Below are positions 1 through 64,000 of a stretch of DNA of 64,000 nucleotides, piece after piece. The stretch is taken from contig JAFYXV010000002.1 of NCBI GenBank assembly GCA_017557885.1, forward strand, positions 441,056 to 505,055, written 5' to 3'. The stretch is from a bacterium (GTDB lineage: Bacteria; Auribacterota; UBA3054). Positions within the stretch are counted from its first letter, which is position 1. Each line of letters opens with the position of its first letter. The notes under the pieces were generated by a model, which saw only the letters and a program-made list of their open reading frames with translations, was not told where the DNA came from and did no database searches. Made by a program: the position numbers and the translations under genes.

Positions 1-2652
1 CTTGACCTCAACAACTTCGTCAACACCACCATCAAGGACGCCATCTCCCGTCTGGAGGGCGTCGCCACTGTGGCGGTCTTCGGCGAAAGAGTTTACTCCA
101 TGCGCATCTGGCTCGACCCCTTCCGCATGGCCGGGCTCAACATAACCACCGCCAACATAATAGCCGCCATCCAGAGCCAGAACATCCAGGCGGCCGCCGG
201 CACCGTGGGCACGGAATCCAGCAACGAATACATCGAATATAAGATCGACATGCAGGGCCGCCTTCTGACCACGGAGGAATTCGGCAACATCGTTCTGAGA
301 ACGGAAGCCGACGGCTCCATGGTGAAGCTCTGCGACGTGGCGAGAGTGGAATTGGGCGCCCGCTCCTACGCGGGCCAGGGACTTTTGGACGGCAAGCCCG
401 GCGTGGGCATGGCCGCCTTCCGAACCAGCGACGCCAACGCCCTGGACACGGTCAACAGCATCAATAAGCTTCTTGAGGAACTGAAGCCCCGCTTTCCGGA
501 GGGCGTCTATTACCAGGTGGCCTACGATCCCACCCGCTTCATCAAGGTCACCATCCAGGAGATCATCGAGACGCTCGTCATAGCGCTCATACTGGTCATC
601 GTCATCACCTACCTCTTCCTGCAGGACTGGCGCGCCACCATCGTTCCCGCCGTGGCCATCCCCGTCTCGTTGCTGGCGACTTTCCCGGTCATTTACATCA
701 TAGGCTACAGCATCAACGTCCTGACCATGTTCGGCTTGATCCTGGTCATAGGATCCTTGGTGGACGACGCCATCGTCGTCGTGGAGAACTGCCAGTCCCT
801 GATGGAAAGGGAAGGCTTGAATTCCCGGGACGCCGCCGCCAAGAGTATGGAGCAAATAACCGGCGCCATTATCGCCACCACCTTGGTGACGGTGGCCTGC
901 TACGTGCCGCTGGCTTTCTACGGCGGCATGGTGGGCAACATCTACCGCCAGTTCTCCGTCACCATGTGCGTATCCTTGTGCTTTTCTACGCTGGTGGCCC
1001 TGACGCTCTCCCCGGCCCTCTGTTCCCTCATTATGCGGCCTCCGAGAAAGAAAGCTCTCTGGGTGTTCGCTCCCTTCAACCTGATACTTAACTGCTCCCG
1101 CAGCATCTACCTTTTCGTGGTGAAGCTTCTGGTCCGCCGCGGCATCATCACCATTCTTCTTTTCGGCGCCTGCTGCTACCTGGCCTACAGAGTCCACGGC
1201 ATGATCCCCTCCGCCTTTTTGCCCACTGAGGACAAGGGCGTCATTCTCTGCAACCTTGAGCTTTCTCCCGGCGCCACTCTAGCCCGCACTGAAAAGGCCA
1301 TTGCGGAGTTCAGGGACAAGGTCCGGGACGTCCCCGGCATCAAGACCTGCTTCTCCGTTTCCGGCCAGAACATCGTGAACGGCAACGGCGAGAACAACGG
1401 CATGCTCATCGTTCAGCTTAAGGACTGGGACGAGCGCAAGACCAAGGATCTCAGCCTGTCCTCCATTTTGCAGAAGGTCCAGGCGGCCGCGGCCACCATT
1501 CCCAGCGCCTCCGTCAACTGCTTCACGCCTCCCGCCATCATGGGCTTGGGCGCCACCGGCGGCGTCTCCTACAAGATCTGCTCCGACTCCGACTCCGATC
1601 CTGTCAAGCTCAGCAATATCGCCAAGAAGATGTCAATGGAGCTCACCATGCGGCCCGAGACGCTGTACGTCATGTCGAGTTTCAACGCCGACACGCCCCA
1701 GATCTACTTCGATCTGGACAGGGAGAAGGCCCAGAGCCTGAACGTCTCCGTCGCCAGCGTCTTCGCGACCTTGCAGAGCAAACTGGCCTCCTACTACATC
1801 AACGACTTCACCATGAACGGCGAAAACTACTTCGTCAAGATCCAGGCGGAAGCCGAGGAGCGCTCCTCCATAGAAAACATCGACGAACTGATGATCCCCT
1901 CCCAGAGCGGCGCCCAGGTTCCGCTTTCCTCCCTTGGCACCATGCGCTACACCGTGGGTCCCAAGGTCATCCAGCGCATGAACAAACTGATGTGCGCCGG
2001 CATGAACGGCATGGCCGCGCCGGGAGTGACCTCAGGCGAACTGATGAAGATCATCGAGGAAACGCCTCTGCCCAAAGGCTACCACATCGAGTGGGTGGAC
2101 CTCTCCTACCAGGAGAAGAACAACGAGAACCAGCTGGGGCTTTTGATCGGCCTGGCCTGTCTCTTCGCCTATCTCTTCCTGGTGGGCCAGTACGAGAGCT
2201 GGAGCATCCCCGTGCCCGTCATGCTCTCGGTGGTCATAGCTCTGCTCGGCGGCCTCCTGGGCCTTAAGATCACCCATTCCGAACTCGGCATCTACGCCCA
2301 GCTGGGCCTGGTCATGCTGATCGGCCTGGCCGGCAAGAACGCCATTCTGATGGTGGAATTCTCCAAGCAGGAACGCGAAATGGGCGTGCCCATTGCGGAC
2401 GCCGCCGTCAACGGCGCCAACATGCGTTACCGCGCCGTTTTGATGACAGCCTGGTCCTTCCTCTTCGGCGTCTGGCCTCTGGTGGTAGCCTCCGGCGCCG
2501 GCGCCGGCAGCCGCCAATCCATCGGCATCACCACCTTCTCCGGCATGCTCTTGGCCACCGTCGTGGGCATCTGCTTCACCCCCGCCCTCTACGCCGTCAT
2601 GCAGAGAATAAGGGAATTCATCAAATACACAGTTTTCCGCATGGAGCGCTGA
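1..2652 (+). CDS. RND multidrug efflux permease, 5'-truncated by the window edge
   Basis: Inner-membrane proton-driven RND (AcrB/MexB-type HAE1) exporter subunit. The frame is open from base 1, so the true start lies upstream; about 883 residues are visible against about 1040 in the family, so roughly 155 N-terminal residues are missing. The TM4 proton-relay motif [10 protein letters not shown] (two Asp, around nt 757-790) and the TM10 lysine in [13 protein letters not shown] (around nt 2320-2360) are both present, as is the usual C-terminal TM11-12 block ending [10 protein letters not shown]. The periplasmic fusion protein, and perhaps the outer-membrane factor, should lie upstream outside the window. 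A strong terminator follows directly. The family is certain; the substrate cannot be told. Confidence 0.95.
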
Positions 2653-2683
2653 CAAAAACCATAAAGCGCAAAATGCCGAAAAG

Positions 2684-2720
2684 ATCCCGGAGGACAGCTG
2701 ATGTCCTCCGGGATTTTTTT
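2684..2720 (+). terminator. Intrinsic terminator after the RND gene
   Basis: A perfect 13-bp stem (2684-2696 with 2702-2714, loop GCTGA) is followed by a run of seven T counting the last stem base. It starts 31 bases after the RND stop codon and is a standard rho-independent terminator. Confidence 0.93.
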
Positions 2721-2734
2721 AAAACGCATTCCCG

Positions 2735-2761
2735 AAATTGGCAAGAAAATCTTGCCAATTT
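2735..2761. repeat. Perfect 12-bp inverted repeat, TTGGCAAGA type
   Basis: The arms AAATTGGCAAGA (2735-2746) and TCTTGCCAATTT (2750-2761) are separated by AAA. Partial copies of the half-site (TTGGCA, GGCAA, GGCCAA) continue to about 2795. It has no T-run, so it looks more like a regulatory-protein site than a terminator. The rest of the 357-base gap before alaA holds a second short palindrome (CGATCGCGATCG, 2907-2918) and the alaA promoter; I see no gene in it. Confidence 0.45.
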
Positions 2762-2962
2762 TAGGCAATATTGGCATAATTTGCCGGCCAATTTGGTTTG
2801 TCTGCCGCGTGCTATTTAATACGGAGGCTGTCGTTTAGTTAAAAACAGAAACTTTTATAAAAGAGGTCAGGCTAAAATTCTACTCACTAATTTTCCGCCA
2901 AGGGGTCGATCGCGATCGTCTTTTAAAAGCGGGCCGGGGTGGATGGATTTAAAAGGGATATT

Positions 2963-2971
2963 TGCTAAAAT
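2963..2971 (+). promoter_or_regulatory. Extended -10 promoter of the aminotransferase gene
   Basis: TGC followed by TAAAAT (2966-2971) forms an extended -10, 38 bases before the chosen start at 3010. No good -35 is seen. The same TGNTAWAAT form recurs elsewhere in the window. Confidence 0.5.
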
Positions 2972-3009
2972 ATTCCTCCGATAATTTCTTTTCTTTTCAG
3001 GAGAAAAAT

Positions 3010-4230
3010 ATGGAACCTATCGTCAAATCCGTTACGCTTAAGGATGTCCACTCCGATATCAGGGGACCCTTGTATTTCGAATCTTTGAAGATGATCGAAA
3101 GGGGCGAGAAAGTTTTGCGCCTCAACACCGGCAATCCGGCGACTTTCGGTTTCAAGCTGCCCGAGAGCATGAGAAAGGCTCTTGTTGAGAACGTTGACAA
3201 GGCTGTCGCCTATTGCGATTTCCGCGGCATGAAGGCCGCCAGGGAAGCGATCGCAGCCTATCACGTCGGCAAAGGCGTAAAGGGCGTCACGCCGGACGAC
3301 ATCTTCATCGGCAACGGCGTTTCGGAAATGGCCTCCATGGCCACGACGGTCTTGGTCTCCCCCGGCGATGAAGTTTTGGTTCCCAGTCCGAGCTATTCGC
3401 TTTGGACCAACGCGGTCCTGATCGCTGGCGGCAAGCCGGTCTTCTACGTCTGCGACGAGAAGCAGGAATGGTGCCCGGATTTTGAGGACATCAAGAGCAA
3501 GGTGACGCCGAAAACCAAAGGCATCGTCATCATAAACCCCAACAACCCCACCGGCGCCCTGTATCCTGAAGAGTTTTTGAAGAAGGTCGTCGATCTGGCC
3601 AGGGAGAAGAACCTGCTGGTTCTGGCAGACGAGATCTACGACCGCCTGGTCATGGACGGATATAAGCACACGGCCTTGGCGAGCCTGGCCGACGACGTTC
3701 CCTTCGTGACTTTCAACGGCCTTTCCAAGTCCCACGTGGTCTGCGGATTCCGCTGCGGCTGGATGGCCATAAGCGGCCCCAAAAACCTTACCGAGCAGTT
3801 CATGCAGGGCATGGTGCAGCTGACCTCCATGAGGCTTTGCGGCAACGCGCTCACGCAGCTGGTCATTCCTGCCGCGCTGGAAGACAGCGCCTACACGGAA
3901 GAGATGATCAACCCCGGCGGCCGCCTCTACGAGCAGAGAGAAGCCACCATGCGCGAGATCGCGAAGATCCCGGGCCTTTCCGTCGTTAAGAACAAAGGCG
4001 CGCTGTATTGCTTCCCGAAGCTGGACAAGGAGCGCTTCAATATCACAAGCGACAAGAAATTCGCCATGGATCTTCTTCACGCCAAGAGGATACTCATGGT
4101 CCCGGGCAGCGGCTTCGACTGGCCCTACAACGACCACTTCAGGATCGTCATGCTGCCGGAAGCCCACGAGATGGCCAAAGCCATGCAGGATCTGGGCGAC
4201 TTCCTCTCCACTTATCGCCAGGAAGATTGA
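3010..4230 (+). CDS. alaA: Alanine-synthesising PLP aminotransferase (AlaA-like)
   Basis: Class I/II PLP-dependent aminotransferase, 406 aa, the length of E. coli AlaA (405 aa). It makes alanine from pyruvate with glutamate as amino donor. It follows AlaA closely: DIRGP near the N-terminus, LNTGNPATFGF, IINPNNPTGA, the PLP-lysine region FNGLSKSHVVCGFR, and MRLCGNAL. The ATG at 3010 is chosen because it has an AGGAGA ribosome site just upstream and because the in-frame ATG-less extension back to 2962 would overlap the -10 box. The branched-chain operon follows, which suits a pyruvate-consuming transaminase. Substrate assignment is by family resemblance. Confidence 0.88.
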   Translation: MEPIVKSVTLKDVHSDIRGPLYFESLKMIERGEKVLRLNTGNPATFGFKLPESMRKALVENVDKAVAYCDFRGMKAAREAIAAYHVGKGVKGVTPDDIFIGNGVSEMASMATTVLVSPGDEVLVPSPSYSLWTNAVLIAGGKPVFYVCDEKQEWCPDFEDIKSKVTPKTKGIVIINPNNPTGALYPEEFLKKVVDLAREKNLLVLADEIYDRLVMDGYKHTALASLADDVPFVTFNGLSKSHVVCGFRCGWMAISGPKNLTEQFMQGMVQLTSMRLCGNALTQLVIPAALEDSAYTEEMINPGGRLYEQREATMREIAKIPGLSVVKNKGALYCFPKLDKERFNITSDKKFAMDLLHAKRILMVPGSGFDWPYNDHFRIVMLPEAHEMAKAMQDLGDFLSTYRQED

Positions 4231-4239
4231 CCTGAAACC

Positions 4240-4269
4240 TTGACTTTGCAAAAAGCTTTTTGGTAAAAT
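4240..4269 (+). promoter_or_regulatory. Promoter of the ilv leader/operon
   Basis: TTGACT (4240-4245), an 18-base spacer and TAAAAT (4264-4269) preceded by TGG form a strong sigma-70-type promoter. Transcription should start near 4276, only about three bases before the leader peptide ATG, so the leader is probably translated from an almost leaderless mRNA. Confidence 0.75.
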
Positions 4270-4278
4270 TTTCGCACT

Positions 4279-4344
4279 ATGAATACTTCGCTTCGACTTT
4301 CCGTCCTCCTTATTAACGTTCTGCTGCTGCTTTGGCTGCGGTAG
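4279..4344 (+). CDS. ilvL: ilv operon leader peptide (attenuator peptide)
   Basis: A 21-codon reading frame sits between the promoter and the attenuator. It reads MNTSLRLSVLL then INVLLLLWLR: eight Leu, two Val and one Ile, with the block Val-Leu-Leu-Leu-Leu just before the stop (codons 14-18). This is the composition expected of a peptide that senses charged tRNA-Leu, -Val and -Ile. There is no Shine-Dalgarno; the predicted transcription start nearly coincides with the ATG. The stop (4342-4344) is two bases before the antiterminator arm, so a ribosome reaching the stop would cover it. It is not similar by eye to the enterobacterial ilv leaders beyond composition. The function is inferred from composition and position. 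Confidence 0.8.
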   Translation: MNTSLRLSVLLINVLLLLWLR

Positions 4345-4345
4345 A

Positions 4346-4423
4346 GGTCGGGTATGTCCAAGTAAAGTCTGTTCATACAAAATAGGAATAAGAAAGGGCG
4401 CCCGACCAAGGGCGCCCTTTTTT
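4346..4423 (+). promoter_or_regulatory. Transcription attenuator of the ilv operon
   Basis: The terminator hairpin has a perfect 11-bp stem (4393-4403 with 4410-4420, loop GACCAA) and a run of six T (4418-4423). Upstream, GGTCGGG (4346-4352) is exactly complementary to CCCGACC (4401-4407), which spans the end of the terminator's 5' arm and its loop, so the two structures exclude each other. A weaker pairing of CTTCGAC (4291-4297) with the same upstream arm could serve as protector. A ribosome stalled on the Leu codons (4321-4338) frees the arm and allows antitermination; one that reaches the stop masks it. Confidence 0.78.
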
Positions 4424-4458
4424 AATGCATATCTTTTTAATTAACACAGGAGCAATTT

Positions 4459-6198
4459 ATGACATCCCGCACCGGAGCGCAGCTGGTAGCTGAAGCGCTT
4501 ATCAAGGAAAACGTCGATGTGGTCTTCGGGTATCCCGGAGGAGCCATACTTGACACCTTCGACGCACTTTATCTGGCCAAAGACAAGTTGCGCTTCATCC
4601 TAGCGAGGCACGAGCAGGGCGCCGTGCACATGGCCGACGGCTACGCCAGGGCGACCGGCAGAGTAGGCGTCGTGGTGGTCACCAGCGGCCCGGGCGCCAC
4701 CAACGCCGTCACCGGCATAGCGACAGCCAATATGGATTCCGTTCCTTTGGTGGTCATCTGCGGCCAGGTAGGCACCTCCGTCATCGGCAACGACGCTTTC
4801 CAGGAAGCTGACGTGACCGGCATCACGCGCCCGGTCTCCAAGCACAATTACCTTGTGAACGACATCAAGGAACTTCCCAGCGTCATAAAGGAGGCCTTCC
4901 ATATTGCTTCCACCGGCCGTCCCGGTCCGGTGGTCATCGATCTGCCCAAGGATGTCCAGAAAGCCTCCACAAGCATCCCCTATCCTGAGACCGTCGATAT
5001 TCCAACCTACCAGCCGAATTACGAAGGCAACATGAATCAGGTCAGGAAAATGGCGGCGGCCATCAAGAAAGCCAAGAAGCCCCTGGCTTACGTGGGCGGC
5101 GGCGCTATCATTGCCGGCGCGACGGAAGAATTATACAAGTTCATAAAGAAGACCAGGATCCCTGTGACGGAAACGCTGATGGGCTTGGGCGCCTATCCCG
5201 AGGACGAGCCTGAGAACCTCAGGATGCTCGGCATGCACGGGACCTGCTACGCCAACTACGCCGTGCAGGACTGCGACCTTTTGATCGCTATCGGCGCCCG
5301 TTTCGACGACCGCGTGACCGGCAATGTGCAGACCTTCTCGGCCAACGCCACTATCGTCCAGATCGACATCGACCCCTCCTCCATTTCCAAAATTAAGACC
5401 GCGCACATTCCGGTGGTGGGCGACGTCAAGGACGTTTTGACGAAGCTCAACGAGATCGTGGAAGCGCCGGATCTTACGGAGTGGTGGGAGAAGATAGAAG
5501 CCTGGAGAAAGGAATTCCCCCTGGCTTACGGAGAACCCCAGGACGGCTGCATCATGCCGCAGTACGTCATCGAGGAAGTTTCCAAGGCCGCCGGCCCCGA
5601 CGCCATCTTCGCCACCGACGTAGGCCAGCACCAGATGTGGGCGGCCCAGTATCTCCAGATCAACAAGCCCAGGACTTTCTTAAGTTCCGGCGGTCTGGGA
5701 ACCATGGGCTTCGGATTGCCCGCCGCTTTGGGCGCCCAGTGCGGCAAGCCTAATGAGACCGTTTTCTCCATTTGCGGCGACGGCGGTTTCCAGATGCTAA
5801 TTGAAGAGCTGGCGGTTGGCCGCCTGAACAAGCTGCCCGTGGTCTGCGTTGTTCTGAACAACAGCTGCCTCGGCATGGTCAGGCAGTGGCAGGAGCTTTT
5901 CTATAGCAAGCATTACGCCATGAGCATCACCGACACCACCAACGATTCTCTGCTTGAGCCGGAAAAAGAACCCCGCTACATTCCGGACTTCATCAAAGTG
6001 GCGGAAGCCTACGACTGCATCGGCGAAAGAGTGACGAAAAAGGAAAGAGTCGCCGCGGCCATAAAAGAAGCCATGGAGAAAGCCAAGAAGGAGCGCCGCC
6101 CGGCGCTGCTGGAATTCGTGGTCGAGCCGAGAGCGAACGTTTTCCCGATGGTGCCCGCGGGCGCCAGCCTTGAACAGATGATGGGCCGCTTGGTCTAA
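4459..6198 (+). CDS. ilvB: Acetolactate synthase, large (catalytic) subunit
   Basis: Thiamine diphosphate enzyme, 579 aa, that condenses two pyruvates to acetolactate, or pyruvate with 2-oxobutyrate, as the first common step of Val/Leu/Ile synthesis. It has the N-terminal pyrimidine-binding domain with catalytic Glu52 in RHEQGAVHMADGYA, the central FAD-binding domain (GARFDDRVTG), and the C-terminal diphosphate domain with GDGGFQM starting near residue 440 and LNNSCLGMVRQWQ. The start has an AGGAG box six bases upstream. It is the first structural gene after the attenuator and is followed 13 bases later by its regulatory subunit. Confidence 0.97.
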   Translation: MTSRTGAQLVAEALIKENVDVVFGYPGGAILDTFDALYLAKDKLRFILARHEQGAVHMADGYARATGRVGVVVVTSGPGATNAVTGIATANMDSVPLVVICGQVGTSVIGNDAFQEADVTGITRPVSKHNYLVNDIKELPSVIKEAFHIASTGRPGPVVIDLPKDVQKASTSIPYPETVDIPTYQPNYEGNMNQVRKMAAAIKKAKKPLAYVGGGAIIAGATEELYKFIKKTRIPVTETLMGLGAYPEDEPENLRMLGMHGTCYANYAVQDCDLLIAIGARFDDRVTGNVQTFSANATIVQIDIDPSSISKIKTAHIPVVGDVKDVLTKLNEIVEAPDLTEWWEKIEAWRKEFPLAYGEPQDGCIMPQYVIEEVSKAAGPDAIFATDVGQHQMWAAQYLQINKPRTFLSSGGLGTMGFGLPAALGAQCGKPNETVFSICGDGGFQMLIEELAVGRLNKLPVVCVVLNNSCLGMVRQWQELFYSKHYAMSITDTTNDSLLEPEKEPRYIPDFIKVAEAYDCIGERVTKKERVAAAIKEAMEKAKKERRPALLEFVVEPRANVFPMVPAGASLEQMMGRLV

Positions 6199-6211
6199 GG
6201 AGGAAGAGCAT

Positions 6212-6682
6212 ATGAAACACACCCTTTCAGTTTACGTGCGCAACCGTTCAGGCGTCTTGTCCAGAGTGGCCGGCCTCTTCTCGGGCCGCGGCTACAACAT
6301 CGACAGTCTCTGCGTGGCCGAGACCAACGAGCCGGGCTACTCTCTGATGACCATCGTAGTCACCGGCAGCGACGCCGTCATAGAGCAGATCAACAAGCAG
6401 CTCAACAAGCTCATCGACGTGGTGAAAGTCATCACCCACTCCGGCGACGAGATCGTCGTGAGGGAGCTGATGCTGGTAAAAGTTTCCGCGACCTCCCAGA
6501 ACAGGGGCGAAATAGTCCAGATCGCCAACATTTTCCGCGGTCATATCGTGGACCTCTCCCCGAAATCGCTCATCGTGGAAATCTACGGCACCAACGAAAA
6601 ACTCAAGGCGGCCTTGGAAATGTTCGCGCCCTTCGGTATCAAGGATATCGTCCGGACCGGCTCCATCGCCATGACCAGGTGA
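6212..6682 (+). CDS. ilvN: Acetolactate synthase, small (regulatory) subunit
   Basis: ACT-domain regulatory subunit, 156 aa, that binds the large subunit and gives valine feedback inhibition. The N-terminus reads HTLSVYVRNRSGVLSRVAGL followed by RGYNIDSL, the classic ACT fold of IlvN/IlvH; the C-terminal half is the usual ALS_ss_C domain. AAGGAGG lies eight bases before the ATG. The stop codon overlaps an extended -10-like TGATATAAT (6680-6688), which might give ilvC an extra promoter, although no -35 supports it. Confidence 0.96.
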   Translation: MKHTLSVYVRNRSGVLSRVAGLFSGRGYNIDSLCVAETNEPGYSLMTIVVTGSDAVIEQINKQLNKLIDVVKVITHSGDEIVVRELMLVKVSATSQNRGEIVQIANIFRGHIVDLSPKSLIVEIYGTNEKLKAALEMFAPFGIKDIVRTGSIAMTR

Positions 6683-6705
6683 TATAATAAATAAGCAAAA
6701 TTTAA

Positions 6706-7722
<1,017 letters not shown>

Positions 7723-7746
7723 GCAAAAAGCAAGAAAGCCATCCAA

Positions 7747-7800
7747 GGCCGGAGGCCCAAAAGGCCTCCGGCCCTAACGGCCCGACTGCACAATCGGGCC
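7747..7800 (+). repeat. Two consecutive stem-loops between ilvC and leuA
   Basis: The first stem is a perfect 11 bp (7747-7757 with 7763-7773, loop CAAAA). The second is 7 bp (7779-7785 with 7794-7800). Neither has a T-run. They may slow exonucleases or act as a processing site that sets leuA expression apart from ilvC; this role is inference. Confidence 0.6.
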
Positions 7801-7816
7801 AAACGCAAAAAATAAA

Positions 7817-9376
7817 ATGACAAAAAAAGATCACGTCAAGATTTTCGACACGACCTTAAGGGACGGCGAACAATGCCCCGGCGCCACCATGACGCTGCCG
7901 GAGAAGCTGAGAGTCGCCAAACAGCTTGAGCTCCTGAACGTGGACATCATTGAAGCCGGCTTCCCCATCGCTTCCAAAGAGGACTTCGAGTCCGTCAAAG
8001 CCATCGCCGGCGTAATAACGGGCGACGTGGAAGTCGCGGGTCTGGCCCGCTGCCTCACGAAGGACATCGACGCCGCTTACAAAGCCGTCAAAGACGCCCG
8101 CAAGCCACGCATCCACGTTTTCCTCGCCACCAGCGACATCCACCTCAAGTACAAGCTTAAAATCACCAAAGCTCAGGCCCTGAAGCAGGTCAAGGAAATG
8201 GTGGCCTACGCCTACTCGCTCTGCAAGAACATCGAGTTCAGCGCCGAGGACGCCTCCCGTTCCGACAAGGCTTTCCTCGCGGAAGTCGTGGAAATGGCCA
8301 TCCAGCAGGGCGCCACGACCATCAACATCCCGGACACCGTGGGCTACTCCACGCCGGAAGAGTTCGCGGCTTATTTCCAGTATCTCCAGAAGCACGTTCC
8401 CAGCTTCAAGAAGGCCTGTTTCTCCACCCACTGCCACGATGACCTGGGCCTTGCCACCGCCAACTCCTTTGCGGGCGTCAGAAACGGCGCCAGGCAGGTT
8501 GAGTGCGCCGTCAACGGCCTCGGCGAGAGAGCCGGCAACTGCTCCCTCGAAGAGATCGTCATGGCCATCAAGACGCACTCAGCGGCTTTCAACATCGACA
8601 CCAGGATCAACACCAAGGAGATCATGCCGGCCAGCCGCCTCGTCTCCAAGATCACCTCTTTCCCCGTGGCCCCAAACAAGGCCATCGTAGGCTACAACGC
8701 CTTCAGGCACGAAGCCGGCATTCATCAACACGGCCTCCTCGCCAACAAAGCAACCTACGAGATCATGTCCGCCGAGGACATCGGCCTCCAGTCCGACGAT
8801 CTGGAAAGCGGCCTGGTCCTGGGCAAGCACTCCGGACGCCACGCCTTCTCTTTCCGTTTGAAGCAGCTCGGCTTCAACCTCAGCGACGATGAGATCACCA
8901 AGTGCATGGAGCGCTTCAAAGACGTGGCCGACAAAAAGAAACACGTCTATGACGAAGACCTCATCGCCATCGTCAAGACCGCCGCGGCCTTAGACGCCCA
9001 GCCCATGTACAAGATGGACTACTTCAGCGTAACAAGCGGCGACCGTCAGATCGCCACCGCCACCATCAAGGTGAAAAGAGGCAACAAGACCGTCCTGAAG
9101 TCCGCCACCGGCAACGGCCCCGTGGCCGCTATCTTCTCCGCCATCGAATCCGCCACCCGCTTCAAATTCACCCTGAAGGACTACACCATAAGATCCGTCT
9201 CGGTCGGCCGCGAAGCCATGGGCGAAGTGATGGTGCAGATCGAGCAGGAAGGCAAATCCGCCGTCGGCATCGGCGCCAGCACGGACATCCTGGAAGCCAG
9301 CGCCCTGGCTCTCCTCAACGCCATCAACCGCCTTGTCATCAACAAGGCCGCCAAGCGCCTGAAAGCCCAAGGATAA
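7817..9376 (+). CDS. leuA: 2-isopropylmalate synthase
   Basis: Condenses acetyl-CoA with 2-oxoisovalerate, the first committed step to leucine; 519 aa, full length. The TIM-barrel active site is visible as FDTTLRDGEQCPG at the N-terminus and the metal-binding His205-x-His207 in STHCHDDLG. The C-terminal LeuA allosteric domain (about residues 385-515) is present, so leucine feedback inhibition is likely. There is no clear Shine-Dalgarno before the ATG, and two stem-loops separate it from ilvC. A terminator follows at 9414-9443. leuB, leuC and leuD are absent from the window. Confidence 0.95.
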   Translation: MTKKDHVKIFDTTLRDGEQCPGATMTLPEKLRVAKQLELLNVDIIEAGFPIASKEDFESVKAIAGVITGDVEVAGLARCLTKDIDAAYKAVKDARKPRIHVFLATSDIHLKYKLKITKAQALKQVKEMVAYAYSLCKNIEFSAEDASRSDKAFLAEVVEMAIQQGATTINIPDTVGYSTPEEFAAYFQYLQKHVPSFKKACFSTHCHDDLGLATANSFAGVRNGARQVECAVNGLGERAGNCSLEEIVMAIKTHSAAFNIDTRINTKEIMPASRLVSKITSFPVAPNKAIVGYNAFRHEAGIHQHGLLANKATYEIMSAEDIGLQSDDLESGLVLGKHSGRHAFSFRLKQLGFNLSDDEITKCMERFKDVADKKKHVYDEDLIAIVKTAAALDAQPMYKMDYFSVTSGDRQIATATIKVKRGNKTVLKSATGNGPVAAIFSAIESATRFKFTLKDYTIRSVSVGREAMGEVMVQIEQEGKSAVGIGASTDILEASALALLNAINRLVINKAAKRLKAQG

Positions 9377-9413
9377 AAAAGCAAGCTGACTACAAACTGT
9401 AGTCAACTGAAAC

Positions 9414-9443
9414 AAAAAGGCGGACTGAAAGTCCGCCTTTTTT
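9414..9443 (+). terminator. Intrinsic terminator after leuA
   Basis: A 13-bp stem (9414-9426 with 9430-9442, loop GAA) ends in six T. A smaller hairpin, GACTAC/GTAGTC (9388-9404), precedes it. Confidence 0.92.
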
Positions 9444-9465
9444 CGTGGCTTTTTGGGCTCTAATT

Positions 9466-9474
9466 TGGTATAAT
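9466..9474 (+). promoter_or_regulatory. Extended -10 promoter of the Fic gene
   Basis: TGG followed by TATAAT (9469-9474) is a full-consensus extended -10, 40 bases before the Fic start. No convincing -35 is seen. Confidence 0.55.
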
Positions 9475-9514
9475 GTATGCCGAACAGAACGATATCAAAT
9501 GGTGATAAGGATCA

Positions 9515-10351
9515 ATGACAGATGACGAAAAAATCGAGGGTTTAGCGGAGTTTGGCGAATACAAAAAAGCCGCTGATCCCGGCAAAAGCGAGAAGGCGCT
9601 TATTTGGCGCACCGCCATAGGTTTGCAGAAGGTGGACGACCTGACGACCTCCTCTTATCTGCGGGGAACCGCTTTGCGCAACATCGAAGGCGAGATCACC
9701 ATTGAAGAGACCGGTAGGATCATATCGGAATACTACAAGTCCAGGTCTATTAGGGAAGAAGCCGCCAAGACCCGCACGGACGAAGCGGACATTGTTGCGC
9801 AGCGGATCGCCGCGCTCCTTTCAGAGCCGACCTTTACCTTGTCAGTCCCCTCTTACATAGCGATCCATCGCAAATTGTTCACCGGCGTTTTTCCTCATGC
9901 CGGAAAGATCAGAGATTACAACATCACTAAAGACGAGTGGGTGCTGAACAACGACACCGTTCGTTACGAGAGCTGGGACGTTATAGCGGATACGCTTGAA
10001 TACGATATCTCTAAAGAAAAGGAATTCAGCTATAAAGGATTGAGCGTTGAGGAGACCATATCGCATTTCTCGCGTTTTATCGCCGACCTGTGGCAGATAC
10101 ACGCCTTCGGCGAGGGGAACACCCGCGCCACGGCCATTTTCGCCATAAAATATCTCAACGCCCTCGGCTTCAAAGCGGACAACGATCTCTTTGCCGAGAA
10201 AGCTTTTTATTTCCGCAACGCCCTGGTCAGGGCGAATTACACCAATCTGCCTAAAGGAATACACCCCGATCTGGTTTACCTGGAGCGCTTCTTCACGAAT
10301 CTCCTAGCCAGCGGAAACTTCGATCTCAAGAGCCGCGAACTGCGCGTCTAG
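9515..10351 (+). CDS. Fic/DOC family protein
   Basis: Fic-domain protein, 278 aa. The family usually transfers AMP or another phospho-moiety to a protein hydroxyl. The active loop HAFGEGNTRATA begins at His196 and matches HxFx(D/E)GN(T/G)R, with the catalytic His and the phosphate-binding Arg present. An N-terminal segment (about residues 45-75, NIEGEITIEE) resembles the helix found in Fic proteins that carry a VbhA-like antitoxin module, but I cannot find a clean (S/T)xxxE(G/N) inhibitory motif. It stands alone: its own promoter, with the convergent radical SAM operon ending two bases after its stop. The target is unknown; a toxin or a regulatory AMPylase are both possible. Confidence 0.88.
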   Translation: MTDDEKIEGLAEFGEYKKAADPGKSEKALIWRTAIGLQKVDDLTTSSYLRGTALRNIEGEITIEETGRIISEYYKSRSIREEAAKTRTDEADIVAQRIAALLSEPTFTLSVPSYIAIHRKLFTGVFPHAGKIRDYNITKDEWVLNNDTVRYESWDVIADTLEYDISKEKEFSYKGLSVEETISHFSRFIADLWQIHAFGEGNTRATAIFAIKYLNALGFKADNDLFAEKAFYFRNALVRANYTNLPKGIHPDLVYLERFFTNLLASGNFDLKSRELRV

Positions 10352-10353
10352 AA

Positions 10354-11340
10354 TTATTCTTTTTTCTTGCGGATAAAGCAGCTCTTGGCGAGGGCGAAGC
10401 AAGGGCAGCCGTGGTATTTTTCATACACCAGCATGCAGGGGCAGTTCCATTTGAGGCCGTAAAGGCACATGGCCATGATGATGTAGTTGAGGTAGATGAT
10501 AGGATGCCAGAGATACAAGCTGACAAGGCCTATGACGGCGATCATGCCGGATTTTGAACGGTAGGAGAAGGCCACCTTCTCCGGCATAAAGGAATAGCCG
10601 AAATAAAGGTGCATAAAGGCTAGGAAAAAGAGTGCGGGCAGCGTCAGCTTGTCCGTTATCACAAAATAAGCCAGAAGAGCGACCAGGACAAGACGCACCG
10701 CGATCGACCACCAGCCGGACAAAGTCGGCACCAGCATGCGGGTGTTGTTCTGGTAAAGGAGATAGTCGGGATCTTTTTGGATAAGCAGCTGTTCCTCGTC
10801 TTTGGCCCTTTTGTACATCAAGGGAAGGAAGATGAGCGCGACCGCCAGGAAGCTCATGAAGTTGAAAAGCATGATAGAGCAGCCGGCGCACCAAAGAAGC
10901 AGCGAGGCGTACATCGGGTGCCTTGCCAAAGAGAAGGCGCCGCGGATGATTATGGGATGGTTTTCCTTTATCTCGATGTCGTCCGACCAGAGTTTCCCAA
11001 TGTTGACTTTGGCCCAGATGTGCCAAAAGGTGGCGAAAAGCAGCGCGATAAGGCCGATCGCGAAGAAGATGTAGCGCGTTACTTGATCTTCGATCTTGAA
11101 TTGGCCGAAGGAATTCAGCCAGAAGGGAAACAACAGAATGACCAGGATCGACATTTCCCTGGTGGCGAAAAAGTTCGACGCTTCTTTGTCAAGTTTCTGA
11201 CGATGCTTAGCGTGCTCTATGAATTTTAAAATGACCGCGACGAGAAGAACGACGCCCGTTGCGTAAACAAAGCCCATTCCAATGAAAAAGAGCGCCGGGT
11301 CTATTGAACGCTCCGCTAATCTATTGACAAACTCCAGCAC
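10354..11340 (-). CDS. Isoprenylcysteine carboxyl methyltransferase-like membrane protein with Cys-rich tail
   Basis: Polytopic membrane protein, 328 aa, with the ICMT/phospholipid-methyltransferase signature HPIIIRGAFSLARHPMYASLL (its RHPMY core binds SAM in this superfamily). About eight hydrophobic segments are visible. The extreme C-terminus is unusual: NCPCMLVYEKYHGCPCFALA followed by KSCF puts five Cys in 25 residues, suggesting metal or disulfide binding. The start is GTG, with GAGGCG upstream, and it overlaps the Lgt-like gene by 20 bases. Last gene of the radical SAM operon. A SAM-dependent methyltransferase acting on a lipid or thiol is inferred; the substrate is not known. Confidence 0.72.
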   Translation of the reverse strand: MLEFVNRLAERSIDPALFFIGMGFVYATGVVLLVAVILKFIEHAKHRQKLDKEASNFFATREMSILVILLFPFWLNSFGQFKIEDQVTRYIFFAIGLIALLFATFWHIWAKVNIGKLWSDDIEIKENHPIIIRGAFSLARHPMYASLLLWCAGCSIMLFNFMSFLAVALIFLPLMYKRAKDEEQLLIQKDPDYLLYQNNTRMLVPTLSGWWSIAVRLVLVALLAYFVITDKLTLPALFFLAFMHLYFGYSFMPEKVAFSYRSKSGMIAVIGLVSLYLWHPIIYLNYIIMAMCLYGLKWNCPCMLVYEKYHGCPCFALAKSCFIRKKKE

Positions 11341-11959
11341 GGCGACGCCTCGAAATAATGTAGGTTAATATGGGAATGAAAACAGCTGCCAGGATATGAT
11401 AGATGGTGAAAGGGCCTATGATGCGGGGTTCGGTCCTTATGAATTCCACCAGGAAACGCATGATCAAATAAGACAAGAGATAGACGGGGAAAAGCAGATC
11501 GGCCCTTTTTGTTCGCCTGTAAAAAAGGAAGAGCGAAAAAGCGGCGATAATTTGGAATACGCTTTCGATAAGCTGGACGGGAATGCCACAACAAGACGCG
11601 CAGCAGCCGTTAAAATAACAGCCGATCTTTCCGATCCCTGCGGCTATTGCCAAAGGAATGACAAAACGGCCGCCGAAGGATGATTGGTTTTGATGAGTGA
11701 AGATCTTATAGAGGTTGATGGCGGTGAAAGCTCCGAGGACGCCGCCCATAAAGCTTTTCCCGGTGAAGCCAAGGTTGCCCTCAAAGCCGTAGCTTATTAT
11801 GACCGGCAGCTTCATGCCTATTATTAGCCCCAAAAGTAGGCAAATATAGACGCTCAGCCCGTTCTTGTTTTCGGCCTTGGGAATAGACAGGCATCTGGCG
11901 GCCAAGAGGCCAAGAACAACGCCCAAGATCTCAAACAGATTGTAAATTCCTAAGGTCAT
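11321..11959 (-). CDS. Lgt-like membrane transferase with altered catalytic residues
   Basis: Seven-TM protein, 212 aa, of the prolipoprotein diacylglyceryl transferase family: KSFMGGVLGA, GKIGCYFNGCCASCC and RFLVEFIRTEP follow the order of the Lgt signatures. It departs from true Lgt: the conserved His of the HGG region is Met, the signature Arg is Lys, and the Glu after the conserved Asn-Gly is Cys, within an NGCC..CC cluster. It is also short (true Lgt is about 260-300 aa). The ATG at 11959 is chosen over an upstream start because it forms an ATGA overlap with the gene before it. It may move a diacylglycerol-like lipid to a different acceptor; this is inference. Confidence 0.72.
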   Translation of the reverse strand: MTLGIYNLFEILGVVLGLLAARCLSIPKAENKNGLSVYICLLLGLIIGMKLPVIISYGFEGNLGFTGKSFMGGVLGAFTAINLYKIFTHQNQSSFGGRFVIPLAIAAGIGKIGCYFNGCCASCCGIPVQLIESVFQIIAAFSLFLFYRRTKRADLLFPVYLLSYLIMRFLVEFIRTEPRIIGPFTIYHILAAVFIPILTYIISRRRRAGVCQ

Positions 11960-12294
11960 TGTTGGGCAAGCAAATAAATCACGACCACAAGAATGAAACA
12001 CAACAATCCCCAGATGACCCAAATGTTTTTGGTCAGCCAGGCGATAAATCCGAAAAGCAGGACCGGGAAACCGAACCAGGCGATATAAAGATGAAAGATA
12101 TAGTCCTCGCCGAGATGGTCATATATCTGCATATTCAAAATGCAAGTCCCGAACATAACCGCCGGGATCCCTACGATCGTAAGGAAAAACCCCAACAAGC
12201 CTTTGATGACCTTATTCGACTCGTCTTTGCTTTCCGGTCTGCCGCTCGCTTCCGGGACGGGATTCTCGTTAATTTTTACTTCCTGCTCTTCCAT
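11956..12294 (-). CDS. Small three-TM membrane protein, copy 2 of a tandem pair
   Basis: Protein of 112 aa with a charged N-terminal 28 residues and three hydrophobic segments. Its core repeats that of the gene upstream: GIPxVxFGTC in the first segment and AWLTKNIWVIWGLL in the third. I recognise no family. ATGA overlap with the Lgt-like gene downstream shows translational coupling. The conserved Cys in FGTC sits at the membrane border. Probably a partner or scaffold for the enzymes of this operon. Confidence 0.75.
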   Translation of the reverse strand: MEEQEVKINENPVPEASGRPESKDESNKVIKGLLGFFLTIVGIPAVMFGTCILNMQIYDHLGEDYIFHLYIAWFGFPVLLFGFIAWLTKNIWVIWGLLCFILVVVIYLLAQQ

Positions 12295-12314
12295 AGAGCC
12301 TCACTTGAAGATTA

Positions 12315-12674
12315 TCACAAATTGGCAAGCCACAAAAGCATGACGACCAGAATAAAAGACAACAACCCCCAGATGACCCAAATGTTTTTGGTCAGCCAGG
12401 CGATAACGATGCACAAAACCACAGGGAAGCCAAGCCATAAATATGTATAAACATCGTCATCTAAGCCGATGGATCGGCTGTCTAACGCAAGGCTAAAAAG
12501 GCAGGTGCCGAAAAGAACGACCGGTATGCCGATAAAGGTCAGAATGAAGCCCAGCGCGCCTTTTGCCACGGACTTCGCGTAATTGGGCTCTTCCTGTTCG
12601 CCCGTTTTTTCGCTTTGTCTTTCTTCCGAAAGTTCTTTCAAATATTTAATGTCTTCTTCATCCATAAATGTCAT
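12315..12674 (-). CDS. Small three-TM membrane protein, copy 1 of a tandem pair
   Basis: Protein of 119 aa, paralogous to the next gene: FGTCLF, GFPVVL and the near-identical AWLTKNIWVIWGLLSFILVV. The N-terminal 40 residues are soluble and acidic. The ATG at 12674 is chosen because it has GGAG five bases before it and overlaps the radical SAM stop as ATGA; the longer frame would run far into that gene. No known domain is recognised. The tandem arrangement suggests a local duplication, possibly giving a heteromeric membrane partner. Confidence 0.78.
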   Translation of the reverse strand: MTFMDEEDIKYLKELSEERQSEKTGEQEEPNYAKSVAKGALGFILTFIGIPVVLFGTCLFSLALDSRSIGLDDDVYTYLWLGFPVVLCIVIAWLTKNIWVIWGLLSFILVVMLLWLANL

Positions 12675-13990
12675 TGCTCCATTTTGGATCTTAAAAGATT
12701 GTGCACGCAGAAGGGAATGACTCTCCCCTTTCCTACGGATACGCCGGTGCAGCACTTCCTGGCGCGCTCCCAGTCGAAATTGCCGGAATCCATGAAGTTC
12801 TTGACGATGATGCGGACGATCTTCATGTCCTTGTGGGTGGAGCCGTCGCCTTCGGAGAATTCCTGAAGTTTCTCAAGCATGAAGGCGCTGCCGAGTATTT
12901 TTCCCACAAAACATTTGCAGACGTTCTTCTTCATGTAGTCGAGGATAGTTTTGTCGAAGGCGATGCGGTTAGAGATCTGAGCCTTGCACTTCGTGAAATC
13001 CACATAGTCGCCCAGGGAATAGACCTTGTCGCCCTGACAGAAGAGAAAGCCCAGGCTGGTGCAGTTGGGATGCGAGCAGGGCAGCGGGATGAGGTCCTTG
13101 TAGGCCATCAGCTTGCTGCCAGCTATGGCGAGCAGGATGTCCTCCTGGAAGACGGAAGCGAGGGCGGAATCCTCAGCACTGCCGACTTTTGTGAGGCGCT
13201 GGAAAGTGATGCCGGAAATGTGCTTCGTCTTTACGGAAAGGTCAAGGATCTTGGGAAGCTCTTTTAAGTTATCCCTGAAGACGGTGACCGCCAAGCAGAT
13301 CTTTATTTCCGCCTCGTTAAGCTTTTTTATGATCGCGAGCTTTTCATCTAAAAGCGCGCGGCCGCGCAGAGCTTTGTAAACCTTGTCGTCGAAGCCGTCG
13401 AACTGCAGGTAAACTTCCACTCTGTCTTTGTGCTTTTCCAAAATCCCGAAAAGTTTTTCGTTTTCAAGAAGCGCAAGGCCGTTGGTGTTTATAAGAATGC
13501 GGTTGACGTCGGCTTTCAGGGCGGCTTTGAGAAGCTCCTCGAATTTGGGATGGACGAGGCATTCTCCGCCGGACAGCTGCAGGACGTCCAGGTGTCCTTT
13601 TTCAACGGTCAGAAGCGCGTCGAGGCGCCTTTTGAATTCCGGCAGCGTGATGTGCCTTGGCGCTTTTTTGCCGAAATAGCAGACGGGGCACTTTAGGTTG
13701 CAGTCTTCCGTAACTTCAATGAGGCCTGTGCAGATGTGCTGGTTGTGCTTGTCGCACCAGCCGCAATCCGGGCCGCAATCGCCCTTAAATTCCGTTATGG
13801 GCTGGAAAGGCTGGCCTTTTACGTCGAAAGTTTTGTCCAGAAAACGCTTGGCGTCCTTGGCAATAGAATTGGAAAACGTTCCGTGCTCCGGGCAGGTTCT
13901 TTCCAAAACGATGTCCTTGCCCTTTTTGATCTTTCGGGCGGGAACGGTCTTAAGACAGACGGGACAAATGCTTTCAGTCTTGCTTATCAT
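12671..13990 (-). CDS. Radical SAM protein of the Tes/MJ0619-like type
   Basis: Radical SAM enzyme, 439 aa. The cluster motif is Cys97-x3-Cys101-x2-Cys104 (CNLKCPVCY). An N-terminal zinc-ribbon-like part has Cys9, Cys12 and CPEHG (Cys33), followed by CGPDCGWCDKHNQHIC (Cys72, 76, 79, 87); the order zinc ribbon, CxxDCGxC..H, CNLxCPxC is the hallmark of the archaeal tetraether synthase Tes and its relatives. The C-terminal part adds CSHPNC, VCKCF and RKCCTG, enough for extra Fe-S clusters. Tes couples lipid chains; for this bacterial relative the substrate is unknown. First gene of the operon; GGAG lies before the ATG. Confidence 0.85.
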   Translation of the reverse strand: MISKTESICPVCLKTVPARKIKKGKDIVLERTCPEHGTFSNSIAKDAKRFLDKTFDVKGQPFQPITEFKGDCGPDCGWCDKHNQHICTGLIEVTEDCNLKCPVCYFGKKAPRHITLPEFKRRLDALLTVEKGHLDVLQLSGGECLVHPKFEELLKAALKADVNRILINTNGLALLENEKLFGILEKHKDRVEVYLQFDGFDDKVYKALRGRALLDEKLAIIKKLNEAEIKICLAVTVFRDNLKELPKILDLSVKTKHISGITFQRLTKVGSAEDSALASVFQEDILLAIAGSKLMAYKDLIPLPCSHPNCTSLGFLFCQGDKVYSLGDYVDFTKCKAQISNRIAFDKTILDYMKKNVCKCFVGKILGSAFMLEKLQEFSEGDGSTHKDMKIVRIIVKNFMDSGNFDWERARKCCTGVSVGKGRVIPFCVHNLLRSKMEQ

Positions 13991-13996
13991 ATCTCC

Positions 13997-14005
13997 ATTT
14001 TAGCA
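13997..14005 (-). promoter_or_regulatory. Extended -10 before the radical SAM operon
   Basis: On the minus strand TGC plus TAAAAT (13997-14002) lies six bases before the ATG. If used, transcription starts at or beside the start codon and the nearby GGAG would not be in the message. No -35 is seen. Confidence 0.4.
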
Positions 14006-14050
14006 AAATCGCGATTTCGCCGAGATATCGTTTTGGGCTGAAAACAAAAA

Positions 14051-14127
14051 TGGTGGACGTTACTAGACTCGAACTAGTGACCTCTACCGTGTGAAGGTAG
14101 CGCTCTAACCAACTGAGCTAAACGTCC
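14051..14127 (-). tRNA. tRNA-Val (anticodon CAC)
   Basis: A full cloverleaf reads on the minus strand: acceptor stem GGACGTT/AACGTCC, D-arm with AGCTCAGTTGGTTAGAGC, anticodon stem CTACC/GGTAG with loop TTCACAC (anticodon CAC), T-arm CTAGTTCGAGTCTAG, discriminator A and an encoded CCA. It reads GUG valine codons. It sits between the radical SAM operon and lpxA, with no sign of an integrated element next to it. Confidence 0.96.
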
Positions 14128-14190
14128 ACGTGAAAGTAGGAAGATAATACTAAAAATGACTTTCGATTGCAAGTGCCGAAAGCGTTTCTG

Positions 14191-14219
14191 TTGACAGCAT
14201 TCCAGAATAAAACTATAAT
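14191..14219 (+). promoter_or_regulatory. Consensus sigma-70 promoter of lpxA
   Basis: TTGACA (14191-14196), a 17-base spacer and TATAAT (14214-14219): a perfect match at both boxes, 28 bases before the lpxA start. Confidence 0.9.
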
Positions 14220-14247
14220 TTCTCCCATAAAAATCAAGGAGTTATTT

Positions 14248-15054
14248 ATGTCCATACACCCCACCGCTGTCGTGGCTCCCGGAGCCCAAATCGATGAAAC
14301 CACCGAAGTCGGACCTTATTGCGTCATCGGCGAACACGTTAAGATCGGTCCCAATAACAAGCTTGTGGCTTATGTTTATATCGACGGCTACGTGGAGATA
14401 GGAAAGGGCAACCGCTTTTATCCCAACTGCTCCATCGGCACGCCCCCGCAGGACGTGGGCTGGAGAGAGGATATGGTGACATACGTAAAGATCGGCGATG
14501 AGAACATCATCCGCGAAAACGTGACCATCCACTCCGGCACGCTGGGATCCGATGAGAACGCCACCACGACTGTCGGCAGCCACAATTACCTCATGGCCAA
14601 CACCCATATCGCCCATGACTGCACCGTAGGCGACTATGTCATCATGGTCTCCTTCTCGGGCTGCCCGGGACATACGCAGCTCTTCGATCACTGCATTATA
14701 AGCGGACTCTCCGGAATGCATCAATTCTGCCGCATCGGGCGCTACGCTATGATGTCCGGCAATACCGTTATCAACAAGGACCTCCCGCCCTTTATGATCG
14801 CTGACGGCCGCAACGGCTCCGTCAGGGCCATCAACGTCGTGGGCATGCGCCGCGCGGGCTTCAGCGCCGAGACTATCCGCGCCATGCACGAAGTGCACAA
14901 GATCTTCTACACCGAAGGACACACGATGTCCGTGGCCATAGAGGAGATAAAAAAGAGAGTCCCCCAAACTCCGGAAGTTTTGGAATTCCTGGAGTTCGTG
15001 GAGACTCCCTCTAAGCGCGGGATCTTGTTCGGCCAGTTGGGCCGCCGCGATTAA
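14248..15054 (+). CDS. lpxA: UDP-N-acetylglucosamine acyltransferase (LpxA-like)
   Basis: Left-handed beta-helix acyltransferase, 268 aa (E. coli LpxA 262 aa), catalysing the first step of lipid A synthesis. Hexapeptide repeats start at IHPTAVVAPGAQI; the catalytic His lies in ANTHIAHDC; HQFCRIG and the C-terminal GMRRAGFS follow LpxA order. The stretch MVSFSGCPGHTQLF departs from the usual AGHVxVxD sequence, so acyl-chain or sugar preference may differ. AAGGAG lies upstream of the ATG at 14248; a longer frame from 14167 would include the promoter and is rejected. Other lpx genes are not adjacent, which is unusual but seen in PVC bacteria. Confidence 0.88.
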   Translation: MSIHPTAVVAPGAQIDETTEVGPYCVIGEHVKIGPNNKLVAYVYIDGYVEIGKGNRFYPNCSIGTPPQDVGWREDMVTYVKIGDENIIRENVTIHSGTLGSDENATTTVGSHNYLMANTHIAHDCTVGDYVIMVSFSGCPGHTQLFDHCIISGLSGMHQFCRIGRYAMMSGNTVINKDLPPFMIADGRNGSVRAINVVGMRRAGFSAETIRAMHEVHKIFYTEGHTMSVAIEEIKKRVPQTPEVLEFLEFVETPSKRGILFGQLGRRD

Positions 15055-15064
15055 TTGTTTTTCG

Positions 15065-15997
<933 letters not shown>

Positions 15998-16015
15998 GGT
16001 TTTTCTCCTGTATTT

Positions 16016-16777
16016 TTAAATGTTAATTGCGTTGGTGATGTTGGCGTAATTTAAGTTGGGAACGAAGATCTCGTTGTGCGCGTGTCCGCGGAAGACTTTT
16101 TTCCCGTTGTGGAAGGCGAAGAGCTGGGAAAGGGGAAAGTCCTCCCAAACTTCGTCGTCCAAAGGCGTGGTCGAGAAGATGAAACAGTTGTCCTCGTGCT
16201 TGTAACACAGGGAATTGTTCATGTTCTTGTGAACGTAGAGCAGTTCCCCGTCGAAGATGAGAAGGTTGAGTTTGTTGCGGTGGGAGAGCTTCCTGACCGC
16301 TTCGTCCACTATGTCAAAACGCTTCCTGGCGCTCAAGGTCTTTTGGCTTTGCGCCTTGTTCACTTCGTCTATAATAAAGAGCAGGATCTTTTCGGAGTCC
16401 GTGTCGCCCTGCTGAAGCCCGAGATACTTGGTCAGGTATTTGCCGGAATAGACCGTGCCGTTGTGGGCCACGGTCCATTCGCGTCCTGTGGAGTCCTTGC
16501 CGCAGAAGGGATGGCAGTTCTCCGTTTTAATAGAGCCTATTGTGGCGAACCTGATATGGGCCACAATGTTGTTTTGCGGGGCGAGGCGATTTAAAGTTTC
16601 TTTTGCGATCTCGCTCTTGTAAGCGGCTACGGGTTCCTTTATGACGCCGAAGGCATCCTCATCGCTTCTCAAAAGGCCCCAGCCGTGGGGGAATTTTTGG
16701 CTGTGGCTTAGGAAAGCCTCGAGGTAGGGTTTGACATCCAGAGGTTCATGGGAGGAGATTCCAAGCAGTTCGCACAT
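16016..16777 (-). CDS. Class II glutamine amidotransferase
   Basis: Ntn-type amidotransferase, 253 aa, of the YafJ group. The catalytic Cys2 follows the initiator Met (MCELLGISS), and the glutaminase signatures GWGLL, AHIRFATIGSI and VAHNGTV are in order. There is no synthase domain, so the acceptor is unknown. It starts one base after the preceding gene's stop, with GGGAGG before the ATG. Relatives such as EgtC and DUG3 hydrolyse gamma-glutamyl amide bonds of thiol compounds; with two glutamate-cysteine ligases next door, a gamma-glutamyl thiol hydrolase or transferase is a reasonable guess. Confidence 0.87.
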   Translation of the reverse strand: MCELLGISSHEPLDVKPYLEAFLSHSQKFPHGWGLLRSDEDAFGVIKEPVAAYKSEIAKETLNRLAPQNNIVAHIRFATIGSIKTENCHPFCGKDSTGREWTVAHNGTVYSGKYLTKYLGLQQGDTDSEKILLFIIDEVNKAQSQKTLSARKRFDIVDEAVRKLSHRNKLNLLIFDGELLYVHKNMNNSLCYKHEDNCFIFSTTPLDDEVWEDFPLSQLFAFHNGKKVFRGHAHNEIFVPNLNYANITNAINI

Positions 16778-16778
16778 G

Positions 16779-17957
16779 TCATTTACCTCCCAGTTTTCGC
16801 ACGTTGTCTAAAGAAGAGCCGATAGCTTCCCTTACTTGTTCGCAGAGTCTTTTTTTGGTCAGTTTCTCCTTTTCGTAAGCAAGTATTTTGTTTATTTCGT
16901 TTTTGTCTTCAAAGCTTGAGAAATAACGCTCCATTTTGTCGAGAACTTCGAGGGCGGCCTCTTTTATCGGCTTCTTTCCGATTCTAACGTCTTTGAGGTC
17001 GTATCTGGCGGCGTTCTGGTGGTTCTTCACGGCTTCCTTTTGAAGCGCTTTGGTGAAGCGGAAATCTTTTTTGCCCAAAAGATAGACCGCGAGAAGATGC
17101 GCAAAGTCGAGATCCTTCTCCGCTATGCCCAGTTTTTCCAAGGGATCAAGGTCGAACATCCTCAGCTCGATGTGGTCGATGCCGGTCTTTTTAAGATTTT
17201 CCGGGGAGTTCTCTCCCCTGGGCTTGATCCTGACAGGGAGGTAAAGTTCGTGGGCGGAATAAAGCGCTCCGCTCTTCACATACGCTTCGGCGCTCTTGAC
17301 GTAATCGTTTATCGACGAGTAGTCGAGGGCCGGAATGAAGGTGTTCCAGTAGCCTTTGCTTCCGCTTCTGGGAGAGGCGTCCTTATTGAGCGCGAGGCCC
17401 GGCTTCCTTTTGTCGAAGGAGCGGTCGTAAAGGGGGCTCGCGGCGGTCAAAAGGACTAAGAGCCAGCTGTAACGGGAGAGCTGTTTGAATAGTCTGAGAT
17501 AAAGGTCGTTTTTTGATTCGGCTTGCTTTTTGAAAAACTCATCCCGGAAGGAAAAATTGAAGTGGATGCCGGAATAGAGCATGATCCTCTTGCCGTAGCG
17601 TTTTTCCAGGAAGGCCCGGTAGTCGTATTCAAAAGAAAGCTTGCCTTTATATTGGGCGATGGGAATTTCCTTTTCGCTCTCAAAGTAGGGCGGGTTGGAG
17701 TAAAGCCAGAGCGTCTCGCCTCTTTTGGCGATGGTTTTCCTGGCGTAGGCATCCAGCGATCCCAAAGCGTTGAGGGCGCCTTTCACGGAATCGCAGACCG
17801 GCGTGATTATTTCCAGCTGGTTCTCGCAGAAATCCCTTGAGAGGCGCTTTGATTTGAAAGGATGCGGAGAAAGGGCTAGGCGCCCTGCGCTAGTTACGCG
17901 CAGAGTTTCCCTTTCCAGGCCGAAATAGCCTTTGAATATGTCGCTTTTGAATTTCAT
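16779..17957 (-). CDS. gshA: Glutamate-cysteine ligase, GshA (proteobacterial/GshF) type
   Basis: ATP-dependent ligase, 392 aa, forming gamma-glutamylcysteine. GLERETLRV near residue 13 and ENQLEIITPV are the glutamate- and ATP-binding signatures of the GshA/GshF N-domain; YSGIHFNFSF and IELRMFDLDP follow. It is shorter than E. coli GshA (518 aa) but close to the bare catalytic domain. It begins 15 bases after the other ligase. No glutathione synthetase is seen in the window, so gamma-glutamylcysteine itself, or another thiol, may be the end product. Confidence 0.87.
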   Translation of the reverse strand: MKFKSDIFKGYFGLERETLRVTSAGRLALSPHPFKSKRLSRDFCENQLEIITPVCDSVKGALNALGSLDAYARKTIAKRGETLWLYSNPPYFESEKEIPIAQYKGKLSFEYDYRAFLEKRYGKRIMLYSGIHFNFSFRDEFFKKQAESKNDLYLRLFKQLSRYSWLLVLLTAASPLYDRSFDKRKPGLALNKDASPRSGSKGYWNTFIPALDYSSINDYVKSAEAYVKSGALYSAHELYLPVRIKPRGENSPENLKKTGIDHIELRMFDLDPLEKLGIAEKDLDFAHLLAVYLLGKKDFRFTKALQKEAVKNHQNAARYDLKDVRIGKKPIKEAALEVLDKMERYFSSFEDKNEINKILAYEKEKLTKKRLCEQVREAIGSSLDNVRKLGGK

Positions 17958-17972
17958 TCAGTCCTTTTTCTA

Positions 17973-19358
17973 TTATATCACCGCATAACGCTCGACAAAC
18001 TCTTTAATGGGCTTTCCCTCCCCGAGGCCGGCAAGCAATTCCTTGGCGGGGTTAGTTAGCTTTTCCGCGCGCTCGAAGAGCGCCTTGAGAAAAACTTCCT
18101 CCCCGAAGCCTCTTTTTTGAAGGCCGCTTTCCGAGAGGGCGAGGATTCTTAGCAGCTGCTCTTTTACTTTGCGCTCGTCTGCGAAAGAAGGAAGCTTCCT
18201 GGCGGAGAAACGATGCTGCAAATTCGCGGCGTCATAGCCTTTGCCGTAGATGACATTATCCTTTTCCAAAAGCTCCTTAAGATCCGGCAGTTTCTCTATG
18301 AGTCCGGTGTGGAAAGCCGCCACCGTCATGCTGTCCTTTATGGGCTGGCAGCAGGCGCTCCGGTATTCCACGGTTCCGCGGTAGGTGAGATCCTCCAGTT
18401 TGAAGGTCCTGAGGTACTTGATGTCCTCTATCTGCGGAACGATCGTTTTGACACGGTATCTTTTGCCGTCAAAATACCTGCCGGTCAGCCTGTCCAGCTT
18501 GAAGTATTCGCTTACGGGGACCGGGTCGAAGTCAAAGTACTTGCCGTCGCGCTCGACGCAGTAGATGCTCGTCTTTTTGATATAGGCCACCAGGTCGTCA
18601 ACGCTCTTCAAGGCTTTGTTGAAGAGCCCCACGTTCCTTTTGTTGTAGCCGTGCATGCTTTCTTCCCAGAAGATGTTCCTGGAGCACAGAAGGTCGGGAT
18701 ACTCTCTTGAGGGCGAGTTCGCGAAAAGCAGTATCTTGTAGGGCTCGAGGAGCCCGAAGACGTTCAGGGTGTCTATGAGGTTGGCGAAATCAACGTCCAG
18801 CTGGACCTGGGAAGCGCTGGTGAAGGTCCCGAAATCCGGGCGGGCGTGAAAGCGCGTGCCCTTTTCCCCAACGTGGTTTTTGTAAGACCTTAAGTAATGC
18901 AGAAGCATCCTGTAGCGCTCGCTGGGGATGGGGTAGTTGTGGTTGATATTGTAATTGGGATTGACGCCCATGCCGGTCACGGCATGGCCGTGACGCTTGA
19001 GATATTTCGCGACGTAGGCGTAGTATTTGTCGAAGCTCTCCTTGATCTCGAAAATGGTCCGGCGTTTCCCCATGGAGAATTCAAGGTTGGAATAGCTGCA
19101 GTCAAAGGAAAGGGAGTCGCCGCTTTTCCCTTCGATCAAATTGTAAGGCTCGCCTTCGCTGTCCTTGGAAGCGACTTTGAAAGAGAAATGCTTGCGGAAG
19201 GCCTCGGCCATTCCGTGCGCCACGCTCTCTATTACCGGCTGATTGGACAGGTTGACGATGGGCATTTCAATCTCAATACCGATGTATTCCCCGCGCTTCT
19301 TCTGCGTGGGAGCGATGTATTTTTTGTAGATCGCTTCTTCGATGTCGTGATTTTTCAT
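17973..19358 (-). CDS. Glutamate-cysteine ligase-like protein, GCS2 type
   Basis: Protein of 461 aa with the carboxylate-amine ligase fold of the GCS2 family: YIGIEIEMPIVNL near the start, then DCSYSNLEFSMG, HARPDFGTFTSASQVQLDVD, and TVEYRSACCQP. The sequence is clearly different from the GshA-type ligase next to it, so the operon holds two members of the ligase superfamily. They may act on different amino acids or in succession. The ATG at 19358 has a very strong AAGGAGGGGG box; the frame continuing to 19466 would cross the promoter. First gene of the thiol operon. Confidence 0.82.
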   Translation of the reverse strand: MKNHDIEEAIYKKYIAPTQKKRGEYIGIEIEMPIVNLSNQPVIESVAHGMAEAFRKHFSFKVASKDSEGEPYNLIEGKSGDSLSFDCSYSNLEFSMGKRRTIFEIKESFDKYYAYVAKYLKRHGHAVTGMGVNPNYNINHNYPIPSERYRMLLHYLRSYKNHVGEKGTRFHARPDFGTFTSASQVQLDVDFANLIDTLNVFGLLEPYKILLFANSPSREYPDLLCSRNIFWEESMHGYNKRNVGLFNKALKSVDDLVAYIKKTSIYCVERDGKYFDFDPVPVSEYFKLDRLTGRYFDGKRYRVKTIVPQIEDIKYLRTFKLEDLTYRGTVEYRSACCQPIKDSMTVAAFHTGLIEKLPDLKELLEKDNVIYGKGYDAANLQHRFSARKLPSFADERKVKEQLLRILALSESGLQKRGFGEEVFLKALFERAEKLTNPAKELLAGLGEGKPIKEFVERYAVI

Positions 19359-19400
19359 TGCCCCCTCCTTGGGACATATCCCCATTGTTAAGAGGACACC

Positions 19401-19429
19401 ATTATACACATATTCACATACTATGTCAA
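19401..19429 (-). promoter_or_regulatory. Consensus promoter of the thiol operon
   Basis: On the minus strand TTGACA (19424-19429), a 17-base spacer and TATAAT (19401-19406) match the sigma-70 consensus perfectly. It drives the GCS2-type ligase, gshA, amidotransferase and cysK genes. Confidence 0.9.
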
Positions 19430-19439
19430 TATGTGAATA
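19411..19439. promoter_or_regulatory. Inverted-repeat operator in the divergent Rrf2/thiol region
   Basis: TATTCACATA (19411-19420) and TATGTGAATA (19430-19439) form a perfect 10-bp inverted repeat with a 9-base gap. It covers the -35 and most of the spacer of the thiol operon promoter, so a bound protein would block it. The Rrf2 protein encoded divergently is the obvious candidate to bind. Confidence 0.72.
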
Positions 19440-19459
19440 AAGGAAGGCGGAGAAAGGGC

Positions 19460-19490
19460 TTGACACAATTGCCGACTAATTTGATATACT
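19460..19490 (+). promoter_or_regulatory. Promoter of the Rrf2 regulator
   Basis: TTGACA (19460-19465) and TATACT (19485-19490) with a 19-base spacer lie just before the ribosome site AAGGAG. The long spacer suggests a promoter that may need help or be tuned by the regulator. Confidence 0.6.
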
Positions 19491-19510
19491 TTCTGGAAAA
19501 GGAGAAAAAT

Positions 19511-19906
19511 ATGATATCCACAAAAGGAAGATACGCTATTCGTCTGATGGTCGATCTGGCGCGGCAGGAAAGAGAGCGTTTCACGCCCTTGAGCGAGATC
19601 GCCGAACGTCAGTGCATCTCGAAACTTTATCTCGAGATCATTTTGAAAAAACTGGTGGCGGCCAAATATATCGTGGGCAAAAGCGGAAAGAGCGGCGGCT
19701 ACAAGCTGACGAAAGAGCCCGAAAAAATAACCGTCCTGGAGATATTGGAACTGATGGAGGGGACCGTGGCTCCGGTGGCCTGCCTTTCAAAAGGCGCCAA
19801 AAGCTGCCCCTTTAGGAAAAAATGCTCCACCATCGCCATGTGGACGGAATACGACAAGATGACCAGGGATTATTTCGGCAAGAAAACTATTGCCGATCTT
19901 GTGTGA
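19511..19906 (+). CDS. Rrf2 family transcriptional regulator (cysteine/Fe-S sensing)
   Basis: Winged-helix Rrf2 protein, 131 aa. It starts with MISTKGRYAIRLMVDLA, the family signature, followed by the recognition helix region CISKLYLEIILKKL and GKSGGYKL wing. Cys91, Cys99 and Cys105 form C-x7-C-x5-C, close to the cluster-binding pattern of IscR/NsrR, with a fourth Cys at 35; it may bind an Fe-S cluster. It is divergent from the cysK/ligase operon, and a perfect inverted repeat lies over that operon's promoter, so a CymR- or IscR-like control of thiol synthesis is inferred. Start chosen by AAGGAG and by the promoter upstream. Confidence 0.9.
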   Translation: MISTKGRYAIRLMVDLARQERERFTPLSEIAERQCISKLYLEIILKKLVAAKYIVGKSGKSGGYKLTKEPEKITVLEILELMEGTVAPVACLSKGAKSCPFRKKCSTIAMWTEYDKMTRDYFGKKTIADLV

Positions 19907-21023
19907 GCGTCTTATAGACTTCCATGGTGCCAGCTACCATGGCTTCTATGCTGTAATTCGAAACGTCCGTTTTAAGAGCGCCCTCTTTCAGCTTTGAGAG
20001 CAGTATGTGATCGGCCGCCACGCGCTCCAGAAGCGTTTTTAAGGCCCTTTCGTCGCCAACGGGGAAGAGGAATCCGTTCACGCCCTCAACCACCGCTTCC
20101 GCGGCGCCTCCGGCCCTGGAGGAGATGACGGGAATGCCTTCCGCCAGCGCCTGAACGAGAACGCGGGCCAACCCTTCCCGCCAGGAAGCGTGGACAAGCA
20201 TATCGCCGGCGGAAATCAGCGCGGGGATATCGCCTGGCGCGGCCTGTCCGTAGAAGATGACCTGACCTTTGAGTTCCTTTTCCGCAAAGGCTTGCAATTC
20301 GCTTTGCAATGGGCCTCCGCCGATCAGGAGAAGCTTGGCGTTTTTAGGAAGCGCGCGGATGATTTCCGGCGCGCCTTTTTTAGGGAAGAGCCTCGTCACG
20401 GCCACGAAAAGCAGTTCGTCTTGGGCGACGCCCAGTTTTTGCCTTACGTCGGAACGCAAGTTTTTGGCGTTCTGGAAAGCGGTCAGGTCGCTGCCGGACC
20501 GAACGGTGTGATAGAGTTCCTTTCTGCCGATGCCGGCGGCGAGGGCCTGCTCCGTCATGGCGTCGCAAACGCTTATGATAGCGTCGGAGACACGGGCGGC
20601 CTTTTTTTCCGCGGCGATAAAGAGCTTGTTCTTGAGGGCGCTCTGGAATTCGTCGAAGGCCAGGCCGTGGATGGTGTGGACTATTTTGGCGTTGGTTTTG
20701 GCGTTGGCGGCCGCCAGCCTTCCCAAGATACCGGCTTTCGAGGAATGGGTGTGGATGATGTCGAAGGCGTTGGCGGAAAAATATTTTTTCAGGTCATAAT
20801 AGGCCTTAAGATCCCAGCAGGGCGAAAGCGCGCGCTTGAGGCTCGGCAGCGTTTCCTCCTTGAGTCCGGAGAGATCGGCCAGGAAGCGGCTCTCCCCGTT
20901 CAGCTCAGGACCGTGCAGGAGCGTCACTTCGTGGCCCAGTTTAGCTTGGCCAAGCGCGGTGTAAACCGTGTTCTCCTGGGCGCCGCCCTGGATGAGGCGC
21001 GTTATAATGTGACAGATTTTCAA
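19887..21023 (-). CDS. GT4-type glycosyltransferase
   Basis: GT-B fold retaining glycosyltransferase, 378 aa. The N-terminal donor-side loop reads IITRLIQGGAQENT; the C-terminal nucleotide-sugar site has SWREGLARVLVQALAEGIPV and SRAGGAAEAV (the E-x7-E motif). It would add a sugar in cell-envelope or LPS synthesis; the donor and acceptor are unknown. It overlaps the hflX stop by four bases (ATGA) and ends 20 bases inside the convergent Rrf2 gene. The link with hflX and the AsmA-like gene is by operon only. Confidence 0.9.
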   Translation of the reverse strand: MKICHIITRLIQGGAQENTVYTALGQAKLGHEVTLLHGPELNGESRFLADLSGLKEETLPSLKRALSPCWDLKAYYDLKKYFSANAFDIIHTHSSKAGILGRLAAANAKTNAKIVHTIHGLAFDEFQSALKNKLFIAAEKKAARVSDAIISVCDAMTEQALAAGIGRKELYHTVRSGSDLTAFQNAKNLRSDVRQKLGVAQDELLFVAVTRLFPKKGAPEIIRALPKNAKLLLIGGGPLQSELQAFAEKELKGQVIFYGQAAPGDIPALISAGDMLVHASWREGLARVLVQALAEGIPVISSRAGGAAEAVVEGVNGFLFPVGDERALKTLLERVAADHILLSKLKEGALKTDVSNYSIEAMVAGTMEVYKTLTQDRQ

Positions 21024-22315
21024 CTTTCCTCTTCCTGGCTTTTTTCCCTGTAGGGATAATATTCCGCCCGGAGGTCTTTGGGGATCTCCGCCTCCAAACG
21101 GATGGCGTCCTCCTCGTAGGAGAGGTTCCTCACCGTGCAGCGGGCGAAAAGCTTGGCCACCAGATCTCCCCTATCGGGCGGGAGCTTTAGTTTGGCCCAG
21201 GGCTTGGGGGATTTGCGTTTTTCGTTGATCCTGTCCAGGAGTTTTTCGAAGCCGGTCTTTTCCAGGGCGGAAATGAAAAGCGCCTCCGGATACATGGTCC
21301 TAAGCTCGTGCCCCCTTGCGAAGGAGAGCTTGTCGCTTTTATTTAACGCAAGAATGGTTGGCTTTTCAAAGGCGCCGATCTCACGAAGAACGTTCTCCAC
21401 CGCCTTTATCTGCTCCGGGGTGTCCGGCGCGGAGGCGTCCGCCACATGGATGATGAGATCGGCCTTCTCCGCTTCCTCCAGGGTAGCCTTGAAGGCTTCC
21501 ACCAGGCCGTGGGGAAGATTCCTGATAAAACCCACAGTGTCGATAAAAACGTACTGTTCGTTGTTTTTGGCTTTGTAGAGGCGCACGGTGGGGTCCAATG
21601 TGGCGAAAAGCTTGTCCTCCGTCAGGACCTCCGAATTGGTGAGAGCGTTCATCAGCGTCGATTTCCCGGCGTTGGTGTAGCCCACCAGCGCCACGGCGGT
21701 CTCCCGGCTCTTCTGGCGGGCTTTTCTCTGGATCTCCCGCTGGCGCCTCACCTCCGAGAGCTCTTCCCGAAGGCGCTGCAGCCTGGCCCGGGCTTTGCGT
21801 TTGTCCAGTTCCAGCTGCGTTTCGCCCGGGCCCTTGGTGCCGGCGCCGGCGTATTGGCGGGAAAGATGCGACCACATGCCCGTCAAGCGCGGCAGGAGGT
21901 AACTGAGCTGGGCGCACTCCACCTGGAGCTTGCCTTCCCTGGTGTGGGCTCTCTGGGCGAAGATCTCCAATATGAGGCCGGTGCGGTCCATGATCTTGGC
22001 CTGGAAGGCGTCCTCCAGATTCTTGTGCTGGGCGTTGGAGAGCTCCGTGTCGAAGATCACCAGATGGAGGTCCGGGATATCTTTCATCATGGCGACCAGC
22101 TCCGCCACTTTGCCCGCCCCCAGATAGGTGGCGGGATTCTTTTCCCGGATCTTCACTTCCAGACTAAGCACCGTCTCCAAGCCGGCGGTGTCCGCCAAAG
22201 CCCGCAATTCCTCGAAGCTGACGTTGCGCTCTCCTATCATATTCGCCGGTTCCGCAAAACCCACGAGGAAAGCCTGCTCTTTCGGGGGAGTAGTCGGGAA
22301 AGTCTGGTCTTTCAT
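21020..22315 (-). CDS. hflX: GTPase HflX
   Basis: Ribosome-splitting stress GTPase, 431 aa. The N-terminal HflX domain has YLGAGKV and FDTELSNAQHKNLE, then GRRKRARLQRLREEL-like helices. The G domain shows P-loop GYTNAGKSTLMN, switch II DTVGFIRNLPHGLVEAF, and NKSD. It overlaps both neighbours by four bases, so it is translated together with the AsmA-like gene and the glycosyltransferase. HflX dissociates stalled 70S ribosomes in heat or other stress in E. coli; the same is expected here. Confidence 0.96.
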   Translation of the reverse strand: MKDQTFPTTPPKEQAFLVGFAEPANMIGERNVSFEELRALADTAGLETVLSLEVKIREKNPATYLGAGKVAELVAMMKDIPDLHLVIFDTELSNAQHKNLEDAFQAKIMDRTGLILEIFAQRAHTREGKLQVECAQLSYLLPRLTGMWSHLSRQYAGAGTKGPGETQLELDKRKARARLQRLREELSEVRRQREIQRKARQKSRETAVALVGYTNAGKSTLMNALTNSEVLTEDKLFATLDPTVRLYKAKNNEQYVFIDTVGFIRNLPHGLVEAFKATLEEAEKADLIIHVADASAPDTPEQIKAVENVLREIGAFEKPTILALNKSDKLSFARGHELRTMYPEALFISALEKTGFEKLLDRINEKRKSPKPWAKLKLPPDRGDLVAKLFARCTVRNLSYEEDAIRLEAEIPKDLRAEYYPYREKSQEEES

Positions 22316-25224
22316 TTACTCTTGAAAAGTCCCTTGAGGAGATTCTTCCCGTCCTGGATGATCTTGTCGGCTTTTTGCGAAGCGTCGGAGTTCTTGTCGC
22401 CTCCCTGAATAACGCCGCTCAGTTTCTCGATGCCCTTCTGCACGCCTTCCTTCACTTTGTCGGTCGGCACGACGTCCAGGAACATCTCCCAGTGGGCGCC
22501 GAGCGTTTTGGTCAGGGATTTGAAGACGTTTTCCGGGCCCAGGATCTTAGGATCTTCCAAGGTTCCCGTCACCACGATGGGAGGAAGCGGATAAGACTTG
22601 CCCGGTTCGTCGTCGTCGGTTATGGTGGACTTCGGCGCGAGCGAGAGAATGATCTCCTTTACGGCCTGGGCGGTCAGCGTCAGGCTTATGGCCATGTCGA
22701 TGTTTTTGTCCATATCGATGGTGCCTTCAGTTCTCAGACCGACGACCGTGCTTTGGACTTCGCTTTTCTCGATCGTCAAAAGGCCGTTGGTCAGGGAGGC
22801 CTGCATGTCAAAGTCGCGGAAGGGCAGATCGCTCAGACGGCTGTAATGCAGGACGGAGGCGAGGGAATTCAGGACCTTGATGTTCTTCAGCTCGCCGTCC
22901 CGAACGTCCATTTTGAACTGCGCGGTCAGATCTTTCTTTATGGCCTCGCTGTCAGTGCCCTGTCCCTGGGCCTGGAGGTTCAATCCGGCAAGGCCCGAGA
23001 TGTAGGTGTCGCCCTTTGGCATCGCGGCCTTGGAGACCGCCATGCAGGAAATGTTCGTGCCCAGAAGGGACAGGTTGTAGGCATATCCCGGGACTTTCAG
23101 GTCGCAGACGCTCTTAAGATCGAGCGTGCCTTCGGCAAAACCGAGATTCGGGCCCTTCAGGGTGGCCACGCCGTTCATGAGTTCAACGAAGAGTTTGCAG
23201 GGGGAGATCACGTAATTCCCGTAACAGAGTTCCTTGAAGTCAAGGGTGGCTTCCGCCTGCCATTTTTCGATGTCTTTGGCGGGCTCGGAGGAGCCGCTTT
23301 TCTTCGGCGCTTCCTGTTTTTCCTGCTTGTCTTGCTTTTCCTTGTCTTTATCCGAGGCGGTCAGGGCGCCGATGTCAAAGTGATCGGAGGAGACCAAAAG
23401 TTTCTGCTTGCCGGCGGTTGGTTCGATGTAAAATTCGCCGCTGAGGTCAAGGCTCTGCTTTTGGTTGCGGCCTTTCTGGATGGCAAGGGAAGTCGAATTC
23501 AGCGTGACCTTGGGCAAAGAGGCGTTTGCGCTGCCGGCGCTCTGCAGAAAGAGCTGGTCGTCAACGTTACCGGGATCCCAGAGAAGCGAGGAGAGCGAGC
23601 CGATATCCCAGCGCGCGGCGTAGCTTTTCTTGCTGATAGAGCCCTCGCCCTTCGCGCCGGCCGAGAGAACGTTTTTGTTGTTCAGGGTCGCCGAAAAGCG
23701 CTTTAAGGTGAAGAGGAAGCGGTCGTTGTCCGAAAAAGAGCCTTCGAGCAGCGCTTCGCCGTTCAATTTGCGGTAGCGCTTCTCCTTCATGGCGACGTCG
23801 GCGTCGTTTAAAGAAAGCTGCCAAACGCCCGAAAGGTCTTTCTTTTCCGGATCGAAAGCGGTCTTGCCAACCACGGAAACAGTGCCCTTGTTGATCGTGA
23901 CGTCGCTGCCCTTGACAAAGGGCGAAAGCCATTGCAGCTCGGCATCCCTCAGCTCGTAGGCTATGTTCGCCGAGCAAAGCTCGCCTCTTGACAGCTTGTC
24001 GAATTCCAGCGCCAGGGGCGAAAGCGTTTTCACCAGCAGCATGACGCTGCCGTCAGGGCGCCTGGCGGACAGGTCGAATCTGTCGAAGGAGATCTTTTTG
24101 TTAGCGGTCTCAAAGCGGGTCGTGGAGACCAGTTCGCAGTCCAGGGGCGGCAGATGCGGGTAGGCGGAGTAGGCGACCTTCTTAAGGAAGATGTGGTTGT
24201 TGCCGGAGAGCGTGGCGGCGGAATTGTCCCAGCGCGCTTTAGTGGTAAGCGAAGTCTCAAGCTGCCCGAGGGCCAAGGGCACGCGGTCGCCGAAAAGTTT
24301 TTCCCAGAGCAGGGACGGCATGACCTGCAAGGCGGCCGCCGCCTCGGCGCTGCCGGAAGCGACGTCGTAGCGTCCGTTGCTTACGAGGCCGGCCACATCT
24401 TTCTTGCCCTGCTTCAGCGCCAGGGAAAGATTCTTTATGATAAGGGCCTGGCCAACGCTCTCACATTCCGCCTGCAGATTGCCCAGGACGTACCAGTTCG
24501 CGAGGTCTATTTCACCCGCCCGCCCTGTCAGGTTGGTAATAAGGAGTGAGCCTTTGGCGCCCGTGGGGATCAGGGAATCGGCGAAGGTGAAAGCCGCTTC
24601 CATAGAGAAAGGCATCCGTTCCACCGTGACGTCCTCGCCCTTGACGTAGCGGGCGTTGCCGGTAACTTTCAGATCGGCCTCCTTGTTGGGCGCGAACTTG
24701 TTGACCTCCAGATTTAGGCTGCCCCAGAGTTTCTCCTCTTTGGTCGTGACGGAAAAGGAGGCGCCGGGGACGTGGAGCGCGTCGAGGTCCACGGGTATCT
24801 TCAGCTCCTCGATCTTCTTCTTAAGGTCGAAGTCTTCCTTCTCCTTCTTTTCCTCCGGCTGCTTTTCCTTCTTTTCAAAGAAGGGCGGGAAGATGGCCAG
24901 CCTCGGCCCGGTTATGGAAAGCACTTTGATCTTGGTTTGATCGGAGCCGAGGGAGATTAGTTCGTACCCGGTTTTGAAATTCTGGACGAACAAAGTCATG
25001 TTCGTTTCGCCGGAAGGATTTTTCCAGACGAAGTTCAGGTTGGAAAAAGAGCTCTCGCCGAAGCCGAGGTCTATGTCGTCCAGCGTGAACATGTACTCCT
25101 CCGTCTGCAGCGCCGGGACGAGCACCTTCGTTATGAAGGGCGAGGAGGTTACGACGAAAAATGCGACGACCAAAAGCGCGATCAGAATGACCGCGGCCCA
25201 AAAGAGTCTTTTTATTATTTTCAT
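22312..25224 (-). CDS. AsmA-like envelope protein
   Basis: Large protein of 970 aa with one N-terminal membrane anchor (IIKRLFWAAVILIALLVVAF) and a long periplasmic part rich in short beta strands, as in AsmA/TamB/DUF748 proteins, now viewed as bridge-like lipid transporters between the membranes. A Lys/Glu-rich low-complexity stretch lies at residues of about 635-665, and another near 115-135. The C-terminal part (GLRTEGTIDMDKNIDM, LEDPKILGPENVF) matches the usual AsmA C-terminal region. It overlaps dsbD by four bases. The exact cargo is unknown. Confidence 0.82.
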   Translation of the reverse strand: MKIIKRLFWAAVILIALLVVAFFVVTSSPFITKVLVPALQTEEYMFTLDDIDLGFGESSFSNLNFVWKNPSGETNMTLFVQNFKTGYELISLGSDQTKIKVLSITGPRLAIFPPFFEKKEKQPEEKKEKEDFDLKKKIEELKIPVDLDALHVPGASFSVTTKEEKLWGSLNLEVNKFAPNKEADLKVTGNARYVKGEDVTVERMPFSMEAAFTFADSLIPTGAKGSLLITNLTGRAGEIDLANWYVLGNLQAECESVGQALIIKNLSLALKQGKKDVAGLVSNGRYDVASGSAEAAAALQVMPSLLWEKLFGDRVPLALGQLETSLTTKARWDNSAATLSGNNHIFLKKVAYSAYPHLPPLDCELVSTTRFETANKKISFDRFDLSARRPDGSVMLLVKTLSPLALEFDKLSRGELCSANIAYELRDAELQWLSPFVKGSDVTINKGTVSVVGKTAFDPEKKDLSGVWQLSLNDADVAMKEKRYRKLNGEALLEGSFSDNDRFLFTLKRFSATLNNKNVLSAGAKGEGSISKKSYAARWDIGSLSSLLWDPGNVDDQLFLQSAGSANASLPKVTLNSTSLAIQKGRNQKQSLDLSGEFYIEPTAGKQKLLVSSDHFDIGALTASDKDKEKQDKQEKQEAPKKSGSSEPAKDIEKWQAEATLDFKELCYGNYVISPCKLFVELMNGVATLKGPNLGFAEGTLDLKSVCDLKVPGYAYNLSLLGTNISCMAVSKAAMPKGDTYISGLAGLNLQAQGQGTDSEAIKKDLTAQFKMDVRDGELKNIKVLNSLASVLHYSRLSDLPFRDFDMQASLTNGLLTIEKSEVQSTVVGLRTEGTIDMDKNIDMAISLTLTAQAVKEIILSLAPKSTITDDDEPGKSYPLPPIVVTGTLEDPKILGPENVFKSLTKTLGAHWEMFLDVVPTDKVKEGVQKGIEKLSGVIQGGDKNSDASQKADKIIQDGKNLLKGLFKSK

Positions 25225-26705
25225 GGCTCTAAAATGATGACGGCCGGCAGGCCTTGGGGTTTAAGCGTGTCCAGAGCGTTCTTCAGATCCTCATTTTCCG
25301 CTTTCAGATCAGTGGTGAAGCTCAGGAAGACGAAATCATTGGTCAAAACTTTTCTAACTTCGGGATCGCGGAAAGTTTTGCGATCCATTTTTTTGCAGGA
25401 GGCGCACCAGGTGGCGCTCATATCAACAACGAGCGGCTTCTTCTCCGCTTTGCTCTTTTCAAAAGCGGCGCTTATGCTGTCGTTGTAATAATAGCCCGGA
25501 AGCTTTTCGCTTTCTTTCGCACTGTAGTTTTCCGCTTTGAAAAGCCTGGGGATAGCCAGGGCGTACCAGATGCCGAGGCCTATAAGAACGACGCCCATCA
25601 GCTTCTTCAGCCAGTTCATCCAGTTGCCGGGCTTGGGCAGGAAGCTTACGCCCGCGCCCAGAAAAGGCCAGGGAGAGGCCAGGCCTAGGCCAAGGATGAA
25701 GGGCAGGGCGATGCCGAAATAGTTGCCCTTGTTGTAAAGTTCAGCGCCCTGGACAAGCGTATAGACGATAACGGGGGCGATGCAGGCGCCGGCCAGAAGC
25801 GCGGCCAGAACGCCCAGCATAAAAGCGCCCCAGAGGCTGCCCTTCTTTTCCTTCAAGGACTGCGGACGCCCGATGAAGCGGCTCCAGTCGAGGATAAAGA
25901 GATCCATCATCGCCAAACCAAGGGCGATGAAGAGCAGAGCCAGAATGGCCCGGAAATACCAGAGGTCGTACCAGGTCCCGAAACTGCCGCCCAAAAAGAT
26001 CGCGACGGCGCCCAGTGTTCCGTAGGTAAGGCACATGCCCAGTCCGTACACGGAGCCCAGGAGGAAGCCCCTCTTCGGTCCGGCCTTGTCGTACTTCGCG
26101 CCCAGGACCGCCAGCGTCATAGGAATGACCGGCAGAACGCAGGGCGTCAGGTTCAGCAGGAAGCCGCCCACGAAGAGCATCAAAAGCGCCAGAAGCCCGA
26201 AAGCGGGAGCGGCGGACTGTTCTTCCTGCCCGTTCAGGAAAGTCAAAAGATCCTTGGGCGAAAGATAACCGTAGGAGCGCCGGACTTCTTTGAAAGGCAG
26301 GCTCGCTTTCGGAGCGGCCGCGGCGGGCATCGAGAAAGCGTCGCCCACTTTATAATCCCTTTCCGAGACGATGGCCCGCAAGGGAGGATAGCAGACGTCC
26401 CTGTCGCAGCACTGGAAGTCGATGGTCAGGGGAGGCGGCGTTGAAACGGAGAACTCGAAGCTCTTCTTATAGACGTCCTCGCCCAGGGCGTTTTTTTCCG
26501 GAGCGGGCAGCGCGGGAGCGGCGCCGTTGACGGTGAAGCCGGCGTAAAGATAGGCGCCGCCCTTCACGCTGACTTTAACGACAGCGGAATTCCCCTCCGC
26601 TTTGGAAAGCGCAAAGGAGACGGGATACTCTTCCGCACCGGCGGCAAAAACAGCCACCGCGAAAAGAACCAGGGAAAGATAAAGATTTTTAAAGAGTGTG
26701 TTCAT
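25221..26705 (-). CDS. dsbD: Thiol:disulfide interchange protein DsbD
   Basis: Carries electrons from cytoplasmic thioredoxin to the periplasm; 494 aa. It has a signal peptide, an N-terminal alpha domain with CCDRDVCYPP, a CcdA-like membrane core (about eight segments, TPCVLPVIPMTLAVLGA and AGACIAPVIVYTL hold the two redox Cys), and a C-terminal thioredoxin domain with WCASCKKMD. The ATG at 26705 is preferred to that at 26723 because the latter lies upstream of the likely -10, and the former gives a cleaner signal peptide. First gene of a four-gene, overlapping operon with the AsmA-like, hflX and glycosyltransferase genes. Confidence 0.93.
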   Translation of the reverse strand: MNTLFKNLYLSLVLFAVAVFAAGAEEYPVSFALSKAEGNSAVVKVSVKGGAYLYAGFTVNGAAPALPAPEKNALGEDVYKKSFEFSVSTPPPLTIDFQCCDRDVCYPPLRAIVSERDYKVGDAFSMPAAAAPKASLPFKEVRRSYGYLSPKDLLTFLNGQEEQSAAPAFGLLALLMLFVGGFLLNLTPCVLPVIPMTLAVLGAKYDKAGPKRGFLLGSVYGLGMCLTYGTLGAVAIFLGGSFGTWYDLWYFRAILALLFIALGLAMMDLFILDWSRFIGRPQSLKEKKGSLWGAFMLGVLAALLAGACIAPVIVYTLVQGAELYNKGNYFGIALPFILGLGLASPWPFLGAGVSFLPKPGNWMNWLKKLMGVVLIGLGIWYALAIPRLFKAENYSAKESEKLPGYYYNDSISAAFEKSKAEKKPLVVDMSATWCASCKKMDRKTFRDPEVRKVLTNDFVFLSFTTDLKAENEDLKNALDTLKPQGLPAVIILEP

Positions 26706-26713
26706 ATAGTTTA

Positions 26714-26722
26714 ATTTTAGCA
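26714..26722 (-). promoter_or_regulatory. Extended -10 promoter of the dsbD operon
   Basis: On the minus strand TGC plus TAAAAT (26714-26719) ends eight bases before the ATG at 26705. Transcription would start at or next to the start codon, so the mRNA may be leaderless; no ribosome site is seen. Confidence 0.5.
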
Positions 26723-26743
26723 TAAAGAGGAGGTTTCGGTCCG

Positions 26744-26772
26744 TTTACCCCAGAGGGCTTTTTTTGTAAAAT
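26744..26772 (+). promoter_or_regulatory. Promoter of the CD225/thioredoxin gene
   Basis: TTTACC (26744-26749), a 17-base spacer and TAAAAT (26767-26772) lie 38 bases before the start codon, back to back with the dsbD promoter. Confidence 0.55.
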
Positions 26773-26810
26773 TAAAGCGCTTAGCCTATTAACCAACAAG
26801 GAACACTTTC

Positions 26811-28358
26811 ATGCGTTGCCTCCGCTGCGGAAAGGAAGCCGCTCCCAACAGCGCCTACTGCGCTAGCTGCGGAAAAAAAGCCAGCCCGAACCAGAAGTCC
26901 CCGGAAAAACCTGAACGCAAGGATCAGGATCTCTACGACGAGGACGGCGTTCTCACGTTCGATCCCAAGAAGGAGAATTACCACGAACGCGAGGACGAGG
27001 ACGAGTCCAACGAAAAATACTTTTCCGAAAGGGACCGCGCTTATCACCGTCAGATGGAAGAAAAGCGCCTGAAAAGGGTCATAATGGTCGATCCCAAAAA
27101 TCCCGGGAAAGACATTTATGTTCCCGACAGCCTCATCGCCTCGATAATCTTCACGATCCTTTGCTGCCAGCCCCTGGGGCTCGTAGCCGTATATTATGCC
27201 ATTCAATGCAACCGTTACATAGCCATGGGAGACAAAATGAACGCTCTGCACGCCTCTAAACGCGCCCGCCTTTGGATAATCATAACGATAGTCGTCAGCA
27301 TCGCGCTGATGTTCCTGGCCGGCGAAATAGGTAAAAACAAAGAAAAAGAAGCGCAGCCTTCTCCTGTCCAGCAGGAGACCGTCGCGGAAAATCAGGAAGC
27401 CGAGGCTCCCGAGACTCCCGAAACTCCCGCCGAGCCAGAGGAAGGCACGGTCATGCCGGAGGACGAGGGCATCTGGACTGTCGATCTCGACCGGGCAAAA
27501 AAGGCCGCGCAGGAAAAGGGGCTCAAACTTATGATCCTCTTCACCGGCTCCGACTGGTGCCACTGGTGCAAGCTTCTTGAAGGGGAAATTTTCTCCCAGG
27601 AAGCCTTCCAAAAGGAAGCGGTTGATATTGTCCTGCCCGTAAAGCTGGACTTCCCAAGCAAGGTGAAGTTCCCGGAAGCCGTCCGAAAGAAATACGAGGC
27701 CGAGATGAAGCGCTACGGCATCAGGGGCTTCCCGACCGTAGTGCTGGCGGACCCCGACGGGAGCGCTTTCGCCGTCTGCGGTTACCAGCAGGGCGGAGAG
27801 CAGGCTTATCTTGAAATGCTGAAAGCGCTGCTTGCGGACAAGAAAGCGCTGGAGGCCAAGGTCGCTGAACTGAAGGACGGCGGCGCCGACGCGGCCCGGG
27901 AACTCTTCAACGTCCTGGAGGAATACTCCGCCAAGTTCAGCCACACCCCCTGCGTAAAAGAGGGGCTGAAGAAATACTACGACATCTGCCGGGAAAAAGA
28001 TCCGGAGATCTCCCAAACGCTGGAAAGAGAGGAAAAGATCAAGGAAAGGCTCGCCGGGATCGCCGAACAGCACCAGATAGGCGAAGGCTACGATCCCACC
28101 AAGGCCACCAAGGAGATCGCCGACCAGGCCGCCGCTGATTACGAATCGTTGATAAACGAATTCTCCATCGAAGGCGAAAAAAAGCAGGAGATCCTTCAGA
28201 AGGCCGCCATAGCCTACCTCATCGTCAGGGACGAAGAGAAAGCCGAGGAATACCTTGACAAAGCCGTGGAGGCCGCTCCCGACACCGACTTCGCGAAAAT
28301 GATCCAGGCGCGAAAACGCGCCAAAGAGGAAGAACAGGAAAACAACAATAATCAATAA
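26811..28358 (+). CDS. Zinc-ribbon / CD225 (dispanin) / thioredoxin-like fusion protein
   Basis: Protein of 515 aa with an unusual domain order. Residues 3-20 form a zinc ribbon (Cys3, Cys6, Cys17, Cys20). Residues of about 104-172 are a CD225/dispanin domain: FTILCCQPLGLVAVYYAI, NALHASKRARLW and a second hydrophobic helix. A Pro/Glu-rich linker leads to a thioredoxin-like domain with WCHWCK near residue 248 and the cis-Pro loop RGFPTVVLADPDG; the tail (about 350-515) is helical and TPR-like. The second helix would carry the thioredoxin part to the periplasm. Divergent from dsbD, which could be its reductant. The function is unknown; a membrane-bound thiol reductase or chaperone is inferred. 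Confidence 0.85.
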   Translation: MRCLRCGKEAAPNSAYCASCGKKASPNQKSPEKPERKDQDLYDEDGVLTFDPKKENYHEREDEDESNEKYFSERDRAYHRQMEEKRLKRVIMVDPKNPGKDIYVPDSLIASIIFTILCCQPLGLVAVYYAIQCNRYIAMGDKMNALHASKRARLWIIITIVVSIALMFLAGEIGKNKEKEAQPSPVQQETVAENQEAEAPETPETPAEPEEGTVMPEDEGIWTVDLDRAKKAAQEKGLKLMILFTGSDWCHWCKLLEGEIFSQEAFQKEAVDIVLPVKLDFPSKVKFPEAVRKKYEAEMKRYGIRGFPTVVLADPDGSAFAVCGYQQGGEQAYLEMLKALLADKKALEAKVAELKDGGADAARELFNVLEEYSAKFSHTPCVKEGLKKYYDICREKDPEISQTLEREEKIKERLAGIAEQHQIGEGYDPTKATKEIADQAAADYESLINEFSIEGEKKQEILQKAAIAYLIVRDEEKAEEYLDKAVEAAPDTDFAKMIQARKRAKEEEQENNNNQ

Positions 28359-28373
28359 ATAAAGGAAAAACTT

Positions 28374-29465
28374 ATGGAAGAATCGAAAGCTTACGTCGCT
28401 TCGCAGTTTTTGGCGAAGACCAGTTCCGGCGAAAACATCAACGCCTACACCCTGCAGGGCGCGGGCGGAGTCAGGATGGAAGTCAACAATTACGGCGGGA
28501 AGATTTCCAAACTCTTTTTGCCCGACAGACAGGGGAACGTGAAGGACTGCATCCTGGGCTTCAACGACGTGGAGGGCTATGAGAAAGTGGACGCCTACCT
28601 GGGCTCTCTCATTGGCCGCTACGGCAACCGCATCGCCTTTGGCAAGTTCACCCTGGACGGGCAAACTTACGAACTTCCTTTGAACAACGACCCCGGCGGC
28701 CTGAAATGCTGCCTGCACGGCGGCACGAAGGGCTGGGACGCCTTCGCCTGGAAAACCATCCCCTTCCAGGAAGGCGACACCGTGGGCGTCATCTTCACCT
28801 TTGAAAGCCCCGACGGCGACCAGGGCTTCCCGGGGAACGTGAAAGTCAAAGTCACCTACACCCTGACGCCGGACAACGTCTGGCGCATCGAGTACGAGGC
28901 CACGACCGACAAGCCCACGCCCATAAACATGACGCAGCACGTTTACTTCAACCTCCACGGCGAGGGCGAAGGCACCGTATTGGACCACGACCTGACGCTC
29001 TTCGCGGACAAGATGACTCCCACGGACGCCGGCCTTATCCCCACCGGCGAGATCACGTCCGTAAAAGGCACGCCCTTCGACTTCACCACGCCGCACAAAA
29101 TCGGCGAAAGGATCAGGGAAAACGACGAGCAGCTGAAATTTGGCAAAGGCTACGACCACAACTTCGTCCTGACGGAACCCTCTAAGGACGGAAAACCCGC
29201 CAAAGCCGCGGAACTCTATGAGGAAAAATCCGGCAGATACCTGGAAGTCTGGACCACCGAGCCCGGCATCCAGATCTACAGCGGCAACTACCTGGGCCCC
29301 CACATCGTAGGCAAAAACGGGATCCCCTATCAGGAGAACAGCGGCGTGGCCATGGAGACCCAGCACTATCCGGATTCCCCCAACAAGCCCCAATTCCCCT
29401 CCACCATAGTCCGTCCCGGCGAAACTTACAGGACCGTTACCGAGTACCGTTTCGGCGTTAAGTAA
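28374..29465 (+). CDS. galM: Aldose 1-epimerase, cytoplasmic copy
   Basis: Mutarotase, 363 aa, interconverting alpha and beta anomers of galactose, glucose or xylose. Family signatures are in order: NYGGKISKLFLPDR, GRYGNRIAFGKF, catalytic His in CCLHGGTKGWD, HVYFNLHGEG with the second His, GYDHNFVL, and the catalytic Glu in TEPGIQIYSGNY plus GVAMETQHYPDSPN. There is no signal peptide. It lies 15 bases after the CD225 fusion gene, and a terminator separates it from the lipoprotein copy. The two copies are very alike and clearly a tandem duplication. Confidence 0.95.
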   Translation: MEESKAYVASQFLAKTSSGENINAYTLQGAGGVRMEVNNYGGKISKLFLPDRQGNVKDCILGFNDVEGYEKVDAYLGSLIGRYGNRIAFGKFTLDGQTYELPLNNDPGGLKCCLHGGTKGWDAFAWKTIPFQEGDTVGVIFTFESPDGDQGFPGNVKVKVTYTLTPDNVWRIEYEATTDKPTPINMTQHVYFNLHGEGEGTVLDHDLTLFADKMTPTDAGLIPTGEITSVKGTPFDFTTPHKIGERIRENDEQLKFGKGYDHNFVLTEPSKDGKPAKAAELYEEKSGRYLEVWTTEPGIQIYSGNYLGPHIVGKNGIPYQENSGVAMETQHYPDSPNKPQFPSTIVRPGETYRTVTEYRFGVK

Positions 29466-29491
29466 GACAGGGCTTAAAATCCCGGCTTGTC

Positions 29492-29537
29492 AAGACCTTC
29501 CCGGCGCGCACCCGCCGCCGCGGAAGGTCTTTTTTTG
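29492..29537 (+). terminator. Intrinsic terminator between the two epimerase genes
   Basis: The 10-bp stem AAGACCTTCC (29492-29501) pairs with GGAAGGTCTT (29522-29531), with a G+C-rich loop, followed by a run of eight T. Confidence 0.85.
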
Positions 29538-29542
29538 CTGAA

Positions 29543-29571
29543 TTGTAAAATAAGGGCGCTTTCACTATAAT
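29543..29571 (+). promoter_or_regulatory. Promoter of the lipoprotein epimerase gene
   Basis: TTGTAA (29543-29548), a 17-base spacer and consensus TATAAT (29566-29571). It gives the second epimerase and the symporter their own transcription unit. Confidence 0.75.
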
Positions 29572-29646
29572 TTAACTGTTCCAATTTGTATTCTGCGCCG
29601 GGCAGCGAGCCTTGGCGCGTTAACCTTTCTTTTCTAGGAGAGAAAC

Positions 29647-30879
29647 ATGAAGAAAAACATCTATGGCGCCCTTTTCTGCACTTTGGCGCTCTTAACTTTC
29701 GGCTGCGCCACCGCGCCGGAACAGACCACGGAAGCCCCGGCGGAAGCTCCCGCTCAGGAAGAAGCCCAGGTCCAGGAACAGGCCGCTCCCTCTTCCAAAG
29801 CCAGCGTAACTTCCAAATTTTTCGCCAAGAATAAAATCGGCCAGACCGTCACCCAGTACACTCTGAAAGGCGCCGGCGGCGTCGTCATGGATGTCATCAA
29901 CTACGGCGGCAAAGTCGTCCGTCTCTATCTGCCCGACAAGAACGGCGAAGCCAAGGACTGCACCCTGGGCTTCAACGACGTCAACGGCTACGAGACCGTA
30001 GATCCCTATTTCGGCTCCATCATCGGCCGCTACGGCAACCGCATCGCGGAAGGTCTCTTCGTCCTGAACGGCGTGACCTACCGTCTGCCCACCAACAACG
30101 AGCCCGGCGGCATTCCCTGCTGCCTGCACGGCGGCGCTTCCGGCTGGGACACCAAGATCTGGGATGCCGAGCCCTTCCAGAACGGCGACACCGTGGGCGT
30201 AGTCTTCAAAGTCACCAGCCCCGACGGCGACCAGGGCTTCCCCGGCAAAGTTGAGGCGCAGGTCTCCTACACCCTGACTCCGGAAAACGTCTGGAGAATT
30301 GACTACCAGGCCGTCCCCGACAAGGCCACCCCCATCAACCTCACGCAGCACGTTTACTTCAACTTCAACGGCGAAGCGGAAGGCACCATCCTCGATCATG
30401 AGCTGACGCTCTTCGCGGACAAGATGACCCCGGTGGACGCCGGCCTCATCCCCACCGGCGAGATCACTCCGGTGGCCGGCACGCCCTTCGACTTCACCAC
30501 GCCCCACAAGATCGGCGAGAGAGTCGACACCAAGGGCGACAAGCAGCTTGAATACGGCAACGGCTACGACCACAACTTCGTCCTGACCAGCCCCTCCCAG
30601 AACGGCGAGCTTGCCAAAGCCGCGGCTCTTTATGACGAAAAGTCCGGCCGCTACATGGAGATCTGGACCACCGAACCGGGCATTCAGTTCTACTGCGGCA
30701 ACTTCCTGACCGACAAGATGATCGGCAAGCAGGGCAAGCCATATCAGTTCAGAGGCGGTCTGGCTCTCGAGACTCAGCATTATCCCGATTCTCCCAACCA
30801 GCCGAACTTCCCCAGCACCATCGTCCAGCCCGGCCAGGTCTACAAATCCACCACGGAATATCGCTTCGGCACGAAGTAA
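29647..30879 (+). CDS. Aldose 1-epimerase, lipoprotein copy
   Basis: Second mutarotase, 410 aa, matching the cytoplasmic copy throughout (GRYGNRIAEGLF, CCLHGGASGWD, HVYFNFNGEAEG, TEPGIQFYCGNF). It has an added N-terminal lipoprotein signal (MKKNIYGALF, lipobox LTFGC, acylated Cys near residue 19) and an Ala/Glu/Pro/Gln linker before the catalytic domain. It should act outside the cytoplasmic membrane, converting anomers before uptake by the sugar symporter encoded next, while the other copy works inside. AGGAGA lies before the ATG. Confidence 0.94.
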   Translation: MKKNIYGALFCTLALLTFGCATAPEQTTEAPAEAPAQEEAQVQEQAAPSSKASVTSKFFAKNKIGQTVTQYTLKGAGGVVMDVINYGGKVVRLYLPDKNGEAKDCTLGFNDVNGYETVDPYFGSIIGRYGNRIAEGLFVLNGVTYRLPTNNEPGGIPCCLHGGASGWDTKIWDAEPFQNGDTVGVVFKVTSPDGDQGFPGKVEAQVSYTLTPENVWRIDYQAVPDKATPINLTQHVYFNFNGEAEGTILDHELTLFADKMTPVDAGLIPTGEITPVAGTPFDFTTPHKIGERVDTKGDKQLEYGNGYDHNFVLTSPSQNGELAKAAALYDEKSGRYMEIWTTEPGIQFYCGNFLTDKMIGKQGKPYQFRGGLALETQHYPDSPNQPNFPSTIVQPGQVYKSTTEYRFGTK

Positions 30880-30887
30880 ATATTTGA

Positions 30888-30914
30888 AGGCGGAGGCAAG
30901 CTTTGCCTCCGCCT
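30888..30914 (+). repeat. Stem-loop between the epimerase and symporter genes
   Basis: A perfect 12-bp stem (30888-30899 with 30903-30914, loop GCT) without a T-run. It could protect the upstream message or let part of the transcription stop, lowering symporter expression; it is not a normal intrinsic terminator. Confidence 0.65.
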
Positions 30915-30940
30915 AACCCTTATCAAAACAAGGAACCAAA

Positions 30941-32620
30941 ATGGGTATTTTTGACATTATCATCTTCTTCGCGTTCATCGCCTGCGTGATGGTCGTCAGC
31001 CTTTGGAAAAGCGGCGGCGAAGCCGGCAAGAGCGCTGACGATTACTTCCTGGCGGGCCGCGGCCTCTCCTGGTGGCTCATCGGCTTCTCGCTGATCGCCG
31101 CCAACATCTCCGCCGAGCAGTTCGTCGGCATGTCCGGACAGGGCGCCGGCGCGGAAGGCCTCTCCTGCGCCTCCTGGGAATGGATCGCCGCCATCGCGCT
31201 GGTCGTCGTGGCTTTCGCGCTGCTGCCCTATTTCCTTAGGTCCGGCATCACCACCATCCCGGAATTCCTGGAGATCCGCTACAACCACTGGGCCCGCGCT
31301 TTCATGACCGTCTCAATGATGGGCATTCTGATCGTGGCCTCCTTGATCGGCGTCACCTACGCCGGCAGCCTGGTCATGCAGCAGCTCTTCCAGCACCTCG
31401 GCTGGAACCTGCCCTTCTGGTCATGCTGTCTTATCATGGGGTGCTTGGCGGGCGTTTACGTAATGGTGGGCGGCCTCAAGGCCTGCGCCTGGGCTGACCT
31501 GCTGCAGGGCTCCGCCCTCATCGTGGGCGGCGCCGTTATCGCCTACTTCGCCATGAAGGCTCTGGGCAGCGCTGCTCCCGAGACTCTAACCGGCGCCAAG
31601 GATGCGGTGACCTCCGCCTCCGCCGGCGCTATCGAGCGCTTCAGGGAACTCAACGAAGCCAAGCTGCACATGGGCAGGGAAGCCACCGACGCGGCCATGC
31701 CCTGGACGATCCTCATAATCGGCATCTGGATCCCGAACTTCTACTATTGGGGCTTGAACCAGTACATCACCCAGCGCATTCTGGGCTCCGGCTCCCTCTC
31801 CGAGGGCCAGAAAGGCATCGTGCTGGCGGCCTTCCTGAAGCTCATAATCCCCTTTGTGATCGTCATCCCCGGCATGATCGCCTTCAACCTCTTCGCCAAG
31901 GATCTTTCTGCGAAACCCGATGAAGCCTTGGGTCTCCTTATCACCAGGCTCATCCCCCAGGGCGTCGGCCTTATGGGCTTCGTTCTGGCGGCGCTTCTGG
32001 GCGCCATCGTCTCCTCGCTGGCGGCCGTTCTGAACGCGACCTCCACGTTGTTCACCATGGACATCTATCAGCGCTATATGCGCCCCTCTGCTTCCCAGAA
32101 AGAAATCGTGACCTTCGGTCGTCTGACCATCGTCGTGCTCTTGGTTATCGGCATCGTGGTCGCCTCCTTCCTGAACGCCCAGTCCATCTTCGCCTACATC
32201 CAGAAAATGCAGCTTTACGTCTCCCCGGGCATCGTGGCCGTCTTCATCTTCGGTCTCGTGAACCGCAGGGGCGCCCGCTGGATCGGCGCTCTGGCGCTGC
32301 TCCTTTCCCCGGTCATCTACTACCTCCTGTCCACTTTCGGCTGGAGCCTCCTGCCGGGAGCCGCCTCCTTCGTTCCTGAAGTCTGCGGCTGCGTGGTCAT
32401 TGACGGCGTGGTGCAGCCCATGCACTATCTCTGGGCCGCTTCCTACAACCTGATCATAACTTTGGTCATCATGTTCGTTTTGGGCGCCATCTTCAAGATG
32501 GAAGAGCCGGTCTCCTTCGAGTCCAGCACCAAGCTTGACATGAAGCCCTCCACGGCCGCTTTGGTCTTCGGCATAATCGTCGTGGCTTTGACTGTGGCGC
32601 TCTACGTTTACTTCTGGTAA
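30941..32620 (+). CDS. Sodium/solute symporter (SSS family), probably sugar
   Basis: Protein of 559 aa with about 14 hydrophobic segments, of the SGLT-like branch of the SSS family. Clear signatures: DDYFLAGRGLSWWLIGFSL, ANISAEQFVGMSGQGA, WEWIAA, FLEIRYN, and FYYWGLNQYITQR with the sodium-site neighbourhood. The close neighbour, a secreted aldose epimerase, and an SGLT-type sequence make a hexose or pentose the likely cargo. AAGGAACC lies before the ATG. A strong bidirectional terminator follows. Substrate is inferred from context. Confidence 0.92.
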   Translation: MGIFDIIIFFAFIACVMVVSLWKSGGEAGKSADDYFLAGRGLSWWLIGFSLIAANISAEQFVGMSGQGAGAEGLSCASWEWIAAIALVVVAFALLPYFLRSGITTIPEFLEIRYNHWARAFMTVSMMGILIVASLIGVTYAGSLVMQQLFQHLGWNLPFWSCCLIMGCLAGVYVMVGGLKACAWADLLQGSALIVGGAVIAYFAMKALGSAAPETLTGAKDAVTSASAGAIERFRELNEAKLHMGREATDAAMPWTILIIGIWIPNFYYWGLNQYITQRILGSGSLSEGQKGIVLAAFLKLIIPFVIVIPGMIAFNLFAKDLSAKPDEALGLLITRLIPQGVGLMGFVLAALLGAIVSSLAAVLNATSTLFTMDIYQRYMRPSASQKEIVTFGRLTIVVLLVIGIVVASFLNAQSIFAYIQKMQLYVSPGIVAVFIFGLVNRRGARWIGALALLLSPVIYYLLSTFGWSLLPGAASFVPEVCGCVVIDGVVQPMHYLWAASYNLIITLVIMFVLGAIFKMEEPVSFESSTKLDMKPSTAALVFGIIVVALTVALYVYFW

Positions 32621-32644
32621 ACGTTCCGCGCTGCGCGCTAATGC

Positions 32645-32680
32645 AAAAAGCCTTCCCTGCTTCGGCGGGGAAGGCTTTTT
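32645..32680. terminator. Bidirectional intrinsic terminator with UUCG tetraloop
   Basis: Stem AAAAAGCCTTCCC (32645-32657) with GGGAAGGCTTTTT (32668-32680), capped by C(TTCG)G at 32660-32665. T-runs on both strands serve the symporter gene and the convergent AbiE operon. Confidence 0.93.
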
Positions 32681-32682
32681 AT

Positions 32683-33528
32683 TTATGATTTCAACATTTT
32701 GTTGATTTTGATCACTGTTGAAATAATTTCAGCAAAAGTTATGTCGGCGGCGTAAGAAAAATCTTTGGCGTAGTTTTGCCAAATATTCATAAGCTCTTGG
32801 CTTTTTTTGATCTCAGCGCATATTTTGGGGCCGTCTTTAATCAGATCGCTTATTTTTCTTTGGGCAGCGGTGTGTTCTGCCGCAAGTTTGAGATTCTTTT
32901 TGTTGATGCGGCGGTTATAAAGTTTGAAAATTCTAAATAGATCATAAAAATCACGCGCCCTGGTATTGGCAATTCCTAATCGAAGAATTGTAAGATATTT
33001 TTCCGCAATAATAGTTTCCAGAGTATAGGCCATAATGGGAATTGCTTTTTCATCAAACAAGGTGATGAAAGAATATTCTATGGGGGCCGGGGTTATTATA
33101 TCGCCGGAAGTAGTGTCAATTTTCATTTTGCTCTGGATCTTTCCATAAGAAGCGGTGAGATAGATCCTGTAATTTTTGTGATCTTCAGAAGTATGGATCG
33201 GCGCCAGCCTGTCAATAGTGAAAACAATACCATCGCCGGTGTCTATAGCAAATATGCTTTTAAAGATATGCTTTAAATTTTCTTCTTCCATGGATATTTC
33301 TTCAGCTGTTAGATCCATATCCATGGTGGTTCGTCCCGCTATGCCTATTATGGATGAAATCAGCAAACCTCCTTTGAGAATGAAATTGTTTTTATAAGGA
33401 GAAAGAGACAGCCGTTCCAACAAGCGCTCAAACAGGAAAAGCTGTAAAACTTCCTGCGCCTGAAGCTCGTTGTTTTTGGCGATGTTGCGAATTGCACCTT
33501 TAAGTTGTTCAGGAGTTTTCATGACCAT
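32683..33528 (-). CDS. AbiEii-type nucleotidyltransferase toxin
   Basis: Nucleotidyltransferase toxin, 281 aa, of the AbiEii/AbiGii (MenT/JHP933) type. The signature FILKGGLLISS followed by RTTMDMDL carries the Gly-Gly and the two metal-binding Asp; AEKYLTILRLGIANTRARDFYDLF is the second conserved block with the catalytic Lys. It starts directly on the antitoxin stop (TAGATG), so the two are co-translated. Toxins of this family add nucleotides to tRNA 3' ends or otherwise block translation. Markedly richer in A+T than the neighbouring genes, which suggests recent transfer. Confidence 0.9.
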   Translation of the reverse strand: MVMKTPEQLKGAIRNIAKNNELQAQEVLQLFLFERLLERLSLSPYKNNFILKGGLLISSIIGIAGRTTMDMDLTAEEISMEEENLKHIFKSIFAIDTGDGIVFTIDRLAPIHTSEDHKNYRIYLTASYGKIQSKMKIDTTSGDIITPAPIEYSFITLFDEKAIPIMAYTLETIIAEKYLTILRLGIANTRARDFYDLFRIFKLYNRRINKKNLKLAAEHTAAQRKISDLIKDGPKICAEIKKSQELMNIWQNYAKDFSYAADITFAEIISTVIKINKMLKS

Positions 33529-34137
33529 CTATACCGAAAGTATTTCCAGATAATCTCGGATTGAGTTTTCCTGATTGAAAATTTTAGCGTATTTTAATAA
33601 TTTGCTTACGTTGGCCGAAGGGTCGGAGAAATATTCTTTGAGCGCCTGGAGATATAATTGCTTTTCCGTTTTTTGTTTGGCTTTGACCAGATCTATTATG
33701 CAGCGCTCTTTGTCGTAAAGCTGGACGAGATTGCCGTTGGGTGTTTTGGTTTTTGTTATTCCAATTTTCCATTTTTCCGGTGAGACGTAGTGGAATCTTA
33801 GGTTAGGAGCGCTATTTTTCAGTCTGGCCGTGTTGTAGCCTTGAGGTACAGTGATGTCTATTGTGTGCGGCACTCGGTCTGATAAATTCCAGAGAAACAG
33901 AGCCGTTCCAAAAGAAAAAATTAACTTTTGGCTTTTTTCCTGAAGTATCCGCAATGTGTCAGGCAGTTCGTCATAGTAATAATATATTCCGTGAGCTTCT
34001 TTAACCAAAAGCCCTTCTTTAATCAAGTTTGGAATATAAACGCGGGAAACGCCGGCTCTTTCAAGTTGAGCCGTTGTAATTATCCCGTTTGTTTTTTGGG
34101 AGAGAGTTTTGATTATGTCGTTTTGCAACCTGCGCAT
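33529..34137 (-). CDS. AbiEi-type antitoxin / autorepressor
   Basis: Protein of 202 aa with an N-terminal winged helix (TAQLERAGVSRVYIPNLIKE, then GIYYYYDELPD) and the AbiEi C-terminal domain (LSDRVPHTIDITVPQGY, YDKERCIIDLVK). In type IV toxin-antitoxin systems this protein neutralises AbiEii without binding it and represses the operon. A perfect inverted repeat 23 bases upstream is its likely operator. A+T-rich like its partner. Together they form a phage-defence or stabilisation cassette inserted between the symporter and pterin genes. Confidence 0.9.
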   Translation of the reverse strand: MRRLQNDIIKTLSQKTNGIITTAQLERAGVSRVYIPNLIKEGLLVKEAHGIYYYYDELPDTLRILQEKSQKLIFSFGTALFLWNLSDRVPHTIDITVPQGYNTARLKNSAPNLRFHYVSPEKWKIGITKTKTPNGNLVQLYDKERCIIDLVKAKQKTEKQLYLQALKEYFSDPSANVSKLLKYAKIFNQENSIRDYLEILSV

Positions 34138-34159
34138 ATCGAATATCCTTTTTATTATT

Positions 34160-34187
34160 GTTCTTTAATTTTATAATTTTAAAGAAC
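34160..34187. promoter_or_regulatory. Likely operator of the AbiE operon
   Basis: GTTCTTTAA (34160-34168) and TTAAAGAAC (34179-34187) form a 9-bp perfect inverted repeat around an all-A/T centre that contains ATTATA-like -10 sequences on the minus strand. AbiEi antitoxins are known to bind inverted repeats just upstream of their operon. Confidence 0.65.
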
Positions 34188-34450
34188 AAAAGTAAATAGA
34201 GGCGTTGTGTTAAATGTTTCCACGAAACATACTATAGTCAAGCTTTGTCTTTAAAGCAAGGAAATTAGCGAAATCTATATATTTTTGTAGCAAAGGCGCT
34301 TGCGTTTTCGCAGGCGATTTCGCTGAGGGCCGCATACATCCCTCGCTCACGGACTACGCGTGCGTGGCCTTGATTTGCGTCCTCCGTGAACGGAGGATAT
34401 ACGGAAGCCTTGAAACAAATACTCTTGTCGGTTTTTGCTATCATATTAGC
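34188..34450. other. Non-coding stretch between AbiE operator and the pterin genes
   Basis: No gene is seen. It holds a small palindrome (ATGTTTC/GAAACAT, 34214-34230), a hairpin CCTCCG/CGGAGG with loop TGAA (34381-34396), and an imperfect GC-rich stem near 34300-34320. An extended -10 (TGC TATCAT, 34436-34444) lies only six bases before the next start codon. This may be the scar of the AbiE insertion or a leader RNA; I do not recognise a riboswitch. Confidence 0.4.
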
Positions 34451-34870
34451 ATGCTTAAAGTAAAGTACATCACTGTGAGCAGAAACTTTCGTTTTTCGGC
34501 GGCGCATCGGCTGTTCAGGGAAGAGCTGAGCGCCCTGGAGAACGAGAAACTTTTCGGCAAGTGCTCAAGACTGCACGGGCATGACTACGTCATGAAGGTG
34601 ACGGTCAGGGGTCTTGGCGAAGGCGGCGACATGGTGGTGAACGTTTCGACTTTGGGCGAAGTGGTTGAAAAAGAGATCGTTTCTCTTCTCGACCACAAGA
34701 ACCTGAATACCGACGTGCCGTTCCTTACGGGCGTTCTTCCGACTATGGAGAACATCGCGAAAAAAACAGCGGAAAAGCTGGAGAAGCCTTTGCTGGGAAT
34801 CGGCGCGGAACTATGTGAACTAACCTTAGCGGAAAGCGAAAAGAACAGCGTGACGCTTCACTTTGTATGA
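34451..34870 (+). CDS. 6-pyruvoyl-tetrahydropterin synthase / QueD family protein
   Basis: Pterin-fold enzyme, 139 aa. Zinc ligands are His19 (FSAAHRL), His42 and His44 (LHGH), with the catalytic Cys38 in CSRLHGH as in QueD. The stretch [13 protein letters not shown] and TMENIA resembles true PTPS as well. It acts on dihydroneopterin triphosphate from the GTP cyclohydrolase encoded next, giving 6-carboxy-tetrahydropterin (queuosine route) or pyruvoyl-tetrahydropterin. ATGA overlap with folE. The start has no ribosome site, and a -10 lies six bases before it. QueD is the likelier call, but the pathway is not settled since no other queuosine gene is in the window. Confidence 0.85.
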
Positions 34871-35475
34871 AAGAATATTCCCCTGAAGAAATAAAAGAGA
34901 TGCTGAAGTCGGCTGACGACCTCGACATTTACCGTGAGCTTATTACAAGAATGGGCGACGACCCGACAAGGGAAGGACTCGTAAAGACTCCGCAGAGGAT
35001 CAGGGACTCCCGCGGTTTTCTGATGTCCGGCTACAATATGGACGCGGAGACTATTCTGAACGGCGCCATCTTCGAGGATCCCTGCGACGAGATGGTGCTT
35101 GTGAGGGACATAAGTTTCTACAGTATGTGCGAACACCACATGCTGCCCTTCTTCGGCAAGATCCACGTGGCTTACCTGCCCAAGGGCCGCATCGTGGGCT
35201 TGAGCAAGATCCCCAGGATCATCGAGATGTTCGCCAGAAGACTGCAGATCCAGGAGAGATTGACTTCCCAGATCGCCAAGTGCCTGATGGAAAACCTGAA
35301 GCCCTACGGCGTGGGCGTGGTGTGCGAGGCTAACCATCTCTGCATGGCCATGCGCGGCGTGCAGAAGAGCGACTCTTTCACCACCACTTCCGCCATGGAG
35401 GGAACTTTCAAGACGGACGGCAGGACGCGCCACGAATTTTTGAAACTTATCTCCATGCCTTCTTTGCACCGCTGA
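34867..35475 (+). CDS. folE: GTP cyclohydrolase I
   Basis: Opens GTP to 7,8-dihydroneopterin triphosphate, the entry to folate, biopterin and queuosine; 202 aa, type IA. Zinc ligands lie in [20 protein letters not shown] and [15 protein letters not shown] and [14 protein letters not shown] are family hallmarks. It overlaps the pterin synthase gene by four bases, so both are made together. The N-terminus ([15 protein letters not shown]) is the usual GTPCH start. An exported-protein gene follows six bases later and may share the message. Confidence 0.96.
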
Positions 35476-35480
35476 TTTTT

Positions 35481-36338
35481 ATGAATTTCCGTTTTTGCCT
35501 GCTTTTGCTTTTCCTTTTGTGCCCCCTCGCGGCGTTATCCGAGGAGGACAGCGCCTCCGCTGCAGCCAAGCCCGCGGCCGCCAAGGTCGTGCTTGACCCC
35601 GCCGCAAAGGAGGACGCCAAGGCCATAGTGGACAGCGCCCGCCCCGCCGGCGCCTCGGAATTCCAGCAGGAAAAAACGGAAGCGGCTCCGCTTTCCCACT
35701 CAAGCGCGGAAAACTCCACCAACGTTACTGTGAGATCGGAAGCGAAGGTTCCCCAGAAAGTGGAAACGCCGAAGGAGAAAAAGGAAAAGAACGAACGGAT
35801 AAACGTGGCCATGGACATTGCGGTCTGGCAGAAGGTCTATCTGGAATCCGAGACCCAGTGCGTCTGGCGGGCGGAAAGCGACTCCATCGTGGAGGACCTT
35901 CTGACCTCCGTGCAGGCGCCGGCCACCATAACCTTCGGGCCGAAGGATCTTCTGAGGATCGACTACGGCGGAGAGCTGGCTTACCGGGCCGATTATTCCA
36001 ACGGCATTCTTTCAGTCTCCTTCACCGGCTCCCCCCTGAGCGACAAAAGACTGCTGCGCCCCTTCGAGTATCCCTGGGACGATCTTCTGGGAATTCCCAT
36101 CCAGGGGTCCCTCACGAACTATTACACCGGAGCCTTCCGGGACGGGGAGCTCTGGCGCTATGATTTCGTGCTTTTGCCGGAAGCGCAGCTGAGGTTGAGA
36201 AAAGATTACAACCAGTATTCCTATGTGGCCCTGCGCCGCCACGTCTGGTTCGACAAAACGAAGCAGCGCATCGTGAAGACCTACCGCCGGGCCCTGGACG
36301 GCTCGGAAACGACTTTAATGTTCAAAGTCGAAGAATAG
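35481..36338 (+). CDS. Exported protein with possible LolA-like fold
   Basis: Protein of 285 aa with a signal peptide (FRFCLLLLFLLCPLAAL, cleavage near residue 20) and a low-complexity Ala/Glu/Lys region to about residue 105. The rest is beta-rich (QCVWRAESDSIVEDLL, ITFGPKDLLRIDYGGELAY, RRHVWFDKTKQRIVKTYR); alternating strands ending in VWFD and a final beta strand recall the LolA/LolB-like fold of outer-membrane lipoprotein carriers, but I see no defining motif. It begins five bases after folE, so transcription with it is likely. Function not assigned. Confidence 0.7.
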   Translation: MNFRFCLLLLFLLCPLAALSEEDSASAAAKPAAAKVVLDPAAKEDAKAIVDSARPAGASEFQQEKTEAAPLSHSSAENSTNVTVRSEAKVPQKVETPKEKKEKNERINVAMDIAVWQKVYLESETQCVWRAESDSIVEDLLTSVQAPATITFGPKDLLRIDYGGELAYRADYSNGILSVSFTGSPLSDKRLLRPFEYPWDDLLGIPIQGSLTNYYTGAFRDGELWRYDFVLLPEAQLRLRKDYNQYSYVALRRHVWFDKTKQRIVKTYRRALDGSETTLMFKVEE

Positions 36339-36368
36339 TTTAATGTTTATTTTTCTCTTGGGGGACAA

Positions 36369-38159
36369 ATGAGATCTATCTGGAGCGCCGCCGTCGTTCT
36401 GACGTTGCTGATTTCCGCTTTGAACTCTTCCGCCGTCGGCAATCTTGATTTAAAGGTGGCCGTGGTCACCCACAATCCCTGGATGACGAACGTGGCGGAG
36501 ATAGCGAGAGGACGGAGGCTGAACGCCACTTTCGGCTGGCCCATCGGCTACAACATGGCCAAAGACCAGGCCAGCTGGTGGTTCGAAGCATCGCAGGGCA
36601 TGGTGAAGGTCACCTTTGTGACGAACGTCGTGCTGGCGACCTGGCCGCGCTTTATTAGCGGAGACCGTTTCACGCCGCAAATGTATTACGACATGCGCAA
36701 GAAAGGCGTCAAGCCTCCCTTTAACACGAGCTTCACCTTCGACTATATGTATTTTTACACCAACGAGTGCCCCTGGATCGTTGAGTATGTGAACAAGGGG
36801 ATCATCGATCAGATCTGGCTCTACAGTTTCCCTGAAGGCGGCTGCTACGAGACGCGTTTGAACGGCTGGGGCGCCGACTACTGCAATTCCAACGGCCTGG
36901 GAACGCTGGATTCCGAGAAGGTCTTCATGATGTGCACCCCCAGCGTGGAAAGGACCGACACGCCCATGGAGAATTTCGGGCACGCCGCGGAAAGTATGCT
37001 CCACACCAGGTGGGACTGCAGCTATATCAACTACCATCCCTGGCGGGATTATTCGAAGAAGAACGATTTCGTGCTCTTCAACATGAACTACGCCATCGAC
37101 CCCAACAACATCCAGGTCGGAACAGTGCATTACGCCCCCAACTCCACCAACGACTATTTGTGGGGCATGAAGAATTACGTGGACTGCTACGCGGACAACT
37201 GGTACAACTATCCCGATCTCTCCGGTCCGGCCAGGTCCATGAACTGCTCGGAATGGGGAGGCGGCGTCAACCACAAGCACAAGATCTGGTGGTTCAAACA
37301 TTTTCCCCAGAAGGTGGGGCTGCACAGAGGGCAGGTGATGAACTGGCTCTGCGTCTATCTCAACCCCGCCAAAGCCGCCCATCCGATAGGCGTCGGGGAG
37401 ACGATAGAGCAAGAGGACGTGGACCTCGCGGGCTTCTTCCCCTTCTCCTTTGAGCTGCCGCCCGGCACTACCCAGGCGGTGGTAAAAGTGACGGCCGGCA
37501 TCCCGGTGGAATTCGGCATTCGTAAGAAATACGTGCCCATGAACAGCCGCAACTACATGATCACGGGTCCAAACAACGCTTACGAGGAATGGACGTATCT
37601 CAGGAGCACCGAGAAAATATGGACGCTGACGGAGGGCAACTGTTTCGGACAGGCGCTGACGGGAAGATGGTACATCACCTTCGGCAAAGCCTACGACTAC
37701 TCCCTCTCCCGCCCCTTCGACGACAACACCAATTATGTCGTCAGCGTGGAAGCCTGGCCGAAAGTTGTTAACGCCGAACCAATGGAGCTGGAGATCACCA
37801 AGCCCCTGGAGGGCGAGCGTCTGGATTCCGCCTCGCAAATTCGCTGGGAGGCCGTAAACTCTCCCTCGGACGGCTTGCTGTCTTTCAACCTTGCCTATTC
37901 CACCAACGACTTCCTCGGCCCCTGGATCGAGATCTGCGAGGACTACGCCTTCGAACTGAAATCCCCTTACAGTTGGAAATCTTTCCCGGACGGCGTCAAA
38001 AGCGACAAATCCAGGATCAGGATCATCGCCAGGGATCTCCACGGCAACGCCTGCACCAACTATTCCGGACTTTTCGGGATCCGCCTGGACCCGGTGCCGG
38101 AACCGGCCCTGGCGCTCTTTATGCTGGCTCTTTTTGGTATAATCGTTCGCAAAATTTAA
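36369..38159 (+). CDS. Large secreted protein with PEP-CTERM sorting tail
   Basis: Protein of 596 aa with a signal peptide (MRSIWSAAVVLTLLISALNS) and a C-terminal PEP-CTERM signal: VPEPALALFMLALFGII and basic RKI end. The proline-glutamate-proline motif, hydrophobic helix and Arg/Lys are complete, so it should be processed by an exosortase. The body is rich in Trp, Tyr, Asn and Cys (for example YFYTNECPWIVEYV, CSEWGGGVNHKHKIWWFKH) and I recognise no enzyme family; a histidine-rich HKHKIWWFKHF might bind metal. Residues of about 470-570 look like a beta-sandwich. No exosortase is seen in the window. GGGGGAC lies before the ATG. Confidence 0.82.
   Translation: MRSIWSAAVVLTLLISALNSSAVGNLDLKVAVVTHNPWMTNVAEIARGRRLNATFGWPIGYNMAKDQASWWFEASQGMVKVTFVTNVVLATWPRFISGDRFTPQMYYDMRKKGVKPPFNTSFTFDYMYFYTNECPWIVEYVNKGIIDQIWLYSFPEGGCYETRLNGWGADYCNSNGLGTLDSEKVFMMCTPSVERTDTPMENFGHAAESMLHTRWDCSYINYHPWRDYSKKNDFVLFNMNYAIDPNNIQVGTVHYAPNSTNDYLWGMKNYVDCYADNWYNYPDLSGPARSMNCSEWGGGVNHKHKIWWFKHFPQKVGLHRGQVMNWLCVYLNPAKAAHPIGVGETIEQEDVDLAGFFPFSFELPPGTTQAVVKVTAGIPVEFGIRKKYVPMNSRNYMITGPNNAYEEWTYLRSTEKIWTLTEGNCFGQALTGRWYITFGKAYDYSLSRPFDDNTNYVVSVEAWPKVVNAEPMELEITKPLEGERLDSASQIRWEAVNSPSDGLLSFNLAYSTNDFLGPWIEICEDYAFELKSPYSWKSFPDGVKSDKSRIRIIARDLHGNACTNYSGLFGIRLDPVPEPALALFMLALFGIIVRKI
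38135..38143 (+). promoter_or_regulatory. Extended -10 promoter of pckG
   Basis: TGG plus consensus TATAAT (38138-38143) lies within the last codons of the PEP-CTERM gene and 43 bases before the pckG start, giving it separate transcription. No -35 is evident. Confidence 0.5.
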
Positions 38160-38186
38160 AGTTCTACTCTCTTTGAGGATACATTC

Positions 38187-40145
38187 ATGGCAATTGTCAA
38201 AACACCAAAATTCACCAACGAAAAAGTTTTCGCTTGGGTCGACAAATGGAACAAAGTCTGCACCCCCGACAAGATCGTTGTCGTAAAGGGGACAAAAGAA
38301 GAGCATCTTTCTATCTGCGAAATGATGGTTAAAAAAGGCCAGTTCATAAAGCTGGATCCCAAGAAGCGCCCCGACTGCTACCTGGCCAGATCGCATGAAA
38401 GCGACGTGGCTAGAGTGGAAGGCCGCACCTTCATCTGTTCAAAATCTGAAATAGACGCCGGCCCGACCAACCACTGGATGGACCCCGAGGAAATGAAGAA
38501 ACGGATGCTGAAGGCTTACTCCGGCTGCATGAAGGGCCGCACGATGTACGTTATACCCTACGCCATGGGCCCCATCGGCAACCCCATAACCCAGTACGGC
38601 ATCGAAATAACCGACTCGCCTTACGTGGTCGTCAACATGAACATCATGACCAGGACCGGCTCCGACGTATTGAAACACCTCGGCAAGGACGGCTCGTTTA
38701 TCCCCTGCATCCATTCCGTCGGCGCGCCTTTGAAAAAAGGCCAGAAGGACGTCGCCTGGCCCTGCGCCAAAAAGATCGAGGACAAATATATCACCCAGTT
38801 CCCGGAAGACGGCGAGATCTGGTCCTTCGGCTCAGGCTACGGCGGCAACGCGCTCCTGGGGAAGAAGTGCTTCGCTCTGCGCATCGCCAGCAAGCTGGCT
38901 AAGGACCAGGGCTGGATGGCCGAGCACATGCTGATCCTGACTTTGACTTCGCCAGAAAAGAAGCAGTATCACGTGACGGCCGCTTTCCCCTCGGCCTGCG
39001 GCAAGACCAACCTTGCCATGATGCTGCCGAAATTGCCGGGCTGGAAGCTGCAGACTATCGGCGACGACATCGCCTGGCTCAAGCCCGGATCTGACGGCCG
39101 CCTTTACGCCATCAACCCCGAGAACGGCTTCTTCGGCGTCGCTCCCGGCACTTCCAACGACTCCAACCCGAACGCCCTGAAATCCTGCAAGAAGGGCACG
39201 ATCTTCACCAACGTCGTCTTGACTCCCGACGGCGACATCTGGTGGGAGGACATGGGCGTCAAGGCGCCCAAGGAAGGCGTTGACTGGAAAGGCAACCCCT
39301 GCTACGTCTGCGCGGACGACCCCTACCGCATGGGGCCCAAGCCCGGCATGACCAAAAAGGAGATCAAGGAGCTGGGCTACGTGGCGGCGCACAAGAACAG
39401 CCGCTTCACCGCCCCCGCCGAGAACTGCCCGGTCCTGGACAAGGCCGGCTTCAACGGGCTCTATAAAGGCAAACCCACCGGCGTGCCTATCGACGCCATA
39501 CTCTTCGGCGGCCGCAGGCCTTCCACCATTCCTCTGGTCAACGAGGCCAAGAGCTGGACCCACGGCGTCTTTTTGGGCTCCGCCGCCGGCTCCGAAGTGA
39601 CCGCCGCGGTCATCTCCGACCAGATCGGAAAAGTCCGCCGCGACCCGATGGCCATGCTGCCCTTCTTCGGCTACAACGTCGCCGACTATTTCCAGCACTG
39701 GCTCGAGATGGAGCGCACCTCCCCCGACGCGACGAAGCTTCCCAGGATCTATTTCGTCAACTGGTTCCGCAAGACCAGTGACGGCAAATTCATGTGGCCG
39801 GGCTTCGGCGACAACAGCCGCGTCCTGAAGTGGATCTGCCAGAGGATCGAAGGCAAGGTGAAAGCCAACGAGACCGCCATCGGAAACCTGCCTTTCGCCA
39901 AGGACATAGACCTTACGAATAACGAGGGCAGGGAGGGCTTCACCGTCGATCCCAAGATGCTCTCGGAGATCTTGAAGGTCGATGTGGAAGGCTGGAAGAA
40001 AGAGATCGCCACGGTGGGCGCCTCCTACGACGAATACGACGCCAAACCCTCGAAGGACAGCCAAGTTATCTCCAAGACCGCCCACCGGGTACCCAAGGCC
40101 CTGCGCCAGGTCCTGGCGGATGTTGCGGCGGGGCTTGAAATCTAG
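38187..40145 (+). CDS. pckG: Phosphoenolpyruvate carboxykinase (GTP)
   Basis: Interconverts oxaloacetate and phosphoenolpyruvate using GTP/GDP and a metal; 652 aa, a little longer than the usual 600-620. The P-loop FPSACGKTNLAMM holds the GTP phosphate; GDDIAWL contains the metal-binding Asp; RSHESDVARVEGRTFICS and the substrate loop YGGNALLGKKC are conserved. In fermentative anaerobes it often runs towards oxaloacetate with CO2 fixation and succinate formation. The gene is preceded by its own extended -10 promoter. Confidence 0.96.
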   Translation: MAIVKTPKFTNEKVFAWVDKWNKVCTPDKIVVVKGTKEEHLSICEMMVKKGQFIKLDPKKRPDCYLARSHESDVARVEGRTFICSKSEIDAGPTNHWMDPEEMKKRMLKAYSGCMKGRTMYVIPYAMGPIGNPITQYGIEITDSPYVVVNMNIMTRTGSDVLKHLGKDGSFIPCIHSVGAPLKKGQKDVAWPCAKKIEDKYITQFPEDGEIWSFGSGYGGNALLGKKCFALRIASKLAKDQGWMAEHMLILTLTSPEKKQYHVTAAFPSACGKTNLAMMLPKLPGWKLQTIGDDIAWLKPGSDGRLYAINPENGFFGVAPGTSNDSNPNALKSCKKGTIFTNVVLTPDGDIWWEDMGVKAPKEGVDWKGNPCYVCADDPYRMGPKPGMTKKEIKELGYVAAHKNSRFTAPAENCPVLDKAGFNGLYKGKPTGVPIDAILFGGRRPSTIPLVNEAKSWTHGVFLGSAAGSEVTAAVISDQIGKVRRDPMAMLPFFGYNVADYFQHWLEMERTSPDATKLPRIYFVNWFRKTSDGKFMWPGFGDNSRVLKWICQRIEGKVKANETAIGNLPFAKDIDLTNNEGREGFTVDPKMLSEILKVDVEGWKKEIATVGASYDEYDAKPSKDSQVISKTAHRVPKALRQVLADVAAGLEI

Positions 40146-40154
40146 CCGGGTATT

Positions 40155-40163
40155 TGGTAATAT
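40155..40163 (+). promoter_or_regulatory. Extended -10 before the HicB-like gene
   Basis: TGG plus TAATAT (40158-40163) ends nine bases before the ATG at 40173. Transcription would begin within a few bases of the start codon. Confidence 0.4.
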
Positions 40164-40172
40164 ATCCTTCCT

Positions 40173-40457
40173 ATGAATTGTGATATGTGTTTTTCCATCA
40201 AGCTCCGTCAGGACAGGGACGGCCTTTTTTGCGCCCTTTGCCCTGAACTGGGCCTAATGGCAAACGGCAGGAACAGAGCGGAAGCTTCCGACCGCCTCAC
40301 CTCCCTCATCATGGAGTGGCTCGAGCGCCGGCAGTCTTTCGACAAGGACAGGGAGCATCTCCCCTCCGTTTCCGGGAGCGACTACGACGTCTTCCCGCTT
40401 TCCACGGGGCAGGAGACCAAGCTTCTGATCGTTCCCAAAGACCGTTTGCTGAACTGA
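40173..40457 (+). CDS. HicB-like small protein without HicA partner
   Basis: Protein of 94 aa. The first 50 residues follow the HicB partial-RNase-H fold: CFSIKLRQDRDGLFCALCPELGL then NRAEASDRLTSLI, that is strand, Asp-Gly turn, CPEL, and the helix after it. No HicA toxin or DNA-binding tail is seen next to it, and the C-terminal half (LPSVSGSDYDVFPL) is not the usual one. It may be an orphan HicB or a relative with another role. It has no ribosome site, in keeping with the close promoter. Confidence 0.65.
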   Translation: MNCDMCFSIKLRQDRDGLFCALCPELGLMANGRNRAEASDRLTSLIMEWLERRQSFDKDREHLPSVSGSDYDVFPLSTGQETKLLIVPKDRLLN

Positions 40458-40494
40458 GGGAAAAATTAACCATAAAAAATTTTATTGATCTGCT

Positions 40495-41205
40495 TTGAAA
40501 CTGGGCGTTAACATTGATCACGTGGCTACCCTGCGCCAGGCGCGGGGAGGCCAGTCTCCGGAGCCCGTCTTTGCCGCCGCTTTGGCGGAACAGGCCGGCG
40601 CCTCCGGGATCACGGTGCATTTGCGTGAAGATCGCCGCCACATCCAGGATCGCGACGTTTTCCTTCTGAAGGAGACCGTTCAGACGAAACTTAACCTGGA
40701 GATGGCCGTGAACGCCGAGGTCATGGAAGTGGCTCTGCAAGTTAAGCCTCACTGCGCTTGTCTGGTCCCCGAAAGACGCCAGGAACTTACCACCGAAGGC
40801 GGTCTGGACGTGGCGGGCAGCCTCGCGCAGGTGCGCAGCTGCATCGTCAAGATGCAGAGCGTCGGCACCGTCGTGAGCCTGTTTATCGCGCCGGAAGAAG
40901 AGCAGATCATAGCGGCGGCAAAATCCGGGGCGCAGTTCGTGGAACTGCACACCGGCTCTTTTGCCAACGCTAAAGGCGAAAGCGACCAGCAGAGGGAGCT
41001 GACGCGTCTTATCGAAGCGGCGGAAAAAGCCCATTCCCTGGGCCTGAGAGTCAACGCGGGCCACGGCCTGGACTACTTCAACGCTTCCTGGATGCACCAC
41101 GTTCCCTACCTGGAAGAGCTCAACATCGGCCACTCCATCATCTCCCGCGCCGTCTTTATTGGCCTTCCCCAGGCGGTGAAGGAGATGCTGGCCATCATCG
41201 AATGA
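40495..41205 (+). CDS. pdxJ: Pyridoxine 5'-phosphate synthase
   Basis: TIM-barrel enzyme, 236 aa, closing the vitamin B6 ring from 3-amino-2-oxopropyl phosphate and deoxyxylulose 5-phosphate. Signatures: [42 protein letters not shown], and [11 protein letters not shown] near the C-terminus. The start must be TTG at 40495: the only stop-free frame begins with it (TGA at 40486-40488) and the family N-terminus follows directly. No ribosome site is seen, so expression is probably low. Its DXP-dependent route differs from PdxS/PdxT. Confidence 0.94.
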
Positions 41206-41260
41206 TCTGCGTTTTTCGCATTTCAGATACAAATTAACCAACCTCAAAATAACCAAGGCG

Positions 41261-41287
41261 TCCGCCCGAAGATCTATTCGCGGCGGA
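41261..41287 (+). promoter_or_regulatory. Stem-loop in the rpsB leader
   Basis: TCCGCCCGAA (41261-41270) pairs with TTCG-C-GGCGGA (41277-41287) with one bulged base and loop GATCTA, ending 21 bases before the rpsB start. Leaders of rpsB-tsf often hold the S2 autoregulatory site; whether this stem is that site is inference. Confidence 0.45.
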
Positions 41288-41308
41288 GTCTGAACAAAAG
41301 GAACATTT

Positions 41309-42163
41309 ATGTCCGTTATTTCCATTCAGGAACTTCTGGAAGCCGGAGTCCATTTCGGTCACCAGAGACGCAAACGCAACCCGAAGATGATCCCTTACAT
41401 CTTTGAGGAACGCAAAGGCATCCACATCATCGACCTGAGGAAGACTCAGCGCTTCCTGGACTATGCCACCCAGTTCGCCCGTCTGGTGGCCCAAAAGGGC
41501 GGCAAAGTCCTCTTCGTCTGCACGAAGCTCCAGTCCAAGACCATCGTGGCCGAGCAGGCCAAGAACTGCCAGATGCCCTACGTGTGCGAACGCTGGCTGG
41601 GCGGCACCTTAACGAACCTCCGCACCATCCGTCAGTCCGTCCGCCGCATGAACGAGATCGAAGATCTCCAGAAGAAAGGCCTCTTCCAGCAGCTGCCCAA
41701 GAAAGAGCAGGCTGTCATGAGCAGAGAGTATGACAAGTTCAACAAGAACCTCTGCGGTCTCAGAGACCTCCAGGAAGCTCCCGCCGCCATCTTCATCGTC
41801 GACGTCAACAAAGAACGCATCGCCGTCACCGAAGCCAAGAAACTGGGCATCCCCGTCATCGCTCTCTGCGACACCAACGGCAACCCCGACAACGCCGACT
41901 TCGTCATCCCCGGCAACGACGACACCATCAGCTCCGTGACGCTCATCACGACCACGATCGCCAAAGCCATCAACGAAGGCCGCGTCTATTTCGAGGAAGT
42001 CGAGAAGCAGCGCAAGGAGCGCGAACTCCTGGAAAAGGAACAGGAAAAAGCCCAGCAGAAGCAGCGCAGTGAAAAGCGCGGCGAAAAACGTGCTGAAAAA
42101 GAACCCAAGGCCGCTCCCAAGGAAGCCGCTGAAAGCGCTCCCCAGGAAGCCCCCAAGGAATAA
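41309..42163 (+). CDS. rpsB: 30S ribosomal protein S2
   Basis: Protein of 284 aa; the conserved S2 body ends near residue 228, and a Lys/Glu/Ala/Gln-rich tail of about 55 residues follows (ELLEKEQEKAQQKQRSEKRG and so on), absent from E. coli S2 (241 aa). The body shows LLEAGVHFGHQRRKRNPKM, CERWLGGTLTN and FVIPGNDDTISSV. AAAGGAAC lies before the ATG. The order rpsB-tsf is universal. The charged tail is likely disordered and could contact rRNA or S1. Confidence 0.97.
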   Translation: MSVISIQELLEAGVHFGHQRRKRNPKMIPYIFEERKGIHIIDLRKTQRFLDYATQFARLVAQKGGKVLFVCTKLQSKTIVAEQAKNCQMPYVCERWLGGTLTNLRTIRQSVRRMNEIEDLQKKGLFQQLPKKEQAVMSREYDKFNKNLCGLRDLQEAPAAIFIVDVNKERIAVTEAKKLGIPVIALCDTNGNPDNADFVIPGNDDTISSVTLITTTIAKAINEGRVYFEEVEKQRKERELLEKEQEKAQQKQRSEKRGEKRAEKEPKAAPKEAAESAPQEAPKE

Positions 42164-42199
42164 CATAAAATTAACGAACAACAATACAGGAATATACAT

Positions 42200-42796
42200 A
42201 TGGCCGAAATTACTGCCAAACTGGTCAACCAACTGCGCGAGCTTACCCAAGCCGGCATGATGGACTGCAAAAAAGCCCTGGTCGAAGCCGAGGGCGACAT
42301 GGAAAAAGCCAAAGAGATCTTAAGAAAGCGCGGCGTGGCGAAAGCCGTCAAGAAGGCCACCCGCTCCACCAATGAAGGCGTCGTGGCCAGCTACATCCAC
42401 TCCAACAGCAAAGTTGGCGTGCTCATCGAAGTGGCCTGCGAATCCGACTTCGTGGCCAAGAACGAACTGTTCCAGGAGATGGTCAAGGACCTGACGATCC
42501 AGATCGCCTCCATGGCTCCCCAGTACGTTTCCCGCGAACAGGTCCCCGCCGAAGTGGTCGAGAAGGAAAAAGCCTTCTACCGCGAGGAAGTGGCCAACAA
42601 GCCCGCCAACATCCAGGACAAGATCATCGAAGGCAAACTCGAGAAATTCTATTCCGAGATCTGCCTCGTTGACCAGCCCTTCGTGAAAGACGACAAGATA
42701 AAGATCAATGATCTCATCAAAGGCGTCATCGCGAAGCTGGGCGAGAACATGGTCGTTCGCCGCTTCGTCCGTTACCAGGTCGGCGAAGAGCTGTAA
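42200..42796 (+). CDS. tsf: Elongation factor Ts
   Basis: Nucleotide exchange factor for EF-Tu, 198 aa, the short form similar to that of Thermus (about 196 aa), lacking one of the two core repeats of E. coli EF-Ts (283 aa). The N-terminal UBA-like part reads LVNQLRELTQAGMMDCKKAL and the TDFV motif is SDFVAKNELF. It lies 36 bases after rpsB in the same unit, which ends at a strong terminator just after this gene. Confidence 0.96.
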   Translation: MAEITAKLVNQLRELTQAGMMDCKKALVEAEGDMEKAKEILRKRGVAKAVKKATRSTNEGVVASYIHSNSKVGVLIEVACESDFVAKNELFQEMVKDLTIQIASMAPQYVSREQVPAEVVEKEKAFYREEVANKPANIQDKIIEGKLEKFYSEICLVDQPFVKDDKIKINDLIKGVIAKLGENMVVRRFVRYQVGEEL

Positions 42797-42802
42797 ATCA
42801 TT

Positions 42803-42835
42803 AAAAAGAGCGCCCCGCGAGGCGCTCTTTTTTTT
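42803..42835 (+). terminator. Intrinsic terminator after tsf
   Basis: A 12-bp stem AAAAAGAGCGCC (42803-42814) with GGCGCTCTTTTT (42821-42832), loop CCGCGA, and T-run to 42835. It separates rpsB-tsf from pyrH. Confidence 0.92.
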
Positions 42836-42860
42836 AAGCTAAAACTAAAAAAGAGATCCT

Positions 42861-43565
42861 ATGCAATTCAAACGCGTGCTGCTGAAACTCAGCGGAGAAG
42901 TTCTGGGCGGCGCTTCCGGAACGGGCCTTGATCCGGAAGCTTTGAGCCGGGTGGCCAAAGAGATCAAAGAAGCGGCCGAGACCAAAACAGAGATCGCCAT
43001 CGTCGTGGGCGGCGGCAATTTCTTCCGCGGGCTTTCGGAAAAGGGCCACAAAATGGACCGCGTGTCCGCCGATTACATCGGCATGCTGGGGACCGTCATG
43101 AACGCCCTGGCTCTGAAAGATTTTCTTACGGCGGAAGGCGTGGCGGCGGAAGTCATGTCGGCTGTCGAGATGCCGCGCCTAGCCAACCTCGTCCAGCCCC
43201 TGAAAGCGAAAAAATGGCTTGCCAAGGGCAAGATCGTCATCTTCGCTGGCGGCACGGGACACCCCTTCTTCTCTACCGACACCACGGCGGCCTTGAGAGC
43301 GGCCGAAGTGGGCGCGGAAGTCGTCATGAAAGGCACGAAAGTGGACGGCGTTTACACAGCGGACCCAATGAAGGACGCGTCTGCCAAAAGGCTGCCCGAA
43401 CTCACCTACGACGAAGTTCTGGAAAAGCGCCTGAACGTCATGGATCTCACTTCCATCACGATGTGCCGCCAGAACGGCATCAAGATCATGGTCTTCGACA
43501 TGCGCGCTCCCGGAAACATTGCGAAAGTTCTGAGGGGCGAAGCGAACTGTTCCATCATAAGCTGA
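42861..43565 (+). CDS. pyrH: UMP kinase
   Basis: Amino acid kinase fold enzyme, 234 aa, phosphorylating UMP to UDP. KRVLLKLSGEVLGG begins it, GGGNFFRGL binds the substrate, FAGGTGHPFFSTDTTAALRA and TKVDGVYTADPMKD are the hallmark blocks. It follows rpsB-tsf as in most bacteria, but the usual next gene frr (ribosome recycling factor) is replaced by a superoxide reductase gene 27 bases on. No promoter is obvious, so some read-through of the tsf terminator may be needed. Confidence 0.96.
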   Translation: MQFKRVLLKLSGEVLGGASGTGLDPEALSRVAKEIKEAAETKTEIAIVVGGGNFFRGLSEKGHKMDRVSADYIGMLGTVMNALALKDFLTAEGVAAEVMSAVEMPRLANLVQPLKAKKWLAKGKIVIFAGGTGHPFFSTDTTAALRAAEVGAEVVMKGTKVDGVYTADPMKDASAKRLPELTYDEVLEKRLNVMDLTSITMCRQNGIKIMVFDMRAPGNIAKVLRGEANCSIIS

Positions 43566-43592
43566 AAATTTAACGCTAAAAGGAGTTCAACT

Positions 43593-43970
43593 ATGACCGA
43601 ACTGAAATTCTACCAATGCAAACACTGCGGCAACATCATTGCTTTCGCCAAATCGAGCGGCGTTCCCGTCGTCTGCTGCGGCGAAAAAATGGAGGAACTC
43701 GTTCCCAACACCACCGACGCTTCGGTTGAAAAACACGTGCCGGTAGTTTCCATCGAAGGGAACAAAGTCACCGTATCCGTCGGCTCCGCGCCCCATCCCA
43801 TGACGGAAGCGCATTACATCGAATGGATCGCCATCCAGACCAAGAACGGCAACCAGAGGAAGGCCCTGACGCCTTCTGACGAGCCGAAGGCTGAGTTCCC
43901 TCTCCTGCCCGGCGACGAAGTCATCCAGGCCCTGGCTTACTGCAATCTGCACGGCCTTTGGAAAAAGTAA
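43593..43970 (+). CDS. dfx: Desulfoferrodoxin (two-iron superoxide reductase)
   Basis: Reduces superoxide to hydrogen peroxide without making oxygen; 125 aa. The N-terminal desulforedoxin site has Cys9, Cys12, Cys28 and Cys29 around one iron; the catalytic Fe(His4Cys) site is His48, His68, His74, Cys117 and His120 (CNLHGLW). All ligands are present. Such enzymes are typical of anaerobes and microaerophiles. AAAAGGAG lies before the ATG. A rubredoxin, the usual electron donor, is not in the window. Confidence 0.97.
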   Translation: MTELKFYQCKHCGNIIAFAKSSGVPVVCCGEKMEELVPNTTDASVEKHVPVVSIEGNKVTVSVGSAPHPMTEAHYIEWIAIQTKNGNQRKALTPSDEPKAEFPLLPGDEVIQALAYCNLHGLWKK

Positions 43971-43974
43971 TTAG

Positions 43975-44409
43975 ATGAGGCCTGCTCATTTTGCCAGGTT
44001 GGCGATCGTAATGGCCCTGTTTTTCGCCGCGGGGCATCTGATTTACGCCGGGGCGCTCTATACGGCCAAAGACGATCAAGCGAAGATCGAAAAGGTCGAG
44101 ACGACGCGCCAGGCGGCGCCCTTCGCCCTCGATATTCTTCTTGTCCTGGGAGTTTATTTCACGGGGCTTCTGGCCTCTTCGGTCAAGAAGTCCCCTAATA
44201 TTATTTCCCGCAAGCGCCAGTACACGATCCTCTGCTTCTTGCTGCTGGTTTTCTTGGCGCTCATTATCTGGCGGACCGGACAGGAGCCGCTTATACGTCC
44301 CATAATGAGGCGCCACGTCTTCATGGCGGTGGTCTTCGCGCTTTTGGGCCTTTACAATAAACGGCACTTCGCCCTGACAAAGGAAGAGGAGGCCGAATAT
44401 GAAAGGTAA
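43975..44409 (+). CDS. Small four-TM membrane protein
   Basis: Protein of 144 aa with hydrophobic segments near residues 10-28, 50-66, 83-98 and 112-126 and basic loops (SVKKSPNIISRKRQ, RPIMRRH). No family is recognised. It begins four bases after the superoxide reductase gene and overlaps the next gene, a lipoprotein, by 11 bases, so it belongs to a pyrH-dfx-membrane protein-lipoprotein-rlmN string. Function unknown. Confidence 0.75.
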   Translation: MRPAHFARLAIVMALFFAAGHLIYAGALYTAKDDQAKIEKVETTRQAAPFALDILLVLGVYFTGLLASSVKKSPNIISRKRQYTILCFLLLVFLALIIWRTGQEPLIRPIMRRHVFMAVVFALLGLYNKRHFALTKEEEAEYER

Positions 44410-45070
44410 ACTGCTGTTCTTTTTGGCTTCCGTTTTCCTGCTCGTTTCCTGCGCGACCGTTGCCCCAGAACCGGACGACACGCCCGCTTTCGGCCCGGAC
44501 CGGAAGGAAAACGCGGTGAAGGAGATCAGGGAAAACAAAAATAAAAACGCCGGAAGCGTGTTCCGCTACAGCGTCGATCTGGAAATAGAAACGCTCGACC
44601 AGGGCAAGCAGAAGATCGCCGCCATGGCGCTCTGGCAGCCGGATCAGGCGGTCCGCTGGCGTCTGAAATACATGGGCTACACCTTTTTCTCGGCCCTCGG
44701 CAACAAGGACGTCTGGCTGCTTTTCCTGGAGGACGCCGGCATCGTTTACACCTGCCCGGCCTCCCGTTTGCAAAACGTGCGGGCTCCCAATATTCCGCCC
44801 TTGGCCTGGAAAGTGCTTTACCAATCTTTGGGCGGCTTCTGCCCCGAAGTCGGGCGCATTAAAAAAGCCTATGAAAGCGGCGGCCGGGTGGTCATAGAGA
44901 CCGCCGACGGAAAACTCTCCTACGACCAGCTGTTCCTTCCCGCTTTCGGATGGTGGGAAGCGCCCTCCGGGGAAAAATGCCTGGCCAGTTTCAGCAAGCC
45001 TGAAGCGGTCAACGCCCCGCACGCCTTCGAGCCCTGCACCAACAAATACCGGGTGCTCCCCCTGCAGTAG
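44399..45070 (+). CDS. Lipoprotein with LolB/DUF4292-like features
   Basis: Protein of 223 aa with a type II signal peptide (MKGKLLFFLASVFLLVSCAT, lipobox LVSC, Cys near residue 18). The mature part is beta-rich: FRYSVDLEIETLDQGK, IAAMALWQPDQAVRWRLKYMG and a long strand-rich half resembling LolB and DUF4292 lipoproteins that hold fatty chains. Cys in CPASRL and the C-terminal CLA/CTNK may form a disulfide. It overlaps the membrane protein gene before it, and its stop touches the rlmN start. Function inferred only weakly. Confidence 0.75.
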   Translation: MKGKLLFFLASVFLLVSCATVAPEPDDTPAFGPDRKENAVKEIRENKNKNAGSVFRYSVDLEIETLDQGKQKIAAMALWQPDQAVRWRLKYMGYTFFSALGNKDVWLLFLEDAGIVYTCPASRLQNVRAPNIPPLAWKVLYQSLGGFCPEVGRIKKAYESGGRVVIETADGKLSYDQLFLPAFGWWEAPSGEKCLASFSKPEAVNAPHAFEPCTNKYRVLPLQ

Positions 45071-46120
45071 ATGGAAGGAAGCGCGCTACCCTCTGTTTCG
45101 GAAACCCCCGACAGCGCAATGGCCGGGTGGTTTGCCTCGGCGGGCGAAAAGCCCTACCGCCTGAAGCAGCTTAAAGATTGGTATTTCAAGCGTCCGGAGG
45201 TCAAGAGTTTTCAGGAGCTGGCGAATTTCCCCAAAGCCCTGAGGGAAAAGCTGGAGCGTGATTTTGCTTTTTTAAGCCTGTCTCTGGAAGAGGCGAAACT
45301 GGCTCCGGACGGCTCGAAAAAACAAACCTTGCTTTTGCGGGACAGCCTTGTGACGGAGACCGTGACCATGCCGATGGACGGCTACCATACCGTCTGCCTT
45401 TCCACTCAGGTAGGCTGCCCTGTGGGCTGCCGCTTCTGCTTTTCCGGGCGCCACGGCCTCAAGAGAAACCTGACGGCCGGTGAAATGGCGGACAGCCTCC
45501 GCTGCTCTCTGCCGCCTTCCGGCGCCGAGAGTTTGAACCTTGTCATCATGGGCATGGGAGAGCCTTTTTACAATTACGAGGCGCTGAAAACTTTCCTCAA
45601 CATTTGCAAAGACGGCTTCGGCGTCGGCTCCCGCCGGGTGACCGTCTCCACGGTCGGCGTTCTGGCGGGGATAGAAAGATTCGCCGCGGATTTTCCGCAG
45701 ATGAACCTGGCGGTCTCGTTGCACGCTCCCAGGGAAGAGCTGCGCCGGACGCTTATCCCCAGGGCGCCTTCCGAAATAAGGGAACTTTTGCCCGCCTTGA
45801 AAAAATATTTCGCCGCCACCAAAAGGCTCGTGACTTTCGAATACGCCATGATAGGAGACGTGAACGACAGTCTTAGGGAAGCGAAAGAATTGTGCGAGCT
45901 TTTGAAAGGCTTCGACTGCAAAATAAATCTGATTCCCCTGAACGAGGTGCCGGAGGGAGATTTTTCGCCGAGCGAGAAAGAAAACTCGGAGCGCTTCGTC
46001 GATTATTTAAAAGGACGCGGCATGAACGTCACAGTAAGGCACAGCCTGGGCGGAAAAGTCGGCGGAGCCTGCGGACAGCTGGCCGACCGCCGGAACGGGG
46101 ACGTTCCCAAAAAGTCCTGA
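45071..46120 (+). CDS. rlmN: Dual-specificity RNA methyltransferase RlmN
   Basis: Radical SAM enzyme, 349 aa, adding a methyl to C2 of A2503 in 23S rRNA and A37 of some tRNAs. The cluster motif is Cys116-x3-Cys120-x2-Cys123 (CPVGCRFCF). GMGEPFYNY, STVGV, SLHAP and the catalytic C-terminal Cys in GACGQL are present. The ATG directly follows the preceding stop. It ends six bases from a convergent gene. E. coli RlmN is 384 aa; the N-terminal RNA-binding part is slightly shorter here. Confidence 0.95.
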   Translation: MEGSALPSVSETPDSAMAGWFASAGEKPYRLKQLKDWYFKRPEVKSFQELANFPKALREKLERDFAFLSLSLEEAKLAPDGSKKQTLLLRDSLVTETVTMPMDGYHTVCLSTQVGCPVGCRFCFSGRHGLKRNLTAGEMADSLRCSLPPSGAESLNLVIMGMGEPFYNYEALKTFLNICKDGFGVGSRRVTVSTVGVLAGIERFAADFPQMNLAVSLHAPREELRRTLIPRAPSEIRELLPALKKYFAATKRLVTFEYAMIGDVNDSLREAKELCELLKGFDCKINLIPLNEVPEGDFSPSEKENSERFVDYLKGRGMNVTVRHSLGGKVGGACGQLADRRNGDVPKKS

Positions 46121-46126
46121 AAAAGC

Positions 46127-46768
46127 TTATTCCGGCTTGAAGGTGTTTTTGTTTTCCGCCCACCACTTCTTCCATTCCTCGGCGGTCTCGAAATTGGCGT
46201 CCGTATAAAAGCCGAGGTTGAAGATGGCGTTCTCCCTGACGTCGTCAAATTGGCTGTCCAGGCAGTCGATAAGGACCTGGAACTTGCGGCGGCTCTCCAC
46301 GTAATCCGCGATGGTGGTCATGGCGGAATCCCTGACGTCCTCGTTGGGATCGTTCAGAAGCGGGATCATATCGTCCAGCATGAAAGCCACGCCGGCGTAA
46401 TCTTCCAGGGCCATCAGAGCCTGCTCCCGCAGGTAGGCGTCGTCGCTTTTCAGCATCTTGCGGAAAGCCGCCCGGACTGACGGGCCCCTGGTTGTGGTCT
46501 TGCTCAGAAAGGTGGCGTACTGGGCCAGAACGACGTTGTTGGTCTCGTTGGCGCACTGCTTCAGAAGAGCGTCCACATCCGTGTTGGAGGTTGATCTCAC
46601 GATGGCTTCTATCTGCTGGGGGTCGAAGATGGGAGTCGAAAATTCGTTTTTCCCGGCCGCTTTGGCGGCGTTCGCCCCGTCCTGCCCTTCCGCTTCTTTT
46701 TTCTCACAGCCGCAAACGGCCAGCCCGAAGGTCAGAAGGCATAAGATCAATGCTTGCGAAGATGACAT
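46127..46768 (-). CDS. HEAT-repeat lipoprotein
   Basis: Protein of 213 aa with a lipoprotein signal (ILCLLTFGLAVCGC, lipid on the first or second Cys near residue 19-21) and an Ala/Lys/Glu linker. Residues of about 55-190 hold three to four HEAT/Armadillo-like helical pairs (DDAYLREQALMALEDYA, DPNEDVRDSAMTTIADYV, FDDVRENAIFNLGFY). HEAT solenoids bind proteins; the partner is unknown. It ends in EEWKKWWAENKN, a tail seen in many planctomycetal and verrucomicrobial HEAT lipoproteins. GAGGA lies before the ATG. Confidence 0.85.
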   Translation of the reverse strand: MSSSQALILCLLTFGLAVCGCEKKEAEGQDGANAAKAAGKNEFSTPIFDPQQIEAIVRSTSNTDVDALLKQCANETNNVVLAQYATFLSKTTTRGPSVRAAFRKMLKSDDAYLREQALMALEDYAGVAFMLDDMIPLLNDPNEDVRDSAMTTIADYVESRRKFQVLIDCLDSQFDDVRENAIFNLGFYTDANFETAEEWKKWWAENKNTFKPE

Positions 46769-46804
46769 AAAGAGTCCTCAAAAATAAGATTAAAAGTTCA
46801 ATAG

Positions 46805-46813
46805 ATTTTAGCA
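46805..46813 (-). promoter_or_regulatory. Extended -10 promoter of the HEAT lipoprotein gene
   Basis: On the minus strand TGC plus TAAAAT (46805-46810) lies 36 bases before the start codon. Confidence 0.5.
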
Positions 46814-46913
46814 TAAAAAAGCTCCTGGAAAAAAGGCGTGAAAAGCGAAGCGCCAAGTCTCTCCGGCCTTTCCGGCGGAGGCCTTCCTAAGTGTTTGTTT
46901 TTGCTTGTCTTTA

Positions 46914-46922
46914 TGGTATAAT
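46914..46922 (+). promoter_or_regulatory. Extended -10 promoter of the DUF2225-like gene
   Basis: TGG plus consensus TATAAT (46917-46922), with a weak -35 TTGTTT at 46895-46900, lies 38 bases before the ATG. Confidence 0.6.
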
Positions 46923-46960
46923 CTAAAATTATTCTGAGAATTATACTAGAGGTAAAACCA

Positions 46961-47602
46961 ATGTCCACATTCTTCGATCAAGAAAACACGTGCGCGGTCT
47001 GCGGCGCGACAAGCAGCTATACCTGCATCGGCAGCACCAACAGCTTTGGCGCGCCGGATCTGGATCTGCGTCCGCCTCCGATGCAAAGAGACACTATGTT
47101 CGCCTGGATCCAAGCCTGCCCCGCATGCGGCTACGTCGCCGACAATGTGTCCGACCAGACCAAAGTGACCAAAGAATGGCTGCAGTCGAAAAGCTACCAG
47201 ACCTGCGACGGTATCGCTTTCCGCTCCGAGCTGGCCGTAAACTTCTACAGGCGGCATTTGATCTGCCTGGAAGAGGGGAATCCGGAAAATGCTTTCTACG
47301 CTGTCCTTTACGCGGCCTGGTCCTGCGACGACACGGGGGACGACGAAAACGCCCGGATCTGCCGAAAACTGGCGGCCTCGATGGCGGTGAAGCTTATAGA
47401 GGGCGGGGAAGTCAACAAGGAAAATCTTCTGCTGATCAGAGCGGACTTGATGCGCAGGGCGGGGATGTTCGACGAGCTGATCGAGCAGTACTCTTCCGTC
47501 AGTTTCCAGAATGAATTGTTGAGCAAAATACTGAATTTTCAAATCGCAAAAGCAAAAAAGAAAGATACCGCCTGCTATAACGTCCAGAGCGTGACGGGCT
47601 GA
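46961..47602 (+). CDS. DUF2225-like zinc-ribbon/TPR-like protein
   Basis: Cytoplasmic protein of 213 aa. Its N-terminal third has two Cys pairs, CAVCG and CPACGY, like the zinc site of DUF2225 proteins, with DLDLRPPPMQRDTMF between them. The rest is helical with a TPR-like look (AFYAVLYAAWSCDDTGDD, NLLLIRADLMRRAGMFDELI). Such proteins often count small units of Cys-rich peptides in Firmicutes and PVC members, but no function is known. AGAGGT lies before the ATG. It runs into argF after 40 bases. Confidence 0.7.
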   Translation: MSTFFDQENTCAVCGATSSYTCIGSTNSFGAPDLDLRPPPMQRDTMFAWIQACPACGYVADNVSDQTKVTKEWLQSKSYQTCDGIAFRSELAVNFYRRHLICLEEGNPENAFYAVLYAAWSCDDTGDDENARICRKLAASMAVKLIEGGEVNKENLLLIRADLMRRAGMFDELIEQYSSVSFQNELLSKILNFQIAKAKKKDTACYNVQSVTG

Positions 47603-47642
47603 TGAATTGTTCAAGGCAAAGCCAAATAAGGAGAATTATTTT

Positions 47643-48578
47643 ATGGCAAATTACACTAATTTGCTTCGCATGACAGACCTTAGCCCCGAAACCCTTCGGA
47701 AGATCCTGAAGGTTTCCGCGGCGCTGAAAAAAGAACCGGAAAACACGCTGCTCAAAGGCGAAACTTTGGCTTTGATCTTCGAGAAGCCCAGCCTCCGCAC
47801 GCGCGTGAGCTTCCAGCTGGCCGCCGAGGAAATGGGCGGCCGCGCTTTGGTCCTGCGTCCGGATGAGATCAAAATGGGCGTCAGGGAAGCGGTCAAAGAC
47901 ATCGCCCGCTATCTTTCCCGCAACGTCACCATTGCCGCCATGCGCGTCTTTTCCCACAATACGCTGGTCGAATTCGCCAAATACGCCTCCATTCCCGTGG
48001 TCAACGCTTTGTGCGACGAGGAGCACCCCTGCCAGGCCTTCGCCGATCTTCTGACCATTGAGGAATGCTTCGGAAAAATCAAAGGCGTCAACATCACCTA
48101 CCTGGGCGACGGCAACAACGTTTGCTGCAGCCTGATGTTCGGCGCCGCCATGACCGGAGCCAACATGACCGTGGGCTGCCCCAGGGGCTACGAGCCTCCC
48201 GAAGACGTCGTGAAAAAAGTCTTGGAATACGCAGCTGAAAGCGGATCCTCGATAAAGATAATAAACGATCCCAAAGCCGCCGCCGCCGGAGCCGACGTCC
48301 TCTACACGGACGTCTGGGTCAGCATGGGCCAGGAGGAGGAAAAAGCCAAACGCATGAAAGATTTCGAAGGATTCTGCCTGGACGACGAATGTTTGAAGAG
48401 AGCCTCCGCAAACGCCATAGTGCTGCACTGCCTCCCCGCTCACCGCGGCGAAGAGATCACTGATTCCGTCATCGAGAGCGCCGGCTCCCGCGTCTTCCAG
48501 GAGGCGGAGAACCGCCGCCACGTGGAGAAAGCGGCGCTTTTGTTCGCCCTCGGCAAACTCGACCAGGTGAAGTGCTGA
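47643..48578 (+). CDS. argF: Ornithine carbamoyltransferase
   Basis: Forms citrulline from ornithine and carbamoyl phosphate in arginine synthesis; 311 aa. The carbamoyl-phosphate site SLRTRVSF (usually STRTR) is at residues 50-57; HPCQAFADLLTI and the ornithine-site HCLPAHRGEEI are intact. The ATG at 47643 is chosen because AAGGAG lies eleven bases before it; a longer frame from 47607 has no such site. Other arg genes are not in the window. It precedes the exopolysaccharide locus by only four bases. Confidence 0.95.
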   Translation: MANYTNLLRMTDLSPETLRKILKVSAALKKEPENTLLKGETLALIFEKPSLRTRVSFQLAAEEMGGRALVLRPDEIKMGVREAVKDIARYLSRNVTIAAMRVFSHNTLVEFAKYASIPVVNALCDEEHPCQAFADLLTIEECFGKIKGVNITYLGDGNNVCCSLMFGAAMTGANMTVGCPRGYEPPEDVVKKVLEYAAESGSSIKIINDPKAAAAGADVLYTDVWVSMGQEEEKAKRMKDFEGFCLDDECLKRASANAIVLHCLPAHRGEEITDSVIESAGSRVFQEAENRRHVEKAALLFALGKLDQVKC

Positions 48579-48582
48579 TCCT

Positions 48583-49389
48583 ATGGCGTTCTGGAATTTC
48601 TGGCATAAAAAGAAAGAAGCGGAGGGGCAGGAGCAGATCTTCCCCAAAGTGGACCTTCACGCCCACATCCTGCCCGACGTGGACGACGGCAGCAGGGACG
48701 AGGCCATGACGCTGGAAATGATGGAAGCGGCTTTGAAAGCCCGCGTGGTGCACATCAACGCCACGGCCCACCACAGGAACAACCTTAGCCCGGAGATCGA
48801 CGTGATCCGCCAAGCCTTCTCCAAGGCCAAAGAGCTCAGGGATAATAATCTTCTTCCCCTTTCCCTCTCCTGCTCCCTGGAGACGGAATTCTATCCGGAA
48901 GTCGAGACGCTTTTCAAAGACTGCCGCGTTTCCCTCACGGGCAAAAACGGCAAGTACGCCCTCGTGGAGTTCACCTCCGACGTCAACCAGCAGGCCGCCG
49001 TGGCGGCGGTCTTCCAGCTTTCCCTGGCCGGGTTCCGGCCGGTGGTGGTCCATCCCGAGCGCTTTTATTTCGTGCAGCGCCATCCGGAAGCCGCCGGGGA
49101 GATGCAGAGCCGCGGCGCCCTCATCATGCCCAACGCCACCAGTTTCGTCGGCCACTACGGCCAGGTCGCCAGGGAAACGGCGGAAAGCATCTTGAAAAAC
49201 GGCGCGGCCGACGCCCTCAGTTCCGACGCCCACCGTCCGGATTATTACGAACAGTACGCCGCCGGCTGCCGCTGGGTGGCGAAAAAATACGGGGAAAACA
49301 CGCTTGTTGACCTGACCTGGAAAACGCCCTGCCGGATCCTTGGCTACGAACCGGAGACCGAGCGGGACGATTTCGATCCTTTCCTTTGA
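48583..49389 (+). CDS. CpsB/CapC-family tyrosine phosphatase (PHP fold)
   Basis: Manganese-dependent protein-tyrosine phosphatase, 268 aa, of the PHP superfamily. The first metal site is KVDLHAHILPDVDDG at residues of about 20-34, the second VVVHPERFYF, then SSDAHRP near residue 216. It removes phosphate from the tyrosine-rich tail of the BY-kinase encoded next and so cycles polysaccharide assembly. An N-terminal hydrophobic MAFWNFWHKKK may attach it to the membrane. First gene of the exopolysaccharide locus. Confidence 0.92.
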   Translation: MAFWNFWHKKKEAEGQEQIFPKVDLHAHILPDVDDGSRDEAMTLEMMEAALKARVVHINATAHHRNNLSPEIDVIRQAFSKAKELRDNNLLPLSLSCSLETEFYPEVETLFKDCRVSLTGKNGKYALVEFTSDVNQQAAVAAVFQLSLAGFRPVVVHPERFYFVQRHPEAAGEMQSRGALIMPNATSFVGHYGQVARETAESILKNGAADALSSDAHRPDYYEQYAAGCRWVAKKYGENTLVDLTWKTPCRILGYEPETERDDFDPFL

Positions 49390-49428
49390 TAATAAATCTC
49401 AACATCAATAACCAAAACGGTACGCAAC

Positions 49429-51474
49429 ATGAACGAACAGACAAACTGGGAAGCCAAAACGGAAGAGCGGGACATTCGCTATTATTTTGAAGTTTTGACC
49501 AAATACGCTCCCCTGATCTTCATCATCACCGTCATCACCACGGGCCTGGCCATCGCCATCACCTTGAACATGCACAAGGTCTATCAGGGAAAAGTTCTCC
49601 TGTGCATCGAACCCCAGGACAACACGATCATCGACAACGTCAGGGTCAGCGACCAGCGCGCCTACGCCTTGAGGCAGACGCAGATCCAGATGTTCTACAG
49701 CCGCAACCTGATCAAGATGACCCTGGACACTCTGCGCACCAACTCCCTTCTGTCCTTCACCATTCCCAACCGCAAGGCCACGGAAGCCCAGCTCATCACG
49801 GCCTTCTCGAAAAAGATCTCGCTGAAATCCGAGATGCGCACGGACCTGGTCTGGCTCTACGTGGAGGACGAGGACAAAAGGCGCGCCAGCGCGTACTGCA
49901 ACACCCTGGCGGAAACTTACATTCGCTTCTCCGTGCAGCGCCGCATGGCGGTTATGCAGCTTTACTACAAGCAGATGAACGACAACGCCAACGCCAAGAA
50001 AGCCGAGCTGATCGCGGAGGAGCAGGCCCTTCTGGAATACAAGAGCACCAACAACTACCAGAACGTCCCCGGACACATCGAGCTTCTGAATTCGGAGATC
50101 GCGGAGCTTCAGCACGTGCTGCAGAACAACCTTGTGAAGCTTGACGACCAGAGCCTCTCGGAGACCGAAAAATTCACTATAGGCGACGAAAACGCCAAGA
50201 TCAACCGGGACATACTGCACAAGCGCTCCACCATCATCGCCCTGGACGAGATCGTGAAAAACGTCAAAGTCCGGGAGATGCAGCTGGAGTCCACCCGCAG
50301 CCAATACAGGGATCTGCTGGCCCTGGTCTCGAAGTTCGCCCTGGGCAGCAATATGGAAAACTACAACGTGCGCATCGTGGACTATTCGGAGGTGCCCACC
50401 TCGCCCATCAAGCCCAACGCCATCAACAACCTCATCATGGGGTTTGTCATCGGCTTGGTGCTGGGCCTCGGCCTGACCTTCTTCCTGGAATATTGGGACG
50501 ACACCCTGAAGACTCCGGACGATGTGGAGCGCTTCCTGCACATGCCCGTTCTGGGCACGGTCCCCAAGATGGCCAAGTCCAACAACGTCCAGGATCTGGA
50601 AAGGATCGTGGAATTCTATCCCAAGAGCATCATCACGGAAAGCTACCAGTCCATCAGGACGAACATTCTTTTCTCTTCGCCCAAGCCGATCAAAGTCATG
50701 GTCATCACCAGTTCGGCCATGAGCGAAGGTAAGACCACCACCGCGGCCAACGTGGCGGAGGTCATGGCGGCCGCCGGCGACAAAGTCCTTTTGATCGACG
50801 CCGACATGCGCCGTCCCCGCGTCCACAAGATCTTCGGCGAAGACAACGACGGCGGCCTTTCCGCCTACCTGGTGGGCATGAAGGAGGTCGGCGATCTGGT
50901 CAGGAAGACCACCATGCTGAACCTCAACATCATCAACTCCGGCCACACGCCGCCGGTGCCGGTGGAGCTCCTGAACTCCCCGAGGCTGGGCGAGCTGGTC
51001 AAATGGGCCAGGGACAACTACGACCGCGTCATCATCGACGCTCCGCCCTACATGGTGGTGACGGACAGCGCCATCATCGCCCAGCACACGGACGCCGCGC
51101 TGCTTGTGGCCAACGGCGACAGAACGCCCAGGGAGCAGGTCAAGAACTGCCTTGCCCAGCTCAAGAAGATCAACGTCAACGTCCTGGGCATCATATTGAA
51201 CAACGTGGATATCTCCAGAGGCGGTTATTACCGCTACGGCTACACCTACTCTTACTACCGCTCTTACAGGGCCTACAGAAGCTCCTACAGGAGCGCCTAC
51301 CGAAGCGCCTACAAGAGCAGTGAAAGCAGCAAATCCGACAAGGAGCCCAAGACGGCCGCCGCCAACCCGGCCGACAACCGCCGCAAGGCCCTGGAAGCCT
51401 ACGAGAAACTGCTGAAAGAAAGAGAAAAGGCAAACGCGGAAAAAGATAATAAAGACAAAGAAGCCCAAAGCTAA
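49429..51474 (+). CDS. wzc: Wzz-type chain-length determinant fused to tyrosine (BY) kinase
   Basis: Polysaccharide co-polymerase, 681 aa. Two TM segments near residues 27-46 and 325-345 border a periplasmic coiled-coil Wzz part. The cytoplasmic kinase has Walker A SSAMSEGKTTTAAN (about 428-441), Walker A' LLIDADMRRP and Walker B VIIDAPPY (about 534-541). The tail has a striking Tyr cluster (GGYYRYGYTYSYYRSYRAYR and a repeated YRSAY unit), the autophosphorylated region. Length of exported chains depends on its phosphorylation cycle with the CpsB-type phosphatase. Confidence 0.93.
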   Translation: MNEQTNWEAKTEERDIRYYFEVLTKYAPLIFIITVITTGLAIAITLNMHKVYQGKVLLCIEPQDNTIIDNVRVSDQRAYALRQTQIQMFYSRNLIKMTLDTLRTNSLLSFTIPNRKATEAQLITAFSKKISLKSEMRTDLVWLYVEDEDKRRASAYCNTLAETYIRFSVQRRMAVMQLYYKQMNDNANAKKAELIAEEQALLEYKSTNNYQNVPGHIELLNSEIAELQHVLQNNLVKLDDQSLSETEKFTIGDENAKINRDILHKRSTIIALDEIVKNVKVREMQLESTRSQYRDLLALVSKFALGSNMENYNVRIVDYSEVPTSPIKPNAINNLIMGFVIGLVLGLGLTFFLEYWDDTLKTPDDVERFLHMPVLGTVPKMAKSNNVQDLERIVEFYPKSIITESYQSIRTNILFSSPKPIKVMVITSSAMSEGKTTTAANVAEVMAAAGDKVLLIDADMRRPRVHKIFGEDNDGGLSAYLVGMKEVGDLVRKTTMLNLNIINSGHTPPVPVELLNSPRLGELVKWARDNYDRVIIDAPPYMVVTDSAIIAQHTDAALLVANGDRTPREQVKNCLAQLKKINVNVLGIILNNVDISRGGYYRYGYTYSYYRSYRAYRSSYRSAYRSAYKSSESSKSDKEPKTAAANPADNRRKALEAYEKLLKEREKANAEKDNKDKEAQS

Positions 51475-51485
51475 GGAGGCCTCAC

Positions 51486-53096
51486 ATGTCGGACAAGAGC
51501 CGCACAATCTGCTTCAGCAGCATCCTGGCGATACTGGTCGCGTCCCTGCCCTGCGCCTATTTCCTGCTTTTCCAGGAATACGTAAGGCTGGCCGTGCTGG
51601 GTCTTCTCATCTTCGCCCTGCTCCTGTATTACAAGGGTGAGTTCGCCAAAGCCTACTGGCGGCGGGCTCTCCTGGGGCTGAGCGTCGTGTACGCCATCTA
51701 CGCCTGCGACCCTCTGACGGCGGGCAGTTTCGATCCCGCGAAGGAGACGGCGGTCTTCTATTACGTTTACGCCGTCCTGATCTGCCTGGCGCTTCTCATC
51801 GATTTTCTCATGATGATCACGAATTTCTTCGTCAAGCGTCAGCAAGCCAAAAATTTTCTCAAATCCATTTCCATCACGGAATGGTGCGTTTACCTGGTGC
51901 TTCTGAACGGGTTCATGTTTTTGGCGATCACCGAGGCCTTCGGCATGCTGAGATCCGGCAGCGGCCTCTTCTATTCCGCCCTGACCTGCTTCAAGCCCTT
52001 GGCCGCAGTCATTCTCTTTTTCCTGATAACCAGGTTCTGCGCGCCCAGCGACCACGAGGAGCATGAGAAGGCTTCGGCCGGCGCCAAATCCTCCCTGAAG
52101 CTGCATTACAATCTGCTGGCGATCTTCTTCATCGGCTTCGTCTTTTACTCCGTGGTCTTCGGCGGCGCCAAGATCGGCATCGCCGTCAGCAAGACCCGCT
52201 TCGTGACCAGGGACGCCAACAGGCTCAAAGCAAAAGGCCAGGACGCCTACGGCGCCGTCATGCGCGCTTTTTCTCTCTGCGACGACGAAGCCGCCAAGAT
52301 CTATGACCTGGGATACCTGGCCGGCAAAAAGGAATACGAGGCCCAGGCGGCTCTTGCGGGAGACGACTTCAAAAGACGCCAGGTGGAAAAGGAGGCCCTC
52401 ATAGGCGCCCTCATAGGCCAGACTCAAGACTTTTTGGCCGCTTTCTACGCGGACTCCCTGGACCCCTCCTACCGCTTCGCGACTCACACGGTCACCCAGC
52501 ACATCCAAAGGTTGATGAAGAGCGCCCAGCAGAACAGTTATCTGCTTTACTTCCTCTCCCGGTTGAACGCCATGGCCGGCAACCAGGTCATCGCCCGCAA
52601 TTATCTTCAGACCTTCGGCTTCAACTATCCCGACCACCCCAGCGTGGCTTTCCTGACCAGCACTTTCTCCAGCTCCGCCGACAAGGTCTACACCCTGCCC
52701 TGCGCCTACTGGCTGGTCCCCAGGGAGGACGCCGCGGTGGAAAGGACCAGCGAGGAGATCGTCATGCTCAACGGCCGCAGCACCGCCGGCTATCTCTGGC
52801 TGCCCCCCGGAAAATATTCCTTCACGCTTTACGCCAGGGACGAGGGCGCCGACCATGAGAAAGCCAAGGAGATGAATTTCGACCCGGCCTGCAAAGCGGA
52901 GATCTGGGTCGGCGACGAATCCTCCGCCCTCCGGGTCATCTCGGAAGACCGCAAGTTCCAGCCCTACGAGATGGAGTTCAACGTCAAGAATTCGCCCGAG
53001 CTCTTCACCCTGCGCTTCACCAACGACCGCGACGAGGGCAAGGGCCTTGACCGCAATCTCGGATTGCAAAAACTGGAGATCAGATGCGTTCAGTAG
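51486..53096 (+). CDS. Unknown membrane protein with C-terminal beta-sandwich
   Basis: Protein of 536 aa with about seven TM segments in the first 235 residues, a helical periplasmic part (to about 400; KSAQQNSYLLYFLSRLNAMA) and a C-terminal beta-rich domain (about 420-536; GYLWLPPGKYSFTLYARDEG, AEIWVGDESSALRV, RNLGLQKLEIR) that looks like a carbohydrate-binding or ligand-capping sandwich. No family is recognised. AAGGAGG lies before the ATG, 11 bases after the BY-kinase; it overlaps the next gene by 13 bases. A role in chain assembly or modification is inferred from position. Confidence 0.75.
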   Translation: MSDKSRTICFSSILAILVASLPCAYFLLFQEYVRLAVLGLLIFALLLYYKGEFAKAYWRRALLGLSVVYAIYACDPLTAGSFDPAKETAVFYYVYAVLICLALLIDFLMMITNFFVKRQQAKNFLKSISITEWCVYLVLLNGFMFLAITEAFGMLRSGSGLFYSALTCFKPLAAVILFFLITRFCAPSDHEEHEKASAGAKSSLKLHYNLLAIFFIGFVFYSVVFGGAKIGIAVSKTRFVTRDANRLKAKGQDAYGAVMRAFSLCDDEAAKIYDLGYLAGKKEYEAQAALAGDDFKRRQVEKEALIGALIGQTQDFLAAFYADSLDPSYRFATHTVTQHIQRLMKSAQQNSYLLYFLSRLNAMAGNQVIARNYLQTFGFNYPDHPSVAFLTSTFSSSADKVYTLPCAYWLVPREDAAVERTSEEIVMLNGRSTAGYLWLPPGKYSFTLYARDEGADHEKAKEMNFDPACKAEIWVGDESSALRVISEDRKFQPYEMEFNVKNSPELFTLRFTNDRDEGKGLDRNLGLQKLEIRCVQ

Positions 53097-54454
53097 GTTG
53101 GAAAACTTATCTTCTGATCTTTCTGGCCGTGCTCTGCGCGCTCCTGGCCTTCTGGCGCTGCTATTCCGGGCGCTTCCAGCCGGTCACGCCCACCATGCTC
53201 ATCAACAGCGGCCTTTCCATCCCCTACGCCGCGGAGCAGGATCTGCTTTCCGTCACCCGCTGCTGCCTTGAGCATTCCGCCTCCTGGGTGGAGCAGCTGG
53301 TCTTCTACGGCATGCATCACGACGACGCCCTGCCCGATTCCAAAGGCGTTTATTTCGTTTACGCCCTCGGCGCGGCCCTGGCCTGCCTGATGGCTTTCCG
53401 CGTCGGCTCCTCCTGCGTCAACATCTACGTGGGATTGGGATCGGCGTTCCTTCTGGCCTGCATGCCGCTGCAGAACTGGGCCAACTGCGCTTTCACCGCC
53501 GCGCTGGTCCTCTTCAACTGGGACAGGCTCCTGTCCGCGCTGAAATTCAACACCTATCTGACCTGGACCCTTTATTTCCTGTCCGCCATAATGATGCTCT
53601 TCAACTGTTTCTTCACGGAGACGGTTCTGCTGCAGTGGTGGTTCGGGGCCCAGCTTCTGTCGCTGGTCATAAGGTATCTTATGATCCCGCGCCATCACAG
53701 GTCGCCCCATTATCTCTCCTCGGACATCAAGCCCCGGGTCTTCGTCAGAGGGGAAAGCAGCCTGAGGGAAGTCTATGTTTTCCTGGGCGTCGTCATCACC
53801 GCCTGGATAACCGTTACGACGCTCTCCCTGATGATCTCCTCCTTCCTGGCCCAGAACAATCTCAGGATCAGCGCCTTCTTCAAGATCGTCCTCTGGTCCA
53901 CCGTCGTCATTGTGACGCTGGCGGTCGTTTACATCCTCATGCCCAACCACGCCGACCTGAAGGAAAAGTTCGGAAAATACTTCAAGCGCATGACGGTCAG
54001 GATCTTCGACCAAAGCCCGGAAACGACCTTCTTCCATTTGAGAGTTCCCCAGATGGGCTTGGCGCTGGGCGTTTACGCTTTGGCCATCATGGCCTTTGCG
54101 CCTTTCGTTTTGAAGATCTACGGCATGCAGATGCGCTTCTTCGTCTCCTCCGGGCTGAGCGCTTTTCTGACTTTCGCCGACGACCTTTCGCCCTTGGAAA
54201 AAGCCGCGCCCTTCTTCCCCTTCCTCCTGGCGCTTCTGACTTTCACGCTCCACAAGCTCGGCAAACTGCGCTCCCAGGACAGCTGCGGCATTCTTTCCGT
54301 CTGCTGCTTCTCGGTGCTTTTCCTGCTGCAGCAGCGCTACGCGGCCATCTCCGCGCCTTTCTACGTCATCTGCACCCTGGCTTTTCCCTACATCGCGCTG
54401 CGCCTGGCCTTCGGATATCCCAAGAGCGAGCAAAAGGAGGCTCAGCATGCCTAG
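53084..54454 (+). CDS. Unknown multi-pass membrane protein of the polysaccharide locus
   Basis: Protein of 456 aa with about ten hydrophobic segments and a soluble stretch between about residues 40 and 95 (EQDLLSVTRCCLEHSASWVE). RHHRSPHYLSSDIKPR and NHADLKEKFGKYFKRM are basic cytoplasmic loops. No flippase, polymerase or exosortase motif is evident. It overlaps both neighbours (13 and 8 bases), so its amount is tied to theirs; probably part of the same export complex. GGAG lies before the ATG. Confidence 0.72.
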   Translation: MRSVGWKTYLLIFLAVLCALLAFWRCYSGRFQPVTPTMLINSGLSIPYAAEQDLLSVTRCCLEHSASWVEQLVFYGMHHDDALPDSKGVYFVYALGAALACLMAFRVGSSCVNIYVGLGSAFLLACMPLQNWANCAFTAALVLFNWDRLLSALKFNTYLTWTLYFLSAIMMLFNCFFTETVLLQWWFGAQLLSLVIRYLMIPRHHRSPHYLSSDIKPRVFVRGESSLREVYVFLGVVITAWITVTTLSLMISSFLAQNNLRISAFFKIVLWSTVVIVTLAVVYILMPNHADLKEKFGKYFKRMTVRIFDQSPETTFFHLRVPQMGLALGVYALAIMAFAPFVLKIYGMQMRFFVSSGLSAFLTFADDLSPLEKAAPFFPFLLALLTFTLHKLGKLRSQDSCGILSVCCFSVLFLLQQRYAAISAPFYVICTLAFPYIALRLAFGYPKSEQKEAQHA

Positions 54455-56489
54455 GCTGATCTTCCTTCTTTTCCTCTGCTGCGCCATGCTGGGCTGCCGC
54501 AAGAGCGGCCGCTCGGATGTCTCGGATCTGGGAAACGAGCGCTTTTCTCCGGAAAAATGCCGGGAAGCGTTCCTGCTTTCCTCCAACGTGCTCTCCCGCT
54601 ATCCGCTTTTGATCCGCACCAAAGCCGGCGAGGAGATCGAGCTTCCCTGCGAATGGCCTGTTCCGGTTTACAAAGAAGAGATCGGGCGCCTGGAGATCTC
54701 GCAGCTTGAAGACGGCTCCGCGGAGACCTCCGCCGTCCGGCTGGCTTCCTCTCCCACCAATCTTTTCTTCCTTTCCCGCCAGCTCGCCCCAAAATGCCCT
54801 GAGCTTCCCCTGCCCTTTGACAGCGACGAAGCTTCCGCTCCCCTTTGGGAAGCGCTTCTGGCCTGCTGGAAAGGGCTCGGCGCCACCAACGTCTTCATAT
54901 CCGAGGCTCTGGCCAGGATCATGCTGGCCGCTCCCCAGAGGACCGCGCTGCTCTGCATTCCCTACGACGATTTCCGCGGCGCTTTCCTGGCGGAGAGAAG
55001 CATCAGAGCCCCCAGGGCTTCCGATCTGGCATCCCTCTGGGCCAGGACTTATTTTTACTTAAGGACCGCCGCGAAGGAGAAACGCTTCGAGGACGTCAAA
55101 AGGATCGCCCTGGATTCCCTGGATATAGAGGGAAAGAGCCCGGAATGGCACGCCATCATGGGCGAATATCTGAGAGTGTGCGATCCCACCAGGATAAAGG
55201 ACATCGAAGAGCACTACGCCAAAGCCATGAGCCTTTACGCCCGGAAATCGAAAGGGCTGCCCTTCTACCGCATCTGGGTGGAGAAGACCGGCCTGGAGGC
55301 TTTCCTCTTCGACAGCGAGACCGTCATCTCCCATTACTACACGATCCTGGAATCCCTGAAGGAAAACGAAGCCAAGGGCGCCGTCACTCCGGAGTTCGCC
55401 TCCGCCATCCGGGAGCAGACCTACACCAGCATCGCCAAGCTTCTCCTGCGCTACGATCAGAACGCCAACGCCTCCCAGTGGGCCGCCCGCCTGCTCGCCC
55501 CTGAATTTTCCAAAGAAGCCAAGCTGCAGGGAATGGCTCTCGTCTTCCAGGCGGCGGAAAAGAACGGCCAGATCTTCGACGCCATCGGGGAATACGACTC
55601 CATCATCCAAAACGCCTCCTCCCCGGAGGAGAAAAATTTCTGGCGTCTGGAAAAAGGCGTGGCCCTCATCAAGTTCGACCTGCCGGAGGAGGCCAGCGCC
55701 CTCTACGCCGAGATCATGAAGGACGATCCCGGCCTGGAGAACAGGCAGTTCGCCCTGAACGCCGAGAGCCAGGACGCCCGCTTCATGCACCTCTATTACT
55801 ACGTCCTGCGGGTGGAAAAGGACGACATGCGCGACATGGCGCTCTCCAACCTGAGGAAACGCGGCATCCTGAACAGAGCCGATTCTTCCTATTACCTCTC
55901 CCAGGCCGCCCAGCTGCAGGTCTGCATGCAGAGGCTCAAGGAGGCTTACAACATCTACGAGACCATTTACAAGGAAGACAATCACGCCCTTTTGGAATAC
56001 ATTTATCTCCTTTACCGCAACAGCCATTACGACCAGTGCGTCAAGCTTTTGAGAACGCTTCCCTACCACAAGAACAGCGATATTGCCAAAGACTGGCGCT
56101 TCTCGATCCTCAGGCTGTTCCGCGCCAGGAGGGTCAAGCCCGTCATCGAAAAAGTCGTCAACGATTTTTCCACCCACACCAACGATCTGACCAGAGCCCG
56201 CTATCTGAACGGGCTGGGCAACATCTACCAGAGCTATCGCCAGAGCGACAAAGCCGCCGCTTATTACGCGGAAGGCATCGAGGCCGATCCCAAAAACATC
56301 GACAATTACCTCGACCTGGGCTTCCTCTACTGCATGTCCTCCAACAAAGCCAAAGCCGCCGAGATGCTGGACAGGATCCTGAGTCTTCCCCTGACTCCGG
56401 ATCAAAAAAGGACCATGCTCTACGACTGGCGCGCCATCGAGCTTTATTACACCGCCGATCGGGAAATGCCGGAGGAGGATTATGAGTAG
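54447..56489 (+). CDS. Large TPR-like lipoprotein
   Basis: Protein of 680 aa with a lipoprotein signal (MPRLIFLLFLCCAMLGC, lipobox MLGC). The mature part is all-helical, with TPR-like repeats best seen at ARYLNGLGNIYQSYRQSDKA and IDNYLDLGFLYCMSSNKAKA near the C-terminus. The N-terminal 200 residues are less regular. TPR lipoproteins of this size (PelB-, AlgK-, PrsT-like) often link inner-membrane synthesis with the outer-membrane export pore. AAAGGAGG lies before the ATG; it overlaps the genes on both sides by eight bases. Confidence 0.8.
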   Translation: MPRLIFLLFLCCAMLGCRKSGRSDVSDLGNERFSPEKCREAFLLSSNVLSRYPLLIRTKAGEEIELPCEWPVPVYKEEIGRLEISQLEDGSAETSAVRLASSPTNLFFLSRQLAPKCPELPLPFDSDEASAPLWEALLACWKGLGATNVFISEALARIMLAAPQRTALLCIPYDDFRGAFLAERSIRAPRASDLASLWARTYFYLRTAAKEKRFEDVKRIALDSLDIEGKSPEWHAIMGEYLRVCDPTRIKDIEEHYAKAMSLYARKSKGLPFYRIWVEKTGLEAFLFDSETVISHYYTILESLKENEAKGAVTPEFASAIREQTYTSIAKLLLRYDQNANASQWAARLLAPEFSKEAKLQGMALVFQAAEKNGQIFDAIGEYDSIIQNASSPEEKNFWRLEKGVALIKFDLPEEASALYAEIMKDDPGLENRQFALNAESQDARFMHLYYYVLRVEKDDMRDMALSNLRKRGILNRADSSYYLSQAAQLQVCMQRLKEAYNIYETIYKEDNHALLEYIYLLYRNSHYDQCVKLLRTLPYHKNSDIAKDWRFSILRLFRARRVKPVIEKVVNDFSTHTNDLTRARYLNGLGNIYQSYRQSDKAAAYYAEGIEADPKNIDNYLDLGFLYCMSSNKAKAAEMLDRILSLPLTPDQKRTMLYDWRAIELYYTADREMPEEDYE

Positions 56490-57798
56490 CAAGCCTTCCT
56501 TCTTCAGCCGGATCTTCCGGGGCTCCGGAAAAAAGATCCTGCTTGTCGCCCTGGCCGTCGCGCTTCTCTATCCCATAGCGCGCATCTACAGCGTGCCCTT
56601 CTCCTACATGCAGGAGATATTCAATTACGACAGCGACGCGAACTTGAAGACCTGGAGCGTCATGTCCCAGTTCATCCGGGAAGACGACGCCCTGGTCATC
56701 ATGCAGACCGACGGCAACTACACTCTCCAGATCTACGAAGGGCGCGGCGTTTACGCTTACCGCTACATTCCGGCGGTCAACCTGGAGACGGAGTTCGCCA
56801 GCCTCATTGAAAAATACGGCCGCGTCTGGGTCTTCATTTACAACGGCGTGCTGTCCTCGGGCTCCATCTTCATCCCGAAGCAGTACCAGGAGGTGCTCGG
56901 CGAGCAGTACCAGTCCTGCTTCACGCTGCCTTTGTTTTTCGGCGAGACAGTGTATCTGGAGAAAAACGAAAAGGCGGAGATGGCCAGGGCGCTCTTTTCC
57001 CAGCAGCTTCTGAATTACATTTCCGACATCGCCAAGGAGATCGACTACCGCGACCTGGCGGTCTTCTTCCAGAAGGCCGGGCAGTACGAAAACGCCAAGA
57101 ACGTTTTGGAAAGAGCCATCTTCATTTTCCCCAACAGCGCGCTTCTGTACCGCACTCTGGCGGAATGCTACGTCAGCTCCGGCAACCTGGAAGCCTACGA
57201 AAAGATCTACCACAGCAACGTCATGGCCAACGCCCTCTCCCGGGCGACCACAGGCAAAGCCCATCTGACGGCCCTTTTCCAGAACGCCATCTTCACTTCC
57301 CGCAAAGGATTCCTGGAAAGAGCCCGCCGCCTTTATTTGAGCCTTATCGACCTTTTCGGCAACCAGCCCGATCCCTACCTGGAATCCCAGGTGCGGCGCT
57401 ATTTCACCAAAGACGTGCTTTTGCCCATGGGTGACACCAACGAAGCGATCTCCCAGCTTCTGGTCGACATCAACGCCGGAGCCCAGAACATGGATTATTC
57501 CTACAACCTGCTGCTGGACATCCTGGACAACTGCGGATACTCCAACGCCGCGGTCTCCCTGGGATACGGCTATTTCAAATACAAGAACCACCAGGACGTC
57601 AAATCCGCCATGCGCTACGGGACAATGGCTGTCAAGTACGGGACCCTGGACCAGCTGAAGGAAGCCATCGGCATGATCAGCGAAAGGAACCGTTACAACC
57701 CCCTGCTCATGGAAAAACTGAGGCTGGAGAGAGATTGGTACCGGGAATGGACCAACGCCGCCCTCTCCCACGGCCTGGTGCCCTTCGGAGGCAAATAA
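56482..57798 (+). CDS. Membrane-anchored TPR-like protein
   Basis: Protein of 438 aa with one N-terminal TM segment (KILLVALAVALLYPIARIYS). Residues of about 45-170 form an alpha/beta part (DDALVIMQTDGNYTLQIYEG, GRVWVFIYNGVL) and the rest is helical with TPR-like pairs (AVFFQKAGQYENAKNVLERA, LAECYVSSGNLEAYEKIY). It resembles the PMT-less, TPR-bearing proteins of sugar-transfer loci. No known family. The ATG overlaps the previous gene by eight bases with GGAGGAGG in front. Confidence 0.72.
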   Translation: MSSKPSFFSRIFRGSGKKILLVALAVALLYPIARIYSVPFSYMQEIFNYDSDANLKTWSVMSQFIREDDALVIMQTDGNYTLQIYEGRGVYAYRYIPAVNLETEFASLIEKYGRVWVFIYNGVLSSGSIFIPKQYQEVLGEQYQSCFTLPLFFGETVYLEKNEKAEMARALFSQQLLNYISDIAKEIDYRDLAVFFQKAGQYENAKNVLERAIFIFPNSALLYRTLAECYVSSGNLEAYEKIYHSNVMANALSRATTGKAHLTALFQNAIFTSRKGFLERARRLYLSLIDLFGNQPDPYLESQVRRYFTKDVLLPMGDTNEAISQLLVDINAGAQNMDYSYNLLLDILDNCGYSNAAVSLGYGYFKYKNHQDVKSAMRYGTMAVKYGTLDQLKEAIGMISERNRYNPLLMEKLRLERDWYREWTNAALSHGLVPFGGK

Positions 57799-57800
57799 AA

Positions 57801-58382
57801 ATGAATCCTCTTCGCAAAATGCTCTCCCTTTGCCGCGCCGCGTCTTTGCGCCTTAAGGGCGTCAAGGTGAAGCCCGGATTGGTGACCTACGGCAGCCCCA
57901 TCGTCAACCTGACGAAGGGCGGCCTCATCTCCCTCGGCGAGAACTGCGTGCTTTGCTCCAGCAGCAGGGCCAACTTCGCCGGGGTGAACCATCCCGTCAT
58001 CCTTGCGCTCCTGAGGCCGGGGGCGACCCTGGAAATAGGAGACGACACCGGCATCTCCGGCGGCTCCTTCTGCGCCGCGCGAAGCGTAAAGATAGGAAAA
58101 GGCTGCCTCATAGGCGCCAACGCGCTGGTGACGGATTGCGATTTCCACGCTCTCAAACCCGAGGGGCGCCGCCACAATTCCAATCCCGAGGACGTCGGCT
58201 GCGAGCCTGTGGTAATAGAGGACAACGTCTGGCTGGGAGCCAACGTGACGGTCCTGAAAGGCGTCAGGATCGGCCGGGACACCGTGGTGGCCGCCGGCAG
58301 CGTCGTCACCAAAAGCCTGCCGGAAGGCGTGCTGGCCGCCGGAGCGCCCGCCAAAGTAATCAGAGAATTGAAAGAGAGATAA
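57801..58382 (+). CDS. Hexapeptide-repeat acyltransferase
   Basis: Left-handed beta-helix O-acetyltransferase, 193 aa, of the WbbJ/CysE/LacA type. Repeats such as LEIGDDTGISGGSF, VKIGKGCLIGANALV, VVIEDNVWLGANVTVLKGV and IGRDTVVAAGSVVTK are clear; the catalytic His lies in DFHAL, and APAKVIREL is the usual end. It likely adds acetyl to a sugar of the repeat unit. The ATG at 57801 is two bases after the previous stop; a longer frame from 57735 lies inside the gene before. Confidence 0.92.
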   Translation: MNPLRKMLSLCRAASLRLKGVKVKPGLVTYGSPIVNLTKGGLISLGENCVLCSSSRANFAGVNHPVILALLRPGATLEIGDDTGISGGSFCAARSVKIGKGCLIGANALVTDCDFHALKPEGRRHNSNPEDVGCEPVVIEDNVWLGANVTVLKGVRIGRDTVVAAGSVVTKSLPEGVLAAGAPAKVIRELKER

Positions 58383-59672
58383 GTGAACGCTTTTCTGCCC
58401 TTAGCATTGGTAATCGGAGGAATATTGGTCCTTTGGATGATCGCCCATCATCCAAGCTGGTTCTTTTATATCCTCGTTTTCATCATGCTGGAGCCCTCCC
58501 GCTACCTCAGCCTTTCCAACGTTCCCTTCGGTCCTTTCTCCCTGAAAGGCTACGAGCTGCTGCTTCCCCTGATCTATTTCGTCGCTTTCAAATACCGCAA
58601 GCGGCCGCTGAAGGAATGCACGCCCTTTTTCCTGCCGCTCTTTTTCCTCTCCGCCTGCATATCCCTCCTGAACGGCCTGCGCCAGGGCTACGGCGTCTCC
58701 GCCTTCAACTACTTCCGACCCTACGCCTCGGTGTGGATGGCGGTGGCCGTCCCGCTGTTTTTCAAAGACACCAGGGAGACGGAACGCCTTCTGAAATTTT
58801 TCACCTTCTGGGCCACCTTCTTCATCATCGTGGAAATGGTGGCGCTGCAGACAGGCTTGGGCTACAACTTCGTCTATTCCCCCATCAGAGCCAGCTACAG
58901 TTCCCTTCTGAGCGACACCTCCTGCTCCAACATGGCCTTTATTTTCATCTACGCCTTCGCCATGTTCGACTTCGGCATGAAGAACGCCCTGGCCTATCTG
59001 ATGCTTATCGGCTTTTCCTTCGTCTGCACCATCATCAGTTCCGCCAGGGCCGTCTGGCTCGGCATGCTGGTGTCCGTCGCGGGCTTTTTCGCCATGGGCC
59101 GCCTCCGCTCGAAACTCTACCTGACTCTTTTCAGCATCCTGGGGATCATCGCCCTGTTCTTCCTTGGCTCCCTTTACATCGCGCGCTATGACATGACGCT
59201 GGCGGAACGCCTGCCCTCGCTTTTCAGCACCGAGGAAGGCAACGCCCACTGGCGCCTGCTGGCCTGGAGCCAGACCATCGACGACATCAGGCAGCATCTC
59301 ATCATTGGCTGGCCCATGGGCAACGAACCCCTCTTCTATGTGGAGAGCTCCGGCATCTTCTGCACCAACGCCGTGCACAACGAATTCCTGAAGATCACCC
59401 GCTACATGGGGCTGCCCGGGCTCTTCTTCTTCCTTTGCCTGATCTTCACTTATCTTTCCAAAAGCTTGAAATACGTTATCCGCTACCGCGGCGACGAGCA
59501 GCGAAAAATGCTGGCGCTCTTTTTGTGCGCCGTCTTCATCATGGTCACTTCCGCTTTCTCCCAGCGCATCACCTCCATCGACATCTGTCCTTTCGTCTGG
59601 AGCGTCTTCGGATTGATCTACCTGAGGAGCCTGGAAGCGGAAGAAAGAGCCAACCAGGGAGCGGCCCAATGA
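58383..59672 (+). CDS. O-antigen polymerase/ligase-like protein
   Basis: Membrane protein of 429 aa with about ten to twelve TM segments. The Wzy/WaaL signature is present: HNEFLKITRYMGLPGLFFFL in the last third, with arginine-rich periplasmic loops (SRYLSLSNV, YARYDM-like IARYDM). It would polymerise repeat units or pass the chain on. The start is GTG directly after the previous stop, without a clear ribosome site. It overlaps the next gene by four bases. A second member of this family follows at 60808. Confidence 0.86.
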   Translation: MNAFLPLALVIGGILVLWMIAHHPSWFFYILVFIMLEPSRYLSLSNVPFGPFSLKGYELLLPLIYFVAFKYRKRPLKECTPFFLPLFFLSACISLLNGLRQGYGVSAFNYFRPYASVWMAVAVPLFFKDTRETERLLKFFTFWATFFIIVEMVALQTGLGYNFVYSPIRASYSSLLSDTSCSNMAFIFIYAFAMFDFGMKNALAYLMLIGFSFVCTIISSARAVWLGMLVSVAGFFAMGRLRSKLYLTLFSILGIIALFFLGSLYIARYDMTLAERLPSLFSTEEGNAHWRLLAWSQTIDDIRQHLIIGWPMGNEPLFYVESSGIFCTNAVHNEFLKITRYMGLPGLFFFLCLIFTYLSKSLKYVIRYRGDEQRKMLALFLCAVFIMVTSAFSQRITSIDICPFVWSVFGLIYLRSLEAEERANQGAAQ

Positions 59673-60808
59673 AAGTGATAATGCTGAACGCCAACATTTC
59701 CGGAGTGGGGACCTTCCACCGGGCCCTCTGGTTCGCCAGGATGCTGGGGGAAGAGGGGCACAGCGTGACCGTCTGCACCACCTCCCGGACTAACAAGTTT
59801 GAAAGGACCTTCATCGCGGACCGTCCGAACGTCACCGTCATCGAGGGCCCGAGGTTCGGCTTCGACCTCTATCCCGGAAAAGGCTCCAACATCGACATAT
59901 TTTGGCGTCTGAAATATCTTTTGAAGGATGGTTTCGACGTTATTTACGCTTTTGAATATCATCCCAACGTCTCCTGGCCCGTCTGTCTCTGCCGGAAAAA
60001 CAGGCGCCTCATTTCCGACTGGTGCGACCTTTACGCCGGCGCCGCCAACGTTTTCAGGGGAAACAAAGCCATGCACCGCTGGGACGCCAAAAGGGAGGCC
60101 GGCATCCGCCGCAAAGCCGACCTTGTCACCGTCATCAGCGATTTTCTCGGCCGCAAGGCGGAGGAAGTGGGCGTGCCGAAGGAAAAGGTCGTCCTCATCA
60201 GGGAAGGCGTGGATACAAATTACATGCGGCCCTTCGACAAATCGGAGGCGCGACGCCGCCTGGGCCTTGCGGAAGACCGGCTTTACATAACCACGCTGCA
60301 GGACGGAGCCGCCTTCCCGCCGCTTCTTAAGAGCCTGGCCGCTCTGCGCAAGGAGAACAAAAAGATCTCAGTGCTCTTCGTGGGAAGGATGCGGGAGGAC
60401 CAGCGGAAACTGGTTGAGGAAACGGGCCTGAAGGACGCCGTTTTCTGCACGGGCTTCGTCAGCGACGAGGACCTGCCCCGCTTCCTTTGCGCCGGCGACG
60501 CCGCGGCTCTGCCCATGGTGGATTCCCTGGCCAACCGCTCCCGCTTCCCTCATAAGATCGGCGACTATCTGGCCTGCGGCCTGCCCCTGGCGGTCACCAA
60601 CATCGGAGAGTATCCGGAAATGCTGCGGGAAGAGGACCTGGCGGCGGTCAGCGAGCCCGGGGAAGCTTTCACCGCCGCTTTGAAGAGCCTGCTTCTGGAT
60701 GAGGAAAGACGCGCCGACCTTTCCGGGCGCGCAAGGAAATGGATCGTTGAGAATCTCGACTGGCAAGTTTTAAAAAAAGACATTGTTCGCTGCGTGGAGG
60801 GTAACTGA
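59669..60808 (+). CDS. GT4-type glycosyltransferase
   Basis: GT-B glycosyltransferase of 379 aa. N-terminal NISGVGTFHRALWFARML binds acceptor; the C-terminal half has LPMVDSLANRSRFPHKIGDY and ACGLPLAVTNIGEYPEML, matching GT4 donor sites. It adds a sugar to the growing lipid-linked unit. ATGA overlap with the polymerase-like gene fixes the start; an open extension to 59435 lies wholly inside that gene. It is the only glycosyltransferase seen in this locus, so most others must lie beyond the window. Confidence 0.92.
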   Translation: MKVIMLNANISGVGTFHRALWFARMLGEEGHSVTVCTTSRTNKFERTFIADRPNVTVIEGPRFGFDLYPGKGSNIDIFWRLKYLLKDGFDVIYAFEYHPNVSWPVCLCRKNRRLISDWCDLYAGAANVFRGNKAMHRWDAKREAGIRRKADLVTVISDFLGRKAEEVGVPKEKVVLIREGVDTNYMRPFDKSEARRRLGLAEDRLYITTLQDGAAFPPLLKSLAALRKENKKISVLFVGRMREDQRKLVEETGLKDAVFCTGFVSDEDLPRFLCAGDAAALPMVDSLANRSRFPHKIGDYLACGLPLAVTNIGEYPEMLREEDLAAVSEPGEAFTAALKSLLLDEERRADLSGRARKWIVENLDWQVLKKDIVRCVEGN

Positions 60809-62958
60809 TGGCTTATACGCGCAAAATTTTCACTTACTTTTTATGCGCCCTGGGGTTTTGTCTCTCGTCCCTTTATCTTTGGTCGTACCTGAGCCAATCC
60901 CAGAATTCCCTGAGGACCGTGGTCTTCGGCCTTTTCCTGATCGTCGTGATGCTGGCCATGATCAGCTGGCGGGCCGCCGTCTTCACCTTCATCTTCTGCG
61001 TTCCCCTTTTAAACACGCTGCCTACGATTTTGGGAGTCAACAATCTCTGGCCCCCCTTCAGTTTCAACCTGCTTTATCTTTCCGGACTTTCCACGGCCTT
61101 CCTGATCTACGTCGTCACCGGACATCCGCTGAAGGCCAGGGCGCGCTACCGCCACGGCGGATTGAACTCCTCCCCTTACGACATTCTTTGGCTGCTGCTT
61201 ATCCTTCTGACCGTCCTGGGCACGGTGGTGGGCGCCCTGCGTTATGAGAACGTTTTCTGCCCGGGCTTCTTCCGGAGCCTGCCTGACAAGCTGGCCGCCA
61301 TCCCCTTCGCCTCCCAGACCAACAACGCCCTTTGCTACACCCGCGCCATGCAGTTCGTCTTCATGGCTCTGGCGTTTTATTTCGTCTCCTCCGCCATGCG
61401 CTCCCAAAGGGACGTTTACACTGTCCTCAAGCTGCTTTTGATCTCTTCGGTCTTCGCCTCCCTTTACGGCATCTGGCAGCATCATTCCGGCCTTTTCCTG
61501 GTGGGCATCCAGGTCTTCTTCAAGCGTATCAACGCCACCTTCAACGGCCCCGACTCCGCCGCCACTTATTTCCTGGTCATCATGCTGCTTTCCTGTTCGG
61601 CCTTTTTCTTCGCGAAAAAGATCGTGCACTTCCTGATGATCGCCGCAGTCATGGTCCTTTCGGCCGTCTGCCTTTACTTCACCGAGACAAGGACCGCCAT
61701 CTACGCCATGGTGATGGCTCTGTTCTTTACGTTCCTGCTGGCGGTCACCCGCTCCAAGCTCTTCCTCAAATCGCTGCCTCTTATCGTCTGCCTGATCGGC
61801 TTGTTCATATTCTTCGCGCCCGGCAACCGCCTGAGTCTGCCCGGCCGGTACCTTGTCCAAAACCTCAAGACGCAGCGCGCCTTCCAGGGCATGGACAAGC
61901 TGAGGATAGAGCCCCGCAAGATCGACGAATGGCTCTCCTTCCGCTCCTACCACTGGTACGCCACCCTGGAAGCCATCAAGGAGTCTCCCGTGTTCGGCCA
62001 CGGTTTGGGAACGCTGGACAAGCTTTACAAGAAATACAAGACGCCCAGGGACCAGTATCAGTCCGCCTTCGCCCACAACCTCTACCTGGACTATTACTCC
62101 GAGCTTGGGCTGCCGGGCTTCCTTCTCATAATCTCTTTCTTCACGCTCTCCATCTTCCTTGCCTGGCGCCTCTGGTCGAATATGTGCTGCGGCAAGCATA
62201 TCCGAAGCCTGGCCCTGGGGCTTTTGGCCACGCAGTTTTCCATCGCCTTGGGCAACCTGTTCTCCTCCAGCCTTTACTATGTGACCGAGCTGATGTTTTT
62301 GCAGTGCATTCTGATGGCCATGCTCTCCAACATGTTCACCTTCTATTATCCGCCCCGGGAGATATCCCTCAAAAGAGAGTTTTTCCATACCGTCAAAGCC
62401 GTCTGGGGCTCTCCCGCCTCCCGCCTGGCCTTCCTTGGCTGCGCGGCGGTGATCCTGGGGCTCTTCTTCTGGCGCTGCAGGATCTCGGCCAAACTGGGCG
62501 AGGAGCAGTACTACAGCTGCGAGCCCTACGACAACCAGGCCCGCATCCTGGAATACGGCATAAGCCATTACGAGTATGACCAGCAGAGCAACAAGTTCGC
62601 CAGGACCGAACGCTATGTTTACCGTCCCATGAAGATGAACTCCCGCTTCCTGCAGATCTATCTCAGGGCCAGCCACCCGGACGCCAATCTTAAGCCCGTG
62701 CCCGCGACCTTCACCGTCAACGGGAAACTGGCGGGTTCCTGCGTCCTGTCCAACCGCAACTGGCGGGCCTGCGTCCTGGATCTCGGAACGGTCGTGCCGC
62801 AGCTGACCAACGACCACGCCCTGGCGAACGGCATGATCGTCCCCATCAATTTCGGCATGATCTCCGGACGCATGTGGAATCCCCTGGATTGGAACCCCAT
62901 GGAAAAAAGCATCCATTACGGCGTCGATCTGGGCACCGTCATACAGGGACTTTACTAA
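60808..62958 (+). CDS. Large O-antigen ligase/polymerase-like protein with C-terminal domain
   Basis: Protein of 716 aa. The first 540 residues hold twelve or so TM segments with the Wzy/WaaL signature (FAHNLYLDYYSELGLPGFLL; GHGLGTL before it). A last TM near residue 547-565 leads to a soluble C-terminal domain of 150 residues, strand-rich (FLQIYLRASHPDAN, ATFTVNGKLAGSCVLSNRNW, IHYGVDLGTV), looking like a beta-sandwich. This is far longer than usual members (about 400-450 aa). TGATG overlap with the gene before. Together with the other polymerase-like gene it may separate polymerisation from ligation. Confidence 0.85.
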   Translation: MAYTRKIFTYFLCALGFCLSSLYLWSYLSQSQNSLRTVVFGLFLIVVMLAMISWRAAVFTFIFCVPLLNTLPTILGVNNLWPPFSFNLLYLSGLSTAFLIYVVTGHPLKARARYRHGGLNSSPYDILWLLLILLTVLGTVVGALRYENVFCPGFFRSLPDKLAAIPFASQTNNALCYTRAMQFVFMALAFYFVSSAMRSQRDVYTVLKLLLISSVFASLYGIWQHHSGLFLVGIQVFFKRINATFNGPDSAATYFLVIMLLSCSAFFFAKKIVHFLMIAAVMVLSAVCLYFTETRTAIYAMVMALFFTFLLAVTRSKLFLKSLPLIVCLIGLFIFFAPGNRLSLPGRYLVQNLKTQRAFQGMDKLRIEPRKIDEWLSFRSYHWYATLEAIKESPVFGHGLGTLDKLYKKYKTPRDQYQSAFAHNLYLDYYSELGLPGFLLIISFFTLSIFLAWRLWSNMCCGKHIRSLALGLLATQFSIALGNLFSSSLYYVTELMFLQCILMAMLSNMFTFYYPPREISLKREFFHTVKAVWGSPASRLAFLGCAAVILGLFFWRCRISAKLGEEQYYSCEPYDNQARILEYGISHYEYDQQSNKFARTERYVYRPMKMNSRFLQIYLRASHPDANLKPVPATFTVNGKLAGSCVLSNRNWRACVLDLGTVVPQLTNDHALANGMIVPINFGMISGRMWNPLDWNPMEKSIHYGVDLGTVIQGLY

Positions 62959-62976
62959 AACCAACCAAGGCTTATT

Positions 62977-63459
62977 ATGATATCCACCTTAAGTAAGATC
63001 GTTGACAGGGAGACTCTCGGGAAAGAATGCGAAAAGCTGCGCGCCGAAGGCAAGACCATCGTGACCTGCAACGGCAGCTTCGACCTTTTCCACTACGGCC
63101 ACCTCTGCTTTCTGGAGGAAGCCAAAAGACAGGCGGACGTCCTCATAGTGGGCCTTAATTCCGACAGCTCCATCAAGCAGTACAAAAGCCCCCTGCGGCC
63201 CATAATCTGCCAGGAGCAGCGCGCCGCGCTTCTCTCTTCCATCGCCATCGTAAGCTTCGTGCACATCTTCGACGAGACCGTGCCCATGCCCTTTCTGGAA
63301 GTCGTGAAACCCAACGTGCACGTCAACGGCTCGGAGTACGGCGAAGACTGCATCGAAGCCGCCACGGTGAAAAAATACGGCGGCCGCATCCATCTTATGC
63401 CCAAGGTGGCCGGTCTCTCCACCACCGGGCTCATCGCCAAGATCAAAGCGCTTCCCTGA
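62977..63459 (+). CDS. HldE C-domain-like nucleotidylyltransferase
   Basis: Protein of 160 aa with the cytidylyltransferase fold: NGSFDLFHYGHLCFLEEAK holds the HxGH nucleotide motif, VGLNSDSSIKQYK and the second site GLSTTGLI (usually STT) are present. This is the RfaE domain II type, making ADP-D-glycero-manno-heptose; here as a separate protein, without the kinase domain. CDP-activation of another sugar or glycerol phosphate is also possible. It follows the polymerase by 18 bases and its stop overlaps the next start. Confidence 0.9.
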   Translation: MISTLSKIVDRETLGKECEKLRAEGKTIVTCNGSFDLFHYGHLCFLEEAKRQADVLIVGLNSDSSIKQYKSPLRPIICQEQRAALLSSIAIVSFVHIFDETVPMPFLEVVKPNVHVNGSEYGEDCIEAATVKKYGGRIHLMPKVAGLSTTGLIAKIKALP

Positions 63460-64000
63460 TGAAGAAAAAACTCCTGATTCTCCTCGCGGTCATCCTTCTG
63501 GCGGTCATTTTTTCCGCCGCCGCCCGCCATTTCTACGACTCCTACCGCCTTGACCGGGAGCTGGAATCCCTGGCGGAAAAAGAGGCGGACGGGAAGACCG
63601 CCCTTCCGGCAGCAAGCGCTCCGGAAAAGGAGGATTCTCCCCGCATCGCGGAGGAGGCGCTGGAGGAAGGCCCGGACTTCGTCGAGCTCTACGCCGGCAG
63701 GGAGAACGTCTTCATCACCGCCGACGCGGCCTTCGAGCTTTTCCGGCGCTTCGTGGAAAGAGCCTACGACGGGATCTACGGGACTTTTCTCTACGACCAA
63801 TACGCCTCCCTTTTCGTGGATCTGACGGACAACCTGGAGGAACGCTACGAAGCCGCGGAAGGCGAAGACCGCATGACCACCAGGAACGCCCTGCTTTTCT
63901 CGTCCATCTGCGTAAAACTCTGCCTGCCAGACGCCAGGATCCCCATTTCCGTCGGCTCCGACACGGAAAAAGAGATCAAACTGATCAAAGAGGCTTCCTT
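63459..64000 (+). CDS. Exported protein, DUF3160-like, 3'-truncated by the window edge
   Basis: The frame opens with ATG at 63459 (TGATG overlap with the preceding gene) and runs off the window with 180 codons visible. It starts with a signal anchor (KKKLLILLAVILLAVIFSAA), then an Ala/Glu-rich linker. The motif VFITADAAFELFRRFVERAY then YDQYASLF resembles the start of DUF3160 proteins (TxDxxxHxxH-like), though the usual His are replaced. A surface or periplasmic role in the polysaccharide locus is inferred. Confidence 0.65.
   Translation, partial: MKKKLLILLAVILLAVIFSAAARHFYDSYRLDRELESLAEKEADGKTALPAASAPEKEDSPRIAEEALEEGPDFVELYAGRENVFITADAAFELFRRFVERAYDGIYGTFLYDQYASLFVDLTDNLEERYEAAEGEDRMTTRNALLFSSICVKLCLPDARIPISVGSDTEKEIKLIKEAS

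Follow-up and report, generated by a model that had tools for sequence, protein, structure and literature searches.

The nearest described enzyme to the one considered here is Tes (GDGT-MAS, MJ0619; structures 7TOL and 7TOM), whose reaction passes through a C-S intermediate and whose residues Met439 and Tyr459 are completely conserved across 1000 archaeal homologues (PMC9433317). Bacterial Tes homologues are known and have been tied to brGDGT lipids by proposal only (PMC8941075); no demonstrated role for them was found in the literature searched. Two other families are relevant: Lgt (5AZB), in which H103, R143 and E151 are each essential in E. coli (PMC4728403), and the ICMT/PEMT methyltransferases (4A2N). 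In the window (the whole 64,000-nucleotide stretch of bacterial DNA that was analysed), relatives of all three are encoded with two small membrane proteins in a cassette of five genes, all on the minus strand, spanning 10354-13990 (Table 1). No description of this cassette was found in the literature searched.

Table 1. Genes, cysteine codons and metal-ligand residues of the cassette
Feature	Position	Strand	Details
Tes-like radical SAM enzyme (rSAM)	12671..13990	(-)	439 aa
Small 3-TM protein A (TM-A)	12315..12674	(-)	119 codons from ATG 12674
Small 3-TM protein B (TM-B), paralogue of TM-A	11956..12294	(-)	112 aa
Lgt-like membrane protein	11321..11959	(-)	212 aa
ICMT-like membrane methyltransferase	10354..11340	(-)	328 aa, GTG start
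TM-A TM1-end cysteine codon	12501..12503	(-)	..IPVVLFGT[C]LFSL, 19 residues after Lys
TM-B TM1-end cysteine codon	12142..12144	(-)	..IPAVMFGT[C]ILNM, 19 residues after Lys
rSAM rubredoxin-type motif			C9/C12/C33/H36
rSAM N-terminal cluster			C72/C76/C79/H82
rSAM radical SAM motif			C97/C101/C104
rSAM C-terminal cysteines			C305/C310/C413/C414/C428

The cassette and its relatives

An initial annotation had described five coupled minus-strand genes with three of the four junctions overlapping and one 20-base gap. The gene coordinates agree: rSAM and TM-A overlap by 4 bp (ATGA), TM-B and the Lgt-like gene by 4 bp, and the Lgt-like and ICMT-like genes by 20 bp, with a 20 bp gap between TM-A and TM-B. 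The operon is thus confirmed as real and coupled. An alternative TM-A start at ATG 12665 (the 116-aa form, P0002) was dropped because comparison with relatives favors ATG 12674.

Every related locus long enough to reveal the gene order has rSAM first, then the small TM gene or genes, Lgt and ICMT, and this arrangement is found repeatedly in gut bacteria from several phyla. The flanking genes are unrelated, so the cassette moves as one piece. Between phyla the rSAM proteins are 69-77% identical, versus 27-42% for canonical Lgt, and as judged from these sequence comparisons the cassette is transferred horizontally as a unit. In other phyla, and in Persicobacter among others, there is a wider core of rSAM, an Lgt-like protein and a small membrane protein, to which ICMT and DUF4395 are added in some cases. 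For instance, in G107 rSAM, Lgt and ICMT follow one another, and upstream lies a 78-aa protein containing LVLSSGC; G298 has four tandem small proteins followed by rSAM – ICMT – DUF4395 – Lgt; and in G585 the latter order is followed by a small protein ending LIFGSCLS... The arrangements Lgt – rSAM – small and Lgt – small – rSAM are found in Persicobacter and in the phylum of G376, where an Lgt-like gene lies at most 1.5 kb from rSAM in 22 of the 25 rSAM matches. Checking the neighborhood of the five genes gave consistent neighbors across phyla. Other Tes-like paralogues are located in fatty-acid-synthase-like clusters, and some related rSAM genes adjoin a rhodanese gene, others CcdA and disulfide oxidoreductase genes.

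Three enzymes related to Tes, Lgt and ICMT

The lead enzyme matches the domains Radical_SAM and Zn_ribbon_HMPTM, the latter being the Tes-type N-terminal ribbon. Whether it groups with Tes or with peptide-modifying enzymes was checked in two ways, both of which point to Tes: its sequence matches the Tes structure 7tol at 4e-41, and the best solved match to its predicted fold is 7TOM (TM 0.84, TMq, 484 columns), versus 0.41 for the next. These second-best fold matches are the peptide maturases SkfB (0.41) and SuiB. The rubredoxin-type motif (C9-X2-C12-X20-C33-X2-H36) is at residue numbers identical to those in Tes, and its four ligands are invariant throughout the clade. The N-terminal [4Fe-4S] ligands of Tes (three Cys and a His), the CX3CX2C motif and the C-terminal cysteines are likewise present. 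As modelled, then, the enzyme carries the full Tes fold together with the Tes metal-ligand residues. It is not, however, Tes itself, because it scores only 187.7 bits against the Tes family NF045702 (NCBIfam; cut-off 450 bits) and has K397 and V417 in place of Met439 and Tyr459, both replacements being invariant in the cassette clade. Its identity to Tes in the structural alignment is 24-25% and, unlike Tes, it is bacterial and encoded with Lgt-like, ICMT-like and small TM proteins. The initial annotation of a Tes-like lead enzyme is supported by fold and ligands; identity with Tes is not supported.

The best NCBIfam match, aligned end to end, is to the radical SAM (seleno)protein TrsS (NF045646), at 250.2 bits against a cut-off of 490; unlike TrsS, rSAM has no in-frame selenocysteine (UGA) stop. 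An anti-phage defence system was also considered and was rejected: no PADLOC family matched across the enzyme, the sole resemblance being a weak one, in the radical SAM core, to prokaryotic viperins.

The Lgt-like protein belongs to Pfam LGT (3.7e-16; 59.6 bits versus a gathering score of 24.9), and 5AZB was the sole significant match in a fold search (E 5e-4, TMq 0.59, rmsd 5.9); a PDB profile search with the family gave nothing useful. It retains Y26, Y235, R239, E243 and R246 (E. coli numbering), but six other residues are replaced: H103 by M, R143 by K, and N146 and E151 each by C, with H196 and Y201 lost. The R143 replacement is seen in the gut-clade proteins, in which the R239/E243/R246 network is conserved; E243 or R246 varies in the clade from the phylum of G376. 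Further differences from Lgt are its size (Table 1) and its being an extra copy, since all 17 genomes checked have a canonical Lgt as well. With residues essential in E. coli Lgt replaced (H103 and E151, plus R143 in the gut clade), it should not be taken for granted that this protein lipidates cysteine. The description "degenerate Lgt" holds for the family; a capacity for the canonical Lgt reaction is not supported.

For the last gene, the ICMT-like methyltransferase fold proposed initially is borne out by matches to Pfam ICMT (3.5e-13, domain at about residues 98-188) and 4A2N (4e-14), with the conserved RHPMY..EE pattern. Its score against NF040696 (NCBIfam), 83.9 bits, is under the equivalog cut-off of 160. 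Unlike ICMT/PEMT enzymes it has an extra C-terminal membrane domain, ending CPCM..YEKYH.CPC. DUF4395 is a separate gene adjoining ICMT in G298, G585 and G550, and both it and the extra domain end in CP..Y..C motifs; a profile comparison gave no support for equating the two (E 0.38). In 30 genomes drawn from the phylum to which an Omnitrophota locus belongs, a search gave no ICMT-like match.

A shared cysteine in unrelated small proteins

TM-A and TM-B, noted initially as paired 3-TM proteins, are paralogues with 46-47% identity and have no family match in a domain search. Across loci the small membrane proteins (59-182 aa) are unrelated in sequence. Their sole common feature is a cysteine at the end of a TM helix, a new finding that was absent from the initial annotation. 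This cysteine follows a Lys or Arg by 15-23 residues and sits where a helix running from in to out, as predicted from charge distribution alone, reaches its outer end. It is present in 12 of the 14 sequence clusters, whereas shuffling of the uncharged residues leads one to expect 2.2; under the same shuffle Met, Ser, Thr and Trp are near expectation. The context is of small residues and resembles a lipobox (FGTC, FGSC, SSGC, GLGIC). There are exceptions: in L008 and L010 the cysteine falls outside the strict spacing, and two additional small proteins break the rule, L007_1 by having no cysteine and L112_2 by having a Glu within its helix.

A mechanical search found a small protein with the pattern in 32 of the 39 Tes-like loci having an Lgt-like gene versus two of the 48 without (Fisher p 1e-14), these loci being partly interrelated and those without Lgt coming mostly from other rSAM subfamilies. 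In four further loci, fetched once the pattern was known, the small protein was found by eye in all four. A search of ten genomes for orphan copies found none, all matches being in the operon, so trans-encoded copies lend no weight to a substrate role. The small proteins are variable, sometimes in tandem copies, and adjoin conserved enzymes.

Possible function and comparison with known systems

We tentatively propose that the cassette serves to lipidate membrane proteins; this is a serious possibility, though far from secure. The small proteins would be the substrates, and the Lgt-like enzyme, acting on the outer side of the inner membrane, would attach a glycerolipid to the TM-end cysteine. 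On the cytosolic side rSAM may prepare or remodel this lipid via alkyl-chain C-H activation, leading either to coupled chains or, by way of the C-terminal cluster, to a C-S bond. The ICMT-like enzyme, where encoded, might methylate the lipid or the modified protein. The replaced Lgt residues, the absence of Met439 and Tyr459 from rSAM and the looseness of the lipobox resemblance speak against the proposal. It is more doubtful that every element applies, i.e., that the Tes-type enzyme builds a chain-coupled or sulfur-linked lipid which the Lgt paralogue attaches to the TM-end cysteine, in variants with and without methylation in several phyla and with horizontal spread among gut bacteria. No lipidation pathway of this kind is described in the literature searched. 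The initial annotation had suggested a pathway acting on lipids and thiols; the lipobox-like cysteine, placed where an Lgt-type enzyme works, favors such a lipid-facing, thiol-related role, while the pathway as such stays conjectural.

Could the product instead be a free membrane lipid? In that case rSAM would couple or alter alkyl chains, giving a bacterial membrane-spanning or branched lipid, head groups would be modified by the Lgt-like and ICMT-like enzymes, and the role of the small TM proteins would be that of scaffolds or chaperones, not of substrates. This fits the Tes fold with its cluster ligands, the paralogues in fatty-acid-synthase-like clusters and the proposal of Zeng et al. that bacterial Tes homologues serve brGDGT synthesis (PMC8941075). 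We nevertheless think this somewhat unlikely, as it leaves unexplained why unrelated small proteins have a single cysteine at one membrane depth, and why their presence goes with that of the Lgt-like gene instead of rSAM.

Direct modification of that cysteine by rSAM (e.g., to a thioether), as in RiPP maturation and with the Lgt-like protein as membrane partner, would suit small variable proteins, several in tandem, beside conserved enzymes, and would suit the SkfB and SuiB fold matches. It is improbable given that Tes is by far the nearest fold, that the small proteins have no consistent leader peptide, and that rSAM should be cytosolic whereas the predicted place of the cysteine is on the outer face of the membrane. 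Less probable again is a relay in which cassette cysteines pass sulfur or electrons across the membrane, with sulfur being inserted by rSAM into either a lipid or a cofactor. All cassette proteins do have conserved cysteines (including GKIGC..NGCC in the Lgt-like and CPCM..CPC in the ICMT-like protein), relatives of rSAM adjoin the rhodanese or CcdA and disulfide oxidoreductase genes noted above, and Tes has its C-S intermediate (PMC9433317), but the cassette itself lacks a thioredoxin or rhodanese gene and the cysteine context is lipobox-like rather than CXXC. That the genes are chance neighbors with unrelated housekeeping roles has nothing in its favor but the absence of a known pathway, is contradicted by their conserved order amid unrelated flanks in several phyla, their overlaps and the divergent identities that mark unit transfer, and can be dismissed as extremely improbable.

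The cassette provides one large group of bacterial Tes homologues with a partner enzyme, a candidate substrate and a single candidate residue. Bench testing of the lipidation proposal is possible because the minimal three-gene form occurs in cultured Persicobacter. The resemblance to the bacterial lipobox is loose: the residue at -1 is often Thr or Ile, and also Met, and the cysteine belongs to a TM helix that is internal or C-terminal rather than to a cleavable N-terminal signal. What is shared is a positive n-region, a hydrophobic helix and a cysteine at its outer end after small residues. If the proposal is true, bacterial protein lipidation would extend past Lgt/LspA/Lnt and be joined to radical lipid chemistry.

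The cassette and its distribution

Translation of the minus strand recovered the five cassette genes and the tight coupling described in the initial annotation: three of the four junctions overlap (by 4, 4 and 20 bp) and the remaining gap is 20 bp. Pfam finds a radical SAM domain with an HMPTM/Tes-type zinc ribbon, an LGT domain and an ICMT domain, and assigns no family to the small membrane proteins A and B, which are paralogues of one another. The neighboring tRNA-Val gene is of a type that commonly serves as an entry point for mobile cassettes. Further upstream, a row of genes is thiol metabolism adjoining the cassette.

Positions of the cassette, its neighbors and other Tes-like loci
Feature	Position	Strand	Content
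Cassette	window 10354-13990	minus	radical SAM, A, B, Lgt-like, ICMT-like
ICMT-like C-terminus	window 10354-10500	minus	invariant CPCM..YEKYH.CPC
Loop after Cys, protein A	window 12420-12500	minus
Fic/DOC family protein	window 9515-10351	plus	convergent with cassette end
tRNA-Val (CAC)	window 14051-14127	minus	directly upstream of radical SAM gene
Thiol metabolism row	window 15065-19466	minus	cysteine-synthase-like PALP enzyme, class-II glutamine amidotransferase, Glu_cys_ligase (PF04262), second weak GCS2-like ligase
L128	1492-2949		Tes-like gene, G376 phylum
L062	2116-11986		paired Tes-like genes in fatty-acid-synthase-like cluster
L063	3632-7743		as L062
L064	3919-7806		as L062
L018	451-10250	one strand	about five consecutive Tes-like stretches, Omnitrophota contig
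L073	4303-8333		soluble methyltransferase directly after Tes-like gene
L074	4983-7093		as L073
L017	7974-10273		as L073

The genome collection has 15 loci encoding proteins closely related to this radical SAM protein (69-95% identical); as labeled in the records, they belong to the window's own rumen genus, Elusimicrobiaceae, rumen Alphaproteobacteria and one Kiritimatiellae genome. Every sufficiently long locus has the order radical SAM, one or two small membrane genes, Lgt-like, ICMT-like; the five families are consistent neighbors, and the flanks beyond are mostly unrelated. Between phyla the radical SAM proteins are 69-77% identical, whereas canonical Lgt from the same genomes is 41-42% identical to that of Alphaproteobacteria and 27-30% to that of Elusimicrobia. 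Because the cassette proteins are far more similar across phyla than canonical Lgt, these identities indicate horizontal transfer of the whole cassette as one unit. The radical SAM gene is present in six of the eight genomes of the window's genus, counting the window's own; the other two assemblies, 83% and 90% complete, may have lost the gene or may simply lack that stretch of sequence.

The radical SAM protein and other Tes-like loci

Is the radical SAM protein a Tes? Its best NCBIfam match is TrsS (250 bits, cut-off 490), followed by the archaeal tetraether synthase Tes (188 bits, cut-off 450); because it misses both cut-offs, it is neither by these rules. Its sole close solved structure by sequence is Methanocaldococcus jannaschii Tes (4e-41), and the predicted structure (pLDDT 87) fits Tes over its full length (TMq 0.84; the next match, SkfB, reaches 0.41), in line with the kinship first suggested. 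The metal-binding residues identified in Tes (PMC9433317) are kept (C9/C12/C33/H36, C72/C76/C79/H82, C97/C101/C104), and C-terminal C310, C413, C414 and C428 line up with cysteines of Tes. Across the whole cassette clade, Lys397 and Val417 stand in place of Met439 and Tyr459, which are reported to be completely conserved in archaeal Tes (PMC9433317).

In a quick tree with many long branches and an unsure deep order, the radical SAM proteins of the gut clade (the window cassette and close relatives) and of genome G107 form one supported clade, separate from M. jannaschii Tes, the G376-phylum group and paralogues beside fatty-acid-synthase-like genes. The L128 protein joins M. jannaschii Tes (98% SH-aLRT, long branches), a possible bacterial acquisition of true Tes.

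Related cassettes vary in content: radical SAM, Lgt and ICMT in G107; four tandem small proteins, radical SAM, ICMT, DUF4395 and Lgt in G298; radical SAM, ICMT, DUF4395, Lgt and a small protein in G585 and G550; and only Lgt, radical SAM and a small protein in the G376-phylum group. This phylum is probably Bacteroidota, as Persicobacter psychrovividus falls in the group; of the 25 radical SAM hits in the phylum, 22 lie within 1.5 kb of an Lgt-like gene. Other Tes-like genes have fatty-acid-synthase-like partners (ACP, ketosynthase, reductases, dehydratase-like; judged by eye) in what are possibly unusual lipid clusters, one of which (L062) also encodes a rhodanese-fused membrane protein. Those with a soluble methyltransferase are from a Mycolicibacterium plasmid, where the locus adjoins CcdA and a disulfide oxidoreductase, Haloarcula and Methanococcoides.

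The Lgt-like and ICMT-like proteins

The Lgt-like protein is an extra copy, since a canonical-looking Lgt is also present in all 17 genomes checked. The only significant fold match of its model, of moderate quality, is E. coli Lgt (5AZB). Compared with the E. coli sequence (taken as UniProt P60955), whose numbered residues agree with those in PMC4728403, H103 is replaced by Met, R143 by Lys, and N146 and E151 by Cys; H196 and Y201 are missing, and Y235, R239, E243 and R246 are kept. Altering H103, R143 (even to Lys) or E151 abolishes function in E. coli (PMC4728403). The wider set of Lgt-like proteins beside Tes-like genes likewise lacks H103 and N146. The substitutions suggest that the reaction or the donor differs from the canonical one.

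The ICMT-like gene is optional across the wider cassette family. Its C-terminal motif looks metal-binding and resembles in outline the separate DUF4395 genes of loci L066 and L161; homology to DUF4395 was not supported.

Small membrane proteins and a proposed pathway

The small proteins vary in length (59-182 aa), helix number and sequence, forming 14 clusters (BLASTP 1e-4). Their common feature is a Cys close to the outer end of a helix that bears Lys/Arg at its inner end, as in the window (..GIPVVLFGT[C]LF), Elusimicrobia (..IPFLLFIT[C]LG), G107 (..LVLSSG[C]FV), G298 (..LLFFGA[C]TI), the G376 phylum (..LIGLGI[C]GT) and Persicobacter (..VIGTGI[C]GS). A strict spacing rule (Cys 15-23 residues after Lys/Arg, at the outer end) holds in 12 of 14 clusters, where shuffling of the uncharged residues predicts 2.2; Met, Ser, Thr and Trp gave counts close to expectation. 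The first shuffle test took a conforming cluster member where available, a bias that a second removed by drawing members randomly. True small proteins outside the rule are those of L008, L010, L109, L162 and L164.

As this set was hand-picked from neighboring frames, a mechanical scan was added as a control. Among Tes-like loci, it detected a small Cys protein in 32 of the 39 that carry an Lgt-like gene and in 2 of the 48 that do not (Fisher p 1e-14; loci not fully independent, redundant ones removed by hand), though chance ORFs may account for some of the 32 (L067, and the one given for L009). Four loci retrieved after the pattern was noticed (L161-L164) all have the protein by eye (LIFGSCLS, LLFGACMV, GPGSCLLM, LSGGMCIF). 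L166, with neither Lgt nor small protein, agrees with the pairing; L165, with a small protein and no Lgt found, is an exception. Within the genus the protein A loop is highly variable (against L002, L003, L005 and L006), whereas TM1 and TM3 are conserved. Many G376-phylum small proteins (L109-L116) start with a conserved LEVGNLxGL, a stretch reminiscent of a recognition motif.

How might these proteins act together? The small proteins share the geometry of a lipobox as Lgt, with its periplasm-facing active site (PMC4728403), would meet it: a positive inner end, some 20 hydrophobic residues, then small residues and Cys. We therefore take them as candidate substrates of the Lgt-like enzyme; its altered residues are the strongest ground for doubting this. 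From its fold and ligands, the radical SAM protein would activate a C-H bond, its target being perhaps the lipid donor or an already attached lipid. Tes holds an intermediate on its C-terminal cluster (PMC9433317), and the corresponding cluster here may by analogy do likewise. The ICMT-like step would be optional. We found no description of such a cassette (radical SAM with Lgt or ICMT; bacterial Tes homologues) in the open-access papers searched. Proposals for bacterial Tes homologues concern brGDGT lipids (PMC8941075); here, enzymes of known kinds apparently form an undescribed system.
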